A stretch of DNA of 64,000 nt, taken from Trifolium pratense. Lineage: Eukaryota > Streptophyta > Magnoliopsida > Fabales > Fabaceae. The stretch covers positions 38,118,409-38,182,408 of the forward strand of contig NC_060065.1 of the NCBI RefSeq assembly GCF_020283565.1, in the 5' to 3' direction. Made by a program: the position numbers and the translations under genes. Position 1 is the first letter of the stretch; each line of letters starts with the position of its first letter. The notes beneath the pieces are model-generated. The model saw nothing but the letters and a program-made list of their open reading frames with translations, was not told the origin of the DNA and did not search any database. Of this stretch, positions 1 through 64,000 are shown in pieces.

Positions 1-239
1 AGATGCCGCGAATTTGAAAAAAATATATTTTACTCAAGCCTTAAGTAATGCTTATGCTTATGATGTGCCAATTAGCCAACTTCCGAAACCTAGCTTAAAA
101 GGAGATGATGTTGCTATATATTAAAATCCCTCAAGAGGAATATAAGGCGGGCTTGGAAGATTGTCAAAATCACTTTCACGGTAGATGGTTGTTATCAAAG
201 GGTGATCCACCTCTCACACTTCAAGACTTGCGTGCCAAA
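1..239 (+). pseudogene. LINE ORF1 (DUF4283), N-terminal fragment
   Basis: The frame near 75-115 reads as a degenerate DVPISQLPKPSLKGDD-like stretch. After a small frameshift near 115-120 it continues as KIPQEEYKAGLEDCQNHFHG, then LSKGDPPLTLQDLRAK, which is the DUF4283 start of plant LINE ORF1. The coding sequence stops abruptly after the Lys codon at 237-239, exactly where the Helitron begins. Joined to 2887 the frame continues. ORF1 proteins bind LINE RNA; this copy is broken by at least two frameshifts and the insertion. Confidence 0.8.
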
Positions 240-2335
240 TCTTATCTTAATCTTAATCTTATCTTAATAATATACAAACTCAAAACCATGTTAGGGAAAG
301 AAAGCTTATTTGTCCACCTCTAACCACATTCTTGCCAAATCATCATTAATTAATATTACTTTCATTCCATATTTAGCTTATGGTGCCAACTTGGATGCTT
401 GAGTTGGAAGAAAAATTTAAATTTTGAATTTCCCTCTTCTTTTGGTTTTGTTGGGTCTTATTTTTGCATTCAAACAAGTGAAAAACTGATCTGGCCCAGT
501 TGTTGAAGCTTATTCCTCTCTGACTCTTATCAGTACACTCCCAGCGGATTTTATGGCTTTAATCGATATCTCTTCAACGTTGAACAGAACAGAGCAACCA
601 AATTCAAATTTCCCCTTCAATCTCTCACTCTGTTCTTTATCTTCTCTCATTTTTTTTGGATTGCTTCATTTCTCCTTCTCTTTTGACAAATCCAGCAACG
701 GGAAAGAATGAGGAATCATCGCACACGTCGGAGGCGAGAAAGAATGAGTAATCAGCATACACAAAGACGTTAAGGTAAGCTGAATGTCATTTATGTTTTG
801 GATTTAATTTTTTGATTGTGAATGTGAACACTCACAAAGTGCTTGATGAAATGTCTCAATATGAAAACCAGGCTTTGTGGTATTCTTCTTCAATGTTGAG
901 TATTCTTTCATTATTTGTTCAATTTATGCTTCCAACATAAGAGATTATTCGAACCCGATCTCATTTTCATTTCAGGAAAGAAAGTTCTTAGAAAGTTCTT
1001 AGGTGACAGATGGGTTCCTCTGTGTTTAAAGGAATTTGATCCCTTTTAGGAAAGAAAGTTCTTAAAACTCATAAAGGTCTCAAACTTTTGGTCATTTTGT
1101 CTCAATATGAAAGTTCTCATTTTGTTTTTTTTTTTTTTTTGCATCAATTCATTTCTTTCTTGGTGCTTGAAATATGCAGGAGCTAAAAGTAATGGAAATA
1201 AGAAAAATTATAGCTTTCTGGGATTTTGTTCATCAATCATTTCATAAAGGATGTTTCAGGTAACATAAAGCATATGCAATTTTAGGTAACACATGAAGCA
1301 TGAGATTAAATATGTATTTACTATTATAAACATAAAGCAAAAACAATTTCAGGAAACACATGATTGAATGTTTAAGAAACATGAGATTAATTGCTTTTGT
1401 GAACTTCTCAATACTTTTTTAATACTTTTTTTATGTGTTTACATGGAGTTTTGATAACATCTTTAATTATAAAATTTCTTATGATAATTCTTTTGATTTT
1501 TTCCCCTTCTTTGAGTTAACCACACGGCAACAATATCTTTTTTGCCCTTATTTCTTCTATTCTTCAATCTGTTTTATGTTTTAGTTTTGATTCGATTTCA
1601 TTTTTTTTTCCTGTTTATTGATTTTGATTTCGCATGAGATTGACTGTTCATTTCCTATGTAATTCTTATAATCCATGAGATTGGGTAGTGCTTTGTGTCA
1701 AGACGGTTAGTATTGAAGTTGTAAGAGGGTTGTTGGTTTGCTGCATTTATTCCATTTGCTTACCTTCATAACATGGCCTTAATTGTGTACATTAGGCAAC
1801 TACCCATAACCTAGCCAACTTTCGAATAAACCAATGCAAAAAATCTATATGAAGTCACTTCTTTTTATGAGCTATGAAATATAGTAGTGAATGTACTTCT
1901 TTAATGATTTCCACTTTGAGTTTCTATGAATCTAATTAAGCAGTGTTAACAAGAATGTCAAATTGTTGCAGATGTGTACAACTAATGGTACAAAGTCAAA
2001 TGTACACAAAGGTTGTTTTTGAAGGTTCGAGAAAGATAGCAAGATCGCCATGGTGCAAAAGTAGAAACGATATACCGAATTTTTAACTTCATATATCAGC
2101 AATTAGATTGCTGGCTGTTATAAGCCAATTGAATATACTTGGCATTGAAACACCAAGCAAAAAAAACACTTTGGTTATAGTAGTCTTAGTAGATAATATT
2201 ATTGTTAACTTCACCTGATAGAATAAAAGTTCAAAATACATATTGTTCATTATTTTATTTTTTTATTGAGTTTTGGTTTGATAGTTTGCTTTGTAAGAGT
2301 CTTTAACATAGTAAGCAAAGAGAGGGGTATTATGT

Positions 2336-2800
2336 AACTTTAGTATAATTAAGTTCCAAATTTATTTTAGAAAAAATATGGGCGGCGTCCCGGAAGGGTT
2401 ATGTTTATGCATATATCAACTTTGTTAAATATTATAGAGGGATGATGTTATGTAACTTTATGATAATTAAGTTTCAAGTTTTATATCTAGAAAAAACACG
2501 GTAGGCATCCCAGAAAGGTTATGTTTATGCGTGTATCGACTTTGTTAATATTTGATTTGATTGAATATAGTAATTTGTACTTCATACTTCCTGTTAAATG
2601 ATAAGAGTAACTAACAAGTATGCCATCTAAATTGAGGGGTGAAACTAAAACACAACATTTTGCCATTTGATTGAATTTAGTTAGTAATTTAATTTGTACT
2701 ATATGCTTCCCGTAATTCTTAATGGTAACCAAGAAATATTTTATCTAAATTGAGGGGTGAAACTAAGAAACAATATTTTGCCATTTTATTTATCACAAAT
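2336..2800 (+). repeat. Two tandem duplications in the Helitron 3' region
   Basis: Two diverged copies of a unit of about 117 bp lie at about 2336-2430 and 2453-2550 (shared: taattaag, gttatgtttatgc, actttgttaa). They are followed by two copies of a second unit of about 120 bp at about 2570-2690 and 2693-2800 (shared: taaattgaggggtgaaacta, attttgccatt). Both lie just inside the Helitron terminator hairpin. Confidence 0.75.
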
Positions 2801-2856
2801 TTATATAGCATTTGCAAATTGATAATTGTGTACGAAATTACTAAAAGGCGGTGTTT

Positions 2857-2874
2857 CCCGTGCGTTAGCACGGG
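2857..2874 (+). terminator. Helitron 3' terminator hairpin
   Basis: Perfect 7-bp stem CCCGTGC/GCACGGG with a 4-nt loop, followed by 8 nt and then CTAG. This structure marks the end of rolling-circle replication in Helitrons. It is seen directly in the sequence. Confidence 0.93.
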
Positions 2875-2886
2875 CACCAGAACTAG

Positions 2887-4187
2887 TTATCTAATATTTG
2901 GAAACCTTTGGGAAGATGGGGCATTGTCTCTTTAGGTAAGGGATTCTATGAATTTAAATTCTCTTCGATAGAAGACATTCGAAGTGTTCGTGCAGTGACA
3001 TCATGGAGTCTTAAACCGGGATTTATCAAATTATTTGCTTGGTCTCCAAATTTCAACCCAAAAAATTTTAAGCAAACAAACTCAATGTTGGGTTCGTTTC
3101 TTGAGTCTTCCTCAAGAATACTGGCGTCCGAAGATTCTATTTTCTATTGCTAATGGCCTTGGAACACCGGTAAGTCTCGATGCTTTTACAAGTAAGAGTT
3201 TTTTTGATAGATCCTTTGGACATTTTGCAAGAGTTCTAATTGATATTGATCTGTCTGCTAAAATAAAAAATAGAATTTGGGTTGAAAGAGAAGGTTATGC
3301 TTTTCTTGTTAATGTGGAATATGAGAATCTTCCACTCTTTTATACACATTGTCAATGTATTGGTCATAGCTTTTCTTCTTGTAAATTTAATGCTAAATCG
3401 GATAAAGAGAAAATGGTACTTCCAGAAAAGCCAAGACGTAACGTCAGCAAATACTTTCCTATTCAAAAAGAGGTTTTGGCTAATGGAAAAGAGGGTCAAG
3501 TGGATCATGCTGAAGTTGTTATTATTCCTGATTCTATCGATCAATCAGCTTTGTATGGAATAAACAATGTGTCTGCCCAAAAATGTGTTGATAATAATCC
3601 TCTTTTAGGATTTGTGGATTCCAATACACTAAGAACCATTGTTGATGGGGAGGTTATTAGTGTTGATAAGTTACAACAGGAAGACATGTGTCCTCCAATG
3701 AATGGTAAAGATCATGAGAATCAGACGGATGTTGATGTTGCTACATTACTAATTTGGAGCAGCAAAATGGGGATGATGTTGCCATGGCTACTGCTCCGGA
3801 AAGGCAGAATGTTGTTCCTGGGAGGAAGAACAACACTGATTTTAATCATAGAGCTTCTGAGGAAGTCCTAGAAGATGAAATAACGCGGGCTAATACCGAT
3901 ACCGCACAACATAATGCACGAATCATGGATCCAGATATGCCAGAGTTAATCTCTGACTCGGTAGAGGAAGTAGTAGCTGAAACTCAAACTATTTTGCAAA
4001 CTATTTTGACGATATGGAGAAAATAAATCAAGCATGGGAAAGTAGAACAAGTAACAATACCGAAGAGGAAGTTCCATTCACTCCGTACGTGTCTAAGAAA
4101 ACTAAAAAACAAAGCCTACGGATTGCGCGCAGCCTTGAGAGTTATCCTAGCCGGTCTAGGGGTCCACCTCCACGATACTCTCCATGA
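2887..4187 (+). pseudogene. LINE ORF1, C-terminal part with zinc knuckle, frameshifted
   Basis: Frame 1 (2887 to about 3084) reads LSNIWKPLGRWGIVSLGKGF onward. An apparent 2-nt deletion near 3082-3084 moves it to the frame of 3035-3871, where CWVRFLSLPQEYWRPK and VEREGYAFLVNVEYENLP are recognisable, followed by the zinc knuckle (HCQCIGHSFSSC). Further shifts lead into 3754-4026 and then 4014-4187, which carries the usual VPFTPYVSKKTKKQ tail and ends at TGA 4185-4187. It is a dead copy with at least three frameshifts. Confidence 0.82.
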
Positions 4188-5408
4188 TCCTTTCTGAGAG
4201 TTTTCTAGTCAAACATGGAAGTATGGCTAGTCAACTTCTCTTGGGTTCGATCAATCTAGAGGTTTTCTTTCGTGGGAAACCTTGCCTCATGTCCTCTTTG
4301 AAGACTAGTTTATGTATAGTCTCCCTAATTTTGGATTTGTTTTTGTTCGTTTTTTTTTTTGTTTTTGCTTTTGTTATTTTTGTTCTTTTATTTATCTTTC
4401 TTTTGTTTTTTATCTGGGTAAGGTTTGGTCCCCCACTTTGTATAGTTTCCCCTTTTTGTTTATATATTATATATGAGCAAAGAAGTATAGGATTAGTGCT
4501 ACTAGATGTCTCTATGATGTTTATTAGTCTCTATGATGTCTCTTAATACTCTTAATTTACCTAAAAAAAAAAAAAAGAAAATATAAACACGACAAACCAT
4601 ACTGTAGTTGAAGAAGTTTGAATTATTATTGATGTGTTTGTTTAAGTTTTAAAAAAAAATATTTTGTTTTGAAAATTTTTAGAGATTTTTAAAAAAATTT
4701 AAAGCTACTTTCCATTTGTTTATCATAACAAAAAAATAAAAATAAATTTTGGAGTTAAAAATGATTCTTGAAAATTTTAGGATTATCTTACACTTAGGTT
4801 CCTTTATTTTTTTAAAAAAAATAGATTCTTGAAAATTATTAGGATTAACTTTTCATTTTGGAGTTAAAAATGAATTTTTTTTTTCAAAAAATCTATAACA
4901 AGCTATCAAAATGATAAAATAGATATTTTTTTTTTAAAAAAAATAGATTTTTTCTTAAGAAATCTAAAACAGACAGACCCTATGTCTTTTGGTTTGCCTA
5001 TGGTCAAGGAAGTGATGATGAAAGAAATTAAAAATTGAAAACACATGATAAGTGTGTTGTAGACTGTTTTTATTTGTGATTATTTTTTTTCTGCTGTCTT
5101 TTTAATTGGACTCTTGTTTTTGTGGATAAGTCAAGTTCAAAATACATTTAAAATAAATGAAGGATCAATACGTACATGATTACTCAAGAGTATTTTGTGA
5201 GCATAATAACTAGCCTTGGTTAATTTAATTTGTAGAATAGATTTTTGGTTCTAGAGAACCTAATAGCAAAACTAACATTGTAAAGAAATAGGAAATTGCA
5301 AATATAAGCTCACGCCCTAGCTAACATATCAAATATAGTCTTCGTCATAGTCATAACCACCGTCCACCATCATCGTCATCATCACCACGAGTAACCTAAC
5401 ACACGAGT
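4188..5408. other. LINE 3' UTR, then AT-rich intergenic DNA
   Basis: 4188-4576 is the pyrimidine-rich LINE tail. 4577-5300 is AT-rich DNA with many A and T runs (for example 4641-4960), with no gene, tRNA or clear transposon end. 5335-5408 is the probable 3' flank of the small minus-strand ORF and repeats part of its acidic-tail coding sequence. Confidence 0.6.
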
Positions 5409-5456
5409 TTATGCGGCAGGAGCATAGTCATAACCACCATCATCGTCATCATCACC
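5340..5456 (-). repeat. Duplicated acidic-tail coding segment
   Basis: The sequence coding for the Asp run and GGYDY (5426-5456) recurs in the 3' flank at about 5346-5390, with a 7-bp insertion that breaks the frame. The second copy lies downstream of the TAA and looks like a local duplication that shortened or extended the reading frame. Confidence 0.6.
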
Positions 5457-5588
5457 TTCCCTATATGCAATTGGTGCGGAATTTCCATTCCCAGTGTGAT
5501 AATCTTCTTGAATGCAATCTACACATGTACAAACAAACGATTCACCTTCAATGCATGCAAGCTTAATGCACCTTGGGGAAATGGCCAT
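5409..5588 (-). CDS. Small acidic-tailed, Cys-containing protein, 59 aa, unknown
   Basis: On the minus strand an ATG at 5588 opens a 59-codon frame ending at TAA 5409-5411. The peptide has five Cys in its first 25 residues (positions 7, 12, 20, 22, 25), a run of five Asp near residue 46-50 and the C-terminus GGYDYAPAA. There is no signal peptide or membrane segment, so it is not a nodule cysteine-rich peptide. Support for a real gene comes from a TATA box (CTATATATATAG) at 5658-5669, about 70 bp upstream of the ATG. I do not recognise a family. It could also be a chance ORF. Confidence 0.42.
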   Translation of the reverse strand: MAISPRCIKLACIEGESFVCTCVDCIQEDYHTGNGNSAPIAYREGDDDDDGGYDYAPAA

Positions 5589-5657
5589 GGAAAGTGATTG
5601 TCTTGAAATATGAGTTGAAAAGAAGATAATGGAATTGGCTATGAGTTGCTAATTAAG

Positions 5658-5669
5658 CTATATATATAG
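5658..5669 (-). promoter_or_regulatory. Candidate TATA box of the 59-aa ORF
   Basis: CTATATATATAG is a near-ideal plant TATA box, and on the minus strand it lies about 70 bp before the ATG at 5588. A start of transcription near 5630-5638 would give a leader of about 45 nt. Confidence 0.5.
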
Positions 5670-6707
5670 TTGTGTGAATTGAGTTGAGATTAGAGAGTTG
5701 TTGTTTTTATAACAAGAAGAAAAGTTGTTGGAGTTGTTCTTCCACAAGAATGATACAAAGGGAGTGTGGATTTCATGATTAGGGTGTGTGCATAACTCAT
5801 TACCTGCATGTGTGATGCAATCTTGTGCAGCCACATCGTCAATTTGTCTTTACAAATAAGCATACACGTTGGAAAATGCAGCAAAGAATCAAGAATAACA
5901 AAATAGAATGTTTGCGTGGATGCATCATGGTTGGGACATATAATATTTTGATTCTTTCATTTTAAAGGTACCTTACCCTTTACTCAATTGTTTTCTAGCT
6001 TTTCGAATCACAAAGGGGCACAAAACTTTCAAATAAGTATGTTGATTAATCAGCATATTCTTTCACTTGTTTTTGATGAGCTTCTGGGCTCAGCATAAAA
6101 CTATTTGTTTTTGAGCTTGAAAATATAGGAAAAAGGCTCTTTAGTCCTTCATTTTGCTTCTAGGATTCCCAAAAATAAAAAAAATACTCCTGAATTTCGT
6201 CCCAGTTAGGTTTGTATCCTACGTTCCAAAATCAAATTAGTTTTGGAAGCTACAATCCAAAATCGCTTAATTTCACAAGTTGCGTTTCGAAATGATCCAA
6301 TATAGATGAAAACCCATAATTCATTGTTTCATTGATCAATTACGATATGGAATGTATTCCGATATATAACAAAAAGAGAAGTTGTTGGAGTTCTAGGTGT
6401 GAGCATTCCTTGTGTGTGATGCGATTAAGGCTAGTCCAAGCATTAAGCGGTCCAAACTGTTGATTTAGGTCGCCAATAAAATAACAATTTTTTAAAAGCA
6501 AGTTAGACTTCCAAAAGAATGAATAATTGTGAATACAATCAAACATTGTCAATACAAGGGATAAATTCTCAACTTTATGGTCTATTTTGTTCAAAAGAGG
6601 GGATAAATTTTAATGGAGGAAAGGGTAGGAAGAAAGGGTAAGGGGAGATATTTTTCTTAATTAAATATATGTTTGGTTTAAAGGAAAGGAAGAAAGAAGA
6701 AGTGAGA
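5670..6707. other. Intergenic DNA without recognised genes
   Basis: No coding sequence beyond short chance frames and no clean transposon ends were found. 6130-6300 contains the phrase 'tagtccttcattttgcttc', of a kind frequent in plant repeat-derived DNA. Confidence 0.5.
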
Positions 6708-6895
6708 ATCAACTATAAATTAATTGGTCTAAGTGGTAAAGATCTTGGTGCCCTTAAGCATGTGGTCAGGGTTCGATTCTTGACTCATGCGTATGAAAGA
6801 ACTCACCTTGTGTGCCCCACAGATTCCCCGACAGAGATTAGTCATCACTAACAGTGGTGAAAACTTCGTACCAATATCATGGTAACCCATAAAAA
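6708..6895 (+). mobile_element. tRNA-derived SINE
   Basis: An A-box-like motif (TGGTCTAAGTGGTA) near 6725 and a B box (GGTTCGATTCT) near 6771 have pol III promoter spacing, and the element ends in a short A run (6891-6896). The octamer AAGTGAGA occurs on both sides (6700-6707 and 6896-6903) and is the likely target duplication. No cloverleaf can be folded, so it is not a tRNA gene. Confidence 0.72.
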
Positions 6896-6974
6896 AAGTG
6901 AGAGATACTTTAATTAAATAAGTATATAATTTGATATTTGGTTTTTAGCGGAATACCCCCACATAAGGATCAAA

Positions 6975-7300
6975 CCAGTGACGAAGTCCCGTCACCCACT
7001 CTTTTAATCACACCCTATGAGAACCAATCAGAGGCTACCTCAGCAGAATCCCCTAAATGAGAAATATCTTTCCACCAGAGGGAAGCCCCCTAAAACCATA
7101 TGGACGACCTCCAAAATAAGCCGATGGATACAGAAGACCATATCTAACGAAAATAATATCTCCCTATCCCGTACCCCGGACAACACCATCCATCTCCACT
7201 TACCTAGTAAAGCTAGATTCACATCACGAAGATCTCTAATACCTAACCCTCATTCGATTTTGGCCTACAGAACTTTTTCCCATCTTAGACAATCTTGCGA
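6975..7300 (-). pseudogene. LINE ORF2 fragment (C-terminal RT region)
   Basis: The minus-strand translation contains NLALLGKWRW, then in shifted frames RYGLLYPS, SLWWKDISHLG and KRVGDG. This is the order seen in plant LINE ORF2 between the reverse transcriptase and the zinc-binding domain. Several frameshifts and stops are present, and only about 110 codons remain. Confidence 0.62.
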
Positions 7301-7362
7301 TCAAGGGGTCTGGTTATGGTGCATAAGCCAAACTTATGCATCATGCATAAGCTTGCTTCCTA

Positions 7363-7556
7363 CACCCCAGCCCATTTGCTTCCTACACCCAAGTCCCCAA
7401 CATAATTGTTTCGTACACCTCAGCTCATTTCGTCATACACCCCCAACATAATTGTTTCGTACACCCCAACCCATTTCGTCATACAACCCCCCCCCCCCCC
7501 CCCCCCCAACATAATTGCTTCGTATACCCCAGCTCATTTCGTCATACACCCCGAAG
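7363..7556 (+). repeat. Minisatellite with poly-C run
   Basis: About four imperfect copies of a unit of about 45 bp occur in a row (shared core: cataattgtttcgtacaccc and catttcgtcatacaccc). A run of more than 20 C interrupts the array near 7487-7507. The spacers are not unique and no cas genes are expected, so it is not a CRISPR array. Confidence 0.8.
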
Positions 7557-7782
7557 CCCATCTCCAAACTAATTGCAACTACCGGTTATCATTTCTAAAT
7601 CATCATCACCGTCACTGAAATCATCATTCATCGCCATCACAGAACTCATCACAATCGCCGGCCACACCACAACATTACGGGAATCATCATTCATCGCCAA
7701 GTTCGAGATTAGTGATTGAAAATGGTTTCTTAATAGTATAACAATTCTTAATAATAATTTCATTGTTCATTTATTTTATTAG

Positions 7783-8190
7783 AAGCCATTACACAATTAT
7801 TTTGGTTTCACATACAAGACTATCAAAACCATTAAACCATAATTATTTTGGTTTCAAAGTGATTTTGAAAAAGCTAAACAAAGACAGAAATTCATTTTAC
7901 AACGGAAGAAACAAAACCATTAGACAATTATTTTGGTTTCACATAGAAGACTATCAAAACCATTAAACCATATTTATGGTTTCAGTAATCATCATTATTT
8001 AAAACAATTTAACAATAATAATGATTTCAGTGTATAACATCTTGAAACCATTTAACCAATATTAAGGATTTAAAAATCTATTTTACCCTCATAGTCAATA
8101 TTAATGGTTTAACAATACTAATGATTATATAAAACCATTTAACAATACTAATGATTTCAGTGTATAACATCTTTAAACCATTTAACATAC
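7783..8190 (+). repeat. Short direct repeats rich in 'aaaccatt'
   Basis: A unit of about 55 bp (caattattttggtttcacat, then gactatcaaaaccattaaac) occurs at about 7791-7840 and 7923-7972. It is followed by copies of aaaccatttaac and tgatttcagtgtataacatc (8022-8175). Related 'aaaccatt...ggtttcag' motifs recur at 51040-51150 and 51955-52035. Confidence 0.6.
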
Positions 8191-9057
8191 CAAATAGGAT
8201 GAGATTCCGAAAATACAAAATAGGATTAATATTAGTTTGTCTAGCTTAGCGTTCGAGGGATGAGCGGATGTAAACCCGCCGGTCCCCTTTTTACTCCAAT
8301 TTTATTTATTAATTTTATTTGCGGAAGACAAACAACCGGAAGACAAAGTGCACGACAATCGTTCGGTCATTCGAGGGATGAGCGGATTAAACCCGCCGGT
8401 CCCCTTTTAAATCCAAATTATTTAATTACAATTTATTTTTTAGGTTTTTATCATTTTTTATTTTATTTTTTGGTTTAAATTATACAAATTAAATAAATTA
8501 GATAATAATAAAAAAAAAACAAATAACATCACAGGGATGCAGAAAGTAAGCAGGAGAGGTGCAGGTAGTAGGAAATAATCCAGGCCCGAACCACAAGAAG
8601 GCCCAGAGCGCAGCAACAAACAAAACAAACAAGGGAATGATCTGGGCTGTTTGATTAATCAAACGGCTCATGCATGATCAGGAGGGTGGAAGCACTAAGG
8701 CCACTTGATCAAGGATCAAAGGCTAAAATGGAATGGCGCGTGGAAGTAACGTTGCAGGTGCGCGCAGAGGATCAACGCCTATTCTTATGCACCATGCATA
8801 AGGAAATGCCTTATGCACCATAACTTTTGCCGCAAATAAGATGTTCAATTTGTATCGACGAATATTTTTAAAATATAAATTTTTCATAATTTATAATAAA
8901 AAATAATTAAAAATATTAGTAATCAAAGTTATGCATCGACATATATTTAGAAATTTAAAATGACAAATAAAAAGAAATGGAAGAGTATAAAATTGGGGAC
9001 CAATATTGTAATTTACGATCAGATAAAAATTTGATTATATGCAAGGCAGTAATGAAT

Positions 9058-9747
9058 AGGGGTGCTCAAATCCAAACCAATCCAAATAAAAACCGAAAAC
9101 CGATCCAAAAAAAACCGAAAACCGCAAAAAACCGAAGTTTTTTGGATGTGTTTGGATGTTCTTTTGTGAAAACCGCTGGATCGGATCGGATTTCGGATTG
9201 ATTTCTTAAAACCGATCCAAACCAAACCAAACCGCATACATATATTTTAATATTTATTTATCCTTTTATTAGTATAAATATATATTATTGCATTAACCTT
9301 TTTTCATTTTAAATTTTGTTAATACTATATGTTAGTTTAATTTAATCTATTTTAAATTTTGTTAATACTATATGTTAGTTTAATTTAATCTATTTTTTTT
9401 TTACTTTTTGTATGTTTTGAATATAATTGGTAATTGTCATTCCAAAATATTAATTTTCAATATATTATATGTTATATTTTACATCAAACTTAATATTTAT
9501 TTTGTCAAAAATGTCAAACTATTATTTTGTAGCATTTTTTATAATATTTATATTTATTAAAAAAATTATAATTTATAATTTGGATATCCAAAAACCGATC
9601 CAAATTAAACCGCATAATATTGGATCGGATTGGATCGGATTTTTTTTATTTGTCATCCAAAACCGAACCAAACCGCAAATGAATTTATTTTTGGATCGGA
9701 TGAGTTTTTGCCTCAAAACCGATCCAAACCGAACCGCGAGCACCCCT
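9058..9747. mobile_element. hAT-like MITE, about 690 bp
   Basis: The ends AGGGGTGCTC (9058-9067) and GAGCACCCCT (9738-9747) are perfect inverted repeats. AGTAATGA lies on both sides (9048-9055 and 9748-9755), an 8-bp duplication as made by hAT transposases, with 2 extra bases on the left. Subterminal regions are packed with AAACCGATCCAAA / TTGGATCGG repeats in both orientations. No coding capacity is seen. Confidence 0.78.
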
Positions 9748-9755
9748 AGTAATGA

Positions 9756-12106
9756 TGATTAATGATACCCACATGATGAAATTAGTGTAAACAAATGACA
9801 AAAGAAAATGAATGATTAGTAAAGGTTGGTTGTAAAGCCACGCTGTGTTAGGCTTTATCCTATGCTTCAAGGTCCCACTCCCACAAACAATCACACCTCA
9901 TAACCTCCTTTTTCTCATATGAAATGAAATGAAATAATACATAAGCTAAGAAAAACTTGTACTCTTTCTTTGCATTTTCTAACCGTCCTTCGAAGATTCT
10001 AGACACTGATATCGATCCAGATAGTTGGGAAATCCCAAGTTAATTTGTTGCAGTCATACAATTCATATCATCCACCATCTTAAAATGGGAGTTAGCTTTA
10101 ACTTAATTTTTATAAAACCGATTTATAAGGTAAAGATCGTGATTGTTCAAAAAAAAAAAAAAGATAAATATTGTCTCTTACTTAGTGTAGAAAAGTACTA
10201 AAGTTAAAACGAACTGAACTAAAAAAATTGAACTATAACTAATAGTTTTGAAATTGAATTGAAACAATTCAGTTCGATTCATAATTACTATCAGTTTGGT
10301 CTGGTTTCGTTCGCTTTAATAGTTCAGTTCGCTTTAGTGAAAATTTAGTTATGATTTGGCTTAGAAACATAAAACCAAACAACTTTAACAGTTTGGTTCT
10401 GTTCAAAAGACAAACAGTTCAATTCAATTACTATAATTTTTAAAAATAATTTGATTCAGTTCGATTCGATTTTCCTCCATATCCGAATCATACCCACTGT
10501 TACACCTGACTCCATCAGAATTCACAACATCAATTAAAAATAAAAATATCATGTCAAAAAAATTAAATTCAAGATTATCAGCTGGACGGTGGTTCATTCT
10601 TAAGCAACAATGACCCCACTTATGTGATCATGTAGCAGACTGCACACACATGAATTGAATATTCTCATATTTCTTTTTTATACTTTTAAGGATTAAATTA
10701 ATATTAGTTTTGTTTTCAAAGAAAAGTTAAATATGTTTTTTTTTTTACTTAAGTTAAATATGTTTTATTCATAATAAAATTGGGACTTTATTTGACCTAA
10801 AATAAAATAAAATTGGGACTTTATAAATTTACTCCTTGTTTAAAGTTTATTCAATTTTAGTCTTTATATTAAATTTTATAAAAAAAAAAATAGTGTTTTT
10901 TTACACGTATTATACTTTTCCAACACTTTAATGCCTCCAACTTAGGTCACAAGCAAACGTTACCAAACTCGGCAAAATAGTATTTTTTTTAACAATAAAA
11001 AAGTAGTGGTTTTAGTCTCTATATTTTTTACACAACTTTCCTTCACTGATAATTATATGTTAGACACGTTGATATTTAAACTTTAATTTGTTATGTTGTG
11101 ATATTTTAAAATTTTGTTAGATCATTTTCCGTTGGTGATTTTTCCTATAAAGTCAATATATATATTTTTTTTTGGTAAGGAGGTTAAAAAAGAAAGAAAA
11201 TTAAAACGAGAAATTATTCACGAAGAAAGAAAGGTTCGCATTGCGTCGTTTATAAGAAGATCATGAACGCCTTACGAAGGAGAAGCATAAGTCAAGTAGT
11301 CGGCATGCGAGGAGACTCCAAGTTTAGTGAAAAAATCTACACATTGATTATCCTCTCTAAATGTGTGATAGAGAGAAATATTGATTATAGATATTTGATA
11401 CAACATTAATCCAGATATGAAGATAGAGAATCATAAAATTTAAAATACGATATAGTAAAAAGATAGTTTAATAAAAAAATAAATTTAAAATTAAATATAT
11501 AAATGCACAATATATAAAAATAACTAAAACTGATGATACATAAACATAAACAAACATTTACATTATTACTGAAATTATCGAATCAAGTAACAGTTACACA
11601 TCTTATATCGAACATGATACTTAGACAATACCGAACATGTTTAATGTTTGTCGGATACAATATCTAACAAGATACTTAGACTATTTTAGAGTATCGAGAT
11701 TTTGATATTTTTGCATTTAATCTCTGTAAAAACAAAATAAGAACTAAAATTAAAATAAAAAATTTATTTAAGGAATAAACTTGAAAAAAAATATTGAATT
11801 CTATAGACACTAAAAATGATATTTAGTTTACTTTTTTGGTGCCATGTCATCATCTGTCGTGGAAGGAGCAAAAGAAAAAGGTACATGTTGAGACTGAGGA
11901 AGAAAAGTGGTAATGTGAGGTGAGGTGTTTTTTGATACAACTTTAATTAGCTTTAAGGACTTATTATACCACCCTGCCATTTTCTCTTCTCCTTTCCTTT
12001 TGGACATTCCTTTCTGCTTTCTAAGTTTTTGCTAAAACCATTACCATTCTTTCATCTTGGTCTAGTTCCTCAATCCACAATTTGATGATCAGAAGAATAT
12101 AGCATC
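9756..12106. other. Intergenic DNA and presumed myosin promoter/5' leader
   Basis: AT-rich with no coding sequence. 10200-10500 contains repeated ACTGAACT / CAGTTCGATTC phrases that look like an old MITE but without clean ends. The last 150 bp (11960-12106) is CT-rich and reads like the 5' leader of the myosin gene. I could not identify its TATA box with confidence. Confidence 0.5.
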
Positions 12107-15100
12107 ATGGTTAGTTTCTGAATTATGAGTTTAAGTTTTCTTTGTATTATTGTTCTTTTTAATTTTTGTTGTTGGATCATATATTATTAACTTTGTTTTG
12201 ATTGTTCAGGGAACACCTGTGAACATCATTGTTGGATCACAGGTTTGGGTTGAGGATCCTGAGATTGCTTGGATTGATGGCGAGGTTACACAAATCAATG
12301 GCACAAATGCTACCATTATTACCACAGATGGTAAAACTGTAAGATTTTAACTTGATCATCAAACTTGATTACAAATACGAACACTGAACACGACACTGAC
12401 ACGTAAGCACTTTTAGTAATTTAAGAAAATGAAAGTGATTGAATGTAACTAACTACATATGTATTGGGCCGGTGACAGACACTTACATGTGTCAGTCACC
12501 AGACACGCCTTCGATCTGAAATGTCAGTGCATCATAGTTTAGGAAACTTGTTAAATTACAGGTGTTTAACAGATAGGTGAAGAATTTTGATCTTTGACTA
12601 GAATAGATCATAGAATGAATACTTTGGATCCAAATGATGGAAATGGAATAACTTGAAGTAAGAATCAGTACCATCAATCTGAAATCCTAGGACAGATTCT
12701 CCAACAACAATTATCAGCTTCGTCACCGATTTCAAACCAAATAGCACATATCTAACCAAAATTCTGGCCCAAAGTTAACATTCCCCTTCCAAAAATGTAT
12801 CACTATACTCATAACTTTGATGCTTGAAGTGCAAGAATAAACAAGCATATATATTATATACTAAACATTAGGATTATCCTCAATTTCAGGTTGTGGCAGA
12901 AATTTCAAGTATATACCCAAAAGATACAGAAGCACCACCTGCAGGGGTTGATGACATGACCAAGCTCGCATACCTCCATGAACCCGGAGTCCTGTATAAC
13001 CTTCTGTGTCGTTTTTCACTCAATGAGATATATGTAAGTCACAACGAGATAATCAACTTGTCAATATATATTTTTGAGTTAAATATGCTTTAGTCTCTAT
13101 AATTATCTAAAATTATATTTAGTACTTATAGACACTTCTCAGTGCCTATAAATTACTAAACTGCATGATTTCGGTCCCTAAAGAAGGATAAGAATATGCG
13201 GTTTAGTAATTTGTAGAGAATGAAAAGTGTGTATAAGGACTAAAAATATAATTCTAGATAATTATATGGACTAAAGGAAAAGAGAAACATCTGACTATGA
13301 TTAATGAAATAAGCAGACGTATACCGGGAATATTTTAATTGCGGTGAATCCTTTCCGAAGACTTCCACATTTGTATGACAGCCATATGATGGAGCAGTAC
13401 AAAGGAGCAGCATTTGGAGAGCTTAGTCCTCACCTTTTTGCTGTAGCAGACACTTGTTACAGGTATAGATCAATGTAGAAATAGATTTCGTGTTTGTCAC
13501 AAGTAACAAAGAAATCAATTTATTATAGATGGTAAAGTTAACTAGTTTAATATATCAGGGCAATGATAAATGAAAATGGAAGTCAATCTATTTTGGTCAG
13601 TGGAGAAAGTGGAGCTGGTAAAACCGAGACGACTAAAATGTTAATGAGATATCTAGCTTTCATGGGAGGGAGATCGAATACCGAAGGAAGAACAGTAGAA
13701 CAACAGGTTTTGGAGGTGAGCTTGAACTATTAAACTACAAAGTTACAAATTTGTTTCTTGGTTAACTAAAATAAGGTATACATAGTCATTACATTATAAA
13801 TTCTTCAGTCCAATCCAGTGTTAGAAGCATTTGGAAATGCCAAAACTGTCAAAAACAACAACTCAAGGTAAATATTGTACAGATATTTTCTAAGGCCATA
13901 ATTTCCGTTTGAGTTTTGCCTTACAAAATTTTTGGATTTTTTGGCAGTCGTTTTGGTAAATTTGTTGAAATTCAATTTGACAAGAATGGGAAGATTTCTG
14001 GAGCTGCAATCCGCACGTACCTCCTCGAACGATCACGAGTTTGCCAAGTTTCTGATCCGGAGAGAAACTATCATTGCTTTTACATGCTTTGTGCTGCTCC
14101 ACAAGAGGTAACCTCTTTATAATATATGACTAAGGGTTAAACGAGTTGAAAGGACCGGATTCCTAACCCTGGCACAGGAGAAAATACTAACAGTTAAAAT
14201 TTGATTGATAGGATGTCAAGAAGTACAAGTTAGGGGATCCAAGACAATTCCGCTATCTTAATCAATCAAGCTGTTATGAAGTGTCAAATGTAGACGACGC
14301 GAAGGAATACTTGGAAACAAGAAATGCAATGGACATTGTAGGCATCAACCAGGATGAACAGGTATTAGGCGACAGTGTATGTATCACATATTAGTTAGTG
14401 TTTATCAAGTCGTCGTGATCAATTAAAATTCTCTCTACAGGATGCTATCTTTCGTGTCGTAGCTGCAATCTTACATCTTGGAAACATTGACTTCGTCAAA
14501 GGGAATGAATTTGATTCATCCAAATTGAAAGACGAAAAATCACTCTACCACCTCCGAACAGTTGCAGAATTATTCATGTACAAGCAAGCTTTGATCCTAC
14601 TGTCAAATTCAAATAATTCCTAAACTTCAACTTCATTGTATTTTGACATGTTTTTGTTCAGGTGTGATGAGAAATCACTAGAAGACTCACTTTGCCAGCG
14701 CGTCATTGTTACCCCTGATGGCAACATTACAAAACCACTAGATCCAGATGCAGCATCTTTGAGCCGAGACGCTCTGGCGAAGACTGTGTACTCCAGATTG
14801 TTTGATTGGTAATTAACCATGTATTTGAACTGCGTTAAATATGTAATAAAGGATAACAGTGCATAGGGTAACTTTGTCAAAGTTGACACAGATACCGTAT
14901 ACAAGGAGTGACATATTCGTTATGCATTCTTATAATATGGCAGGATTGTCGATAAGATTAACAGTTCAATTGGTCAAGATTCTAATGCAGTTAGCTTAAT
15001 AGGAGTCCTCGACATTTATGGATTCGAAAGCTTCAAAATCAACAGGTATGTATGTTAATTATATTTGTCAGAAAGAAAATTTATACATCGCTATATTAGA

Positions 15101-18100
15101 ATTTTTATTTGTTCTACATTTACAGTTTTGAGCAACTATGCATCAACTTAACAAATGAGAAGTTGCAACAACATTTTAATCAGGCAAGGTTATAACGATC
15201 TCAATATCGCTTTCACATCATTGTTGCTGCAAATGTATAATAATATAGAAATGGAACTGTTTCAATTTCAACAGCATGTATTCAAGATGGAGCAAGAAGA
15301 GTACACAAAGGAGGAAATTGATTGGAGCTATGTAGAATTTGTTGATAATCAGGATGTTCTTGATCTTATTGAGAAGGTAATTACTAATTAGAGACTAATC
15401 AGTGGTGGATCCACCGCCCGGCCAGCTCGGGCACTTGCCCAGGCTCTGGTAAAAAAATTTGGTATTTTAGGGGTTAGTTTAGGGCAAAACTGAGATATTT
15501 AGGGGTTGGTTTAGGGTAAAACTGAGATTGTTTTTGTTCAAACCTGAGATTTTTCAGTGCAAAACTGAGATGTTTGTTTAAACCTGAGATTTTGCCTAGG
15601 CTTTATAAATTTTCTGGCTGCGCCACTGAGACTAATTATGTATCAACATTGATTGTGCAAGACCTTGTCTACAAGATATGTTGTGAAACTATTTATTTTT
15701 CCTGCATGCAGAAACCTGGTGGAATTATTGCTCTTCTTGATGAAGCTTGGTATGTCATTTCTCACTCAAAAAGCTTTCAATACATAAAAATTTAAAAAAT
15801 ATACACATATTTTCTTAAGCAAAAAAAAAACAAAAGAAAATTTAATCATATTCTTATTTGCGCAGCATGTTCCCGAAGTCAACACACGAGACTTTTGCAC
15901 AAAAAATGTACCAGACATACAAAGCACACAAACGGTTCAGCAAGCCAAAACTTTCTCGGACAGACTTCATAGTTAACCACTATGCCGGAGATGTAAGTTG
16001 AGTAAATTCTAAATATTTTCGTCATATGTATATCCGGTTAAAAATGAAAGATGATAATTTCTTGTCACAAATACTTTTGATGTATATAGGTCACATACCA
16101 AGCAGATTATTTTCTTGATAAGAATAAAGATTATGTTGTAGCAGAACATCAAGCTCTTTTATGCGCTTCAAAGTGCACATTTGTTGCTAATCTTTTCCCT
16201 CCTTTACCCGAGGAAACATCAAAGCAATCAAAATTTTCTTCCATTGGTTCACAGTTTAAGGTAACCATGTTTTACAACAGCGATTTGTTCCTCATGTTTC
16301 GTGAAACTCTCAATCCATCATGAATTACTTATGAATCAAATTTTAATATCCAGCAACAACTGCAATCTCTCATGGAGACACTGAGCACCACAGAACCGCA
16401 TTACATAAGATGTGTGAAACCAAACACAGTTTTGCAGCCAGGAATATTTGAGAACTTCAATGTCTTAAACCAGTTAAGATGTGGGGTGAGTTTCAGTTTT
16501 CTTGTTGTCAATTATATATATGACTGTTTAGTGAATTTGAGAAGATTTTGCTTATTAACATTTACATCGTTATTGCTCTTTCAGGGAGTACTTGAGGCAA
16601 TAAGGATAAGTTGTGCCGGATATCCAACTAAAAGAACATTTGAAGAGTTCCTTGATCGATTTGGAATGCTAGCCCCTGATGTCCTTGACGGGTATATATT
16701 AGTCTAGTACTTCCTACGGACTTAAATATAAGCAAAATCGAACATGTATCTGGAATAAAGACATGTTCATTTTTTCTCATATTTAAGACCATAGTAGTAC
16801 ACAAGAAAATGAATAATGTTTATGTTTTTGTTTTAACTTTGATCGTTACCTTCAAGAAAGTGGAGTAAGAATGATGAGTCGAAGATGTAATACAAGTATT
16901 CTTATGTTCATTTGCTTGAAGCTTCACTTGAAAATAACAATAGGAATAATCTATTGTGTAGCTTATATCATAGATAAACTATATCACTCATTGTTCTACA
17001 AGATATATTTTGAACTTTGCAAACACATGATAAATAATGCTTTTTTCTGTGTAGCTCGGACGAGAAAAAGGCATCTATTGCCATATGTGATAAGATGAAC
17101 TTAAAGGGTTATCAAGTAAGTCTATAGAAGCAAAAGGCATAATTATCACCAAAAAATAATCAAGATTTATGTTATAAGTTGTAATTTATTTCCTCTAATC
17201 TTTTTTTTTTCTTTCTCTCAATCAGATGGGGAAAACAAAGGTGTTTCTTAGAGCTGGTCAGATGGCTGAATTAGATGCACGAAGAGCCGAAGTCTTAGCT
17301 AAAGCAGCTAGACTCATACAGAGACAAATCCGAACACATTTAGCACGAAAAGAGTTTATCACCATGAAAAAGGCCACAATTCGTATTCAGAAGATTTGGA
17401 GAGGTTGCATTTCTTCACAAAGAAGTAACTTGTATGTTTAGTACATGTTCGTTCTCCCGTTGCTTAACTGACTTAAGTTACTTTTCTTTACGCTTCTTAT
17501 ATCAGCAAAAATTGCTCGGGAAATCTATGAGGATATGAAGAGAGAATCAGCTTCTATCCGGATACAGAAATATGCGCGTGCACATAGAGCAAGAGTGTAT
17601 TATACATCATTACAAGCATCAGCTATTGTTATTCAATCAGGTTTGAGAGCATTAGCCGCACGAAACGAATATAGGTACAGAAGAAGAACAAAAGCTTCAA
17701 CGAAAATTCAGGTAAAGACAACTTCAGAAGGAATACATAAGACCACCATAGGTCATAAATCATGACAGATATTGAAATGTTTATCTAAATTATCATCAAT
17801 TAAAATTTAAAGAAGCTTGGGATACAAGATAGCAAAATAACAATTATTTCTACTTCTATTTTACATTGATAATTCTTAATTATTCAAATTTATTTATTCT
17901 TACAGACACAATGGAGAAAAGTACAAGCTCTTTGTAGTTACAAGCAGCAGAAGAAATCAACTCTTACTCTTCAATGTCTGTGGAGAGCTAAAGTAGCACG
18001 AAAAGAGCTCAGAAAGCTTAAAATGGCGAGTCTCGCTTCTTTGTATCATTTTCCAGAATTTTATTCCAATTCTTATAGAATATCTATAGTAACAGTTTGA

Positions 18101-21100
18101 AATTGTTGTGCAGGCTGCAAGGGAAACTGGGGCACTTAAGGAAGCAAAAGACAAATTGGAGAAACGTGTCGAGGAACTTACATGGAGACTAGATTTTGAA
18201 AAGCACTTGAGGGTATGTATGAACTCTCAAATAGGTTACCATGATAAACACTAAATGTATTCAACTAAAAAAGTTCATTTCAGTAATCGAAGTTGATTTT
18301 GAGTTGTTTGATCGTCGCTTCATCCTAGTTTGAGCGGTTGAACTATGGCCTGGAGGTCTTGCCAGTTCCATATCCAGTTCGATTCTTAAAACATTGATCA
18401 AAATCAAGATCCGACTTTGAAATTAAAATTAAAATACAAATGATTTCTCAAATATAACAGATCTTTATTTTGATTCAAAAGAAAGTTTCAAGTTTCTTTT
18501 AACATTTTCATTCGTTGATTAACATTAGAGAGCATACTATTCAATATATTAGTGATAAGAGAAACCTTGTCCTTGATTATTCATGCATATTTTTTCCAAC
18601 CACATATAACCTAGAAAAAATAAAATGCAGGTTGACCTTGAAGAAGCTAAGGGGCTAGAGATTGCAAAATTACAAAATGCATTACAAGAAATGCAAGGTC
18701 AGCTAGATGAAGCTCATTCTGCAATTATACATGAAAAAGAAGCAGCAAAAATAGCAATTGAACAAGCACCACCGGTAATAAAAGAGGTACCTGTTGTGGA
18801 TAACACCAAGCTGGAGTTACTCACAAATAAAAATGTGGAGCTTGAGGTAAATCTGATATTTAGAATATTTTACTTTCAACATTAACAATTATGAAGCCGA
18901 GTAATTAATTATATTGAAGTTGTTAAAATGCAGAGTGAAGTAGAAGAGCTGAAAAAGAGGATCAAAGATTTTGAAGAAAGGTACATAGAAATTGAAAAGG
19001 AGAATCAAGCAAGGCTTAAAGAGACAGAAGAAGCACAGCTTAAAGCAACACAACTTCAGGAGACTATTGAAAGGTTGTTAAAAAATAATTAGCCACAAAT
19101 ATCTCTACGATCATAAACTGACATGCATTGACTATCTAATTTTTTGTTTCTACAGATTAGAATCGAGTTTGTCAAACCTTGAGTCGGAGAACCAGGTTCT
19201 TTGCCAGCAGGCTTTGGTAGAATCAAAAAATGAAGATCTCTCTGAAGAGATTAAAATGTAAGACCGAATATATTATTTTTATCATCTATTATTATTTTTC
19301 TGCTCTTGGATGCTATATTAAGATTGAAGGTGTGGACGGTGTCTGACACGTGTAATTGTCAAACACGACACCAGCACATGTGGACGTTCAAACAGTTCCG
19401 TATCTATTTGTCAGTGTCATGTTCTATGTCTGTGTTAGTGCTTCATACCTTGAATGTATCTATGTGTCAGTGTCGTGTTCTATGTTCGTGTCTGTAGTAT
19501 AAAATAGTTTTTGAAAAATCAAATGATATCAACAGGTCTATGAAAATCATGATAAATTGTTCCTTTCATTCGTATTAGGAAGGATTATTGAAATATAAAA
19601 CTAAAACTAACATATAGTTAATATTCTCTAAGTAAATTTCATAATTGATATCCTGATAATTAATTACATTGACATAAAAATACTGAAACTCCATACTGTT
19701 TCCAGCCTCAAGGGTCAGATTGAAAATCTCGAATCGGAGAATGAAACTCTACGGAGCGAAGCAGCAGCTGCTATAGAACAGAAAGTTCATCCTGAAAAAG
19801 TAGAAACTGATCAGGAAGTGGCTGTTGTACAACAGATTCAACCAAAAGTTGCTGCAGATAATGTGACAGCACAAATCAAGGTACACACTAAAATTGATCT
19901 TTTCCAAAATTTCGACGGAATCATTTCATTATGTGACGATATATTTTTTGATGCTACAGGAATCGGACAATGGAAATCATATAGAAGAAGAATTGCATGC
20001 AAGAAAAGTATTTCAAAATTACTACATTTATTCTTTAAGATCTTATTAGGGAGCTTGTTGATTTGAAATAATTTAATTATGTTTCCAGGAACCAAGAGCA
20101 CCTGTTTCCTTTCTTACAAAGCAAAGATCACTCACAGATAGGCAGCAGGTATGTTTTAGAGACAAAATCTCTCTTTTGTAAGATAGTTTTGAAATAGAGA
20201 TTTTGAGAGAACAAGAAGTTGCACATCAATATAAATAGTACTTTACAATTTTCATCTCTCTTGTAAACAGGAAAGTCATGATGCATTGCTCAAGTGTCTT
20301 GTGGAAGATAAGCGTTTTGAGAAAAACAGACCGGCGGTTTCTTGTATTGTTTATAAAACACTTCTTCATTGGAGATCCTTTGAAGCAGAGAAGACACATA
20401 TATTTGATAAAATTACTCACACTATTCGATCATCAATAGAGGTAAAGTCTACTCTTCCATTCAACAACTTCAATGCACTCTTAGTTTTTGAGCCTAACTC
20501 AACCGTGACAAAATCGTTCTGATGATTTCCTATGTTTTACAAACTCTATTTAGTAAATAGAATGATTAAAATAGTTATCAACTCATAATGTTGTGTGAAA
20601 TCAAATTACCATTTTATTTTTTCTTGCAGAGTCAAGAAGGAATTAATGATCTAGCCTATTGGCTTTCAACAACATCAACACTTTTGTTTTATCTACATTG
20701 TACACTCAAGGTCAGCAACAACACAAATAAGGCATTTTCGCGTAATCGAAACTCGCCTGCTACATTATTTGGAAAAATGGCACAAGTAAGCTTTCAGGAA
20801 ACTGCAAAACTTAAGTGCATTAAATCAGATTTAATTCATATACACTATCATCGTAAATATGTTTTACACTATCAAACAATCATAATCGTCAGGGTTTACG
20901 TTCATCTTCAATGGGCATTGGGATATCAAGTGGATACAGTGGGATGGTGGAGAAGCCAAATGATCAATCTAAAGTTGAAGCCAAGTATCCGGCTATTCTT
21001 TTTAAGCAACACTTAACTGCATATGTGGAGAAGATATATGGAATGATCCGTGATAGTTTAAAGAAAGAGATTAGTCCATTCTTAAATCTGTGTATCCAGG

Positions 21101-23373
21101 TAATAAATATGTTTATGAAAAACTTGCGCAACAAGAAATTGGATATTGGTTGATTAGGGCAGCGTTTAAAGAAATTAATCGGGTTTATGTTTATAAGCAT
21201 TTAAACATATGTTTTGGAGAATGTACGAACATAGTTTATCACATGTCTATCAGTTTTTAGCTTATTTCAATAAGCTCTACGCCTGTTTGGGTTGACTTAT
21301 TTGAATTTATCGACCTGAGTGAGCTGATAGAAACAATTCATAACAAGTCCATAAACCTTATTTCCATACGCTCTTCAGAATATCTGTCAGAAAAGAAAAA
21401 AAAAGCTCTTTAGAATAATTTATGAAACAACTTATAACTTATACTTACCAAAAAACTTATAACTTATATGAAAAAAGTTTGATTTTATTTAATCTTTTGT
21501 TTTAGAAACAGTTTATATATAAGCACTTAAGTAAACTGTTTATCCAAATAGGGTCTATAGCTTATAAAAAGAGCTTTCAACTTATATGAAAACAGTTTAA
21601 CTTAATTCCATCTTGGATAAGTGTTTATATAATAAAGACTTATCTAATAAATGCTTAATTAAGTTGTTTATCCAAACACATTTTTTATTAATCTCTGACC
21701 ACAATTGACAGGCACCCAGATCCATAAGAACCAGATCAATAAGAGGGTCATCTAGAAACATCCATTCAAATATAGTTGCAAAACAACAAGCATTGCATAT
21801 GCACTGGAAAGGCATTGTGAGCAAGTTAGATCATGTCTTAGCTATATTATCTGACAACTATGTAAGCAGGAATCACTCTCCTAATTGCTTAGGTAAGGTT
21901 GTGCTTATCAAAGAAGAGATTTCTCAATATTCTACATTTTGTGATTTCAGGTTCCTCCTATGATAACAAGGAAGATATTTAGTCAGGTTTTCTCATACAT
22001 GAATGTTCAACTCTTTAATAGGTGAAAAAAAGTTCCACTTAATTTCACTTAAGACGTTGGACTAGTAATTGTTGATTCAACTTTATTTTATACAGATTCT
22101 CATAAAGTTATGATAATTATGGTTTCGCAGTTTGTTGCTTCGTCGTGAGTGCTGCTCCTTTAGCAATGGAGAATATTTGAAGGCAGGTTTGCATGAGTTG
22201 GAACTATGGTGTCTCAAAGCCACAGATCAGGTAATTTCAAATATTTTCCATAGCTTAGGTTTCATGACTAAGCCAAAATGCACAAGTTCAACACTCGTTT
22301 TCAACATATTTTCTTTGGCCTTTTTGATTTCTTTGCAGATTGCAGGGTCATCTTGGGATGAACTCAAACATATACGCCAAAGTGTTGGATTTCTGGTATA
22401 CTTTATCTGATAATGATTAAAGATAATGATTCAATCTTTAGTTCCCCTTTCCTCGATTTTGAATTTCTAAATTCCTTTGTCTATGCAGGTCTTGCATCAA
22501 AAGACTCAAAAATCTTTGGACGAGATCACAAATGAGCTATGTCCGGTAATTTTTTTCTTACAGACAAATATTAGTATTTTCTCTTTTATCAGGATTCGAA
22601 CTACAGTCCCTTGATAAAATTGAGGTCATTAAATTTAACCATGTGTTGGTGTATCCGAAAATGGATACGACTTTAATTTAAAGTGTTAGTGCTACATAGA
22701 ATGGCTCGAACCAATGTAACCTATTATTTCTTTTATAATTTTTCACTCTATCAGGTGTTAAGTATTCCACAAATATATCGCATTGGAACTATGTTCTGGG
22801 ATGACAAGTATGGAACACAAGGATTATCTCCAGAGGCAATTCCTTATCTCCTCAATCATGTTTACCTTTGCTGCATAATTGTTGTGCTTGTGCACATTTT
22901 TTCTAAACTATTGCTTTCATTTGAAGTATGATTATATGATATCTTGTGAACAATCTCATTACTTCCCTAGATATCATTCATAGCATTATTAAACATTTTT
23001 AATATCTAATTTGTATATTCGTTCAAATTTACAGGTCATTAGCCGAATGAGAGTACTTATGACAGAAGACTCAACAAACATACTGAATAACTCATTCCTT
23101 CTAGAAGTGGAATCGAGGTAATTATTCAATTAACATAATCCTGGACCCATTTTGGCTTTTCCTACTTTACATTCAAGTTCTAAAGTCACTTTCCAATTCC
23201 ATTCTTGCACAAAATTCAGCATTCCATTCTTAATGGAGGAGTTGTTTCGGTCCATGAGCGACATCCGAATATCAGATATGGATGTGGATCCACCAACAAT
23301 CCTTAGACAGAGATCTGATTTCCAGTTCTTGTTGCAGCACATTGATAGTGAAAGTTTGGCTGTTGGCATATAG
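12107..23373 (+). CDS. Class XI myosin heavy chain, 40 coding exons, 1586 aa
   Basis: Actin-based motor that moves organelles and drives cytoplasmic streaming in plant cells. Exon 1 is only the ATG (12107-12109). Others: 12210-12338, 12890-13033, 13317-13462, 13559-13715, 13809-13867, 13948-14107, 14212-14361, 14441-14577, 14662-14808, 14944-15045, 15126-15183, 15275-15376, 15712-15749, 15866-15992, 16090-16260, 16354-16485, 16585-16691, 17055-17115, 17226-17403, 17506-17711, 17906-18025, 18114-18212, 18631-18846, 18934-19073, 19156-19257, 19706-19880, 19960-20007, 20089-20148, 20271-20441, 20630-20785, 20893-21099, 21712-21861, 21951-22021, 22131-22230, 22339-22395, 22489-22545, 22755-22835, 23035-23117, 23220-23373. 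The sum is 4761 nt, in frame. Seen: SH3-like N-terminus ([10 protein letters not shown]), P-loop GESGAGKT (156-163), switch I NNNSSRFGK, switch [10 protein letters not shown] (434-441), about six IQ motifs (about 735-870), coiled coil (about 879-1120) and a DIL-type globular tail containing [20 protein letters not shown]. It looks intact. Which XI subtype it is remains open. Confidence 0.96.
13075..13287. mobile_element. MITE-like inverted repeat in myosin intron 3
   Basis: CTTTAGTCTCTATAATTATC (about 13089-13108) and its near reverse complement GATAATTATATGGACTAAAG (about 13257-13276) bound a palindromic segment that could fold into one long hairpin. The 'ttagtccctataa' type of end is common in small non-autonomous plant elements. 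No target duplication was resolved. Confidence 0.5.
15184..15185 (+). other. GC splice donor, myosin intron 12
   Basis: The conserved [11 protein letters not shown] junction of myosin XI falls at CAG|GCAAGG. A GC donor with this context is the known minor variant of U2 introns. The acceptor is ACAG at 15271-15274. No GT nearby keeps the conserved protein. Confidence 0.8.
15400..15628. mobile_element. hAT MITE in myosin intron 13
   Basis: The element starts CAGTGGTGGATCCA and ends TGGCTGCGCCACTG, an imperfect terminal inverted repeat of hAT type. It is flanked by a perfect 8-bp target duplication AGACTAAT (15392-15399 and 15629-15636). Inside are tandem copies of an AAACTGAGAT / AAACCTGAGAT phrase. 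At 229 bp it has no coding capacity. Confidence 0.9.
18026..18027 (+). other. Probable GC splice donor, myosin intron 22
   Basis: The conserved [12 protein letters not shown] junction is at ATG|GCGAGT, with the acceptor TGCAG ending at 18113. The nearest GT (about 18042) would shift the frame, so the GC donor is the best reading. Confidence 0.65.
21130..21700. repeat. Repeat-derived sequence in myosin intron 32
   Basis: The intron contains many copies of TTATAAGC / GCTTAT-like words in both orientations and ends such as 'gtttatccaaacaca' and 'ctgtttgggttgactta' that resemble a legume MITE family. Exact element ends were not resolved. Confidence 0.4.
22836..22837 (+). other. Possible GC splice donor, myosin intron 38
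   Basis: The conserved tail reads [13 protein letters not shown] across GAG|GCAATT and the acceptor ACAG at 23031-23034. The alternative is a GT donor 24 bp further on (CAT|GTTTAC), which keeps frame but adds eight residues not expected in the family. Either way the frame stays open. Confidence 0.5.
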
Positions 23374-24017
23374 TTATATTTTTTCTGATTTTTTCATTGA
23401 TTTAATTTGGGTTTGGTTTGTTGAGAGTAATTCAATGGTGAGTGAGGTGAAGCACTGTAATTAGTTTATAACATTTTTTCTAATTTTTTCATTTGTTTTT
23501 GTGAAGATTCAATTTTTTGAAATTTTTTTGTAAGGCTTCTTGTCAAGGAAAGAAAGGCCACAGTGAATTTTGACAATGTTAATGAAATGAAGGAAAGTTT
23601 TGGGTTTTAGTTCAATTTGCAAATTTAACAATATTATTTATTGTAATTTTGTTAAAATGGAAGATGAAACTAGCAGGATGGAGCAATTCTAATATATGCT
23701 CTTTGTTGTGCCGGCTTCATTGTCCTCTGTTCGACGGTGTAGTTCCTTCTCCCTCACCTCTGCTTCCTTTCTTATCTGATCATGCTCCGCCAGTCTTGCC
23801 TAGTGCAATGCACCTCGCTTCTTCAATTCCTTCACCACCGTTAAAAGTTGCTCAATCACAGCATTAAAAGTTCCTTTGCCGGTGATATTCGTCATTTGAC
23901 TGCTGCTTAAAGCCGATGCTATTTCGAGTGGTTGATGATGTCAGTTAGTGGAGCGAGGTCATCAGAGAATTTTATCGTAGCTCCACGGTGTGTGCCAATG
24001 TTCCGGTCTAGAAAACA
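23374..24017. other. Downstream of myosin: 3' UTR and unassigned DNA
   Basis: 23374-23640 is T-rich and likely holds the 3' UTR. 23690-24010 is less AT-rich with short broken frames and could be an old gene or retroelement scrap that I do not recognise. Confidence 0.4.
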
Positions 24018-24420
24018 AGTATCACATAACATTAGTGTTTTTGTTTAGTTATAGATCACTATTTAACTCACTAGTATCTAAGCCATTTCATACACTATTT
24101 TTTTTGCGTAAACCGATATCATCTGCATGAAACTGCATAGACTAATCCCTTGAGTTTTGTGGAATCCAAATGGACGGCAAACTCAGTTTTACACAATTAA
24201 CTCTGTATATTTGAGTAATCACCAATCCATGTTAGCCGAGGGCAAGTTAAAGTTGCAATTATAACGGTATTTTCAATTTGGATCCAAAACCCAAGTTGTT
24301 TAAACTTTTAGTGAATTTGGATAAATTTATCTTGATGTTAAACCTGCTTCATTGATGATCATTTAATGTGTGTGAAAATCATGCACCAATAGTCGTAAAC
24401 AAAATTGATCTTCATGTAAC
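24018..24420. repeat. Segmental duplication, compact copy
   Basis: Three blocks here match, in the same order and orientation, blocks at 30826-30910, about 31265-31415 and 33935-34005. Examples are TAGTATCTAAGCCATTTCAT, TTTTACACAATTAACTCTG, ATTTTCAATTTGGATCCAAA and TGTGTGTGAAAATCATGCAC. The copy here lacks the insertions found in the other. Confidence 0.8.
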
Positions 24421-24424
24421 AATT

Positions 24425-24493
24425 GTTAGTTGGTTCAGTGGTGATTGATGTTGACTTGATAGGAAGACCACGGTTCGATCCCCACAACTTCAA
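24425..24493 (+). mobile_element. SINE 5' fragment
   Basis: TTAGTTGGTTCAGTGGTGAT (A box) and ACGGTTCGATCCCC (B box) match the 5' half of the complete SINE at 38968-39144. The 3' half is missing or replaced by 'agtcccttagttaact' repeat DNA. Confidence 0.6.
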
Positions 24494-24869
24494 TTTAGTC
24501 CCTTAGTTAACTTTCCGTTAAGTGACCATTAGTAGTCCCTAAACTATAAAAATACTTCAATTTAGCCCTAAACTATCTTAAAAAACAACAACAGAGTCCC
24601 TAAACTATGATAAAAAGCTACAAAATCATCCTTAACAACACAACCCCAAAGAAAAATTTAGTCCCTAAACTAAAAGACATGCCTAAAAAAGGCCAATACA
24701 GCCGAAGTCAAGCCATAGAGGCACCAAGAGCCAAAATAACCCATCAGCCCCTACAAAACCAAGAGCAAAACACCACCAAAATAACTCAGCAGAACTTAAC
24801 CATAATTTAAACCATAAACCATTCATTCATTACATAAGTCAACAAATTCAGCCAAAGTTACAAACTTCA
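24494..24869. other. Repeat-derived intergenic DNA
   Basis: Several copies of 'agtccctaaact' occur (24530-24670), followed by A-rich sequence with short chance frames. No gene was seen. Confidence 0.5.
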
Positions 24870-25370
24870 TCTCTACAGCCAACCTAACTTCCCCAAATTG
24901 AGTTTCAGCATTGAATTGTGGATATATAACAACATGAATAAGAGATGGTAATAATATAGATGGTAATAATATAAGAGACAATGGTTAGACAACCCTCTCA
25001 TCCGGACCACCTGAATACAATTGGGCCACGTTAGACACCACTCACCAGAGAGCAAGAACCTATCCAAAGACTCATCGAGAGTTTGTCCCCTTTAAACCAG
25101 GTAAACTTACGACCACTTAGCGGGAGGTCAATCAAGGTATTATCATCAATAAAACGATTAAAAGAGATGTATTCCAGGGGACGCTGACCACCACTGACCA
25201 AGCGTCGTTCATCTATGCTCCGGACAGCATTAAAATCCCCGCAGACACACAGCCTAACCCTCCCTAACGATTGAATCCTCACCGATAACGAGTCCCACAG
25301 CTCTTGTTTCGCCCCAGAGTCACAAGAAGCATAAACGTTTGCCACTGAAAACTCGTCACCAGACTAAGGG
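24870..25370 (-). pseudogene. LINE ORF2 endonuclease fragment
   Basis: The minus strand (25345 to about 25031) reads VYASCDSGAKQELWDSL, then CVCGDFNAVRS (the GDFN motif of the APE-type endonuclease), then LPLSGRKFTWFKGD. A frameshift near 25060 leads into MDRFLLSGEWCLTWPN. This is the endonuclease domain that nicks target DNA for L1-type retrotransposition. It is truncated at both ends and inactive. Confidence 0.85.
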
Positions 25371-25823
25371 ATAATTGTGGCTGATCCTCTGCACATGGGG
25401 ACCCCACCACACTGTAAACCATAATATTCCTTTATATATATGTGTTGGTGTACTCACTCCCAATGTACACACACTTTTTACCCTAATTTAGGACATTTTC
25501 TCGCCTCATTCATTTATTGACTTTAGCGTTAGAGTGCTAACATTATTGTTGCAAGTACATTTCCCCTCAAATACTAGGATATCACACCAATCATCATCAA
25601 ACACATAATATTCTGGTCTGAGCATCCAATTCATGAGTGACATAACGGAACACATGGTTGATATTGATTGATAGTGTAAAACTTGTGCATATTCTTTTTC
25701 TAAAAAAAAACAATAAAGTTTTCATTTTGAGGGAAAATAAGGTGGTTGTGTGCAACAGACATATAGAATTGAGGTTGAATTTATCCCTTTGAGTTGTGAG
25801 CAGTGAGCACAACTGACGCAACA
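25371..25823. other. Presumed promoter and 5' leader of the methyltransferase-like gene
   Basis: No coding sequence. 25434-25445 has a TATATATATG word, but it is far from the start codon, so I do not assign a TATA box. Confidence 0.4.
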
Positions 25824-28800
25824 ATGAGAGGCTGCGCATTGCCGTTAACCATCAACTTGTTACCTTTTCTTCATCACATTCATTCATTCCCATCATCTCA
25901 CTCTTTCACCATTCACAATCCAACGCCAATACTCTCTACAATCCATCTTCATCGTCACCGATTCCCTTCAATTTTACTTCATGCCCAACAACAACAACAA
26001 CACCAACCACATCATGATGAAGAACAAAGCTTTCAAGTATTAACATCTTTGAAAACTGATTACAATGATATCATGATAGTTGATACCCCTAAATCTAGAA
26101 TGCTTCTCCTTGATTCATCTCGTACTCACTCACTCTCCCTCTCTGTTTGTTTCTGTGTTTTTTCTGTTTTAAGTCTGAATAAATGTTTATTAAAGTTTCA
26201 AACTTTATCTCATGGTTGAACTTGGTCTGAAAATTATTCAAATGGGGTCTTAACATTTTTTAATTTATTTCGTTTTTGAGCACATTTTTCTTGAGAACTA
26301 TGCAATGTGTGAATGAACTGATTTGTCAGAATTTCTTTTTTCTGTTGCAGATAATGTTCATAGCATTCTTTACAAGGACACAAAATGGACTAATTCCTAC
26401 TGGGTATGTAACTTTGCCAATATTGTTTTGATTTTCTCTATCTATAGTTGTATTGTTTATATATATGTTTGTTACATTTTTAAATCAAAACATTAACTTG
26501 AGTCCATTGGAGTTTCTAGTCTGGGAAAATTTGTTGGCATAGGGAACATTGTCAAATTGTCTTAGAATTTGAGTTGAGTTTAACTCAACCTACAAAATTA
26601 GCTTGTAAGGTGAGGACTTCCCAAACTTTATAACTTATAAACACAACTTAGGCCATTTTTGAATGTGTTGGAGGCTGCCATGAAGAGAACCCAGATGCCG
26701 CAATTAGGCGGCTTGTGGTGGACCGCAATTATGGCAGAATTTCCAACAGTTTGTCAGTGTTATTAAACTATTTCTTGGGCAAAATTTATCATGCTTTAAT
26801 GGTAAAAGATGTTGGAAATTCCGCTTTCATTGTGGTCCGTCCGCCCCTTGCTGCCTAAATGCGGCATTTGGGTTGCCTTCATTGAAGCCTCCAACACCTT
26901 CATTGTGTTGGGTGTGAAGGGGTGAATTTAGTCCCACATTGCCTATGTAGTATTTATAAGGCTTGGGAAGCCCTCACCTTATAAGCTGTTTTTGTAAGGT
27001 TGACTCAAGTCCAACCCAAATTCTAGGAGAGGTCTTTCGTAAATTTGTTATGCAACAGTTAGATGCACTGATGATAATCATATATAATGGTAATAAGAAT
27101 CTTTTGCCTACGGTTTGAGCTATTATGCCTAAAGTATCTCCATATTATATAATAATCTTCATTTTATTTTAAAATCTTGAAATTCGCCTCCTAGTCATAT
27201 AAGCTTCTACAGTGATTTATCTCGAGATATCATATTCTTTGAGAATGAAGATATTTACAGACAACTCTATAAGTTTTATCATTCCTAAATATCTTCAAGG
27301 CTTTCTATTGTGTTACATCAAACAGGATGAATTTGCCAGCTTGCCAGCCATTGTTCCAGAAGGTCCCATTGCTATCTTAGGTTTGGTAATTTCTTAATCT
27401 TAAGATGGTGTATATATTGTCTTGGTGAATTTATAAACCTATGGAATTCCTTAAAAATCAATGATATTGTAAGTAATATACTAATATATCATACATTCGT
27501 ACTTCTTTTTAAAATGTCAGGGTGGTGGAACTGCTGCTCATCTGATGCTTGAATTGTGGCCTTCACTGCAACTTGAAGGCTGGGAGATTGATGACATTGT
27601 AAGTTTGTAACAATGCTTCTTTTCTTAGATAAGATCTTGTATAAATTAACCACCTAGGCTATTTCATGTGTCAGTTTCCTTATTCAATATATATCGACTA
27701 TTTTGTAACATATTGGATTCATTAATTTCTGCACAAAAGTAATATCAAAATTGAAACATTATAGATAAAATAACAAACATGACATTTGTACTTGGATATG
27801 ATTTAGTATTTTTATTTGATCTTGGGATGTAAATTCACATTGTTCACCGGTGTTTTGGGATTTAGATATGGAAGGCCTTTTCATTGTTAGTCAAACTATA
27901 GCTGACATGATAAAGTTAAGGAACTTTTATGTTGTAACTAAGAACGCAATGAAGTGGTTAACGGTTATAATCTAACAACTTCTGTGACTGGATACTTTTA
28001 TGCCTTTTCTAGTGGTTGATGCGGTGTTCAATTTGTGTTTCAAAATTGCATACTGCTTTAATATTTTACATGTTAGAGAAAATTGAAGATATCAACTCTA
28101 TTATTTTAGTTGTGGTGAATGGTTTGTGGTATTGGGAAGGGATACATTTCAAATAGAATGATGTGCTTCATTAAATGAGTTAAATTCGAAATAAATACAA
28201 GATGATACTAGGTGCAATTTTATTCTGTTTTAGATTATGTGAATTTATGTTTAATGCTTTGAATTAAATTCCATGTCTTGTTATCTTACTATATTTACAC
28301 TTTGATTAAATCCATAATATGGATGTTCTCACCGAAATTTGTTTTTTCTTGAAAACCAAATATGTAGTTGATCGATAAAGCAAGAGATTACTTTGGATTA
28401 TCTGATTTGGAGAAGACAACAGAAGACGGTGGCATTCTAAATGTTCATATTGGCGATGTCTTTGCTCCCTCGGAGGATTTGCACAAAAGATATGCCGGTG
28501 AGTTTTATTCTCATTGCATATTGCCTAATTTTCATATATCTATAGGTAGTCAAAATATTTTCTACAGCTTATACCTCTGACTAGGAACAAAAATGTTGTG
28601 TATAAGTGGGAGACACCCCTTACCTAACAACAATGTTGTCAATTGCGGATCACAGAAAATAGCAGTTTGTACAAATTCCACTATGAAACAGTGCTATAGC
28701 GTATTTTGGAACAATAGTGGTTTGTGCAAATTCCGCTATGCTATAGTGACAATTAAACAACATTGCAGTTGAATTAAGTCCAACCCAATTTTTAAAACTT

Positions 28801-30268
28801 TTTGATTTCTGAGAGTCTCTCCTCTCACACAAAGGCAAAGCTACCAAATTGCAGAATTAGTCCCTCTATTCGTTTTTTCTGGAAAGGAATTAGTATCTTT
28901 AATCTGATTTCTTCCTATATATTTAACTGACCAATCTAACTAACTAATTGACTACTGTTGTCCTTGTTCTTCCACATCCTAACATAATGGTGCAAAGCAA
29001 AATTCAATTGATAACATTAATGCATCATTAATGGTTCAATTGATCATGTTGATGCATCATTATTTCATGCAGTAGTTATAAACCATTTAGACATTCCTTT
29101 TCTCCTTAACTATTTAACGTGGATATTATTCTGATAGTCTAAGCTAACTTATATATTTTAACAATTTTCAGGAATTGTAGTTGACTTGTTCTCTGATGGG
29201 AAAGTTTTGCCTCAGCTGCAAGAGGTATGTATTAGTTTTCAACCTCGCAGATTTGCAAGTTCTAGGTCATTACGAAGTTTTCCTTGGAAAAATGACAAAT
29301 TTTAGGCATTGCTGATATCATAATAGTAGTGTCAAGTTATTGGGATTGGCTCTTTATATGTTTTTAATTGTTCTTCCTAGTAACTCAATTATTACACCGT
29401 TTTCTTCATTTATACTATTGTTTAGGCCATTTATTTATAGGGTATTGGAAGATCAGAACGAGTCCTTTAAATGTTGCAAAACAAAACTTTAGGTCTGGCA
29501 ACTTCTACTTGTAATCCAACTGATTTAATTTTTTTCTTGAGAAATCAAGGGAATGAAAGTGATGAAAAAAAAGAACTTTTACTATCGCAAGGCATGGTTG
29601 CATTATTTTTCATTGTTTGTCTGGCAGGTTAGTACTTGGTTGGAATTACATGATAGATTGATGGCTAATGGTCGTTTTATGGTGAACTGTGGCGGCATCG
29701 ATAGAAGTAGTGATACAGAAAATTTATCAAATGATGAGGCATGGTTATTAAATTCGGCAATAAGAGCATTATCTAAAGCATTTCCTGGACAAGTAAGCTT
29801 CGTTTTCTGGTTCTTCATCACTTGATGTATAGCACTTCTTATAGAAGATGGGCTAAAAAAAACTTGAAATCGTTATTATAAGCTTCTGTTTTCTTTACCC
29901 TTAGTATCGTTAAGTGAAAAATATAAAAACCAAGCCGGATTTCTAAATAATCTTTGAAACTAAAAACCTTGGTTCTATTTTAGAAGCATTTTGAAATGTT
30001 AATTTCAGGGACTAAATTTTCAACCCCTACAATTTTTGCAATTAAAATGGCGAATACGGTGACTTTTTAATGCCCTATTTGAAAAAGCTCAATATCTGTT
30101 TGCATTTATCAGCTAAGTTGGAAGAGAATGCCAAAGGAATGCGGTGAAAATTATATGGCACTTACAGGACCGTTGCCTGATCTGAAATCCTGGTCTGATA
30201 ATGTCCCTTCTCCTTTGAGCACGAGAGTGATGGATTGGAGACCTTGTGGAATGATTTCTAGAATTTGA
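25824..30268 (+). CDS. Spermidine-synthase-fold SAM methyltransferase-like protein, plastid-targeted, 330 aa
   Basis: Eight exons: 25824-26121, 26351-26403, 27326-27385, 27521-27598, 28368-28497, 29172-29224, 29628-29792, 30113-30268. They sum to 993 nt, in frame, with GT-AG introns. The first 63 residues contain no Asp or Glu and many His, Ser and Pro, as in a chloroplast transit peptide. The SAM site is ILGLGGGTAAHL (about 134-145), followed by the acidic ribose-contact residue in GWEIDD (E159) and the IGDVF motif (D193). The catalytic Asp segment of true spermidine synthases (D-x-x-D-P-x-G) is missing; the matching region reads GIVVDLFSDGK. It is therefore unlikely to make polyamines and matches the plant 'methyltransferase superfamily, spermidine synthase-like' group, whose substrate is unknown to me. 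I chose the ATG at 25824 because it opens the transit-peptide-like stretch. Confidence 0.88.
26562..27026. mobile_element. TRIM-like foldback in intron 2 of the methyltransferase-like gene
   Basis: Two arms (26562-26748 and 26811-27026) are imperfect inverted copies around a loop of about 62 bp. Each arm carries a GTAAGGTGAGG / CCTCACCTTA module and a 'cccacattg'-like word, as in the LTR of the TRIM family at 44097-44433, plus the inner inverted pair TGTTGGAGGCTGCC / GAAGCCTCCAACA. The transcript of this intron would form a long hairpin. Confidence 0.7.
28631..28765. mobile_element. Short MITE-like element in intron 5
   Basis: The ends CAATGTTGTCAATTG and CAATTAAACAACATTG are inverted repeats with two mismatches around 135 bp of 'nnattccgctatg' repeat sequence. 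No target duplication was resolved. Confidence 0.45.
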
Positions 30269-30825
30269 TCATCATTACTTCATAGTTAATGTGAAAATAT
30301 GTCTTGTAGTTAAAGAAGTTAAATTATTTTGAGAATATTTCAAACTAGTGTCCTGACATTTAATGTGCATGCATAGTGTGACACTCTTAACACCTCATTC
30401 GAACAAAGCGTAATAAAACAAACCATAGAATATAAAATCCAGGGTCTCCAAAGAAAACATGAGGAATACTAAAAATGAAATAAAAAACATAACTTGTCTC
30501 TGAAGTCACATGATCCGAGTTAGAATCGCAAAAACTCAAATTCAATTAATTGCTTATGAACAACCTAAACTACTATCCATAGTTAAGATGATATACAAAG
30601 ACAACAACATCATAATATCATATCATACATAGCAATAAATCATGTTAACAATGCTCGATGATGCATTTAAGAGTCCAAGCCGATTGAGACCTCCAGACCT
30701 GACTCATATGCATGCAAGGCTAGGAATCACCACCCTTCATGACTTCCACTGCCTCACATCTGGCTCCCATGCGATCATGGGACTAACCGCAATCATCATG
30801 TGAACAATGATGACACATTGTTATC
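30269..30825. other. 3' flank of the methyltransferase-like gene
   Basis: Contains the presumed 3' UTR. 30640-30800 has an AC-rich stretch (ctcccatgcgatcatgggac) without coding sequence. Confidence 0.4.
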
Positions 30826-31418
30826 ATCACATAATCAACTTCATTATAATGTTAGCATTTTAAGATCACTGATTTAACTCATTAGTATCTAAGCCATTTC
30901 ATACACAATTCATCCTAACTTACAATATTTATCTCTGTCCTTTCTTAATCAACTGCACTATGCTATATAACTAGTGTTAACTGTTAAGTAGGGGCAGTCC
31001 AATTATTTCTGCAGTATCCAAGGGTTTCTTAAATTCCCCAAGTCATATCAATATATCATAACTTGCACAACACTCTAACACCATTAAACAAGTGAAACTA
31101 CACAATTTGAGAATTGTGAATCGATACACAGGATATGCTGTATAAAACTGATTGTATGTACTATGTTTTGGATATCGCATTCAATGCAATTATATTCCAT
31201 TTGTAGTGGAGTTAAAGGATGCATTCTTTTGGTGGGAGATTAATTTAGTAAACAAATTTCTTGTTGCATTTTACACAATTAACTCTGCATATTGAGTAAT
31301 CACCAATTCATGTTAGCAGAGGTTAAGTTAAGGTTGTATTCATAAATCATAACAGTTCCTGAGTTCATTTATCCAATTTTCAATTTGGATCCAAAATCCA
31401 GCAAGTTGTTTAAATATT

Positions 31419-31638
31419 GATGGTTGCTCTCCCTCCCAAATTGACCAGAATCCTCCCATGTGCCATGTCCTCCCATCTACCGGAAGATATCTTTCGGGAG
31501 TACAAATTTTACCGGAAAATTTCTCCTAGTAGTACAAATGTTGCCGGGAGATCTCTTCCGGTAGTGAATCTTACTAGAAGAGATCTCCCAGTAGTGTTTT
31601 TCTAGTGTAAGCAATTTAGGGGGCGAAGAGCAACCATC
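31419..31638. mobile_element. MULE-type MITE, 220 bp
   Basis: The ends GATGGTTGCTCTCCCTCCC and GGGGGCGAAGAGCAACCATC are near-perfect inverted repeats. A perfect 9-bp duplication TTAAATATT flanks them (31410-31418 and 31639-31647), the size made by Mutator-like transposases. The compact duplicate at about 24300-24320 shows the site without the element. Inside are inverted CCGGAAGATATC / GGGAGATCTC modules and no ORF. Confidence 0.88.
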
Positions 31639-31988
31639 TTAAATATTTTAGCGAATTTTGTAGCTATTGCAACTTTGTAGTTGTTTTTCTGTTGTTGCTA
31701 GTTAATTTTAAAATTTCTCAATATGTCCTTGTTACTGGTACTTGCATTTAACAGCTTTTGATTTTTCAACTGCTTTGGTAAGTATATGACTCACCCTACA
31801 AGGGCTTGTGCCAAATTTCGCCACCTGTGAAAACTTTACTAGTTGGTAATGTTCTTTGAGTTTGAGGTATTTTTTAGTTTTGGAGATTCTTTGAAATTTT
31901 AACTTGTGTAAACTTTTTTAGTATAAAAAAAGTACTATAAAAAGACTTTTCCAGCTATTAATGAATCTTATAAAAATAAATTGAGAAG

Positions 31989-32176
31989 TGTTAGATGGGT
32001 TAAAGATATAGTTAGTTAGTAATTAGGAGGATTAGTTAGTAGTTTGTTGATGCCTATATATAGGCTTTGATATAATCTTCTCTCATTTTTTCATTTGTAA
32101 TATTTTTCCTTCATCAATATTATACACTTTTAAACTATTTTCTCTCATTCTTCCATGAATGTCATGTTTCTTAACA
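31989..32176 (+). mobile_element. Copia-like LTR (5' LTR of a chimeric element)
   Basis: It begins TGTTAGATGG, ends TTCTTAACA, and has a TATA-like CTATATATAGG near 32053 and a T-rich leader. It is followed directly by the primer-binding site TGGTATCAAAACC (32177-32189), a variant of the initiator tRNA-Met complement. No matching 3' LTR is present. Confidence 0.75.
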
Positions 32177-32414
32177 TGGTATCAAAACCTCTCCACGATT
32201 TGTTGGGCCACCTGTTATCAGATTTTTGTTATCGGGTCCACCGTTTATATGCACGCACCAAGCCCAATAGTGCTGGCGTGAGGGGGTGTGTTAAGAAGTC
32301 TCACATCGCTTGAGAGATGACCTGAATCTGAATATGTGTTTATAAAGTTATGACAATTTTCACCTTACAAGCCGGTTTTGTAAGAATGAGTTAGGTCCAA
32401 CACCCATTTCTAAG
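32177..32414 (+). mobile_element. TRIM internal region and 3' LTR fused to the copia-like LTR
   Basis: After the PBS come a short internal region (GGGCCACCTGTTATCAGA, AAGCCCAATAGTGCTGG), a polypurine tract (GTGAGGGGGTG, ending 32288) and an LTR of about 126 bp (32289-32414, TGTTAAGAAGTCTCACATCG start, CTTACAAGCCGGTTTTGTAAG core). This 3' LTR is of TRIM type and unlike the LTR at 31989-32176. Confidence 0.75.
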
Positions 32415-32439
32415 ATGGTTTATTATTTTATGTATGATC

Positions 32440-32580
32440 ATTAAAAAATTTATAGTGAAGATATATTTTTTATCTCTTACAAATTTCTGACGGGTCAACT
32501 TAGTCCTATAAAAAATAAAAGTTAAATTTTATGTCTTACAAATATAGTGAAGATATATTTTTTATGTCTTACAAATATTT
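32440..32580 (+). repeat. Direct repeat pair
   Basis: TAGTGAAGATATATTTTTTA followed by TCTTACAAAT occurs twice, near 32452 and 32543, about 90 bp apart. Confidence 0.6.
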
Positions 32581-32946
32581 TTATACCAAGGACAAATTAA
32601 TCTCCAATTTATTAAAGATTGAATTGTCCCATAAAAAATTTGTAAAGGATTCACTCAAATTTATATTAAGCAAATAATTGTAAAATTTATTCTAGTACAT
32701 CAAAAAGTTTTAATATAAACTACTCTTATCAACCTACGAAGATATCTTTATTTAAAGACAAAATCGTGAGTGCTTACCTAAAAGCCATCAATACTTCAAA
32801 AAAGTGATCAACATGTTTGAAGTCGAAATAAAAATCATTTGATATTAATTTTATAATGGGAAGAAACAACCTTCTCACCTTCTTTAAAAAGGATAATCAC
32901 ATAATGCATTGATCTTTCACAATATTTTAACCAATGAATTTTTCTC

Positions 32947-33858
32947 TTTAAACCCCGATGTTTCTTTTAGCCCCCTTGCAATTTCCATTTTGCCCTCATA
33001 ATTTTTCGGAAAATGTTTTCCAAAATTTATATTTTTTTGGAATCTATTTTCCAAAATAAACTAAAATGTAGTTTTCATATCTATATTTTTTCATTCACAT
33101 TCCAGTACTTCATATTCTATTTTCCAAAATGTTAACTATCTTGGAAAACATTTTTCAAAAATTCAAATATTTCGGAACGCAGAATCCGAAATTGCTTCAG
33201 AAAACATTTTCCAAAGTTATTTTGGAAAACGTTTTTCTGAAATCCTGTTATATGTGAACAGAACCGCAAATTTGCTATTCTAACCTGATTTTTCATCAAT
33301 CTCAATCATTTTTTAGCAAATCAAACGCACTCAATAATAAAAAAAAATTAAAAAGGTTGAAATACATAAGAAGTAGCATACAATAAAATGTGTATAACAA
33401 GTTTGCTGTAAAACATCATGTTTGTCTGCAAGTGTACATAACCAATAAAGTCACATCTATCAACACGATTATATTTTGGATTATGTTTGGAGATTGATTA
33501 GTGTGATGAAAAATCAGGTTAGACTAGCAAATTATCGGTTCTGATAACAGTTTACAAGATTTCGGAAAATGTTTTCCAAAATTACTTTGGAAAACATTTT
33601 ACAAGGCATTTTCGGATTTTGCATTCCGAATTATTTGAATTTTCGGAAAATATTTTCTGAAATAGTTAACTTTTTGGAAAATAGAATTCAAAATACTTGA
33701 ATGTGAATGAAAAAAAGATAGATATGAAAACTACATTTTAGTCTATTATGAAAAATAGATTCCAAAAAAATATAAATTTTGGAAAACATTTTTCAAAAAC
33801 TATTTATGAGGGTAAAATTAGAATTTCAGGGACCGGAAGAAAACATGGGGTTAAAATT
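32947..33858. mobile_element. Foldback element with arms of about 350 bp
   Basis: The left arm (about 32947-33305) and the right arm (about 33505-33858) are inverted copies along nearly their whole length. Examples are AATGTAGTTTTCATATCTAT against ATAGATATGAAAACTACATT, and CCTGATTTTTCATCA against TGATGAAAAATCAGG. The loop is about 200 bp. The arms are full of TTTTCCAAAA / TTTTGGAAAA words. Target duplications were not resolved. Confidence 0.82.
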
Positions 33859-34010
33859 GGTCATTTGTTATTAATGTTCACTTTAAAATTAGTTTTGTAA
33901 AGTGTCAAAAAGTCCTTTTATGGACACATTGATCTTACTGTTAAACCTGCTTCATTGACCATCATATGATGTGTGTGAAAATCATGCACCAATTGTTGTA
34001 AACAAGAAAG

Positions 34011-34879
34011 TTGAGAATACGGCTTTCAATTTCAATGTCTCCAAAAGCTATGTCAAGAAACGGCGTTTTTGTACCTTTTTGGATTTTTATTCCAATTCTC
34101 AATTTTATAGATAGACATGTATTTGAATATTAGTTTACTATATTTGAGGAGGAATCCTAATATGATGAGTCAATATATAGCAATTTAATGTTTAAAATTA
34201 TAATTTATCAAAAAAAAAAGTTTAAAATTATAATCATCAATCACATTGATCATTTTGGGTCTGCCGATTTAACTTTAAAAATTGTCCCAAAATCAATGGA
34301 CTATTAACAAAGATTTTTAATATCAAAATTTTCTCTTAGAATTTTGCTAATAACTTGCACCAATTAAGAAAAACAAAAGAATTTTGCTATAATAACTTGT
34401 TTCCAACGAGAGGACTGGTATTTTGCCTTCAAGTACAAACACTCCAAATAGTAGTTTAGCAATTCATGTATCCACCGCAAAAACAAAGAGGCGCAATCGT
34501 AATATTATTAGATTGAACACCTTCTTTCAGATTTGAACATAGGACTTCACAATTGTATGTATGTAAATTTTAGTGGTGTTTGTTGTCGGTTCATCTTCAT
34601 ACAAAAAATAATAGAAAATCATCTTTATGATAGATGGCATTATATATTATTATAGTAAAAAAGATGAAGTGAAGATTATCTTGTTTTAAGCCAATATAAT
34701 GATCATAAATGAAGGTTATAATTAATTAATTTCCATTCATATAATGCATCAACTATTGAAATTGTGTTATTACAACTAGCATGAGCAGCAAGTTAAGCTG
34801 TCCATGGAATCAATAACATAACCCTTAATGAAGTACTGCATTTAGATCTTACGCCAAACCAACCATATGGGAGATCGAT

Positions 34880-34883
<4 letters not shown>
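34011..34883. other. AT-rich intergenic DNA
   Basis: No gene or clear element end was found. Confidence 0.5.

Positions 34884-34967
<84 letters not shown>
34884..34967. repeat. (AT)n microsatellite, about 84 bp
   Basis: Uninterrupted AT dinucleotides; likely length-polymorphic. Confidence 0.95.
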
Positions 34968-34969
<2 letters not shown>

Positions 34970-37900
34970 TTTAACTCAAAAATATTAATGTTATGCAGTG
35001 TTCGTAAAGGTAACGGCACCAAAACTAGCAAGCAAGATGCATGTGTATAATAATACTACTATATAGTACTTTACCAAAAAAAATACTACTATATAGTATA
35101 TATAGTATGTACATAATATATCAAATTTGTACGTAGTAGCTAGGGCAAATTTATAATGAGCATATAAAAAGCTATATATAATGTGTGATTTATTGATTAC
35201 ATTCATCTACGTGATTGACCAGCTAGCACAAATAATGTGAGTCATTAACATTTCTCATCATGTGAAATATTTGAGGTTGCGTGGGAATCCATTTGGTGAA
35301 TGAATTATGTGTGTGTATAAGATAGAGTCATATATATTGAATTGAAACAACGCCATTCAGATCCCGGTTTTGCATCTATTTTGTTATATGAATTTATTTA
35401 TTTATATGATCGAGACATTGAATTGTGTATTTTGTGTTGGATTGGCACGTGTATAAGCCACGGACTTTAAGGAATTTTGCTTTCCCTTTTATACCCTCAC
35501 TCGTATTAGTATTCTCTAATTTTTTAAATTTTTTTTTTGTATTACAAAGGCAAGAATGAGAACACTAATGTTTTTTGGATAATTCTCTCTCTCCTACTCT
35601 CATTATAATTTTATTCTCTCTCTCCTTCTCTAACTTTATGATTTTTATTACAAAAGAAGAAAAAAAAGTTGTCTCAAAAAATTGTTCCAATAACATTACT
35701 CAAATGAGAAATATGGATTCACATTTAAGTATAAATATAAAAAAAAGAAATATTCACATTTAAGAGAAATAAGGATTCGCATTTAAGTATTAATTTTTTT
35801 TTTCGTCAAAAAAAAAAGAAGAGAAATATGGATCCACATTTCGAGCTTATCAACTTGATCCACGTATTTTTTTTTTAAAAAGTTGCTTTTACATTTTTAT
35901 AAGCTCTATTATTAAAAAAAAGTGTCATAGTCATTTCATTTTTTATTTTTTTTACACAGTCATTTCATATGTTGTAATGTAGATTTGAGCGTAATTTAAT
36001 CTAAGCTTAATTGCAGTTTTGGTCCTCCTAGCACATATTTTGTCTAAAATATGATGATATAATATGTTTTAAATTAACTTTATGAATGATTTTTCTTACA
36101 ATTTCATCAATATTGGTATTTTCAAATCATCAGATCATATGCCACGTTATTTAAAACATATCACATCTCCAATTTATAGTTAAAAATTATGATAGGGAGA
36201 CCAAAACTATCGAATTTTAAAATAGGGGGACCAATTCTAGAAAATGGTGAAAATAAGGAGACCAAAACTACAATTAAGTCTTTAACCTACTAATTTGTAT
36301 GTATAACTTAGACGGTAAAAGATTTCATGGTTATTTAATATATTGGACTGTAGATTTAAATGTGTAAAATATTACTCTTTTATACACTTATTGTGACAGA
36401 GCCAAAAATTAAACTTATGAGGGGCCAAATTTAAAAGTATAATTTAGTAAAGAAAAAATTAAGTTTTCAAAACATAATATATAGCAATTGTAAGATAAAT
36501 TTAAAGTTAATATTGTGATTCTGCGTTTTATGGGTCACTTTTTTTAAATTGGAATCTTTGGCCACTATATTTTCACATTTATTGTAATAAAATTGAGGAT
36601 AAAAAAATAAAACTAAACTAATAATATAATGACATATACTGATATAAATAAAATATAAAAAAATAATTAGGGGGGTGGGTGTGTGAATTATGCCATTTGA
36701 ATTTATTTTTTTTAAAAAAAATAGTACTAATTTATTTTAGAAGATGAAAACTCGGTTAAACTTTATTCTATAAACATAAGAGGGTTTTGTGAACATAAAT
36801 AAATAAAACACATCAAGATAGCAAAATTGAGACCAATTTAAGGAATTGGCCCTCCAAATAATTATTTTAACAACAATGGATCGATGGAACCATATATACA
36901 AAATATTAAGTGTGGTTTAAAAACATAATTTTTTTTTTTGAAGACTGATAAAAACATAGTTAACACTTCATAAATTATACTAGGAGTATATGCCGGACAC
37001 AAATAGTTTGGTGCCTTTCATTTGGCATAATAATTTAAGATATACGTACTAATTAACGTGTAGTGTACGGTTGAAATTCTATCTATTAGTCCTTGGATGC
37101 TGTCTACAAGTATGACAAAAATTTAATTTACATTTTGGATTAGATGAGTTACAAAGACAATGTGGTCAAGGACAAGTTGGTTTTATCCTTGTATCATGTA
37201 CTAGCAAACAAATTTGGTCTCAAGTATGATCCATATGTGAGTCAAAAAAAGTAATCACCATATGTTGCCTTCTCTTTCCAAGGAACATAATATATAAATA
37301 AAAATGTATTTCTTATTTATGAAATCATAAGGAAAAATAGAATGGTACAAATGAGCCAGAAAATAAGCAAAATGACAATTAGAGATTAAAAGAGTAATAA
37401 TCAAGACAAAATTACACAAACTACAAACAAATAAAACTCGGATCAAATACATTCAAAGATTCTTTAAATTTCTTAAGTATTAAATAACTAATTTTTTGCT
37501 GCATCGTTACCCTTTTAGTTATCTTATTCTTACAAAAATACTAATGCGGTTGTTAATTCTTATGTTAACCATTCAATCTAATGTGTACTATGAGACCCTG
37601 ACAGTTGAGACCTAACTGAAAGAAATGATAACTGAAAAGAGGATAACAGTGTAACAAGTTAAAAACTTAAATGACTTATTTGTTACCTAAAATTTTTTTT
37701 TTTGACACGAATGTTACCTAAAATATTTAAAGAACCTATTTACCTACAAATCTTAAAGGACTTAACTAAACGTAAAATTTAAAGACTCCAAAAAAAACAT
37801 TTAAAACTTGTGGGGTTGAAATTGTAATTTCTGTTTGATTAATTAATTATTTGATTATTTTATCACCACCTAGGATCCGGAATCATGGTGTGCATAATCC

Positions 37901-38835
37901 ATAGGCAGCCCTGCTCAAAAAAAAAAAATCCATAGGCAGCCATCATCGTAGAAAACCCAAAAGATTTAAAATTAAGTAATCAATGAACTAATATTGCGTA
38001 CGTTTCATAGGATCATATAATTAGAACCCCTAGGTTTGACACTTGCACTAAATTTGATGCAAATTCTTCACTTTTATGAGCATGCATGATTCAAGGCTAA
38101 CCGTAAGATTTTCATATTTTGATTAGTGGACTTCAGCTTTATAAACGCTTAGTTAACGTGATCATAATAGATTAATTAACTAAGTGGTTAGTGTCCGACT
38201 TTTTGATCATAATAGATTTTTTTTTCTGACTTTCGTGCACATAATTTGGCGGAAGTCTTCAACCTTTCATAGAAGGTGGGTAGTGTCTTTTGCTATGATG
38301 CTGGGTCCGGACCCCTCTATACATGAGTTAGAGTACTCCTTGTATTCCTTTTAATAATATTATTTTACTTATAAAAAAAATTATCTAAGTGGTTGAGCTT
38401 GAAGTCTTGAACTAATAATTGAGTGTTAAGAGCTCACATTTTGTTGAAAGGAGGCCCGAAAGCATATGTATATATTTTTACCTTATAAATCAATTTTATA
38501 GAATTGAATTAAGAAAACATAAAAAAAAGAATTTAAAATAATGTCAAAACTTTTGTAAGATTTATTGGGCCATCTACTCCAACATTTATATTCATGCATC
38601 AAACTTTAGTTTTGGGCATGAGAATATGTATTAAGAGTCTCATTCATATAAACTAATGTTGTAAGCTTAAATTATGTTCGACTCTAGTTGTAGTAGTTCC
38701 AATCTTAGTTTTTTTCTTTTGTCAAATAAATGGAGTTTAAGCCCATATTTGATCAAACTTTATTTAATTATCTCTCATCCAATTTTAAATTATTTAAATT
38801 ATTGAAAACATTGTTCTAAATAATATTGGTGGGTT
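34968..38835. other. Long intergenic region without genes
   Basis: 3.9 kb of AT-rich DNA. It contains a probable MITE (36006-36279), several poly-A/T runs and the phrase tagtgtcttttgctatgatg (38281-38300) near a retroelement-like 'ggtccggacccctctat'. No coding sequence is convincing on either strand. Confidence 0.5.
36006..36279. mobile_element. Probable MITE, 274 bp
   Basis: CTTAATTGCAGTTTTGGTCC (36006-36025) is matched at the other end by GGAGACCAAAACTACAATTAAG, an inverted repeat of about 22 bp with one or two mismatches. No coding sequence. Confidence 0.62.
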
Positions 38836-38851
38836 AACAAAGAAAATCTTT

Positions 38852-38945
38852 GAAGCCACTAGGTTTGGTCTAGTGGTGAGGGGTTTGGGCAGTACGCTAT
38901 AGGTCATGGATTCGATCCCTAGCTCATTGTAAACCAAGAAAAAAA
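38852..38945 (+). mobile_element. SINE with 16-bp target duplication
   Basis: A box (TTGGTCTAGTGGTGA) and B box (GGATTCGATCCC), ending in an A run. AACAAAGAAAATCTTT flanks it on both sides (38836-38851 and 38946-38961). At 94 bp it is short for a plant SINE. Confidence 0.85.
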
Positions 38946-38967
38946 AACAAAGAAAATCTTTTAATTA

Positions 38968-39144
38968 CAAATAGTTAGTTGGTTTAATGGTGATTAACGC
39001 TGAACTTGATAGGCAGGATTGCGGTTCAATCTCCCATAACTACGATCGGGAGGAGACTGAAACTACTTGATGTCAAAAATCCATAATTGACCACAAACTA
39101 TATTAGGTGGTCCACTGGGTCGGATATTAGTGGAGAAAAAAAAA
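38968..39144 (+). mobile_element. Second, adjacent SINE of another family
   Basis: A box (GTTGGTTTAATGGTGATT), B box (GCGGTTCAATCTCC) and an A tail at 39136-39144. The target duplication is CTTTTAATTA (38958-38967 and 39145-39154), whose left copy overlaps the right duplication of the first SINE. It belongs to the same family as the fragment at 24425-24493. Confidence 0.85.
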
Positions 39145-39326
39145 CTTTTAATTATCAATTAGCTTATTGGTTTGTACAAGCCGAAAAATAGGACAGGCCG
39201 CCCTCTTTAACATATTTCAAATCCAAATATATTTTGGAATTGCGAATCATGTGATAATACTTAAATAATATATAGTATCTTTTTATAATAAATAATGACC
39301 TATCAAAAAATTTTATAATAATTCTT

Positions 39327-40070
39327 TTTTTTTTTTTGGACAAAATGGATTTTAACGAGTTTTGGTTAGCACAAGGTATACCAAACAGAACATTAAGAGT
39401 CTACAAGAAATAGGACTACATAAATGTTAATTAAACAATGCCCAGACAAACAAAGGAGTTCGACCACCACTGATGTCAGTTTATACCGAGATTCACAATA
39501 TATGATTTCATCCACCATAGCAAATGAACTTTTACTTTTTCGAGCATTTGATGACATGTACTTTCCTTAGCCTTGAATAAACGATTGTTTCGCTCATGGC
39601 ACACCACCCAAATGCTACGTAACCAAAGAAGCTGCAGGAAAGAACGACGAGTCAGCCGAGGATTTGCCAATCCAAACTCTAAACAAGCCTCACATGGGTG
39701 CAATAACCGGGCAAGAGAGAAACAAATGTTGAGCTGTTTCCACTCCCCCGCAGCCAATCGCACAAAAATGAGAATCTTGAATAATAATGTGCAGCCTTAC
39801 CAAGTTGTTTTTGTTGGGTCATCACGAGGGGGCAGCCGGGGATCATCCACATTGGGCTTAAGAACAACTCTACAAGTGAGTTGGACACCACACTCTTACC
39901 CAAAACCTTAAGGTGTTAGGTTTATGGGTCATCTCACTTATAAAGTGTTCAACCTCCACTTTTCTAAGCAATATGGGACTTAACCACTCACACTTACTAT
40001 AACAGTTTTTGGTTAGCAAACTGTTTCTAAGTAACCTCCAAGTCAGAACGGAAACTTTCAAAGAATTACA
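39327..40070 (-). pseudogene. LINE ORF2 3' end (zinc-binding RT domain) with poly(A)
   Basis: The minus strand reads KVSVLTWRLLRNSLLTK, then (shifted) SLWCDTFG-like and CDWLRGSGNSS pieces, then LARLLHPCEA and SIWVVCHERNNRLFK. This order is the zf-RVT domain at the C-terminus of plant LINE ORF2. The 3' end is the T run at about 39327-39340 (poly(A) on the minus strand). Several frameshifts are present and the 5' part is missing. Confidence 0.8.
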
Positions 40071-40860
40071 ATAATTGTTTGAAACAGAAGAATTACAATA
40101 AAAGATCTATAGTTTTTATTTATTTATTTATTTATTTATTTCAATTACAAGGGAAACAATATCTATCTACATCTATATAGTTGTAATAATATTGATATTA
40201 TAATAGTTATAAGTGCATGTATTGAGAATATTGGAATGAACAGAAAATGCCACTATCATTCTTTTTTGACTTTGACTAGTCCACATGGGATTGATTGAAG
40301 ACATACATATTTTCATATTATTAATTAAATGGAAAGTGTAATAAACAAAAAGAATAAAACAAAATCCACATTTTGTTCTATTACCAATTTACATGTAAAA
40401 TGAAAGAAAAAAACAAAATAAGTTACTGTACCTACCTATGACAGTTAAGCTAATTTTCTTCATTGTAATGAGGCGAAAATTTGGAGTAAGGTCTCCCATT
40501 CAACGGACATTTACCAAAGACCCAATTTAATAAATTTTAATTATAAACATTTGATATATACACTCCTTCTGTCCCAAAATATAAGAAAAAATTGGTTAAA
40601 AAAAGTTGATATATTGATCAAAGAATGATGTATTGCAAACCATCTCAACTCAATTTTTGCACGGAAAAATTGCAAACCCTCCTCCCATGACTCACAACTA
40701 CCATAACCCTAAACCTATAAGAATAGAGTTGTTGTGGTGAACAAAACTCAATATAACTGTTCATATTTATAATAACTTTCTACTTCTTTTTTTTCTTCCA
40801 ACTACTCGATGTGGGATTCTTGGATGAATACCCATTTTGGCCCAACACTTTTAGATACTA
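40071..40860. other. Intergenic DNA with repeat scraps
   Basis: A TTTA microsatellite lies at 40115-40142. 40562-40640 begins 'cactccttctgtcccaaaatataag', one end of a Stowaway-type MITE with no partner end. 40795-40850 has a 'cgatgtgggattc...cccaacac' word seen in TRIM LTRs. Confidence 0.5.
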
Positions 40861-41106
40861 CTACATCCGTCCCTAATTATAAGACCATGTTTGACAAAAC
40901 TGTACTATTCATTTACCTTGTTTTGACCGTATATTTTTAATAATATATAAATGTAAATATTAATATATAAGATCTTGTTCAATTTGTTTTGATGAGTATT
41001 TTCAAAATGTTAAGTTTTTATAATTTTCAATATATTAGTGATCAAAATTGTGCATTGATATACGTGCAGTGGTCAAATAGAGTCTTATAATTAGGGACGG
41101 AGGTAG
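40861..41106. mobile_element. Stowaway MITE, 246 bp
   Basis: The ends CTACATCCGTCCCTAATTAT and ATAATTAGGGACGGAGGTAG are inverted repeats with one mismatch. TA lies on each side (40859-40860 and 41107-41108), as expected for Tc1/mariner-driven elements. Confidence 0.9.
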
Positions 41107-41614
41107 TAAATGTGAGTAATTTTCATAATTAAAATTTAAACATTAATTGGAGAAATTAGTTCTTTCAGCCAGATTCAATATCACAGTATAACATTAAATC
41201 TGTTTAACTTTTTTTTTTGTCAAGCCAATTATTAAAATATTTTTACACTAATGCATATAAGTTAAAATTTTATTATATTAAGAAAATAAATCACTCTTGT
41301 ACCAACAAAACAAATAAAATAAATCACTGAATTAAAAAACTTACAACAATAAAAGGGTGAAGAGCAAGGTCTATATAGTCCTCTAACTCCTAATTAGTCT
41401 ACCATAGTGATATCATCGTCATCATGATGATCATAACACAGCTATTTAGCAACTCATAATATATTCAATATTTTAATCCTTGAATTCATGATCTTCTTCT
41501 TCATCTTATGTTACAGAAATATATACATGAATAAAATATAATTATCATATATTTCTGTGCCCATTCCTGGTTGTCAGTCCTTGTATGAGAAGCTAGCAAG
41601 CATTTGCACTAATC

Positions 41615-41621
<7 letters not shown>

Positions 41622-41667
<46 letters not shown>
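41622..41667 (+). repeat. (CT)n microsatellite in the leader of the NAC gene
   Basis: About 23 uninterrupted TC dinucleotides. Confidence 0.95.
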
Positions 41668-41672
<5 letters not shown>

Positions 41673-42689
41673 AAAACCCACGTCCGTGCCCTTCAAGCTA
41701 AGAAACAGTGTAACCTAAGCTTGTTTTCTTCTTTGTCTTCTTTCCTTTGTCCTCTAAGGATTCATCTTGCTTATCACATAAGGTTTGTTTTCTTTCTTCA
41801 TTTTCTCATCAAACCTTAACCATCTTTCATATATAGTTTCTTTTCTCTTCTCTTGCTTAGCTATGAGTTATGAAGTCTTAGCTTAAATTAAATCATAAGT
41901 TATAACTTTCATAGTTTTTGACTTCTTGTTTTAGTTATTAGTCTTCAAATTCACATATATGTTTTGTTACATAAGATAAAAAGTATTAACAGAGAATTGA
42001 GCATCAAGGGTTTTCTTTGTTTTTTCTTTTGGTTCTTCATTTAGTTTCATTAAACTAAATTAAAATTTTTTATAAAAGAAAAACAAAATATAGTGCATGT
42101 TTTTGACATATGCATACAAAACTATATCAAGATTATTTTTCTTTTATTTTTTTCCACTCATTTTTACTTATATATATTCTTTATGATGTTCAGTTTACTT
42201 GATTGATCCATTCCATGCACGTAGCAAATTAAAGAATGGAAATGAAACATTTCAACATAGCATTTATGTTTGTTGATCTTTGTTCAAACAAATCCATGAA
42301 TATAAGGCATACATATTCCTGTTTTTCTGCTGTTTATAAGGTCTTGTGTTCTAAATATTTACATGGTGATGATGTAAAAGGAAGCATGGATAAAAGTCCT
42401 ACTTATTCATGTTCTTGTAAGTTGTTCCTAGCTAAAGTCAAATATCTTAATCACTTCAAAAAATCATGCATGGAATAAAAGGTCTAGATTTTCTAAACTA
42501 GTCAGAAAAAGTTATCTACCTTTTATAGGATCTTCCTAGGGTTAATTAGCTCTCATATTCATATTCCACATGTCATTTGAATTCTCATGAAGATCATAGT
42601 TTTAATTCCTAAATTCTTGTTAATTTCATTTGTTAACATTGACTAATGATATCTGTAATAACTCTATTTTTTTCAAATGACAAATGAAA

Positions 42690-42764
42690 TCAGTAAAATA
42701 GAGTTAAGAAAAAAACATTGCTTCAAACATTTCTTCTACTTTTTTCTTAACTCTATTTTACTGA
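42690..42764. repeat. Perfect 25-bp-stem hairpin in the NAC leader intron
   Basis: 42690-42714 pairs base for base with 42740-42764 around a 25-nt loop. It is seen directly. It could be a small MITE remnant or a young small-RNA precursor; there is no further evidence. Confidence 0.85.
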
Positions 42765-43311
42765 ACTCATGTTTGAAATTCGCTAGCTAGACCTTGTAAA
42801 TTGTATGATATAGTTCTAAATTACGCTCCAGAGTTACAACATAACAAATTTAGAAGTTTCTGCAACAACAGTGTAACAATTGTAGCCATATCAGCTGCAC
42901 TTTTTTTTCTCTATTTGATTGCAGTATAAAAATTTGCAGCGTAACTTAAATCGTAAATTAGAACCATAGTGTATGGTCTTGGACAATATTATATATAATT
43001 TTGTAAGTTCATCTCAATTTTATAAATAAAAAGTACAAGTTTGACAGTGAAAATGAAGACCATAATATATAATCTCGAGATTATCAATCTTTGGCCACTA
43101 TTTTTGAATTTCTACATCATGGACTAATAGTATAGTTCAGATTCACACCTGCTATAATACCCCAAAATATTGATTTTATGAGAATAAAACTGTTTCATTA
43201 ACATTTAATTATACAAGAAATCAAATAGTATATCATTTTAATCCAAATAGATCCTTCTTATTCTTTGTTCTTCCACAGGTAACAGAATAAAATACCTATA
43301 AGCAGGACAGA

Positions 43312-46300
43312 ATGATGCAAGGAAGTGGAGAATTGACAGTTCCTCCAGGGTTCAGGTTCCACCCTACTGATGAGGAGCTTCTTTACTATTATCTAAGGAA
43401 GAAAGTTTCTTATGAAGCCATTGATCTTGATGTTATTAGAGAAGTTGATCTCAATAGACTTGAGCCTTGGGATCTCAAAGGTACTACACTACTTCAAATC
43501 ATCATTGTCTCATAATTTTTGTTTCTTCTAAGCTTCTCATAATCACTTATTTAGCATCATAAATACTGATAAAATCAAAGGGTTGTCTAGTAAGTATATA
43601 GAGTAGAGTACACTTTATATGATATGATTTTATGATCATAGGATAAATAAAAACTAGAAGAGTTTATTGAAAATGCACCGACTAATGTGGTCTTGCTATC
43701 GTCCAATCATATCTCACTATTGCGCCATCAACTTATTATATTACTTCTCAGTTCTCATAATATCTCAACAAAGATATAGATATGATTGAATGACAGCATA
43801 AATCATTTTGACACCGTCAATACATATCCATGAACTCAAGCTAATGTTAACTTTAACTACACTTGTAAGTTGTATGTAATATTTACCTATCAATCATTGA
43901 CACGGACACCAGACATAAAACGACATATTAATATTGATAAAAAATTACATACAATTTCTTGTTTAGGTGTTTGTCTATTAATAAAATTTGCTGATTCAAA
44001 AAAAAATATTGATAATAATTTTAAAAATATATGTAATTAAATATAATTACATGTGCCACTGGATATGTCTTTATTATGAAGAGTCTGTGTTATATATGTC
44101 ACGAATATCGAGGCCTAACTCATCCTTACAAAACCGGCTTGTAAGGTGAGGATTGTCTCATCTTTATAAACTCTTCTCAATAATCCTATCTATCCGATGT
44201 GGGACTAAATCCCACCAAGTGTTGGCCGCTAACACACCCTCTCACGCTTCAGCCCGGCCCAATGGGCCTGAAGCGTGAACGATGTCGGAAGCCCAACGAT
44301 AGACCCGATAGGCTCTGATACCATGTCACGAATATCGAGACCTAAGTGAGGATTGCCTCTTTTTATAAACTCTTCTCAAGAATCCTATCTGTCCGATGTG
44401 GGACTAAATCCCACCAAGTGTTGGCCGCTAACAATATATTGCCGGAGTTTTTCTTGTAAGATGAACTAGTTAAACACCAAAGTAAATTTCTTTTGTGTTG
44501 AATGATTTATTGCAGATAAGTGTAGGATTGGATCAGGGCCACAAAATGAATGGTATTTCTTCAGCCACAAGGACAAGAAATACCCAACAGGAACAAGAAC
44601 AAATAGAGCAACAACAGCTGGGTTTTGGAAAGCAACAGGAAGGGACAAAGCCATATATCACACCAATTCCAAAAGGATTGGAATGAGGAAAACTTTAGTC
44701 TTTTACACTGGACGTGCTCCTCATGGCCATAAAACTGATTGGATCATGCATGAGTACCGTCTTGATGATGATGATACTGCTGAAGTTCAGGTCAGAAAAT
44801 CACTATGCATTAACTTTTATGTGTTCTTGTTATTCCCTTGCGTTTGATCTACTAAAAAATAGGGGACTGGACATATTTTGTTGTACCCTGTTTGATTTGA
44901 AACTGGTTATGAGATTGGACAAATTAGGTAGCAAAGGACAGGACAAAAACAAGATTTTTTGTCCCTCACTGAACCACGGGACAACTTTTTGTCCACAGTA
45001 CAACTATAAAAAATACGAAAACACCCATTTTATTTTCGAATATAAAAATATTATCGTCATATATCTCTTCGATACAGTTTTGTCTTATCTTGTATTATCT
45101 TGTTCTGTACTGTTTTGTCCGGTCCTTGTTTTTTAATGCCCCCTTTTGGTAATTGGTACATCGATGTAACAAAATAAAATAAGTTAGGAAAATACCGGTT
45201 AGTACGAAACATAGATTGAAGAAAATAAAGAATAACACTAACCTCTACCCATGATTTCTGTCAAAAGCCAAAATTATATTGTTTTAATATTTAAAAATTA
45301 TTTGTAACTGGCAGCTTCTCTCTATCGCGTGTTTCGTTGTTTTAGTCATCCGTACTAAATAGCAACACTCAATAAGTTATTACAAGTTCATTTTACTTTT
45401 TAGAAATTAAAATATTTATATCATCAAATTTCATTGTCTTGTAGTGCTAAAAGTTTGTCCTTATAAGCTTAAGAACATATTATTCATGACTTTTTTGTCA
45501 AGTAGTTTAATAGTTATAAATTCATGTTTTTGTCAGAGTATGAACACCGATCTCTGCATATTTCTTGTAATGTACTTACCAACTGAATTATGCTCACGAG
45601 GACGTTATTCGTGCTTTCTTTAATTAAAAATAATTTGACCCCTTTTGAGTTTAGTGATTATATAGATTAGCATTATGAATTTTATTTATAAATGCATTGA
45701 ATCATATCCAATGGTGTCACATTTTATATTATTTATTTTTAAATTATGTCAAATTAAATATTCTTAAGCAATGAGATGTGATATTGAATACACATTTTTA
45801 CACTAAATTCTTTTTAGTTTTTGGTCTATTTTTTTATATTCTTAATATGTATCAAATATGTGATCTATCATCTAAGCATCTCATTATTATTTATTTTTAT
45901 TTTTCAGGAAGATGGATGGGTGGTATGTAGGGTATTCAAAAAGAAAAACACAACCAGAGGCTACCAACAAGAAATTGAAGAAGAAGATCACATAATTAAC
46001 CACATGAGATCAACAAATAATCAAAACCATTTTCTTGAGCCAAAACATCAACATCATCACCACATGCAACAATTAGGACTATATGATTACAACAATAACA
46101 CCACCTTTGATGGTACAATTCATCTACCACAATTATTCAGTCCAGAATCATCAGCACTAGCACCGCCACCACCACCGCCACCAACTTCCTTTCATAATTC
46201 ATCAATGGATATTCTTGAATGTTCTCAAAACTTGTTGAGACTCACAACAACTACTCCTAATCTCATGCAACAACATCAAGGAGAAAGGTTGAATATCAAT

Positions 46301-46495
46301 GGTGGTGATTGGTCATTCTTGGATAAACTACTTGCATCTCATAATGGAATGGATCATAATCTAAGAAACAAATTATGTAACACTTCTAATAATCATCAAG
46401 CTGCAGCTGCTTCTGTTGGATCAACTTCTGCTCAGAAATTTCCATTTCATTACCTTGGTTGTGAGCCTCATGATATTATGAAATTTTCAAAGTAA
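43312..46495 (+). CDS. SMB: NAC transcription factor, SOMBRERO-type, 343 aa
   Basis: Three coding exons, 43312-43480, 44516-44790 and 45908-46495 (1032 nt, in frame, GT-AG introns). The NAC domain starts with [20 protein letters not shown] and runs to [14 protein letters not shown] (about residues 10-162), including [20 protein letters not shown] and the DNA-contact region [10 protein letters not shown]. The C-terminal part has short motifs shared with Arabidopsis SOMBRERO (ANAC033): [27 protein letters not shown] and a final FPFHYLG...KFSK. SMB acts in the nucleus of root cap cells, where it drives maturation, wall changes and programmed cell death; I infer the same role here. Other oddities are a His run, a seven-Pro run and Asn-rich stretches. 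A second ATG (43315) is equally possible as start. Intron 1 holds a TRIM. Confidence 0.95.
44097..44433 (-). mobile_element. Complete TRIM retrotransposon in NAC intron 1, antisense
   Basis: It is flanked by the 5-bp duplication ATATA (44092-44096 and 44434-44438). On the minus strand: 5' LTR 44433-44334 (100 bp), PBS TGGTATCAGAGCC (44333-44321, initiator tRNA-Met type) directly after the LTR, a short internal region with inverted CGCTTCA / TGAAGCG words, polypurine tract GTGAGAGGGTG (44245-44235), and 3' LTR 44234-44097 (138 bp). Both LTRs begin TGTTAGCGGCC and end ATTCGTGACA. The 5' LTR lacks about 38 bp present in the 3' LTR. There is no coding capacity, as usual for TRIMs. Confidence 0.95.
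44860..45145. repeat. Possible MITE in NAC intron 2
   Basis: AAAATAGGGGACTGGACA near the left and TGTCCGGTCCTTG near the right are roughly inverted, with GGACAAA / TTTTGTCC words between. The ends are not clean. Confidence 0.35.
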
Positions 46496-47119
46496 TTAAT
46501 TAAGGTTATGATGATGGCCTTAATTATTATTAATATGTGTTATACATAAGTGAAGAGGAGAGAAATTTGGTTTCTAGTATAAGTTTTTTTCTTCTGTTAG
46601 ATAATACTATTTGAAATTCCACGTATTAATTAATTTAGTTAATTATTATTATTATTATTATTATTTCTTTTGAGTATGAATTGTATATATTATATGCATC
46701 TGTTATACAAGTTGCATGACTAATCATTGTTGTTATATTGATTGAAATGAACCCAATTACATAAAAATTAAGGAGTGGTCACACTTAACCATACACAAAT
46801 GGTTTCAATTTACGGATACACAATCACGGCTGCAATATTGCTGATGTGGTAGTCTTTACAACAACATCACATTAGAATTGTCGTGTGATCTTCAATCATG
46901 TGTAAAGTTTCATTGTAACCCGCATCAAATGATTTTAATCATATTCGTTCAAATCTTTTGATCGAGATTGAGGTTATTTTAGGCAAAAAAAAATTTAAAA
47001 AAAAGTTGAAAATATGCAAATAAATTATGAAGAGAAAAGATAACGGTGAAAAATAAAAGATGCGACGGATAGAGAGAGAAGTTGATGTTTTTTTCCTATT
47101 AAAAGGTGGACATTCATTA
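46496..47119. other. 3' flank of the NAC gene
   Basis: Presumed 3' UTR (46496 to about 46760) with a TTA microsatellite (46641-46665), then AT-rich DNA without genes. Confidence 0.5.
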
Positions 47120-47259
47120 GTCCCATAAATCCTAGCTCAACTGGTAAAAATGTCGAAATTGTTAGGCCGGATATCATGACCCGGGTTCGAACTCAAGATC
47201 TCACAATTATTAATTTTAGTGGATTACCACTTCATCATCTAAGACGGAAAAAAAAAATA
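47120..47259 (+). mobile_element. SINE with 11-bp target duplication
   Basis: A box (TAGCTCAACTGGTA, 47133) and B box (GGGTTCGAACT) separated by ATTGTTAGGCCGGATATCAT, then a 3' end TAAGACGG with an A tail. GACATTCATTA flanks both sides (47109-47119 and 47260-47270). A 5'-truncated relative lies at 63251-63365. Confidence 0.88.
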
Positions 47260-47270
47260 GACATTCATTA

Positions 47271-48367
47271 CCCTACAACTTTCTTTAACCAACTTTTGTT
47301 TATAATCAAAAACGAAAAAATATATAATTAGGCCAACATTGTGTTGTTTGTTTGTTTCTTTCTTTAATAATCATTGGTGACTTCTTAGCATATATTTGTA
47401 GTATATTTATAATTTTATAATAATAACAAAATTAATATTTTATTTAAAAATTACAAAAACTTGTAAGGGGTTCATGGCATTTGAAACGTTTCATAGAGGT
47501 TTCAGACTGTCTTAATTTTTTTTAAGACATGTCGTAACAACTTTTTTTATTTTGATGAGATGTCTTAACAGCTTAATAGTAAAATCTACTCCTATGGTTT
47601 ACATAAATAAAAATAAAGAAAACACTAAAATTAGAATAGCAATCTATTCATAACCAACAATTAGAATAAAAAATAAGTTAAAATTCCTTCCAAAGAGATA
47701 ACATACTACAACTTGATGACGTTATATCATCCATGAAACACTCACAATTAAAACAAAGTCATTACCAGCTAATGAAGCACATAGTTGAAGGACAATACTT
47801 TGGCAAAGTAATATCAGGTAAAACAAATAATTAAATAAATATCCTCCAATTTTATGTAAATTATGAATTTAACATCAATATATTTCAAATTAATTATTTA
47901 GTCATATCATATTTTATACATTAGTCATATTCTAACAAAGCTATATGAATAAAAAAAAAAAACTATGTAAGCTATATGAATATATATATATATGCAACTT
48001 CTATTATGAAACTCTATTAAGGTAGGCTATTTATGTGCTTCTAGGACTCTCATTGCACACTTGAATACTATAAGCTATGAACAAATTTGTCAAAATTTCT
48101 ATTTTATATTATACTTATTTTTGGGTTGAAAAAATAAACCATTGGCGAATATAAATCGCATTAGTCCCTTTTTAAGTGACTTATAAGCATGATATATGAA
48201 CTCTAATGACTAATAAAAAACTCTAATTATTTTAGGTTTAGTTGGATCAGTAATAGTTAGTTTAGTACCTGAATTTCAAACTGCAGACTTGCATGTAGGG
48301 CTACAACAGTGCAACTAATGGTGAACAGATGCTCATACTTTTGCGAATTTTTGACATGAGGTCCTGT
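47271..48367. other. AT-rich intergenic DNA
   Basis: No genes or clear element ends were seen. Confidence 0.5.
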
Positions 48368-50378
48368 CACTACTAGAAAAAATTCAGATTAGGACGGAAT
48401 TTTGGGACGGAATATTTTTTCGTCACAAAACAATATAATTGGGACGGAATTTGCGACAATATTCTGTCCCCAACGTTTTTTCTAAAGGATATATATTATC
48501 TTGCGACATAAATTATTTCTGTCTCAATCTCGTGACAGAATTTATATTTCTGTCCCAAATTTAAGATGAAAGTATGTTTTCCGTCTCAAATCAGTTTTAT
48601 TTTTTTCAGTCCAAGTATTAAATTTCTTCTTCTTATAATTTTCTTTTAACTTTTCAGAGGATAGAACACGAGATAAGTGAGAACCCTAAGTACCTCTCTC
48701 GCGCCGCCGTCACCTGAGTTCTAGATCTGCATCGCTCCTTTTTCCGCCTCAAGCTTCATCCCACTCCTCCATCTCTCCATTCCTCCATGTGTTGATAAAT
48801 TTGTTGTTTCTTCTAGATTTACTAGCAATCTTCAACAATTCTCGATTTCAATCTGTGTTTTGATTTCTTCTACTTGTTTGATTGTTTCTATTCTTAGATC
48901 TAACTGATGTTTTGATTTATCATCCTAGTCGTTCTCCTTCCGTGTCTCCGGCGTGTCTGCGACGTTGCTCCTTGCGTCTCAGCTTCCTATTTCTGGCGGT
49001 GCTTTTCGTTCCTCCTGTTGCTGGCAAACCAAAAGAAGGTTGTGATAATTTTTCTGTATTTTTAAATTTTTATATATAATATATTGTTGTGTATCTCTGC
49101 AATGCATATCCTTTCATGTTTATCCTTTTATGACTTTGTAAGGATTTCCCCATTGAACAGACGACAATGAGTAGTAGGATTTGTCTTTGGTGATTATGGC
49201 AAAACTTTCAGGTACAATTTTGCATTCCCTAAGTCATAATACTCTTTTGTTTTGCTCAAATTAGTTTTGCCAATATGCATAATTTCTAGTTGATGATTCT
49301 GGTTATTTTATTATATCTATAAGCTCCTTAGTCCTTAAATAATTTAGTCAATTGCTCAAAAAATTGGAAAATTAAATTGGGCTTAAGTTTAGCTATGTAT
49401 GTATTTTGTCAATTGAATCTTCATTCATGGTGGGATATTGAATATGAACACTTACCCTTTTAATTTGAGACTTCATTTTAATGGTCTGTGTTTTCCTCAT
49501 TTGTTAATTTGATTGTTTAAATTTCTATGGATCTTAAGTGTTTGTATAAAGAGAATGAAAGCACAAATAATTATATTGTTGTGCATGCATTTGGAATTAT
49601 AAGCTCATTCCTTGTTTTTCATAGTATACAAAGATAATTGGAATTTTGATTCAAATTCTTAATGGTTCTTCCAACATTTGTTGAAAGTTCAAAACCATTC
49701 CTTAGGACATTGCTTTGCTTTTTTTGTTTCTTAGGACATTTCACAAACCACATGATGATTTTATCAAAGGAAATCTCACAATCAACCATTGTTCATATGT
49801 GATTCCATCAACTTGTCTACTATTCTTATAGAAGGAAGAACATCAAGTTTTTCTTGGTTCAAGTATAGTTTGTATAGATCTGTGCAAAATATTGTACTTT
49901 ATTTGTCTTGAATTTTTATGTAACAGTTCTTCCATTGGTGTAATTGTTGTTGGATATTGTTGTGGGTTTAATTTAATGAAATATAAAAGCTTTGCGTTTA
50001 TGATCAACTTTTTTTTTTGTTATTCAGACTTGATTAACATATATGAATTTTTATTAATCATTATTTTGTAATTATTGATGTTTATAAAAAAATTAATTTC
50101 ATAGAAAAGCTATATAAAAATTGCGACGGAAATTTTAAATCCGTCACGAATTTAGGGACGGATTGAAAGAATCCTTCAAAAAAAATTATTAATTTCTGTC
50201 CCAAATTCTGTCCCAAATATGCGACGGAATTAAATATTCCGTCCCAAATGAATTGCGACGAGCGAATTGCGACGAAATATTTTTGTCACAAATTCCGTCC
50301 CAAAAATATTTTGGGACGGAATTTTCAACTATTGTGTGACATATTTTTCCGTCCCAAATGAATTTTTTTCTAGTAGTG
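48368..50378. mobile_element. Non-autonomous CACTA element, 2.0 kb
   Basis: It begins CACTACTAGAAAAAA and ends TTTTTTTCTAGTAGTG, the CACTA terminal inverted repeat, with the 3-bp duplication TGT on each side (48365-48367 and 50379-50381). Many copies of GGGACGGAAT / ATTCCGTCCC lie within about 150 bp of the left end and 250 bp of the right end, as expected for subterminal transposase-binding repeats. The middle has no transposase. 48660-48900 is CT-rich and contains 'ctctctcgcgccgccgtcac', like the leader of a captured gene. The short ORF at 48882-49079 is not recognised. Confidence 0.93.
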
Positions 50379-50590
50379 TGTGCATCTTCTTGAGTATTTT
50401 GACTCCCAGTTTGTTTTCATCATCTGTTCAATTCTAAAGTATAAGATTTTTTCATACACAAGTTCTTGGTATTTTTACTTTAACAACAATGCAACATTAA
50501 TAACTTTTCATCCTTCCTTTCAGGCTAAAACATCTCCATAACATCCTCACATGAATCATCTTCATTTGTGTTGTATTATTTTACTATAAC

Positions 50591-50644
<54 letters not shown>

Positions 50645-51450
50645 TGTGAAAATTATGAATAAGAAACATTTACTATTTCCAACAATAATAATGATAATTA
50701 ATCTTAAATGCATATATAAATATTCAAGCTATTCATGACAATAGTTATTTATATTTTTATTCCTATTCCTATCTCAATTATCATTCATAACAGCCAGAGT
50801 TAATGACTATTGTTTCTTCATCTTCACATTAGAAAATCAATCTCTCAAGTTTGTAACCGCAGTAGTTATAAAATATATTTAAGCCTCTTAATATTTATTG
50901 CCCATAAAAAGGAAAAAAAAAAACTCTGAACCAGTCTCTCCTAATATTTAAGCCTCTTAATATTGATTTTGCTGTGTCTGTTTTTTATAAGTATACAATT
51001 GTGTATAATTTTCAAACTAAGAAACTGTTAATGGGTTAATTATTGAAGCCATTTAACAACACTAGTGGTTTCATTGGATGTACTAAATGATTTCAATAAC
51101 TTCATGAAAACATTAGTCTTGTTAAATGGTTTCATTATGTTGTTTCTTAAATAGTTTAGCATTGCAACATACTTTTGTCTGTAGCATTATGTTGTTTCTC
51201 ATATTGTGTTTCAGTTTTACTGTGCTACATGGTTAATAGTTTTTCCCTTTAGCTTTGTTTATATGGAATGACATAAATCAATGTATAGTGAATGTGTTCT
51301 CTGAGTAGTGTTGTTCTGCCATGGGTTGGATTTTTTGTTGTGCAGTATTGATTATCTTATTGATTGAAATTTATTTGACTTGTGGGATTTCATTGTGTTT
51401 CATTTTCATTTGTTATATTTTTGGTTTTTTTGATGTGGGAATGATTTTCA
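50379..51450. other. Intergenic DNA with (AAT)n
   Basis: Contains an AAT microsatellite (50590-50644). 50870-50970 has a repeated 'aagcctcttaatatt' phrase. No gene seen. Confidence 0.5.
50590..50644. repeat. (AAT)n microsatellite
   Basis: About 18 AAT units without interruption. Confidence 0.95.
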
Positions 51451-51750
51451 TTGATGCAGATTGAAAAATCTAAGGTGGTAGATTTTCTATCAACCTTCAG
51501 CCTTGGACTATCACAGTCGGATGACTCAAAAGCTTCATCATCGCGTAGTTTTAGACAACTGAGGGGGGAAATGGAAGAGGCAAAAGGAAATGAAAAGAAA
51601 AGAAGCAACATAACAAAACTGAGGGGGAAGGAAGTTTGGATGATGATGAAAATGTAAAGGATAAAAAGCTGAAGAAAGGTACTGAACCTGAGCAGAGATT
51701 GAGACACAAAATGAATATTCCTAAGGAGGAGTGTCATTTTTATTTAAATT
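51451..51750 (+). pseudogene. Possible orphan exon or gene fragment
   Basis: An acceptor-like TTGATGCAG (ending 51459) is followed by an open stretch reading IEKSKVVDFLSTFSLGLSQS and a Lys/Glu-rich region. A one-base shift near 51630 would extend it as DDDENVKDKKLKKGTEPEQR to a stop near 51752. No start, promoter or partner exons were found. I do not recognise a family. Confidence 0.3.
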
Positions 51751-53969
51751 AAATTGTACAGAATGAGTGCCATTTTTCTTTAAATTAAATTGTATACCAT
51801 AACAAAAGCATGGATGTTAGAGAAAGGGAAATTAAAGTATGAAGAAAATTTATTTTTCTTTTGTGTACCACTCTTGATTTTGGTTTTCAGACTTATTATT
51901 TTCAATATTATAACCTTAGTTTTGAATATTATTAGTCTATGATGGATTTGTACACTAAAACCATTTATCAAGAATAATGGTTTCAGTAAGTTATACACTG
52001 AAACCATTACTCTTGTCAAATGGTTTCAGTTACATATACACTTTTGATAAAAGGTTTAGGAACTTTCATTAGTTGAAACCTACTTAAGGATGGTCTCCCA
52101 ACATAAGAAAGATAAGGATGGTCTTCGAATCAACCCATTTGAAGGACGTGCATTTGAATCCAACACATCACCTCTCTCTCGAAACATGGGTTCATGGGTT
52201 GATTCGAAGACACTTCTCCTCTCTCCGAATCCAACACATTTTAATCTTTCTCAACTTAATTATAAATGTATTTGAACGACATTAACTATTAAGCAGAACC
52301 ATTTTGAAAAAACCTCTCGCCACTTTCGAAATTTAATTTTTCTTTTGTGTGCCTCAGTCGATGTTATTTTTGATATGCAAACCATTGAAATTCATAAACA
52401 ATACACGATATTTATCGGTTGAGGTAAAACATATTAACTAATCAATGTTATTGATTAGTAGGCAAAAATGATATTTAGAAATGATTAATAGAACTCAAAT
52501 ATCTATCATTTACGTCACATGTTATTAATGGCGTGTCAACTTTATTTCTCTCGTAAAAAATCACCCTAAGTTTATCGTGGTGGTGCAATTGTTAAAGAAA
52601 TCATCAAAATTCCTTCTCTCGATAAGGTTCAAACCCTAGTTTTTCTCTTCTACAAGTTCTCACATTCTGTTTAAACATATACTGTATTGAATTGTAACCA
52701 CCAACCAGTTTACTACAATATCGCCCACTTACCTATGTCAACTTCATGTACTAAAAATTGCTAGACAATAATTTTTGCCTTTACTATCTTCAATTGAAAA
52801 AATGTAACAACAATAGCAAGGAACTAAGGATGAAAAACCTTTGTCATCATCATTTCATGAATATGCAATGCCTCTACATCAACAAACCCGCGCCCGCCCC
52901 TCCTTGTTACCGTGATTTCTAAGAAGCTACAAAATCAAGCTTCTCCATTACCATCGTTTTCACAAACGAACTGCACATCCAAACAAATGCTTAAGAATTT
53001 TTTTGGACACTTGTCCGACATGTGTTGTAGGAGTGCCATACAAGTGTCTAAGTGTTAGACACCGACATGCCTAATCATAGAAGTATCCATACTTCATAGG
53101 TTTTGCATTTTGTTAACGAGAGACGCACCAGTTCAGTTCAATTTTGAGACCAGTAGTTAGCAGCACATAAATGAGCATTGTAGCATCCATTTTCAATCAT
53201 CATTCAGAAAAGAATCAACAATTACACAAAATAATCTTTTGGTATTTGAATTGAATCATTGAATCAAACAACAGTGTGAAAAAAACAATACACCATAATC
53301 TCTCATTTTGATATTCTCCATTTTCTATTCCTATTCCCCATTACAATTTGTGCAACAGGAGAACAAGTCCTTAACTTCTCAACCCAAAATTTCACATCCT
53401 CTTTTCCCAATTTCAAACTCATCATCAAAACAACACCAAACAGAAACCCTAAAAACCAATTTTTTATGGCTTTATTTCTCAACAACAAAGAAATTGAAGA
53501 AATTCCAATCATACAGAACAATGAGCTCAAAAACAGATCCAATTCTGAAATTCTCCATGACCACAAACCTGCAACACAGATAATGACAAACAGTTTAAGT
53601 TTTTCATTGAACCTCCCTTATCTCTCATATGTTCCATTGAAAAGATAATGACAAAAAGTTTGTCAATGTTCCAGTTTGCAAAGTTGAATCTCATGTGAAC
53701 AGTTGATAGAATACAGTTCAAAATGAATCATAATACAAGAAATTAAAGGCCGAAACAGTGATTATTGAAGTAGAATGTCAGTGAGTTGTATCTTGCTCCC
53801 TACTCAGTACCCACCCCAAGTAATGAAGTTCAAACAAAGCTCCTCATTACTCCCTGTAGACACACTACTATTAGACAAAAATAGTATGGTATAGTAAGAT
53901 ATCAATGGTTAGGACATTCTCTACTTTGAAGATATCAATATGCCATATGTTCTCTTTCCACACCTTTTG
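51751..53969. other. Intergenic DNA downstream of the LRR-metacaspase gene
   Basis: 51955-52035 holds 'aaaccatt...ggtttcag' repeats like those at 7783-8190. 52105-52230 has an inverted pair (CTTCGAATCAACCCATTTGA / TTGATTCGAAGAC). 52575-52660 has a weak SINE-like B box (aggttcaaaccct). 53010-53075 has inverted GTGTCTAAGTGTTAGACACC words. 53700-53969 is probably the gene's 3' UTR. Confidence 0.45.
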
Positions 53970-56900
53970 CTACCATCGTAGGAACTTAGCATGTTTCTTG
54001 TCTTGTGGGCAGTAGAATGGAAGGTCTTCTGGGCAGTAGACTGGAAGACCATCATATCCCATTATAACTAAAGCACACACAGCCTTCTTAAGTTGTCTAT
54101 AAACCTTGATGTTGGTTGAAGTTTCTCCTTCGAGTATTCCACTGAGAACTTCATAATATATATGTCCATCGAAGGTGACTTCATGAGATTCACTAAGTGG
54201 AAAGACTACCACGTTTACGCTTTGTATTGCACCTTTCGTAAAATTCCCGGCAAAGCAAGTGTTGATCATCACTGTTAGTGTCGCTTCCAGCGGCACTTTC
54301 GGCATGAATTTTGTAGACAAAAAATGATCCGTTATAAATTTAGAATCGGAAGTCCAAATTCCAAATTTATCAACTTCAAACTCAATGGAATGTCCCGCTA
54401 TATACACAAAAAGTATATCTTGTGCATTAGCTTCTTCAACTAACAATGTTAGTTGTCTTTGAATTGCCACTTTTGTTGGATGCGTATACTTGTTGGTGTC
54501 ACACAGTATCGTGATATCTTGGTCTATGAAATTGAAGTTTTCCATTAAAATTGTTTTCATCCCTTCGACTTCATCTAAGGTATGCAACAGTCTATCTTCT
54601 CCAAACTTGTAATACATCACCCCAATTAAAACTGCCTTTTTTCTTGGCACAGCTGGTGTGTTTTCAGCACTTCTTCCTCCACTACTTTCTGCCTTGGTTG
54701 TCTTTCGTTTTTTACGACGACCTTGCTGCATAGCCTTTAGCATGAGTAACTTTGTATGGCTTGATCTCTTGTTCAAATACATTCTAACTTGATCATCTGT
54801 AATAGCATAATACATGCAGGTGAGACGACTATGTGAAATGTATCTTAGCAGGATAGAAATGGACTAAAAGAAGACATGCAGGTGAGACGACTATGTAAAA
54901 TGTATATTAGCAGGATATATACTTAGGCGCATAGCTAAATTTGTACTCCTACCAAGCACCCTCCTAAAGTCTTAGCAGAGTTGTAAAGATAAGATGTCTA
55001 AGTGCATGGTCATTTATTTTATCATTGAATCAGCATATAAAATGAATTACCTTCGGCTGCATAAACAGGATGAGACACCAGTGTAATATGACTGCTTCCA
55101 AAGCTCCTCAGCCTCAACAGCAATTTATTAAAATGAATTAGAATGAAGAAGGCGAATCCTGTTTCCAATAATAAGGTGAATCCTTTTGCCAATAATGTTC
55201 CTCCGTCAACCATAAAAGCTATTCCTCCACGACCCATGGGGATCTTCTCATGTTTTCTCACAAAGTTTTCATTGGCATTTGCCTGAGTTGTGTGTGGGCA
55301 ACTGCTACTGTGCTCAACTATAACATATTCAAAAGGAAATTCCCAGAGAGGAGAGTCACCCAATGGATATAACTTACTCCCTCCAATCCTATATCAAGTA
55401 GAGTATGAATGTTCATTATATATATCATATCTAAGAAAGAAATTGCAGGTGATCAAACTGGTAATACTTATTATCACTAACCATAAGTTTGGTATGGTCT
55501 GGACATTTTCTGGAAGAATACCACTAAACAGATTCTGTTGAATGTTCCTGATAAAATAGAAAAATTAGTAAATGTCTGAGCAAAAACTGAAATAAAAATC
55601 CTACAACTATTACATATAGCACCTGAGTGCAAGATATTTAGTTAAGGTAAAGCTTGATTATTAGCTGGGGCTAAGCAAAAGTAACAAATTGATGTCAATT
55701 AAGGTAGGTCTTATAAGACTCCAATGCTAGCTGCCATTAGTTCAAGCATAAAAGAAACTGTGCTATAAACTAAGGCTAATGTAATGCACTTGGGTGTTTT
55801 ATTCTCCAGCTACTTCCCCTTCAGCATGAATACAAAATAGACTTTACTAGTCTTATGGAAGTAACATGCTTTACATGATCAAAAAATATATTTCACAGGT
55901 AACCCTTGCAAGTACATATACACATAGTTGTTCAAGGAATTCTTAAGCAACACTCAAAGCTATCTAGCTTTTGGCTTATTTTTATTTCTAGTATAGTTTC
56001 TATTATTACTTAGTCCATACTACTTTTGCCTTTGTCAATTATTAAAATTGGTGAGTTTTAAATTGGCTTCATCTTAGTCAGTTATTAAATGCATGCAGAG
56101 AGGCTAAAGTTTCAGTCGAAAACATACATTTTTTCCAGGTTATCTAAGCCAGTGAACACATTGCCAACGAGTCCAAACAAGAAATTGTGGCTTAAATTCC
56201 TACAAGAGAAGAAGCGATAATTTCACAGCCACTTTAGAGATGAATCACTATCTCATACTAACAAAAATGAAAATGTACTAAAATCAAAAGTATTTGACTC
56301 ACAGATGCCTTAGTTTCTTCGTTGTTGATAAAGAATGGGAGATATTTTTGCTCAAATAGATGCAGCAAGCCATGTTCCTGGAATAAAATTGAGTCGTCAG
56401 AAAAAACCCATTGCTCAAGACACAAGCACTCATAGAATGACTCATGAAGTAATATAACAAACAGAACACTAGGCTTACATATGAGTGGAATTGGGAAGCA
56501 GACTGTATGGTATTGGTATCACACCCACTATGTTGTGAGAGCTGACATCACTAATTAAATAAACAAGAATGTATAACTAAGTAAATAACATATGTTACAG
56601 TAAACCAGAAAAACTTAAAACAGCATAGTGGCTTCATCTTAGTCAATTATTAAATGCATGCAGAGATGCTAAAGTTTCATAGAAAACAAACATTTCTTCC
56701 AGGTTATCTAAGCCAGTGAACACATTGCCAATGGGTCCAAATAAGAAAGTGTGACTTAAATTCCTGCAAGAGAAGAAGGGATTATTTCACAGCCATTTTA
56801 GAGGAATCACTATATCATACTAAAAAAATGAGAATGTACTAAAATCAAAAGTATTTGACTCACAGATGCCTTAGTTTCTTCGTTGTTGATAATGACTGAC

Positions 56901-57812
56901 GGATATTTTTGCACAAATAGATGCAGCAAGCCATGTTCCTGAATAAAATTGAGTCATCAGAAAAACCAACTGCTCAAGACACAAGCACACATAGAATCGG
57001 CTCATTAAGTAATATATATAACAAGCAGAACAATAGCCTTACATATGTGTGGCATTGGGAGGCAGACGGAATGGTATTGGTATCACACCCACTATGTTGT
57101 TAGAGCAGACATCACTAAATAAACCAGAATAACTAAGTAAATCACATATATGTTACAGTAAACCAGAAATCGTTGTATTTATATGTATAACTACGTAAAT
57201 GACACATAGTGGCAAAATTAGTGTATGTAACTTGTACCAAAACACTGAATAAAATCACAATATCTCAGGAGTAAGAAAATAGAAGTTCAGTGCACGAAAT
57301 TTTCCTTCCATTACTACCTATGTAGAGTGCATACATTGATTCATGCATGAAACTTACAGAAGTAAATCTGATTATGAAAAGTTCCATTCCTTCCACACAA
57401 TAATCAAACTTACAGATGTTGCAAGTTTTGTAGATTGTGGAGCAAGCCTCCAACTCCTTTCCATCCTTGGAGCACCGGTGAGTAGTTCAAGGTCTTGTGT
57501 AGGTCCTTCACTGCTAATTAAAAAGAAATTAATTACAACCTTGTTTTAGGAACTAATTCAAATTGAACGGTGGATTCTAAGAAAATCATGTATAGAAGAA
57601 ATTAATTCCATGGGAGGAATCTGCCAAAGGATTAGTTCCTAAAACAAGGTTGTAATTAATTCCATGTATGAAAAAGAAATTAATTACAACCTTGTTTTAG
57701 GAACATTATAGAAGAAATTAAAATCAGTTCAAAGGAACATACCATGTGAGGAATCTGCCAAAGAAATCAAAATCACGAAGAAGATGAAACGTGCAATGTA
57801 ACCAGACGCCAT
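53970..57812 (-). CDS. SRF-like LRR ectodomain + TM + metacaspase-like domain fusion, 612 aa
   Basis: Eleven coding exons on the minus strand: 57812-57743, 57513-57414, 57114-57043, 56938-56864, 56763-56692, 56550-56479, 56377-56303, 56199-56128, 55547-55482, 55388-55051, 54796-53970. They sum to 1839 nt, in frame, all GT-AG. Residues 1-19 are a signal peptide (hydrophobic FIFFVILISLA). Residues 24-225 are LRRs, one per 72-75-nt phase-2 exon, with wording of the STRUBBELIG receptor family (LPPNATHM, GNVFTGLDNLE, IPNLW). About 278-309 is the membrane segment after the family-typical GRGGIAFMVDGGTLLA. Instead of a kinase, exon 11 encodes a basic linker (GRRKKRKTTK) and a p20 caspase-like domain: KKAVLIGVMYYKF (390-402), the catalytic His in YIAGHS (H473) and Cys in NTCFAG (C518). 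The usual GHG and DxCHSG are altered, so activity is uncertain. The topology puts the LRRs outside and the protease-like domain in the cytosol. Exons 3-5 and 6-8 are a tandem duplication. Transcript support is needed to exclude two neighbouring genes. Confidence 0.8.
56064..57169 (-). repeat. Tandem duplication of three LRR exons
   Basis: 56064-56613 and 56629-57169 are near-identical copies with an offset of about 565 bp, introns included. Each carries a trio of exons of 72, 75 and 72 nt, all phase 2, so the extra trio keeps the frame. The copies differ by scattered substitutions and small indels. Confidence 0.9.
57523..57763. repeat. Direct and inverted repeats in intron 1, with an exon-1 copy
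   Basis: AAATTAATTACAACCTTG followed by TTTTAGGAAC occurs at 57523-57552 and 57673-57704, and inverted at 57632-57660. The exon-1 end sequence GAGGAATCTGCCAAAG (57748-57763) also occurs inside intron 1 at about 57614-57629. Confidence 0.8.
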
Positions 57813-58340
57813 ATCTGCAAATGACTGAAACCAAAATTCAAAAAAGGAAAAATAAATAAAATTAGGAACCCTAACCTATAACCAGAGTAATCACAACTCT
57901 TAATTCAAAATGCAAATATGAAATACTATATATTATTAACTGGAATTCAAGATTATGATTAGAAAAGAAGGGGGAAAAAATGTAAGCGAAGAATATCAAA
58001 ATCAAATTCAATGAACTTAGTTCTTCCTTGGCGAAGTAGCGATTGAAATGAATTATGATTCTGAGATCGAGTGTATTCTGAGATCAATTACCTTCGTCAA
58101 ACAAATTCCATATCAAGAACACTACATAGATCAATTTTCTAGCAATCAACGAAAAGAGTGTTACCTGATGATTCTGCGATAAAGGTTGGGAATCGCAAAT
58201 GCAAATTCAAACTTGTGGTACACGTTTGGAAAGATCTTGGAAGGTTAAAAGCAAACAAGATAGAATGAAGGAGAGAGTGAGAGCGCAAACTTCAAAATTC
58301 AATTTGAGCAGTGGAGGGAGGAATAATGCGCTAGTTAGTT
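57813..58340 (-). promoter_or_regulatory. 5' UTR, leader intron and promoter region of the LRR-metacaspase gene
   Basis: On the minus strand an acceptor TTTGCAG lies 2 bases before the ATG. A donor CATCAG|GTAACA at about 58164 follows a CT-rich leader exon (about 58164-58300). This suggests a leader intron of about 350 bp. It is inferred from signals only. Confidence 0.5.
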
Positions 58341-59771
58341 ACTAACTATATGCTAATGTGTCTTTTAGAATGGTCCAACTAGACTTCTCCACCAATGGTA
58401 CAATACTTTTAGCCTTTGATTTAATATTTAAAATATCCAAAGGCTGTGATGCAAGAATGTACACTTGCTTTTTTGGTGACTACTATAAACAAAACAAAAC
58501 AAAACAAAACAAAAACTTTTGTATATAGAATTCACAAGTCACAATTCAACGAAAAGGATTTTTTGGGATTTGGATTCGGTGCAGTTGGACTGCATGCAGT
58601 CAGTGCATATGGACCGTCCGATTGAAATCAGATTTTATGACTAATTTTAGTTGTTTATAAAAAGCTTATATTCTAGATCATCCGATCTAAATTTGAAGGT
58701 GATTAATGGGCCGACTGCACTGCAGTCATTGTTTCCCGACTGCACACAACCCAAATCCGATTTTTTGACATAGTTTCCTGCTGTAGTAAATTTGAGCCGT
58801 TCATTTATGATCAGACGGTACATATTACACACAGTTTTATATCCAAAATAATACATTGGAAAGTTTCTTTCACTAAAGTTTCACGACTTTTGGAAATACT
58901 AAGGTTTAAAGATTAAAAAAAAATGAAGTAGAGATGAAGTCATGAGGTGTGTTTGGTTGTGAGAAGAAAGTGAAAAGAGAGAAATTGGTGAGAGAGAGTC
59001 TGAGAAGAGAGAAATAGGTGAGAAATATAGTAGATTTGATGCATCGATTGGAATAAGAGAAAATACAAATAAATAGAAGAGAGAGAAAAGTGTGGTTGAT
59101 TTTTAAAAAGACAAAAATAACCTTGTATTTTATTTTAATATAATTTAGTCATTAATTTATCACCAACACAACAACGTTACTATTCACGTTTTTGGCAATA
59201 GATGAATACAAGGAGTCAAGGACAAAATTGGAACACAGTAACTGTTTTTTATTCTCTCGCCTGTTTGTTTCTCCTCATAAGAGAGAAGACTCTAAAATTA
59301 GTGGGTCCCATGTATTTTAACTCTCTCCCCTCTTTCTCATCACAACCAAACAAGAGAAAAAGTGATATTCTCTTCAATCTCTCTCTCTCTCTCTTCAAAT
59401 TCTCTCTCTTCTTTTGATATTCATTCTTTGATATATCATGTATTTGCATAGTTATGCTTTATATTTAGGGTTAATGTAATGGGCTTTGAGACTTATGAGG
59501 TGTATTAGATTGACATTTTATAAGATTGTCCTTGCTTTTAAGATTCTTTAAAATATATTTTATAATAATCATGATTTTTCAATTTGGATTTTGATGGAAT
59601 TATGGCAAATATCTTTTATTATAATGATGATTTTTCAATTTTTATTTTGAAAGATTTTATGAATTTTTAAAATTTGAAAGGATTCATGATTTTTTGTATT
59701 TTATAAAAGTCGTGACGAAACATTCATTTAATGTCACATCAAAATCAACTTAGGAGATTGATTGAAATTAG
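58341..59771. other. Intergenic DNA with one MITE-like element
   Basis: An AAAAC microsatellite (58493-58515) is followed by a MITE-like inverted pair at about 58557-58767 (GGATTTGGATTCGGTGCAGT against CTGCACACAACCCAAATCC). 58920-59450 is purine/pyrimidine-skewed with GAGAGA and CTCTCT tracts and no gene. Confidence 0.5.
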
Positions 59772-61092
59772 GTGAATTCTTCGGTACACGTATTATGTGG
59801 ACGTGTACTGGTACACGTATTATGTGGAATTATGGCAAGCATTTAATACAAATTTTATTTCTTTATTAAGTTTTTTTATTTTAAACACTATTTTTTAATA
59901 TTTGCACATGTATCCTTCACATAATATTAATGATAATCTCAACTGAAGCAAATATGGAAGATTTGTTCCAAAATTAAACTAAAAAAACTGGACTTTTTTT
60001 TTTGAACCAAACAAACTTACTGCATTTCATTAAATATCAAAAGTTCAATACATGAAGGAATAATCTCAAATCTACGGAAACCAGTCCACGAATTGGCCGC
60101 CCTAGCTAATGTGTGAGCAACCGAATTCACTTGTCTCCTAATAAACTTAACTTCAAAGTTCACACATGATAACATAACAAGGATAATTTCATTAACGATC
60201 GAAAGAAACTCTGAATTGCCACGTCGTTTGGTACGAATAGCATCAACCAACACTTGAGAGTCACTTTCAAACTGAACCCTTTCAAGACCTCTACTCTTAG
60301 CTTCATTCATTGCTTGCAATAGTGTCCATGCTTCACCCTCCTCTGTTGATAAGGTCAGTTGCTGCCACTGCGTAATAAAAAAACTGGACTTAAACATATT
60401 TATTAGTTTAACAGAAAGTAATAAAACAAAAAATTATGCTTGACGAAAAATAATGATATTGCGGACTGTGAAGAGGAAAAACAAGGTTTTGAATACTTAC
60501 TTAAAGGTCCGTGCGGCGTGAATGGATATACGCGAGAAAGAAGCATATGGCAATGAGAACTCACAGCGGCAACACGACAGTGGTTCTGCGTGAAAACAGC
60601 ACCCCTTTACAAAGTACCCCTTTAACAAGAGAGAAGACCAATTTCCCAATTAAACCCTAAAAATAGAAGATTAAACAACAGAGAAGAGAAGAAAATCCTA
60701 AAAATCAATTTTTCGGAGTGAAAGAAAAACGACGCCGTGGAGAGAGGCGGCGCCGCCGGAATTAGGAAAATGAAGACCAGAGAAGAGAATTGTCTCTGCA
60801 CGAGAGAGAGAAATAAAGTTTCAGAAGAAAGAGTGGCTTATAAAAAAAAAAAGAAAGAGTTTTGAATTTTTAACAAATTACTGAAACATTATTTCAAGAT
60901 TTAAAAATTACAATTATTCCTATGGTGTCATTTTGAAATTTTTGTAAATTAAAAGAGTAATTTACAAAACTTATATTTAAATAAAGTTTGAAATGACATG
61001 TTAAACTATCATTACACGTGGACAAATTAAAATTATACAACTTAGCGGTGTACCGGTACACGTCCACATAATATGTGTACCGGAGTGTTCAC
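59772..61092. mobile_element. Inverted-repeat-bounded element, 1.3 kb, with gene-like leader
   Basis: GTGAATTCTTCGGTACACGT (59772) and the reverse complement of the right end, GTGAACACTCCGGTACACAT (61092), match. The similarity continues over about 45 bp (TATTATGTGGACGTGTAC, then GGTACAC). Inside, on the minus strand (about 60860-60500), is a CT-rich GC-skewed leader, then ATG with MLLSRVYPFTPHGPL and a strong GTAAGT donor, which looks like the first exon of a captured gene. A LINE fragment is nested at 59996-60375. Family and target duplication are unresolved. Confidence 0.6.
59996..60375 (-). mobile_element. 5'-truncated LINE insertion (RNase H end)
   Basis: The minus strand encodes GEAWTLLQAMNEAKSRGLER, then FESDSQVLVDAI and NSVAHTLARAA, the RNase H-like domain at the end of some plant LINE ORF2s. 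It is followed by a stop and a poly(A) seen as T at 59994-60003. A perfect 16-bp duplication (TAAAAAAACTGGACTT) flanks it (59980-59995 and 60376-60391), so this is a target-primed insertion of only 380 bp. The frame is still open, suggesting a recent event. Confidence 0.88.
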
Positions 61093-61284
61093 ATTTTCAA
61101 TAATAGTTCTTAATAAGCACTAAATCCCTCCAACCCAGCACCTCTTCAAAAGTTCTAAATGGGTCCCGTCAATAACTCCATCACAATAATTTTTTTTTTT
61201 TACTAATCAATAATTTATTATTTAATAATTCATATTTTATACTATTAAATTAATTGGATTATAAAATTACAAAATTAATATGTA

Positions 61285-61408
61285 CTCCCTCCGTCCCAAA
61301 ATATAAGGGAAAATTGGTCAACTAAAGTTGATGTATCTAGTCCAAATTTTTAACCAAATACATCAACTTTCTTTGACCAATTTTCCCTTATATTTTGGGA
61401 CAGAGTAG
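61285..61408. mobile_element. Stowaway MITE, 124 bp
   Basis: CTCCCTCCGTCCCAAAATAT at the left and ATATTTTGGGACAGAGTAG at the right form the inverted ends, with TA on both sides. The inner part (GGGAAAATTGGTCAA...) is also inverted, so the whole element folds. Confidence 0.88.
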
Positions 61409-62301
61409 TACTATTTTTTTATAATTCAAAATAATAATTAAAATTCGAAAATTAATTTAAAATAATATTGCCAAATTTAAAAATTACATAATTAAAAAAT
61501 AATTTAAAATAACATTACATAATTTTAAAAATAACTAATTTTGTTGATCGTCATGCCCAAAACATTGTCAAATATGCTCGATAAGATCATGTTGAAGTTG
61601 AAGATGAGTTCGTCTATCTTAAATTTGTGCTATTCTTTGAAGGTATGGTGCGAGATTTGAATGAGAACCATTATGTGTGTCACTTGTTGAAACATCATTG
61701 TTGAGATGTTGATCATAAGAATAATTAATTAAATGACCAGCGTACGTGTGTCGTTCATCTTCCATAATCATGTTATGCAATATATGGTGTATGTTGGTAT
61801 TGTATGAATTAATACTAGCCAAGCATCAACGCCCTTTGGTTTGGTATTAATTTTTTTTTGCAACAAATTTATGTTTGAAGTACTCCTATACTACTATATT
61901 AATTAATTATTTAATTATTAATAATATCTAAAAGTAAGCGGGTCCCGTAAAAAAATATATTTTAATGAAAACTAAGATGGGCCCCAGAGAAGAGAGAAAA
62001 TTCTTATTTAAGAATCGGTTCCTATTAAGAATTCAAAAGTGTACTGCTCTAATGATAGATCTTATTAAGAACTGATTCTTAATAGTATAAGATCCACCAT
62101 TGGAGATGGTCTAAGTTTCTAGGAAGAGGTAAAGTTGCATTTGTCTGGTGGGTTTACCCGAATGGCACATGATAGATTAACTTATTAAATTATAGCCGAA
62201 AGATATAATTAAAATCTATGGTCGACAATTGGTGTAACAATTTTAATACCAAGGATATTAAAGTAATTTTAAATTTTTTCGGTGGTGACCATTGCCCAGC
62301 C
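61409..62301. other. AT-rich intergenic DNA
   Basis: 61620-61822 (-) is a short frame (HNMIMEDERHTYAGHLINYS) of the kind found near harbinger-type transposase genes, possibly a scrap of one; it is too short to assign. Confidence 0.4.
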
Positions 62302-62325
62302 TAGGCCCGTACCAACGCATGCACT

Positions 62326-62837
62326 TAGGGATGACAATGGGTGCCCATGAGTGAAGGTTTTGCAATCCACGTCAAAAATAAACACCCAAACACAAAGGTT
62401 ATTTGGGTGGCAAATCAAAACTCACGCTCACGCCAATTGAGTTCGGGCTTTTCCACCCAAACCAAAAACCCATAGTTAAAACACGCATAATTAATTAATT
62501 ACCTACCAAAACTCGGCCCGAATTATTTTTGATAAAATGACAAAGTACAAATACAAACAAATGACAAAATAACATAGTTTAACATAATTTGCAAATGACA
62601 AAATACAATACAAAATATCAAAGTTCAACATAATATATATACATAGATTTAATTAGATAATTTCACATATATTTGAATGGGTGCATGGATTTCGGGTGTG
62701 AGTTTGAGTGTTTCCAAACCCACGCCCATAGTTTCGGGTGTCATCCAAACTCAAACTCAGTTAACTCGAGTTTCGCCCATTGACTTGAGTTTGAGTTCGG
62801 GTGGGCCTGTCGAGTTTGAATTTTCCTGTCATCTCTA
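62326..62837. mobile_element. hAT-like MITE, 512 bp
   Basis: The ends TAGGGATGACA and TGTCATCTCTA are inverted with one mismatch. The 8-bp flanks CATGCACT and CCTACACT match at 6 of 8. The interior has inverted ACTCGAGTTT / AAACTCAA words. The second copy of the surrounding duplication lacks the element. Confidence 0.78.
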
Positions 62838-63009
62838 CCTACACTTGGACTAATTTCAACTACATGCATTAATTTTCGTGTTTTTTTTTTCTTTCTCTTT
62901 CTCTCCTACCAAACAAGTCCATAAGATTTGCTCTGAATTTGAATTATTTATTATTATTATTAGGCTTAAATATGCAAAAGGTCCCTGTACTTACGGGTCA
63001 TCTGAGTTT

Positions 63010-63215
63010 TAGTCCCTGCATTTGGAAAAAAAACAAAACACACGCAATCAAACCGCCGGTTTCGGAAAACCGTCGGTTCAGCGGTTTTTCTGGTTTTTAG
63101 TGGTTCATTCCGGTTTAACTACATGTCCGGTCCAACATTTAAACCAGACCGGAGACCCATCCGGTTCACGGTTTGACCGGTCCAACCGGCCGATTTGGTC
63201 TGGTTTTTAAAACAC
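63010..63215. repeat. CCGGTT-rich repeat segment
   Basis: Many copies of CGGTT / AACCGG in both orientations (for example TTTGACCGGTCCAACCGG) suggest the end of a MITE of the same style as 9058-9747. The ends were not resolved. Confidence 0.45.
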
Positions 63216-63250
63216 TGAGCCCGTACCAACGCATGGACTAATATTTTTTA

Positions 63251-63365
63251 TTTTTTTTGGTCTCGGAAGAAGTGATAATCCACTAAAATTAAACTCACAA
63301 ATAATTGTGAAATTCCGGGTTCGAACCCGGGTCACGGCGTCCGGCCTAACAATTTTAGCATTTTT
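63251..63365 (-). mobile_element. SINE, 5'-truncated, minus strand
   Basis: The minus strand reads ATTGTTAGGCCGGACGCCGT, GGGTTCGAACCCGG (B box) and TTTTAGTGGATTATCACTTC, and ends in A8 (63251-63258). It is the same family as 47120-47259. The A-box part is missing. Confidence 0.75.
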
Positions 63366-63505
63366 GCGGGTCTAATTATATAATTATATGCATTAATTTT
63401 TATTGACTCCTACCAAACAAGTCCATAAGATTTGCTCTGAATTTGAAATATTTATTATTTTTTTAAAATTGAAGTTTAAATTAGGTGTGTGTATTATGAG
63501 GCAGC

Positions 63506-64000
63506 CTATAAATAATCTAAAAAAGCGTGCGCTATTCAGATCTTCTTCACCAAAGTTTTCATCATCTCCCCTTCGTCAAACCCTAACCTTGCCGTAATAA
63601 AAAAAAACCCCTAACCTTCCCATCCACCCAAACCCAGCCACCGCGCCGCCGCTCCTCCAGTGACAACCACAGCCACCGTCTCCTCTCTCTCTCTCTCCGA
63701 AACTAAAGGGAATAAAAGAGAAAATCAAAATTCTAGGTTAATTGTTCAATTTTTTCCTTTTCTAATTGGTAATTTCTTCTTCTTTTATTCATTATTTATT
63801 GTCCAATTTGTTGTTATTGTTGTTGGAACACTGAACAGGAATAAGGACGTTGTTGTTGATGATGTTGTTGTTGTTGATGATTCAAACTAAATAAGGATTT
63901 TGTTGTTTTTTTTACGGTAAAAGATTTTAATGATATTTCTAGAATTATATCCTATATTCTCTTAATTTTATTTGGAGGAAAAATGATATGCTCTACTATA
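63506..64000 (+). promoter_or_regulatory. Promoter and 5' leader of a gene running off the right edge
   Basis: A good TATA box CTATAAATA (63506-63514) is followed 60-100 bp on by telo-box motifs AAACCCTAACC (63578-63588) and CCCCTAACC (63608-63616), then a CT-rich, GC-richer leader (63620-63700) and a possible donor TCTAG|GTTAAT near 63736. Telo boxes near the start site are typical of plant translation and ribosomal protein genes. No coding start is assigned within the window. Confidence 0.5.

Follow-up and report, generated by a model that had tools for sequence, protein, structure and literature searches.

Receptors of the STRUBBELIG family (SRF, LRR-V) typically have a SUB domain of 59–60 residues that precedes the leucine-rich repeats (LRRs), of which there are six, as described in PMC1855328. 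The kinase activity of STRUBBELIG is reported not to be essential (PMC2628281) and the SRF member StLRPK1 can act in immunity (PMC6255708), so that a kinase-less SRF frame is conceivable. Type II metacaspases have an extended p20–p10 linker with a cleavage site, and the pocket of TbMCA2 is given as Cys92, Asp95, Ser156 and Asp211 (PMC4357240 for both). In a 64,000-nucleotide stretch of red clover (Trifolium pratense) DNA, hereafter the window, we found a gene model that brings these two kinds of sequence together. On the comparisons below we lean, by a modest amount, towards a lineage-specific chimeric red clover gene in which a metacaspase-like domain would replace the kinase of an SRF2 paralog; the chimera is most likely young and lineage-specific. 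If it is made as one protein, a plant surface-receptor frame would carry a caspase-fold domain, and the gene would also exemplify the exchange of one domain for another at the juxtamembrane intron of a receptor.

The gene lies on the minus strand (57812..53970) and comprises 11 exons, with GT..AG at 10 of 10 introns and an open reading frame of 1836 nt including the stop, which encodes 611 aa with no in-frame stop (Table 1). A public protein, 'STRUBBELIG-RECEPTOR FAMILY 2-like [Trifolium pratense]' (P0001), is 100% identical over the 611 aa. Exons, introns and frame are thus confirmed, in line with the exons and in-frame joins that had been proposed from the letters alone. That sequence-only reading had given 1839 nt and 612 aa; the 3-base difference can be explained by the use of the other AG of a NAGNAG acceptor at exon 2, and its His473 and Cys518 are present as His472 and Cys517 in the 611-aa numbering. 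The HMM check that it had suggested was run on the whole product and returned LRR_8 (5.5e-13), LRR_1 (6.6e-9) and Peptidase_C14 (4.4e-7), all above the curated Pfam cut-off.

Table 1. Features of the chimeric gene and of the repeated block, in window coordinates
Feature	Position	Strand	Remarks
Exon 1	57743..57812	-	start codon and signal-peptide-like segment; hydropathy peak at residues 1-19 (KD 1.98)
Exon 2	57414..57510	-	joins pieces separate in SRF2; 31 residues including GDPC..C absent
Exon 3	57043..57114	-	LRR, duplicate unit 1
Exon 4	56864..56938	-	LRR, duplicate unit 1
Exon 5	56692..56763	-	LRR, duplicate unit 1
Exon 6	56479..56550	-	LRR, copy of exon 3
Exon 7	56303..56377	-	LRR, copy of exon 4
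Exon 8	56128..56199	-	LRR, copy of exon 5
Exon 9	55482..55547	-	final LRR
Exon 10	55051..55388	-	juxtamembrane region and TM; donor at SRF2's phase-1 site
Hydrophobic TM core, residues 290-308	55136..55192	-	KD 1.75 vs 2.04 in SRF2
Exon 11	53970..54796	-	basic leader and metacaspase-like domain; Pfam, PDB sequence, AF2/Foldseek
His472 codon (candidate catalytic His)	54390..54392	-	PDB match and metacaspase alignment
Cys517 codon (candidate catalytic Cys)	54255..54257	-	PDB match and metacaspase alignment
Met359 in-frame ATG	54729..54731	-	possible start of a separate caspase-like gene
Repeated block, part within window	50973..64000	.	recurs at C7:58.73, C7:58.51 (from 54027 on only), C2:30.97 and C2:30.996 Mb

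The red clover SRF2 gene (C7:22.11 Mb, L128) matches the LRR and juxtamembrane exons of the chimera at the DNA level, and the likeness between the two is therefore not due to chance. Exon boundaries, LRR and juxtamembrane sequence and the position of the TM segment are all shared with red clover SRF2 (P0015/P0012) and with other legume SRF2 kinases. Unlike SRF2, the chimera has no kinase (a Pfam scan of the product found no kinase family), lacks 31 residues that include the GDPC..C cysteine cap (P0015 54–84) and a further 7 close to the signal peptide (P0015 24–30), and is without two LRR exons, SRF2 residues 173–214 having no counterpart in the window. Exons 3–5 are duplicated as exons 6–8, with identities of 65/72, 69/75 and 66/72, and relative to nine SRF2s there are inserts of 2, 1 and 8 residues, the last of them within the TM segment. 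With the 31 and 7 residues gone, a full SUB domain, whose limits we placed by hand, is not present, and the duplicated and unmatched exons depart from the six-LRR arrangement of the family; a single TM segment is there, as judged by hydropathy alone. The duplication, the losses of the cysteine cap and of the two LRR exons, the 8-aa TM insert and the existence of five copies had gone unnoticed in the earlier reading. Its STRUBBELIG-type ectodomain stands as regards SRF homology and the TM segment and falls short of an intact receptor, the cap being lost and the LRRs rearranged.

A 40-row ectodomain tree placed the chimera within the SRF2s of papilionoids, on a long branch (0.54) that leaves an open fork; tree and DNA homology together indicate that the ectodomain derives from an SRF gene. 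A position as sister to the Trifolium SRF2s alone was ruled out (AU p 0.0016 and 0.0022), and one as sister to Trifolium plus pea/Lathyrus SRF2s was not rejected (AU p 0.30). From these comparisons, the N-terminal half of the chimera is an altered descendant of an SRF2 paralog. Against red clover SRF2, the LRR exons (88 codons) gave dN 0.125 and dS 0.532, a ratio of 0.24 by NG86 or 0.34 by YN00, while dN/dS was 0.52 for exon 10 and 0.39 (YN00 0.44) for all 191 codons. Introns were at JC distances of 0.43–0.74, in alignments just 53–68% identical. Set beside the Ks peak of 0.81–0.83 that PMC13103476 gives, by another method, for the later genome duplication, these values argue for an old paralog that was long constrained, SRF2's own side of the comparison included. 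The age of the paralog gives no date for the fusion.

Between the duplicate LRR units of the chimera, dN/dS was 0.78 (NG86) or 0.85–0.91 (three other methods) on just 19 substitutions, a near-neutral value from which recent constraint appears weak at best. Such a ratio would be expected of a pseudogene that makes no useful protein and whose copies were carried along in a block amplified not long ago, an account that is compatible with the history of a chimera and that we hold as a tentative alternative. The lost cysteine cap, the loss and duplication of LRR exons and the charged TM insert also favor it. Against it, the LRR exons were under long-term constraint, and the duplicated exons have 0 indels while the two paired introns have 6 (Fisher p 0.014 or 0.010; gaps counted by eye). 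In a substitution-only simulation that started from the present sequence of the ectodomain, 0.35% of 2000 runs were free of stops at 0.2 substitutions/site.

The same question bears on the copies. The block that holds the gene occurs five times in the assembly, window included, and its homology continues to window-equivalent position 66310. Pieces longer than 2.5 kb inside the window are 99.2–99.96% identical, as recent amplification of a passenger would have it, and beyond the window identity goes down to 98.3%; between the window and C7:58.73 there are 4 differences in 10,314 aligned bases. The C2:30.97 copy has ~4.67 kb extra in intron 5. One of the five copies is truncated (C7:58.51, which ends after residue 593), in keeping with a pseudogene, and the other four, window included, keep the reading frame without stop or frameshift, which speaks against one. 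The three intact copies outside the window differ by 1–2 residues, and both substitutions seen among the copies are non-synonymous. Since 10.4% of BUSCOs are duplicated in the red clover assembly of 413.5 Mb (PMC9650271), some block copies could be haplotype duplicates; that all of them are is argued against by their presence on different chromosomes.

We examined the place where the two halves meet. The juxtamembrane exon ends at the same place and in the same phase (1) as in SRF2, with AAAG|GTGAGT in SRF2 and GAAG|GTAATT in the chimera; the downstream kinase exons of SRF2 are absent, and exon 11 stands in their place. This suggests that the kinase was replaced by a caspase exon within the juxtamembrane intron. 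The splice from exon 10 to exon 11 is itself a gene-model prediction, and annotation might have fused two adjacent genes, a decaying kinase-less SRF2 paralog and a divergent metacaspase-like gene that starts in exon 11. We regard this as possible and not as the likely case. Three in-frame ATGs (at 54782, 54743 and 54731) lie ahead of the caspase fold in exon 11, one divergent metacaspase-like relative also has a basic leader ahead of KKAVLVG, and a phase match at one junction is expected by chance 1 time in 3; each of these would suit separate genes, as would an AATAAA in intron 10, seen by eye. Retention of the exon 10 donor at SRF2's site and phase argues for a joint transcript instead, as does the public model, which links exons 10 and 11, and unspliced read-through of exon 10 meets a stop within a few codons. 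Homology of the exon 11 leader to the SRF juxtamembrane region was unsupported in 4 of 4 comparisons (p 0.33–0.95).

In the chimeric history that we favor, an old SRF2 paralog would have lost its kinase exons, and an intronless metacaspase-like domain would have been gained 3′ of the juxtamembrane exon, in a manner that we infer. Assuming a single transcript and the topology implied by the TM segment, the predicted product would cross the membrane once, with what is left of the LRR region outside and a caspase fold in the cytosol.

Evidence for the caspase (C14) fold comes from several sources. Exon 11 alone scores above the cut-off for PF00656 (8.4e-8), matches metacaspase-4 in the PDB (3.2e-11) and scores 50.8 bits against a bacterial-metacaspase profile (96 relatives, reduced to 80 and then to 32 by a redundancy filter and removal of one that was too short). 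An AF2 model had a mean pLDDT of 65.7, with p20 strands and helices mostly at 86–95 and a poor p10. Foldseek found 32 matches at E 0.001 or better, ranking AtMC9, AtMC4 and fungal metacaspases at the top with probability 1.0, and TM-scores were just 0.30–0.56 for these top matches and 0.24–0.56 in the rows listed; model and Foldseek thus support the p20 part. This agreement of folds is partly built in, because the AF2 alignment consisted of 31 of the 32 bacterial metacaspases (one shorter sequence was left out), and the single-sequence model made without an alignment was unusable (pLDDT 35). The p10 segment alone had 0 matches in the PDB; in shuffle tests against the p10s of three red clover type II genes, p was 0.0042 for C7:38.52 and 0.098 and 0.094 for the other two.

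The catalytic dyad, His472 and Cys517, is retained, and the cysteine aligns with the one mutated in 6w8r. Both residues are invariant in the bacterial metacaspase alignment, along with Asp463, Gly471, Gly520 and Gly547 (the six being exon residues 127, 135, 136, 181, 184 and 211 in sequence order). The pocket is altered: by our own motif mapping, Cys92, Asp95, Ser156 and Asp211 of TbMCA2 correspond to Thr409, Glu412, Ala470 and Asn515, so that 4 of 4 are changed, and by this motif alignment the acidic S1 pocket for Arg/Lys is missing (Asp to Glu412, Asp to Asn515). The glycine next to the catalytic histidine is Ser473, the acidic loop past the histidine is ~10 residues shorter, with D..I...D spacing still alignable, and the p10 QTSA motif is lost. 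The caspase-like domain read from the letters is therefore upheld in its C14 fold and His-Cys dyad and refined to a divergent metacaspase-like one with changed pocket residues; these make a working 'death-type protease' look unlikely.

A working receptor protease, in which ligand binding outside switches an inner caspase-type protease, would account for the domain order, the retained dyad and the basic residues past the TM segment. With the pocket changed, the loop shortened, QTSA lost and the cysteine cap gone, we think it very improbable. In view of the altered cap and pocket, a membrane-tethered pseudo-caspase or a functionless chimera seems to us more probable than an active receptor protease. 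Should the product have a function at all, the best candidate would be a pseudo-caspase, or a weak and altered protease, that is held at the membrane and binds substrates or partner metacaspases; a receptor protease cutting at Arg/Lys is less likely. That red clover makes a single-pass LRR-TM-caspase protein, from up to five loci, which holds a caspase domain with its dyad beneath the plasma membrane and serves as a receptor-linked protease or metacaspase decoy, seems doubtful to us.

The order of domains appears to be new within the reach of our searches. A full-length protein search scored 7996 candidates that shared short words with the query and had 0.55–1.75x its length; in the best 120 of 202 matches, the identical public protein was followed for the most part by SRF2 receptor kinases from legumes or from other dicots, and further LRR proteins closed the list. 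Among these best 120 of 202, PF00656 was found in the identical public protein only, and no other LRR-TM-caspase protein was among the matches listed, which agrees, for these limited searches, with the novelty that had been supposed. No description of the order was found in the open-access literature searched, judged by titles and abstract openings. Residues 337–611 matched the identical public protein solely among 2554 short-word candidates, and exon 11 had 0 matches at 1e-3 among 370; in both cases the filter probably missed canonical metacaspases.

Within the red clover genome, the chimera draws attention to a group of divergent metacaspase-like genes for which we found no description. We take such genes in Medicago to carry 'ICE-like protease (caspase) p20 domain' names, and that phrase had no match in the open-access literature. 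A scan of 73 stretches of contig sequence found 0 relatives, and a PF00656 genome search listed at least 22 matches, the chimera's own five copies not among them. Searched directly, exon 11 had 27 genome matches at E 1 or better. After its own copies, the best were the type II genes at C7:16.12 (42.5 bits) and C7:38.52 Mb (41.1 bits); identities were 54/152, 48/152 and 40/145 aligned columns with these two and the C6:13.36 Mb gene. Exon 11 resembles plant type II metacaspases (AtMC4, AtMC9 and the three red clover genes) in its p20 and its His-Cys dyad. Unlike them it has a basic leader, an altered pocket and a weakly recognizable p10, and it has neither the long linker nor the intron after ..LIT that the canonical red clover genes possess. 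We considered whether exon 11 had been retrocopied recently from a canonical type II metacaspase gene and set the idea aside, as DNA similarity was not convincing (best E 0.015).

Weaker matches led to divergent metacaspase-like genes at C7:6.63, C7:4.15, C1:9.75 (two) and C2:23.58 Mb. Their direct scores against exon 11, 29.5 bits or less, are below those of the type II genes, whereas in an 11-row tree exon 11 grouped with 3 of 4 divergent genes (support 80/96, with long branches and hand-trimmed rows) and C2:23.58 fell outside; tree and direct scores do not fully agree. For L130 and L131 the Pfam C14 match exceeded the cut-off, for L129 it fell short, and L132 had no such match; no LRRs were found beside the divergent genes in five stretches of 1.1–1.5 kb each. 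The two C7 genes share a shortened loop with exon 11 and differ from it in having lost the catalytic histidine, whereas C1:9.75 has the compact form and CF..NF motif of exon 11. The C7:4.15 gene reads through the intron site, as exon 11 does, and since an intronless divergent gene of this kind exists, a retrocopying event when the fusion arose need not be invoked, though it may have occurred.

The large block that bears the gene (an 11-exon minus-strand model joining an SRF2-like LRR-TM ectodomain to a metacaspase-like exon 11) extends from 50973 to 64000 in the window and beyond, and contigs C2 and C7 of the red clover assembly together carry five copies of it, of which the one at C7:58.51 Mb is partial. 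On the far side of the block, pieces of about 2 kb are repeated at 95–96% identity. Shorter repeats occur within the gene itself. A 24-nt tandem duplication at 54000–54047 in exon 11 results in repetition of LP(V/F)YCP(E/Q)D close to the C-terminus. Intron 1 contains perfect inverted and direct repeats of 27–37 nt at 57517–57704, where the end of exon 1 is copied.

Weaker matches from the genome search with exon 11 were read at several other red clover loci. Caspase-like genes that retain GHG are located on C1 (L130 and L133, 9.747–9.750 Mb) and on C2 (L131, 23.58 Mb). On C1 a DACF motif is present and the linker is absent; near L131, the same search gave four similar matches, reaching 23.63 Mb. 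Two divergent metacaspase-like genes on C7, L129 (6626000–6627500) and L132 (4144700–4145900), have AYG at the position expected for the GH motif, with loss of the catalytic His. L132 encodes 400 aa in a single open frame spanning the whole stretch read.

Neither Pfam, searched at 0.01, nor NCBIfam yielded a match for the open frame immediately downstream of the gene.

Other features of the window, in order of position
Feature	Position	Strand	Remarks
Retroelement-like piece, DUF4283 with zinc knuckle	2999–3868	+	below cut-off
Myosin motor fragment	16324–16704	+	domain match 9.6e-20
NAC transcription factor gene	44506–46495	+	NAM domain 3e-27 at 44506–44844
104-aa open frame with hydrophobic stretches	53303–53617	-	immediately downstream of the gene
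Retroelement-like piece, RVT_3	60020–60433	-	6.1e-18
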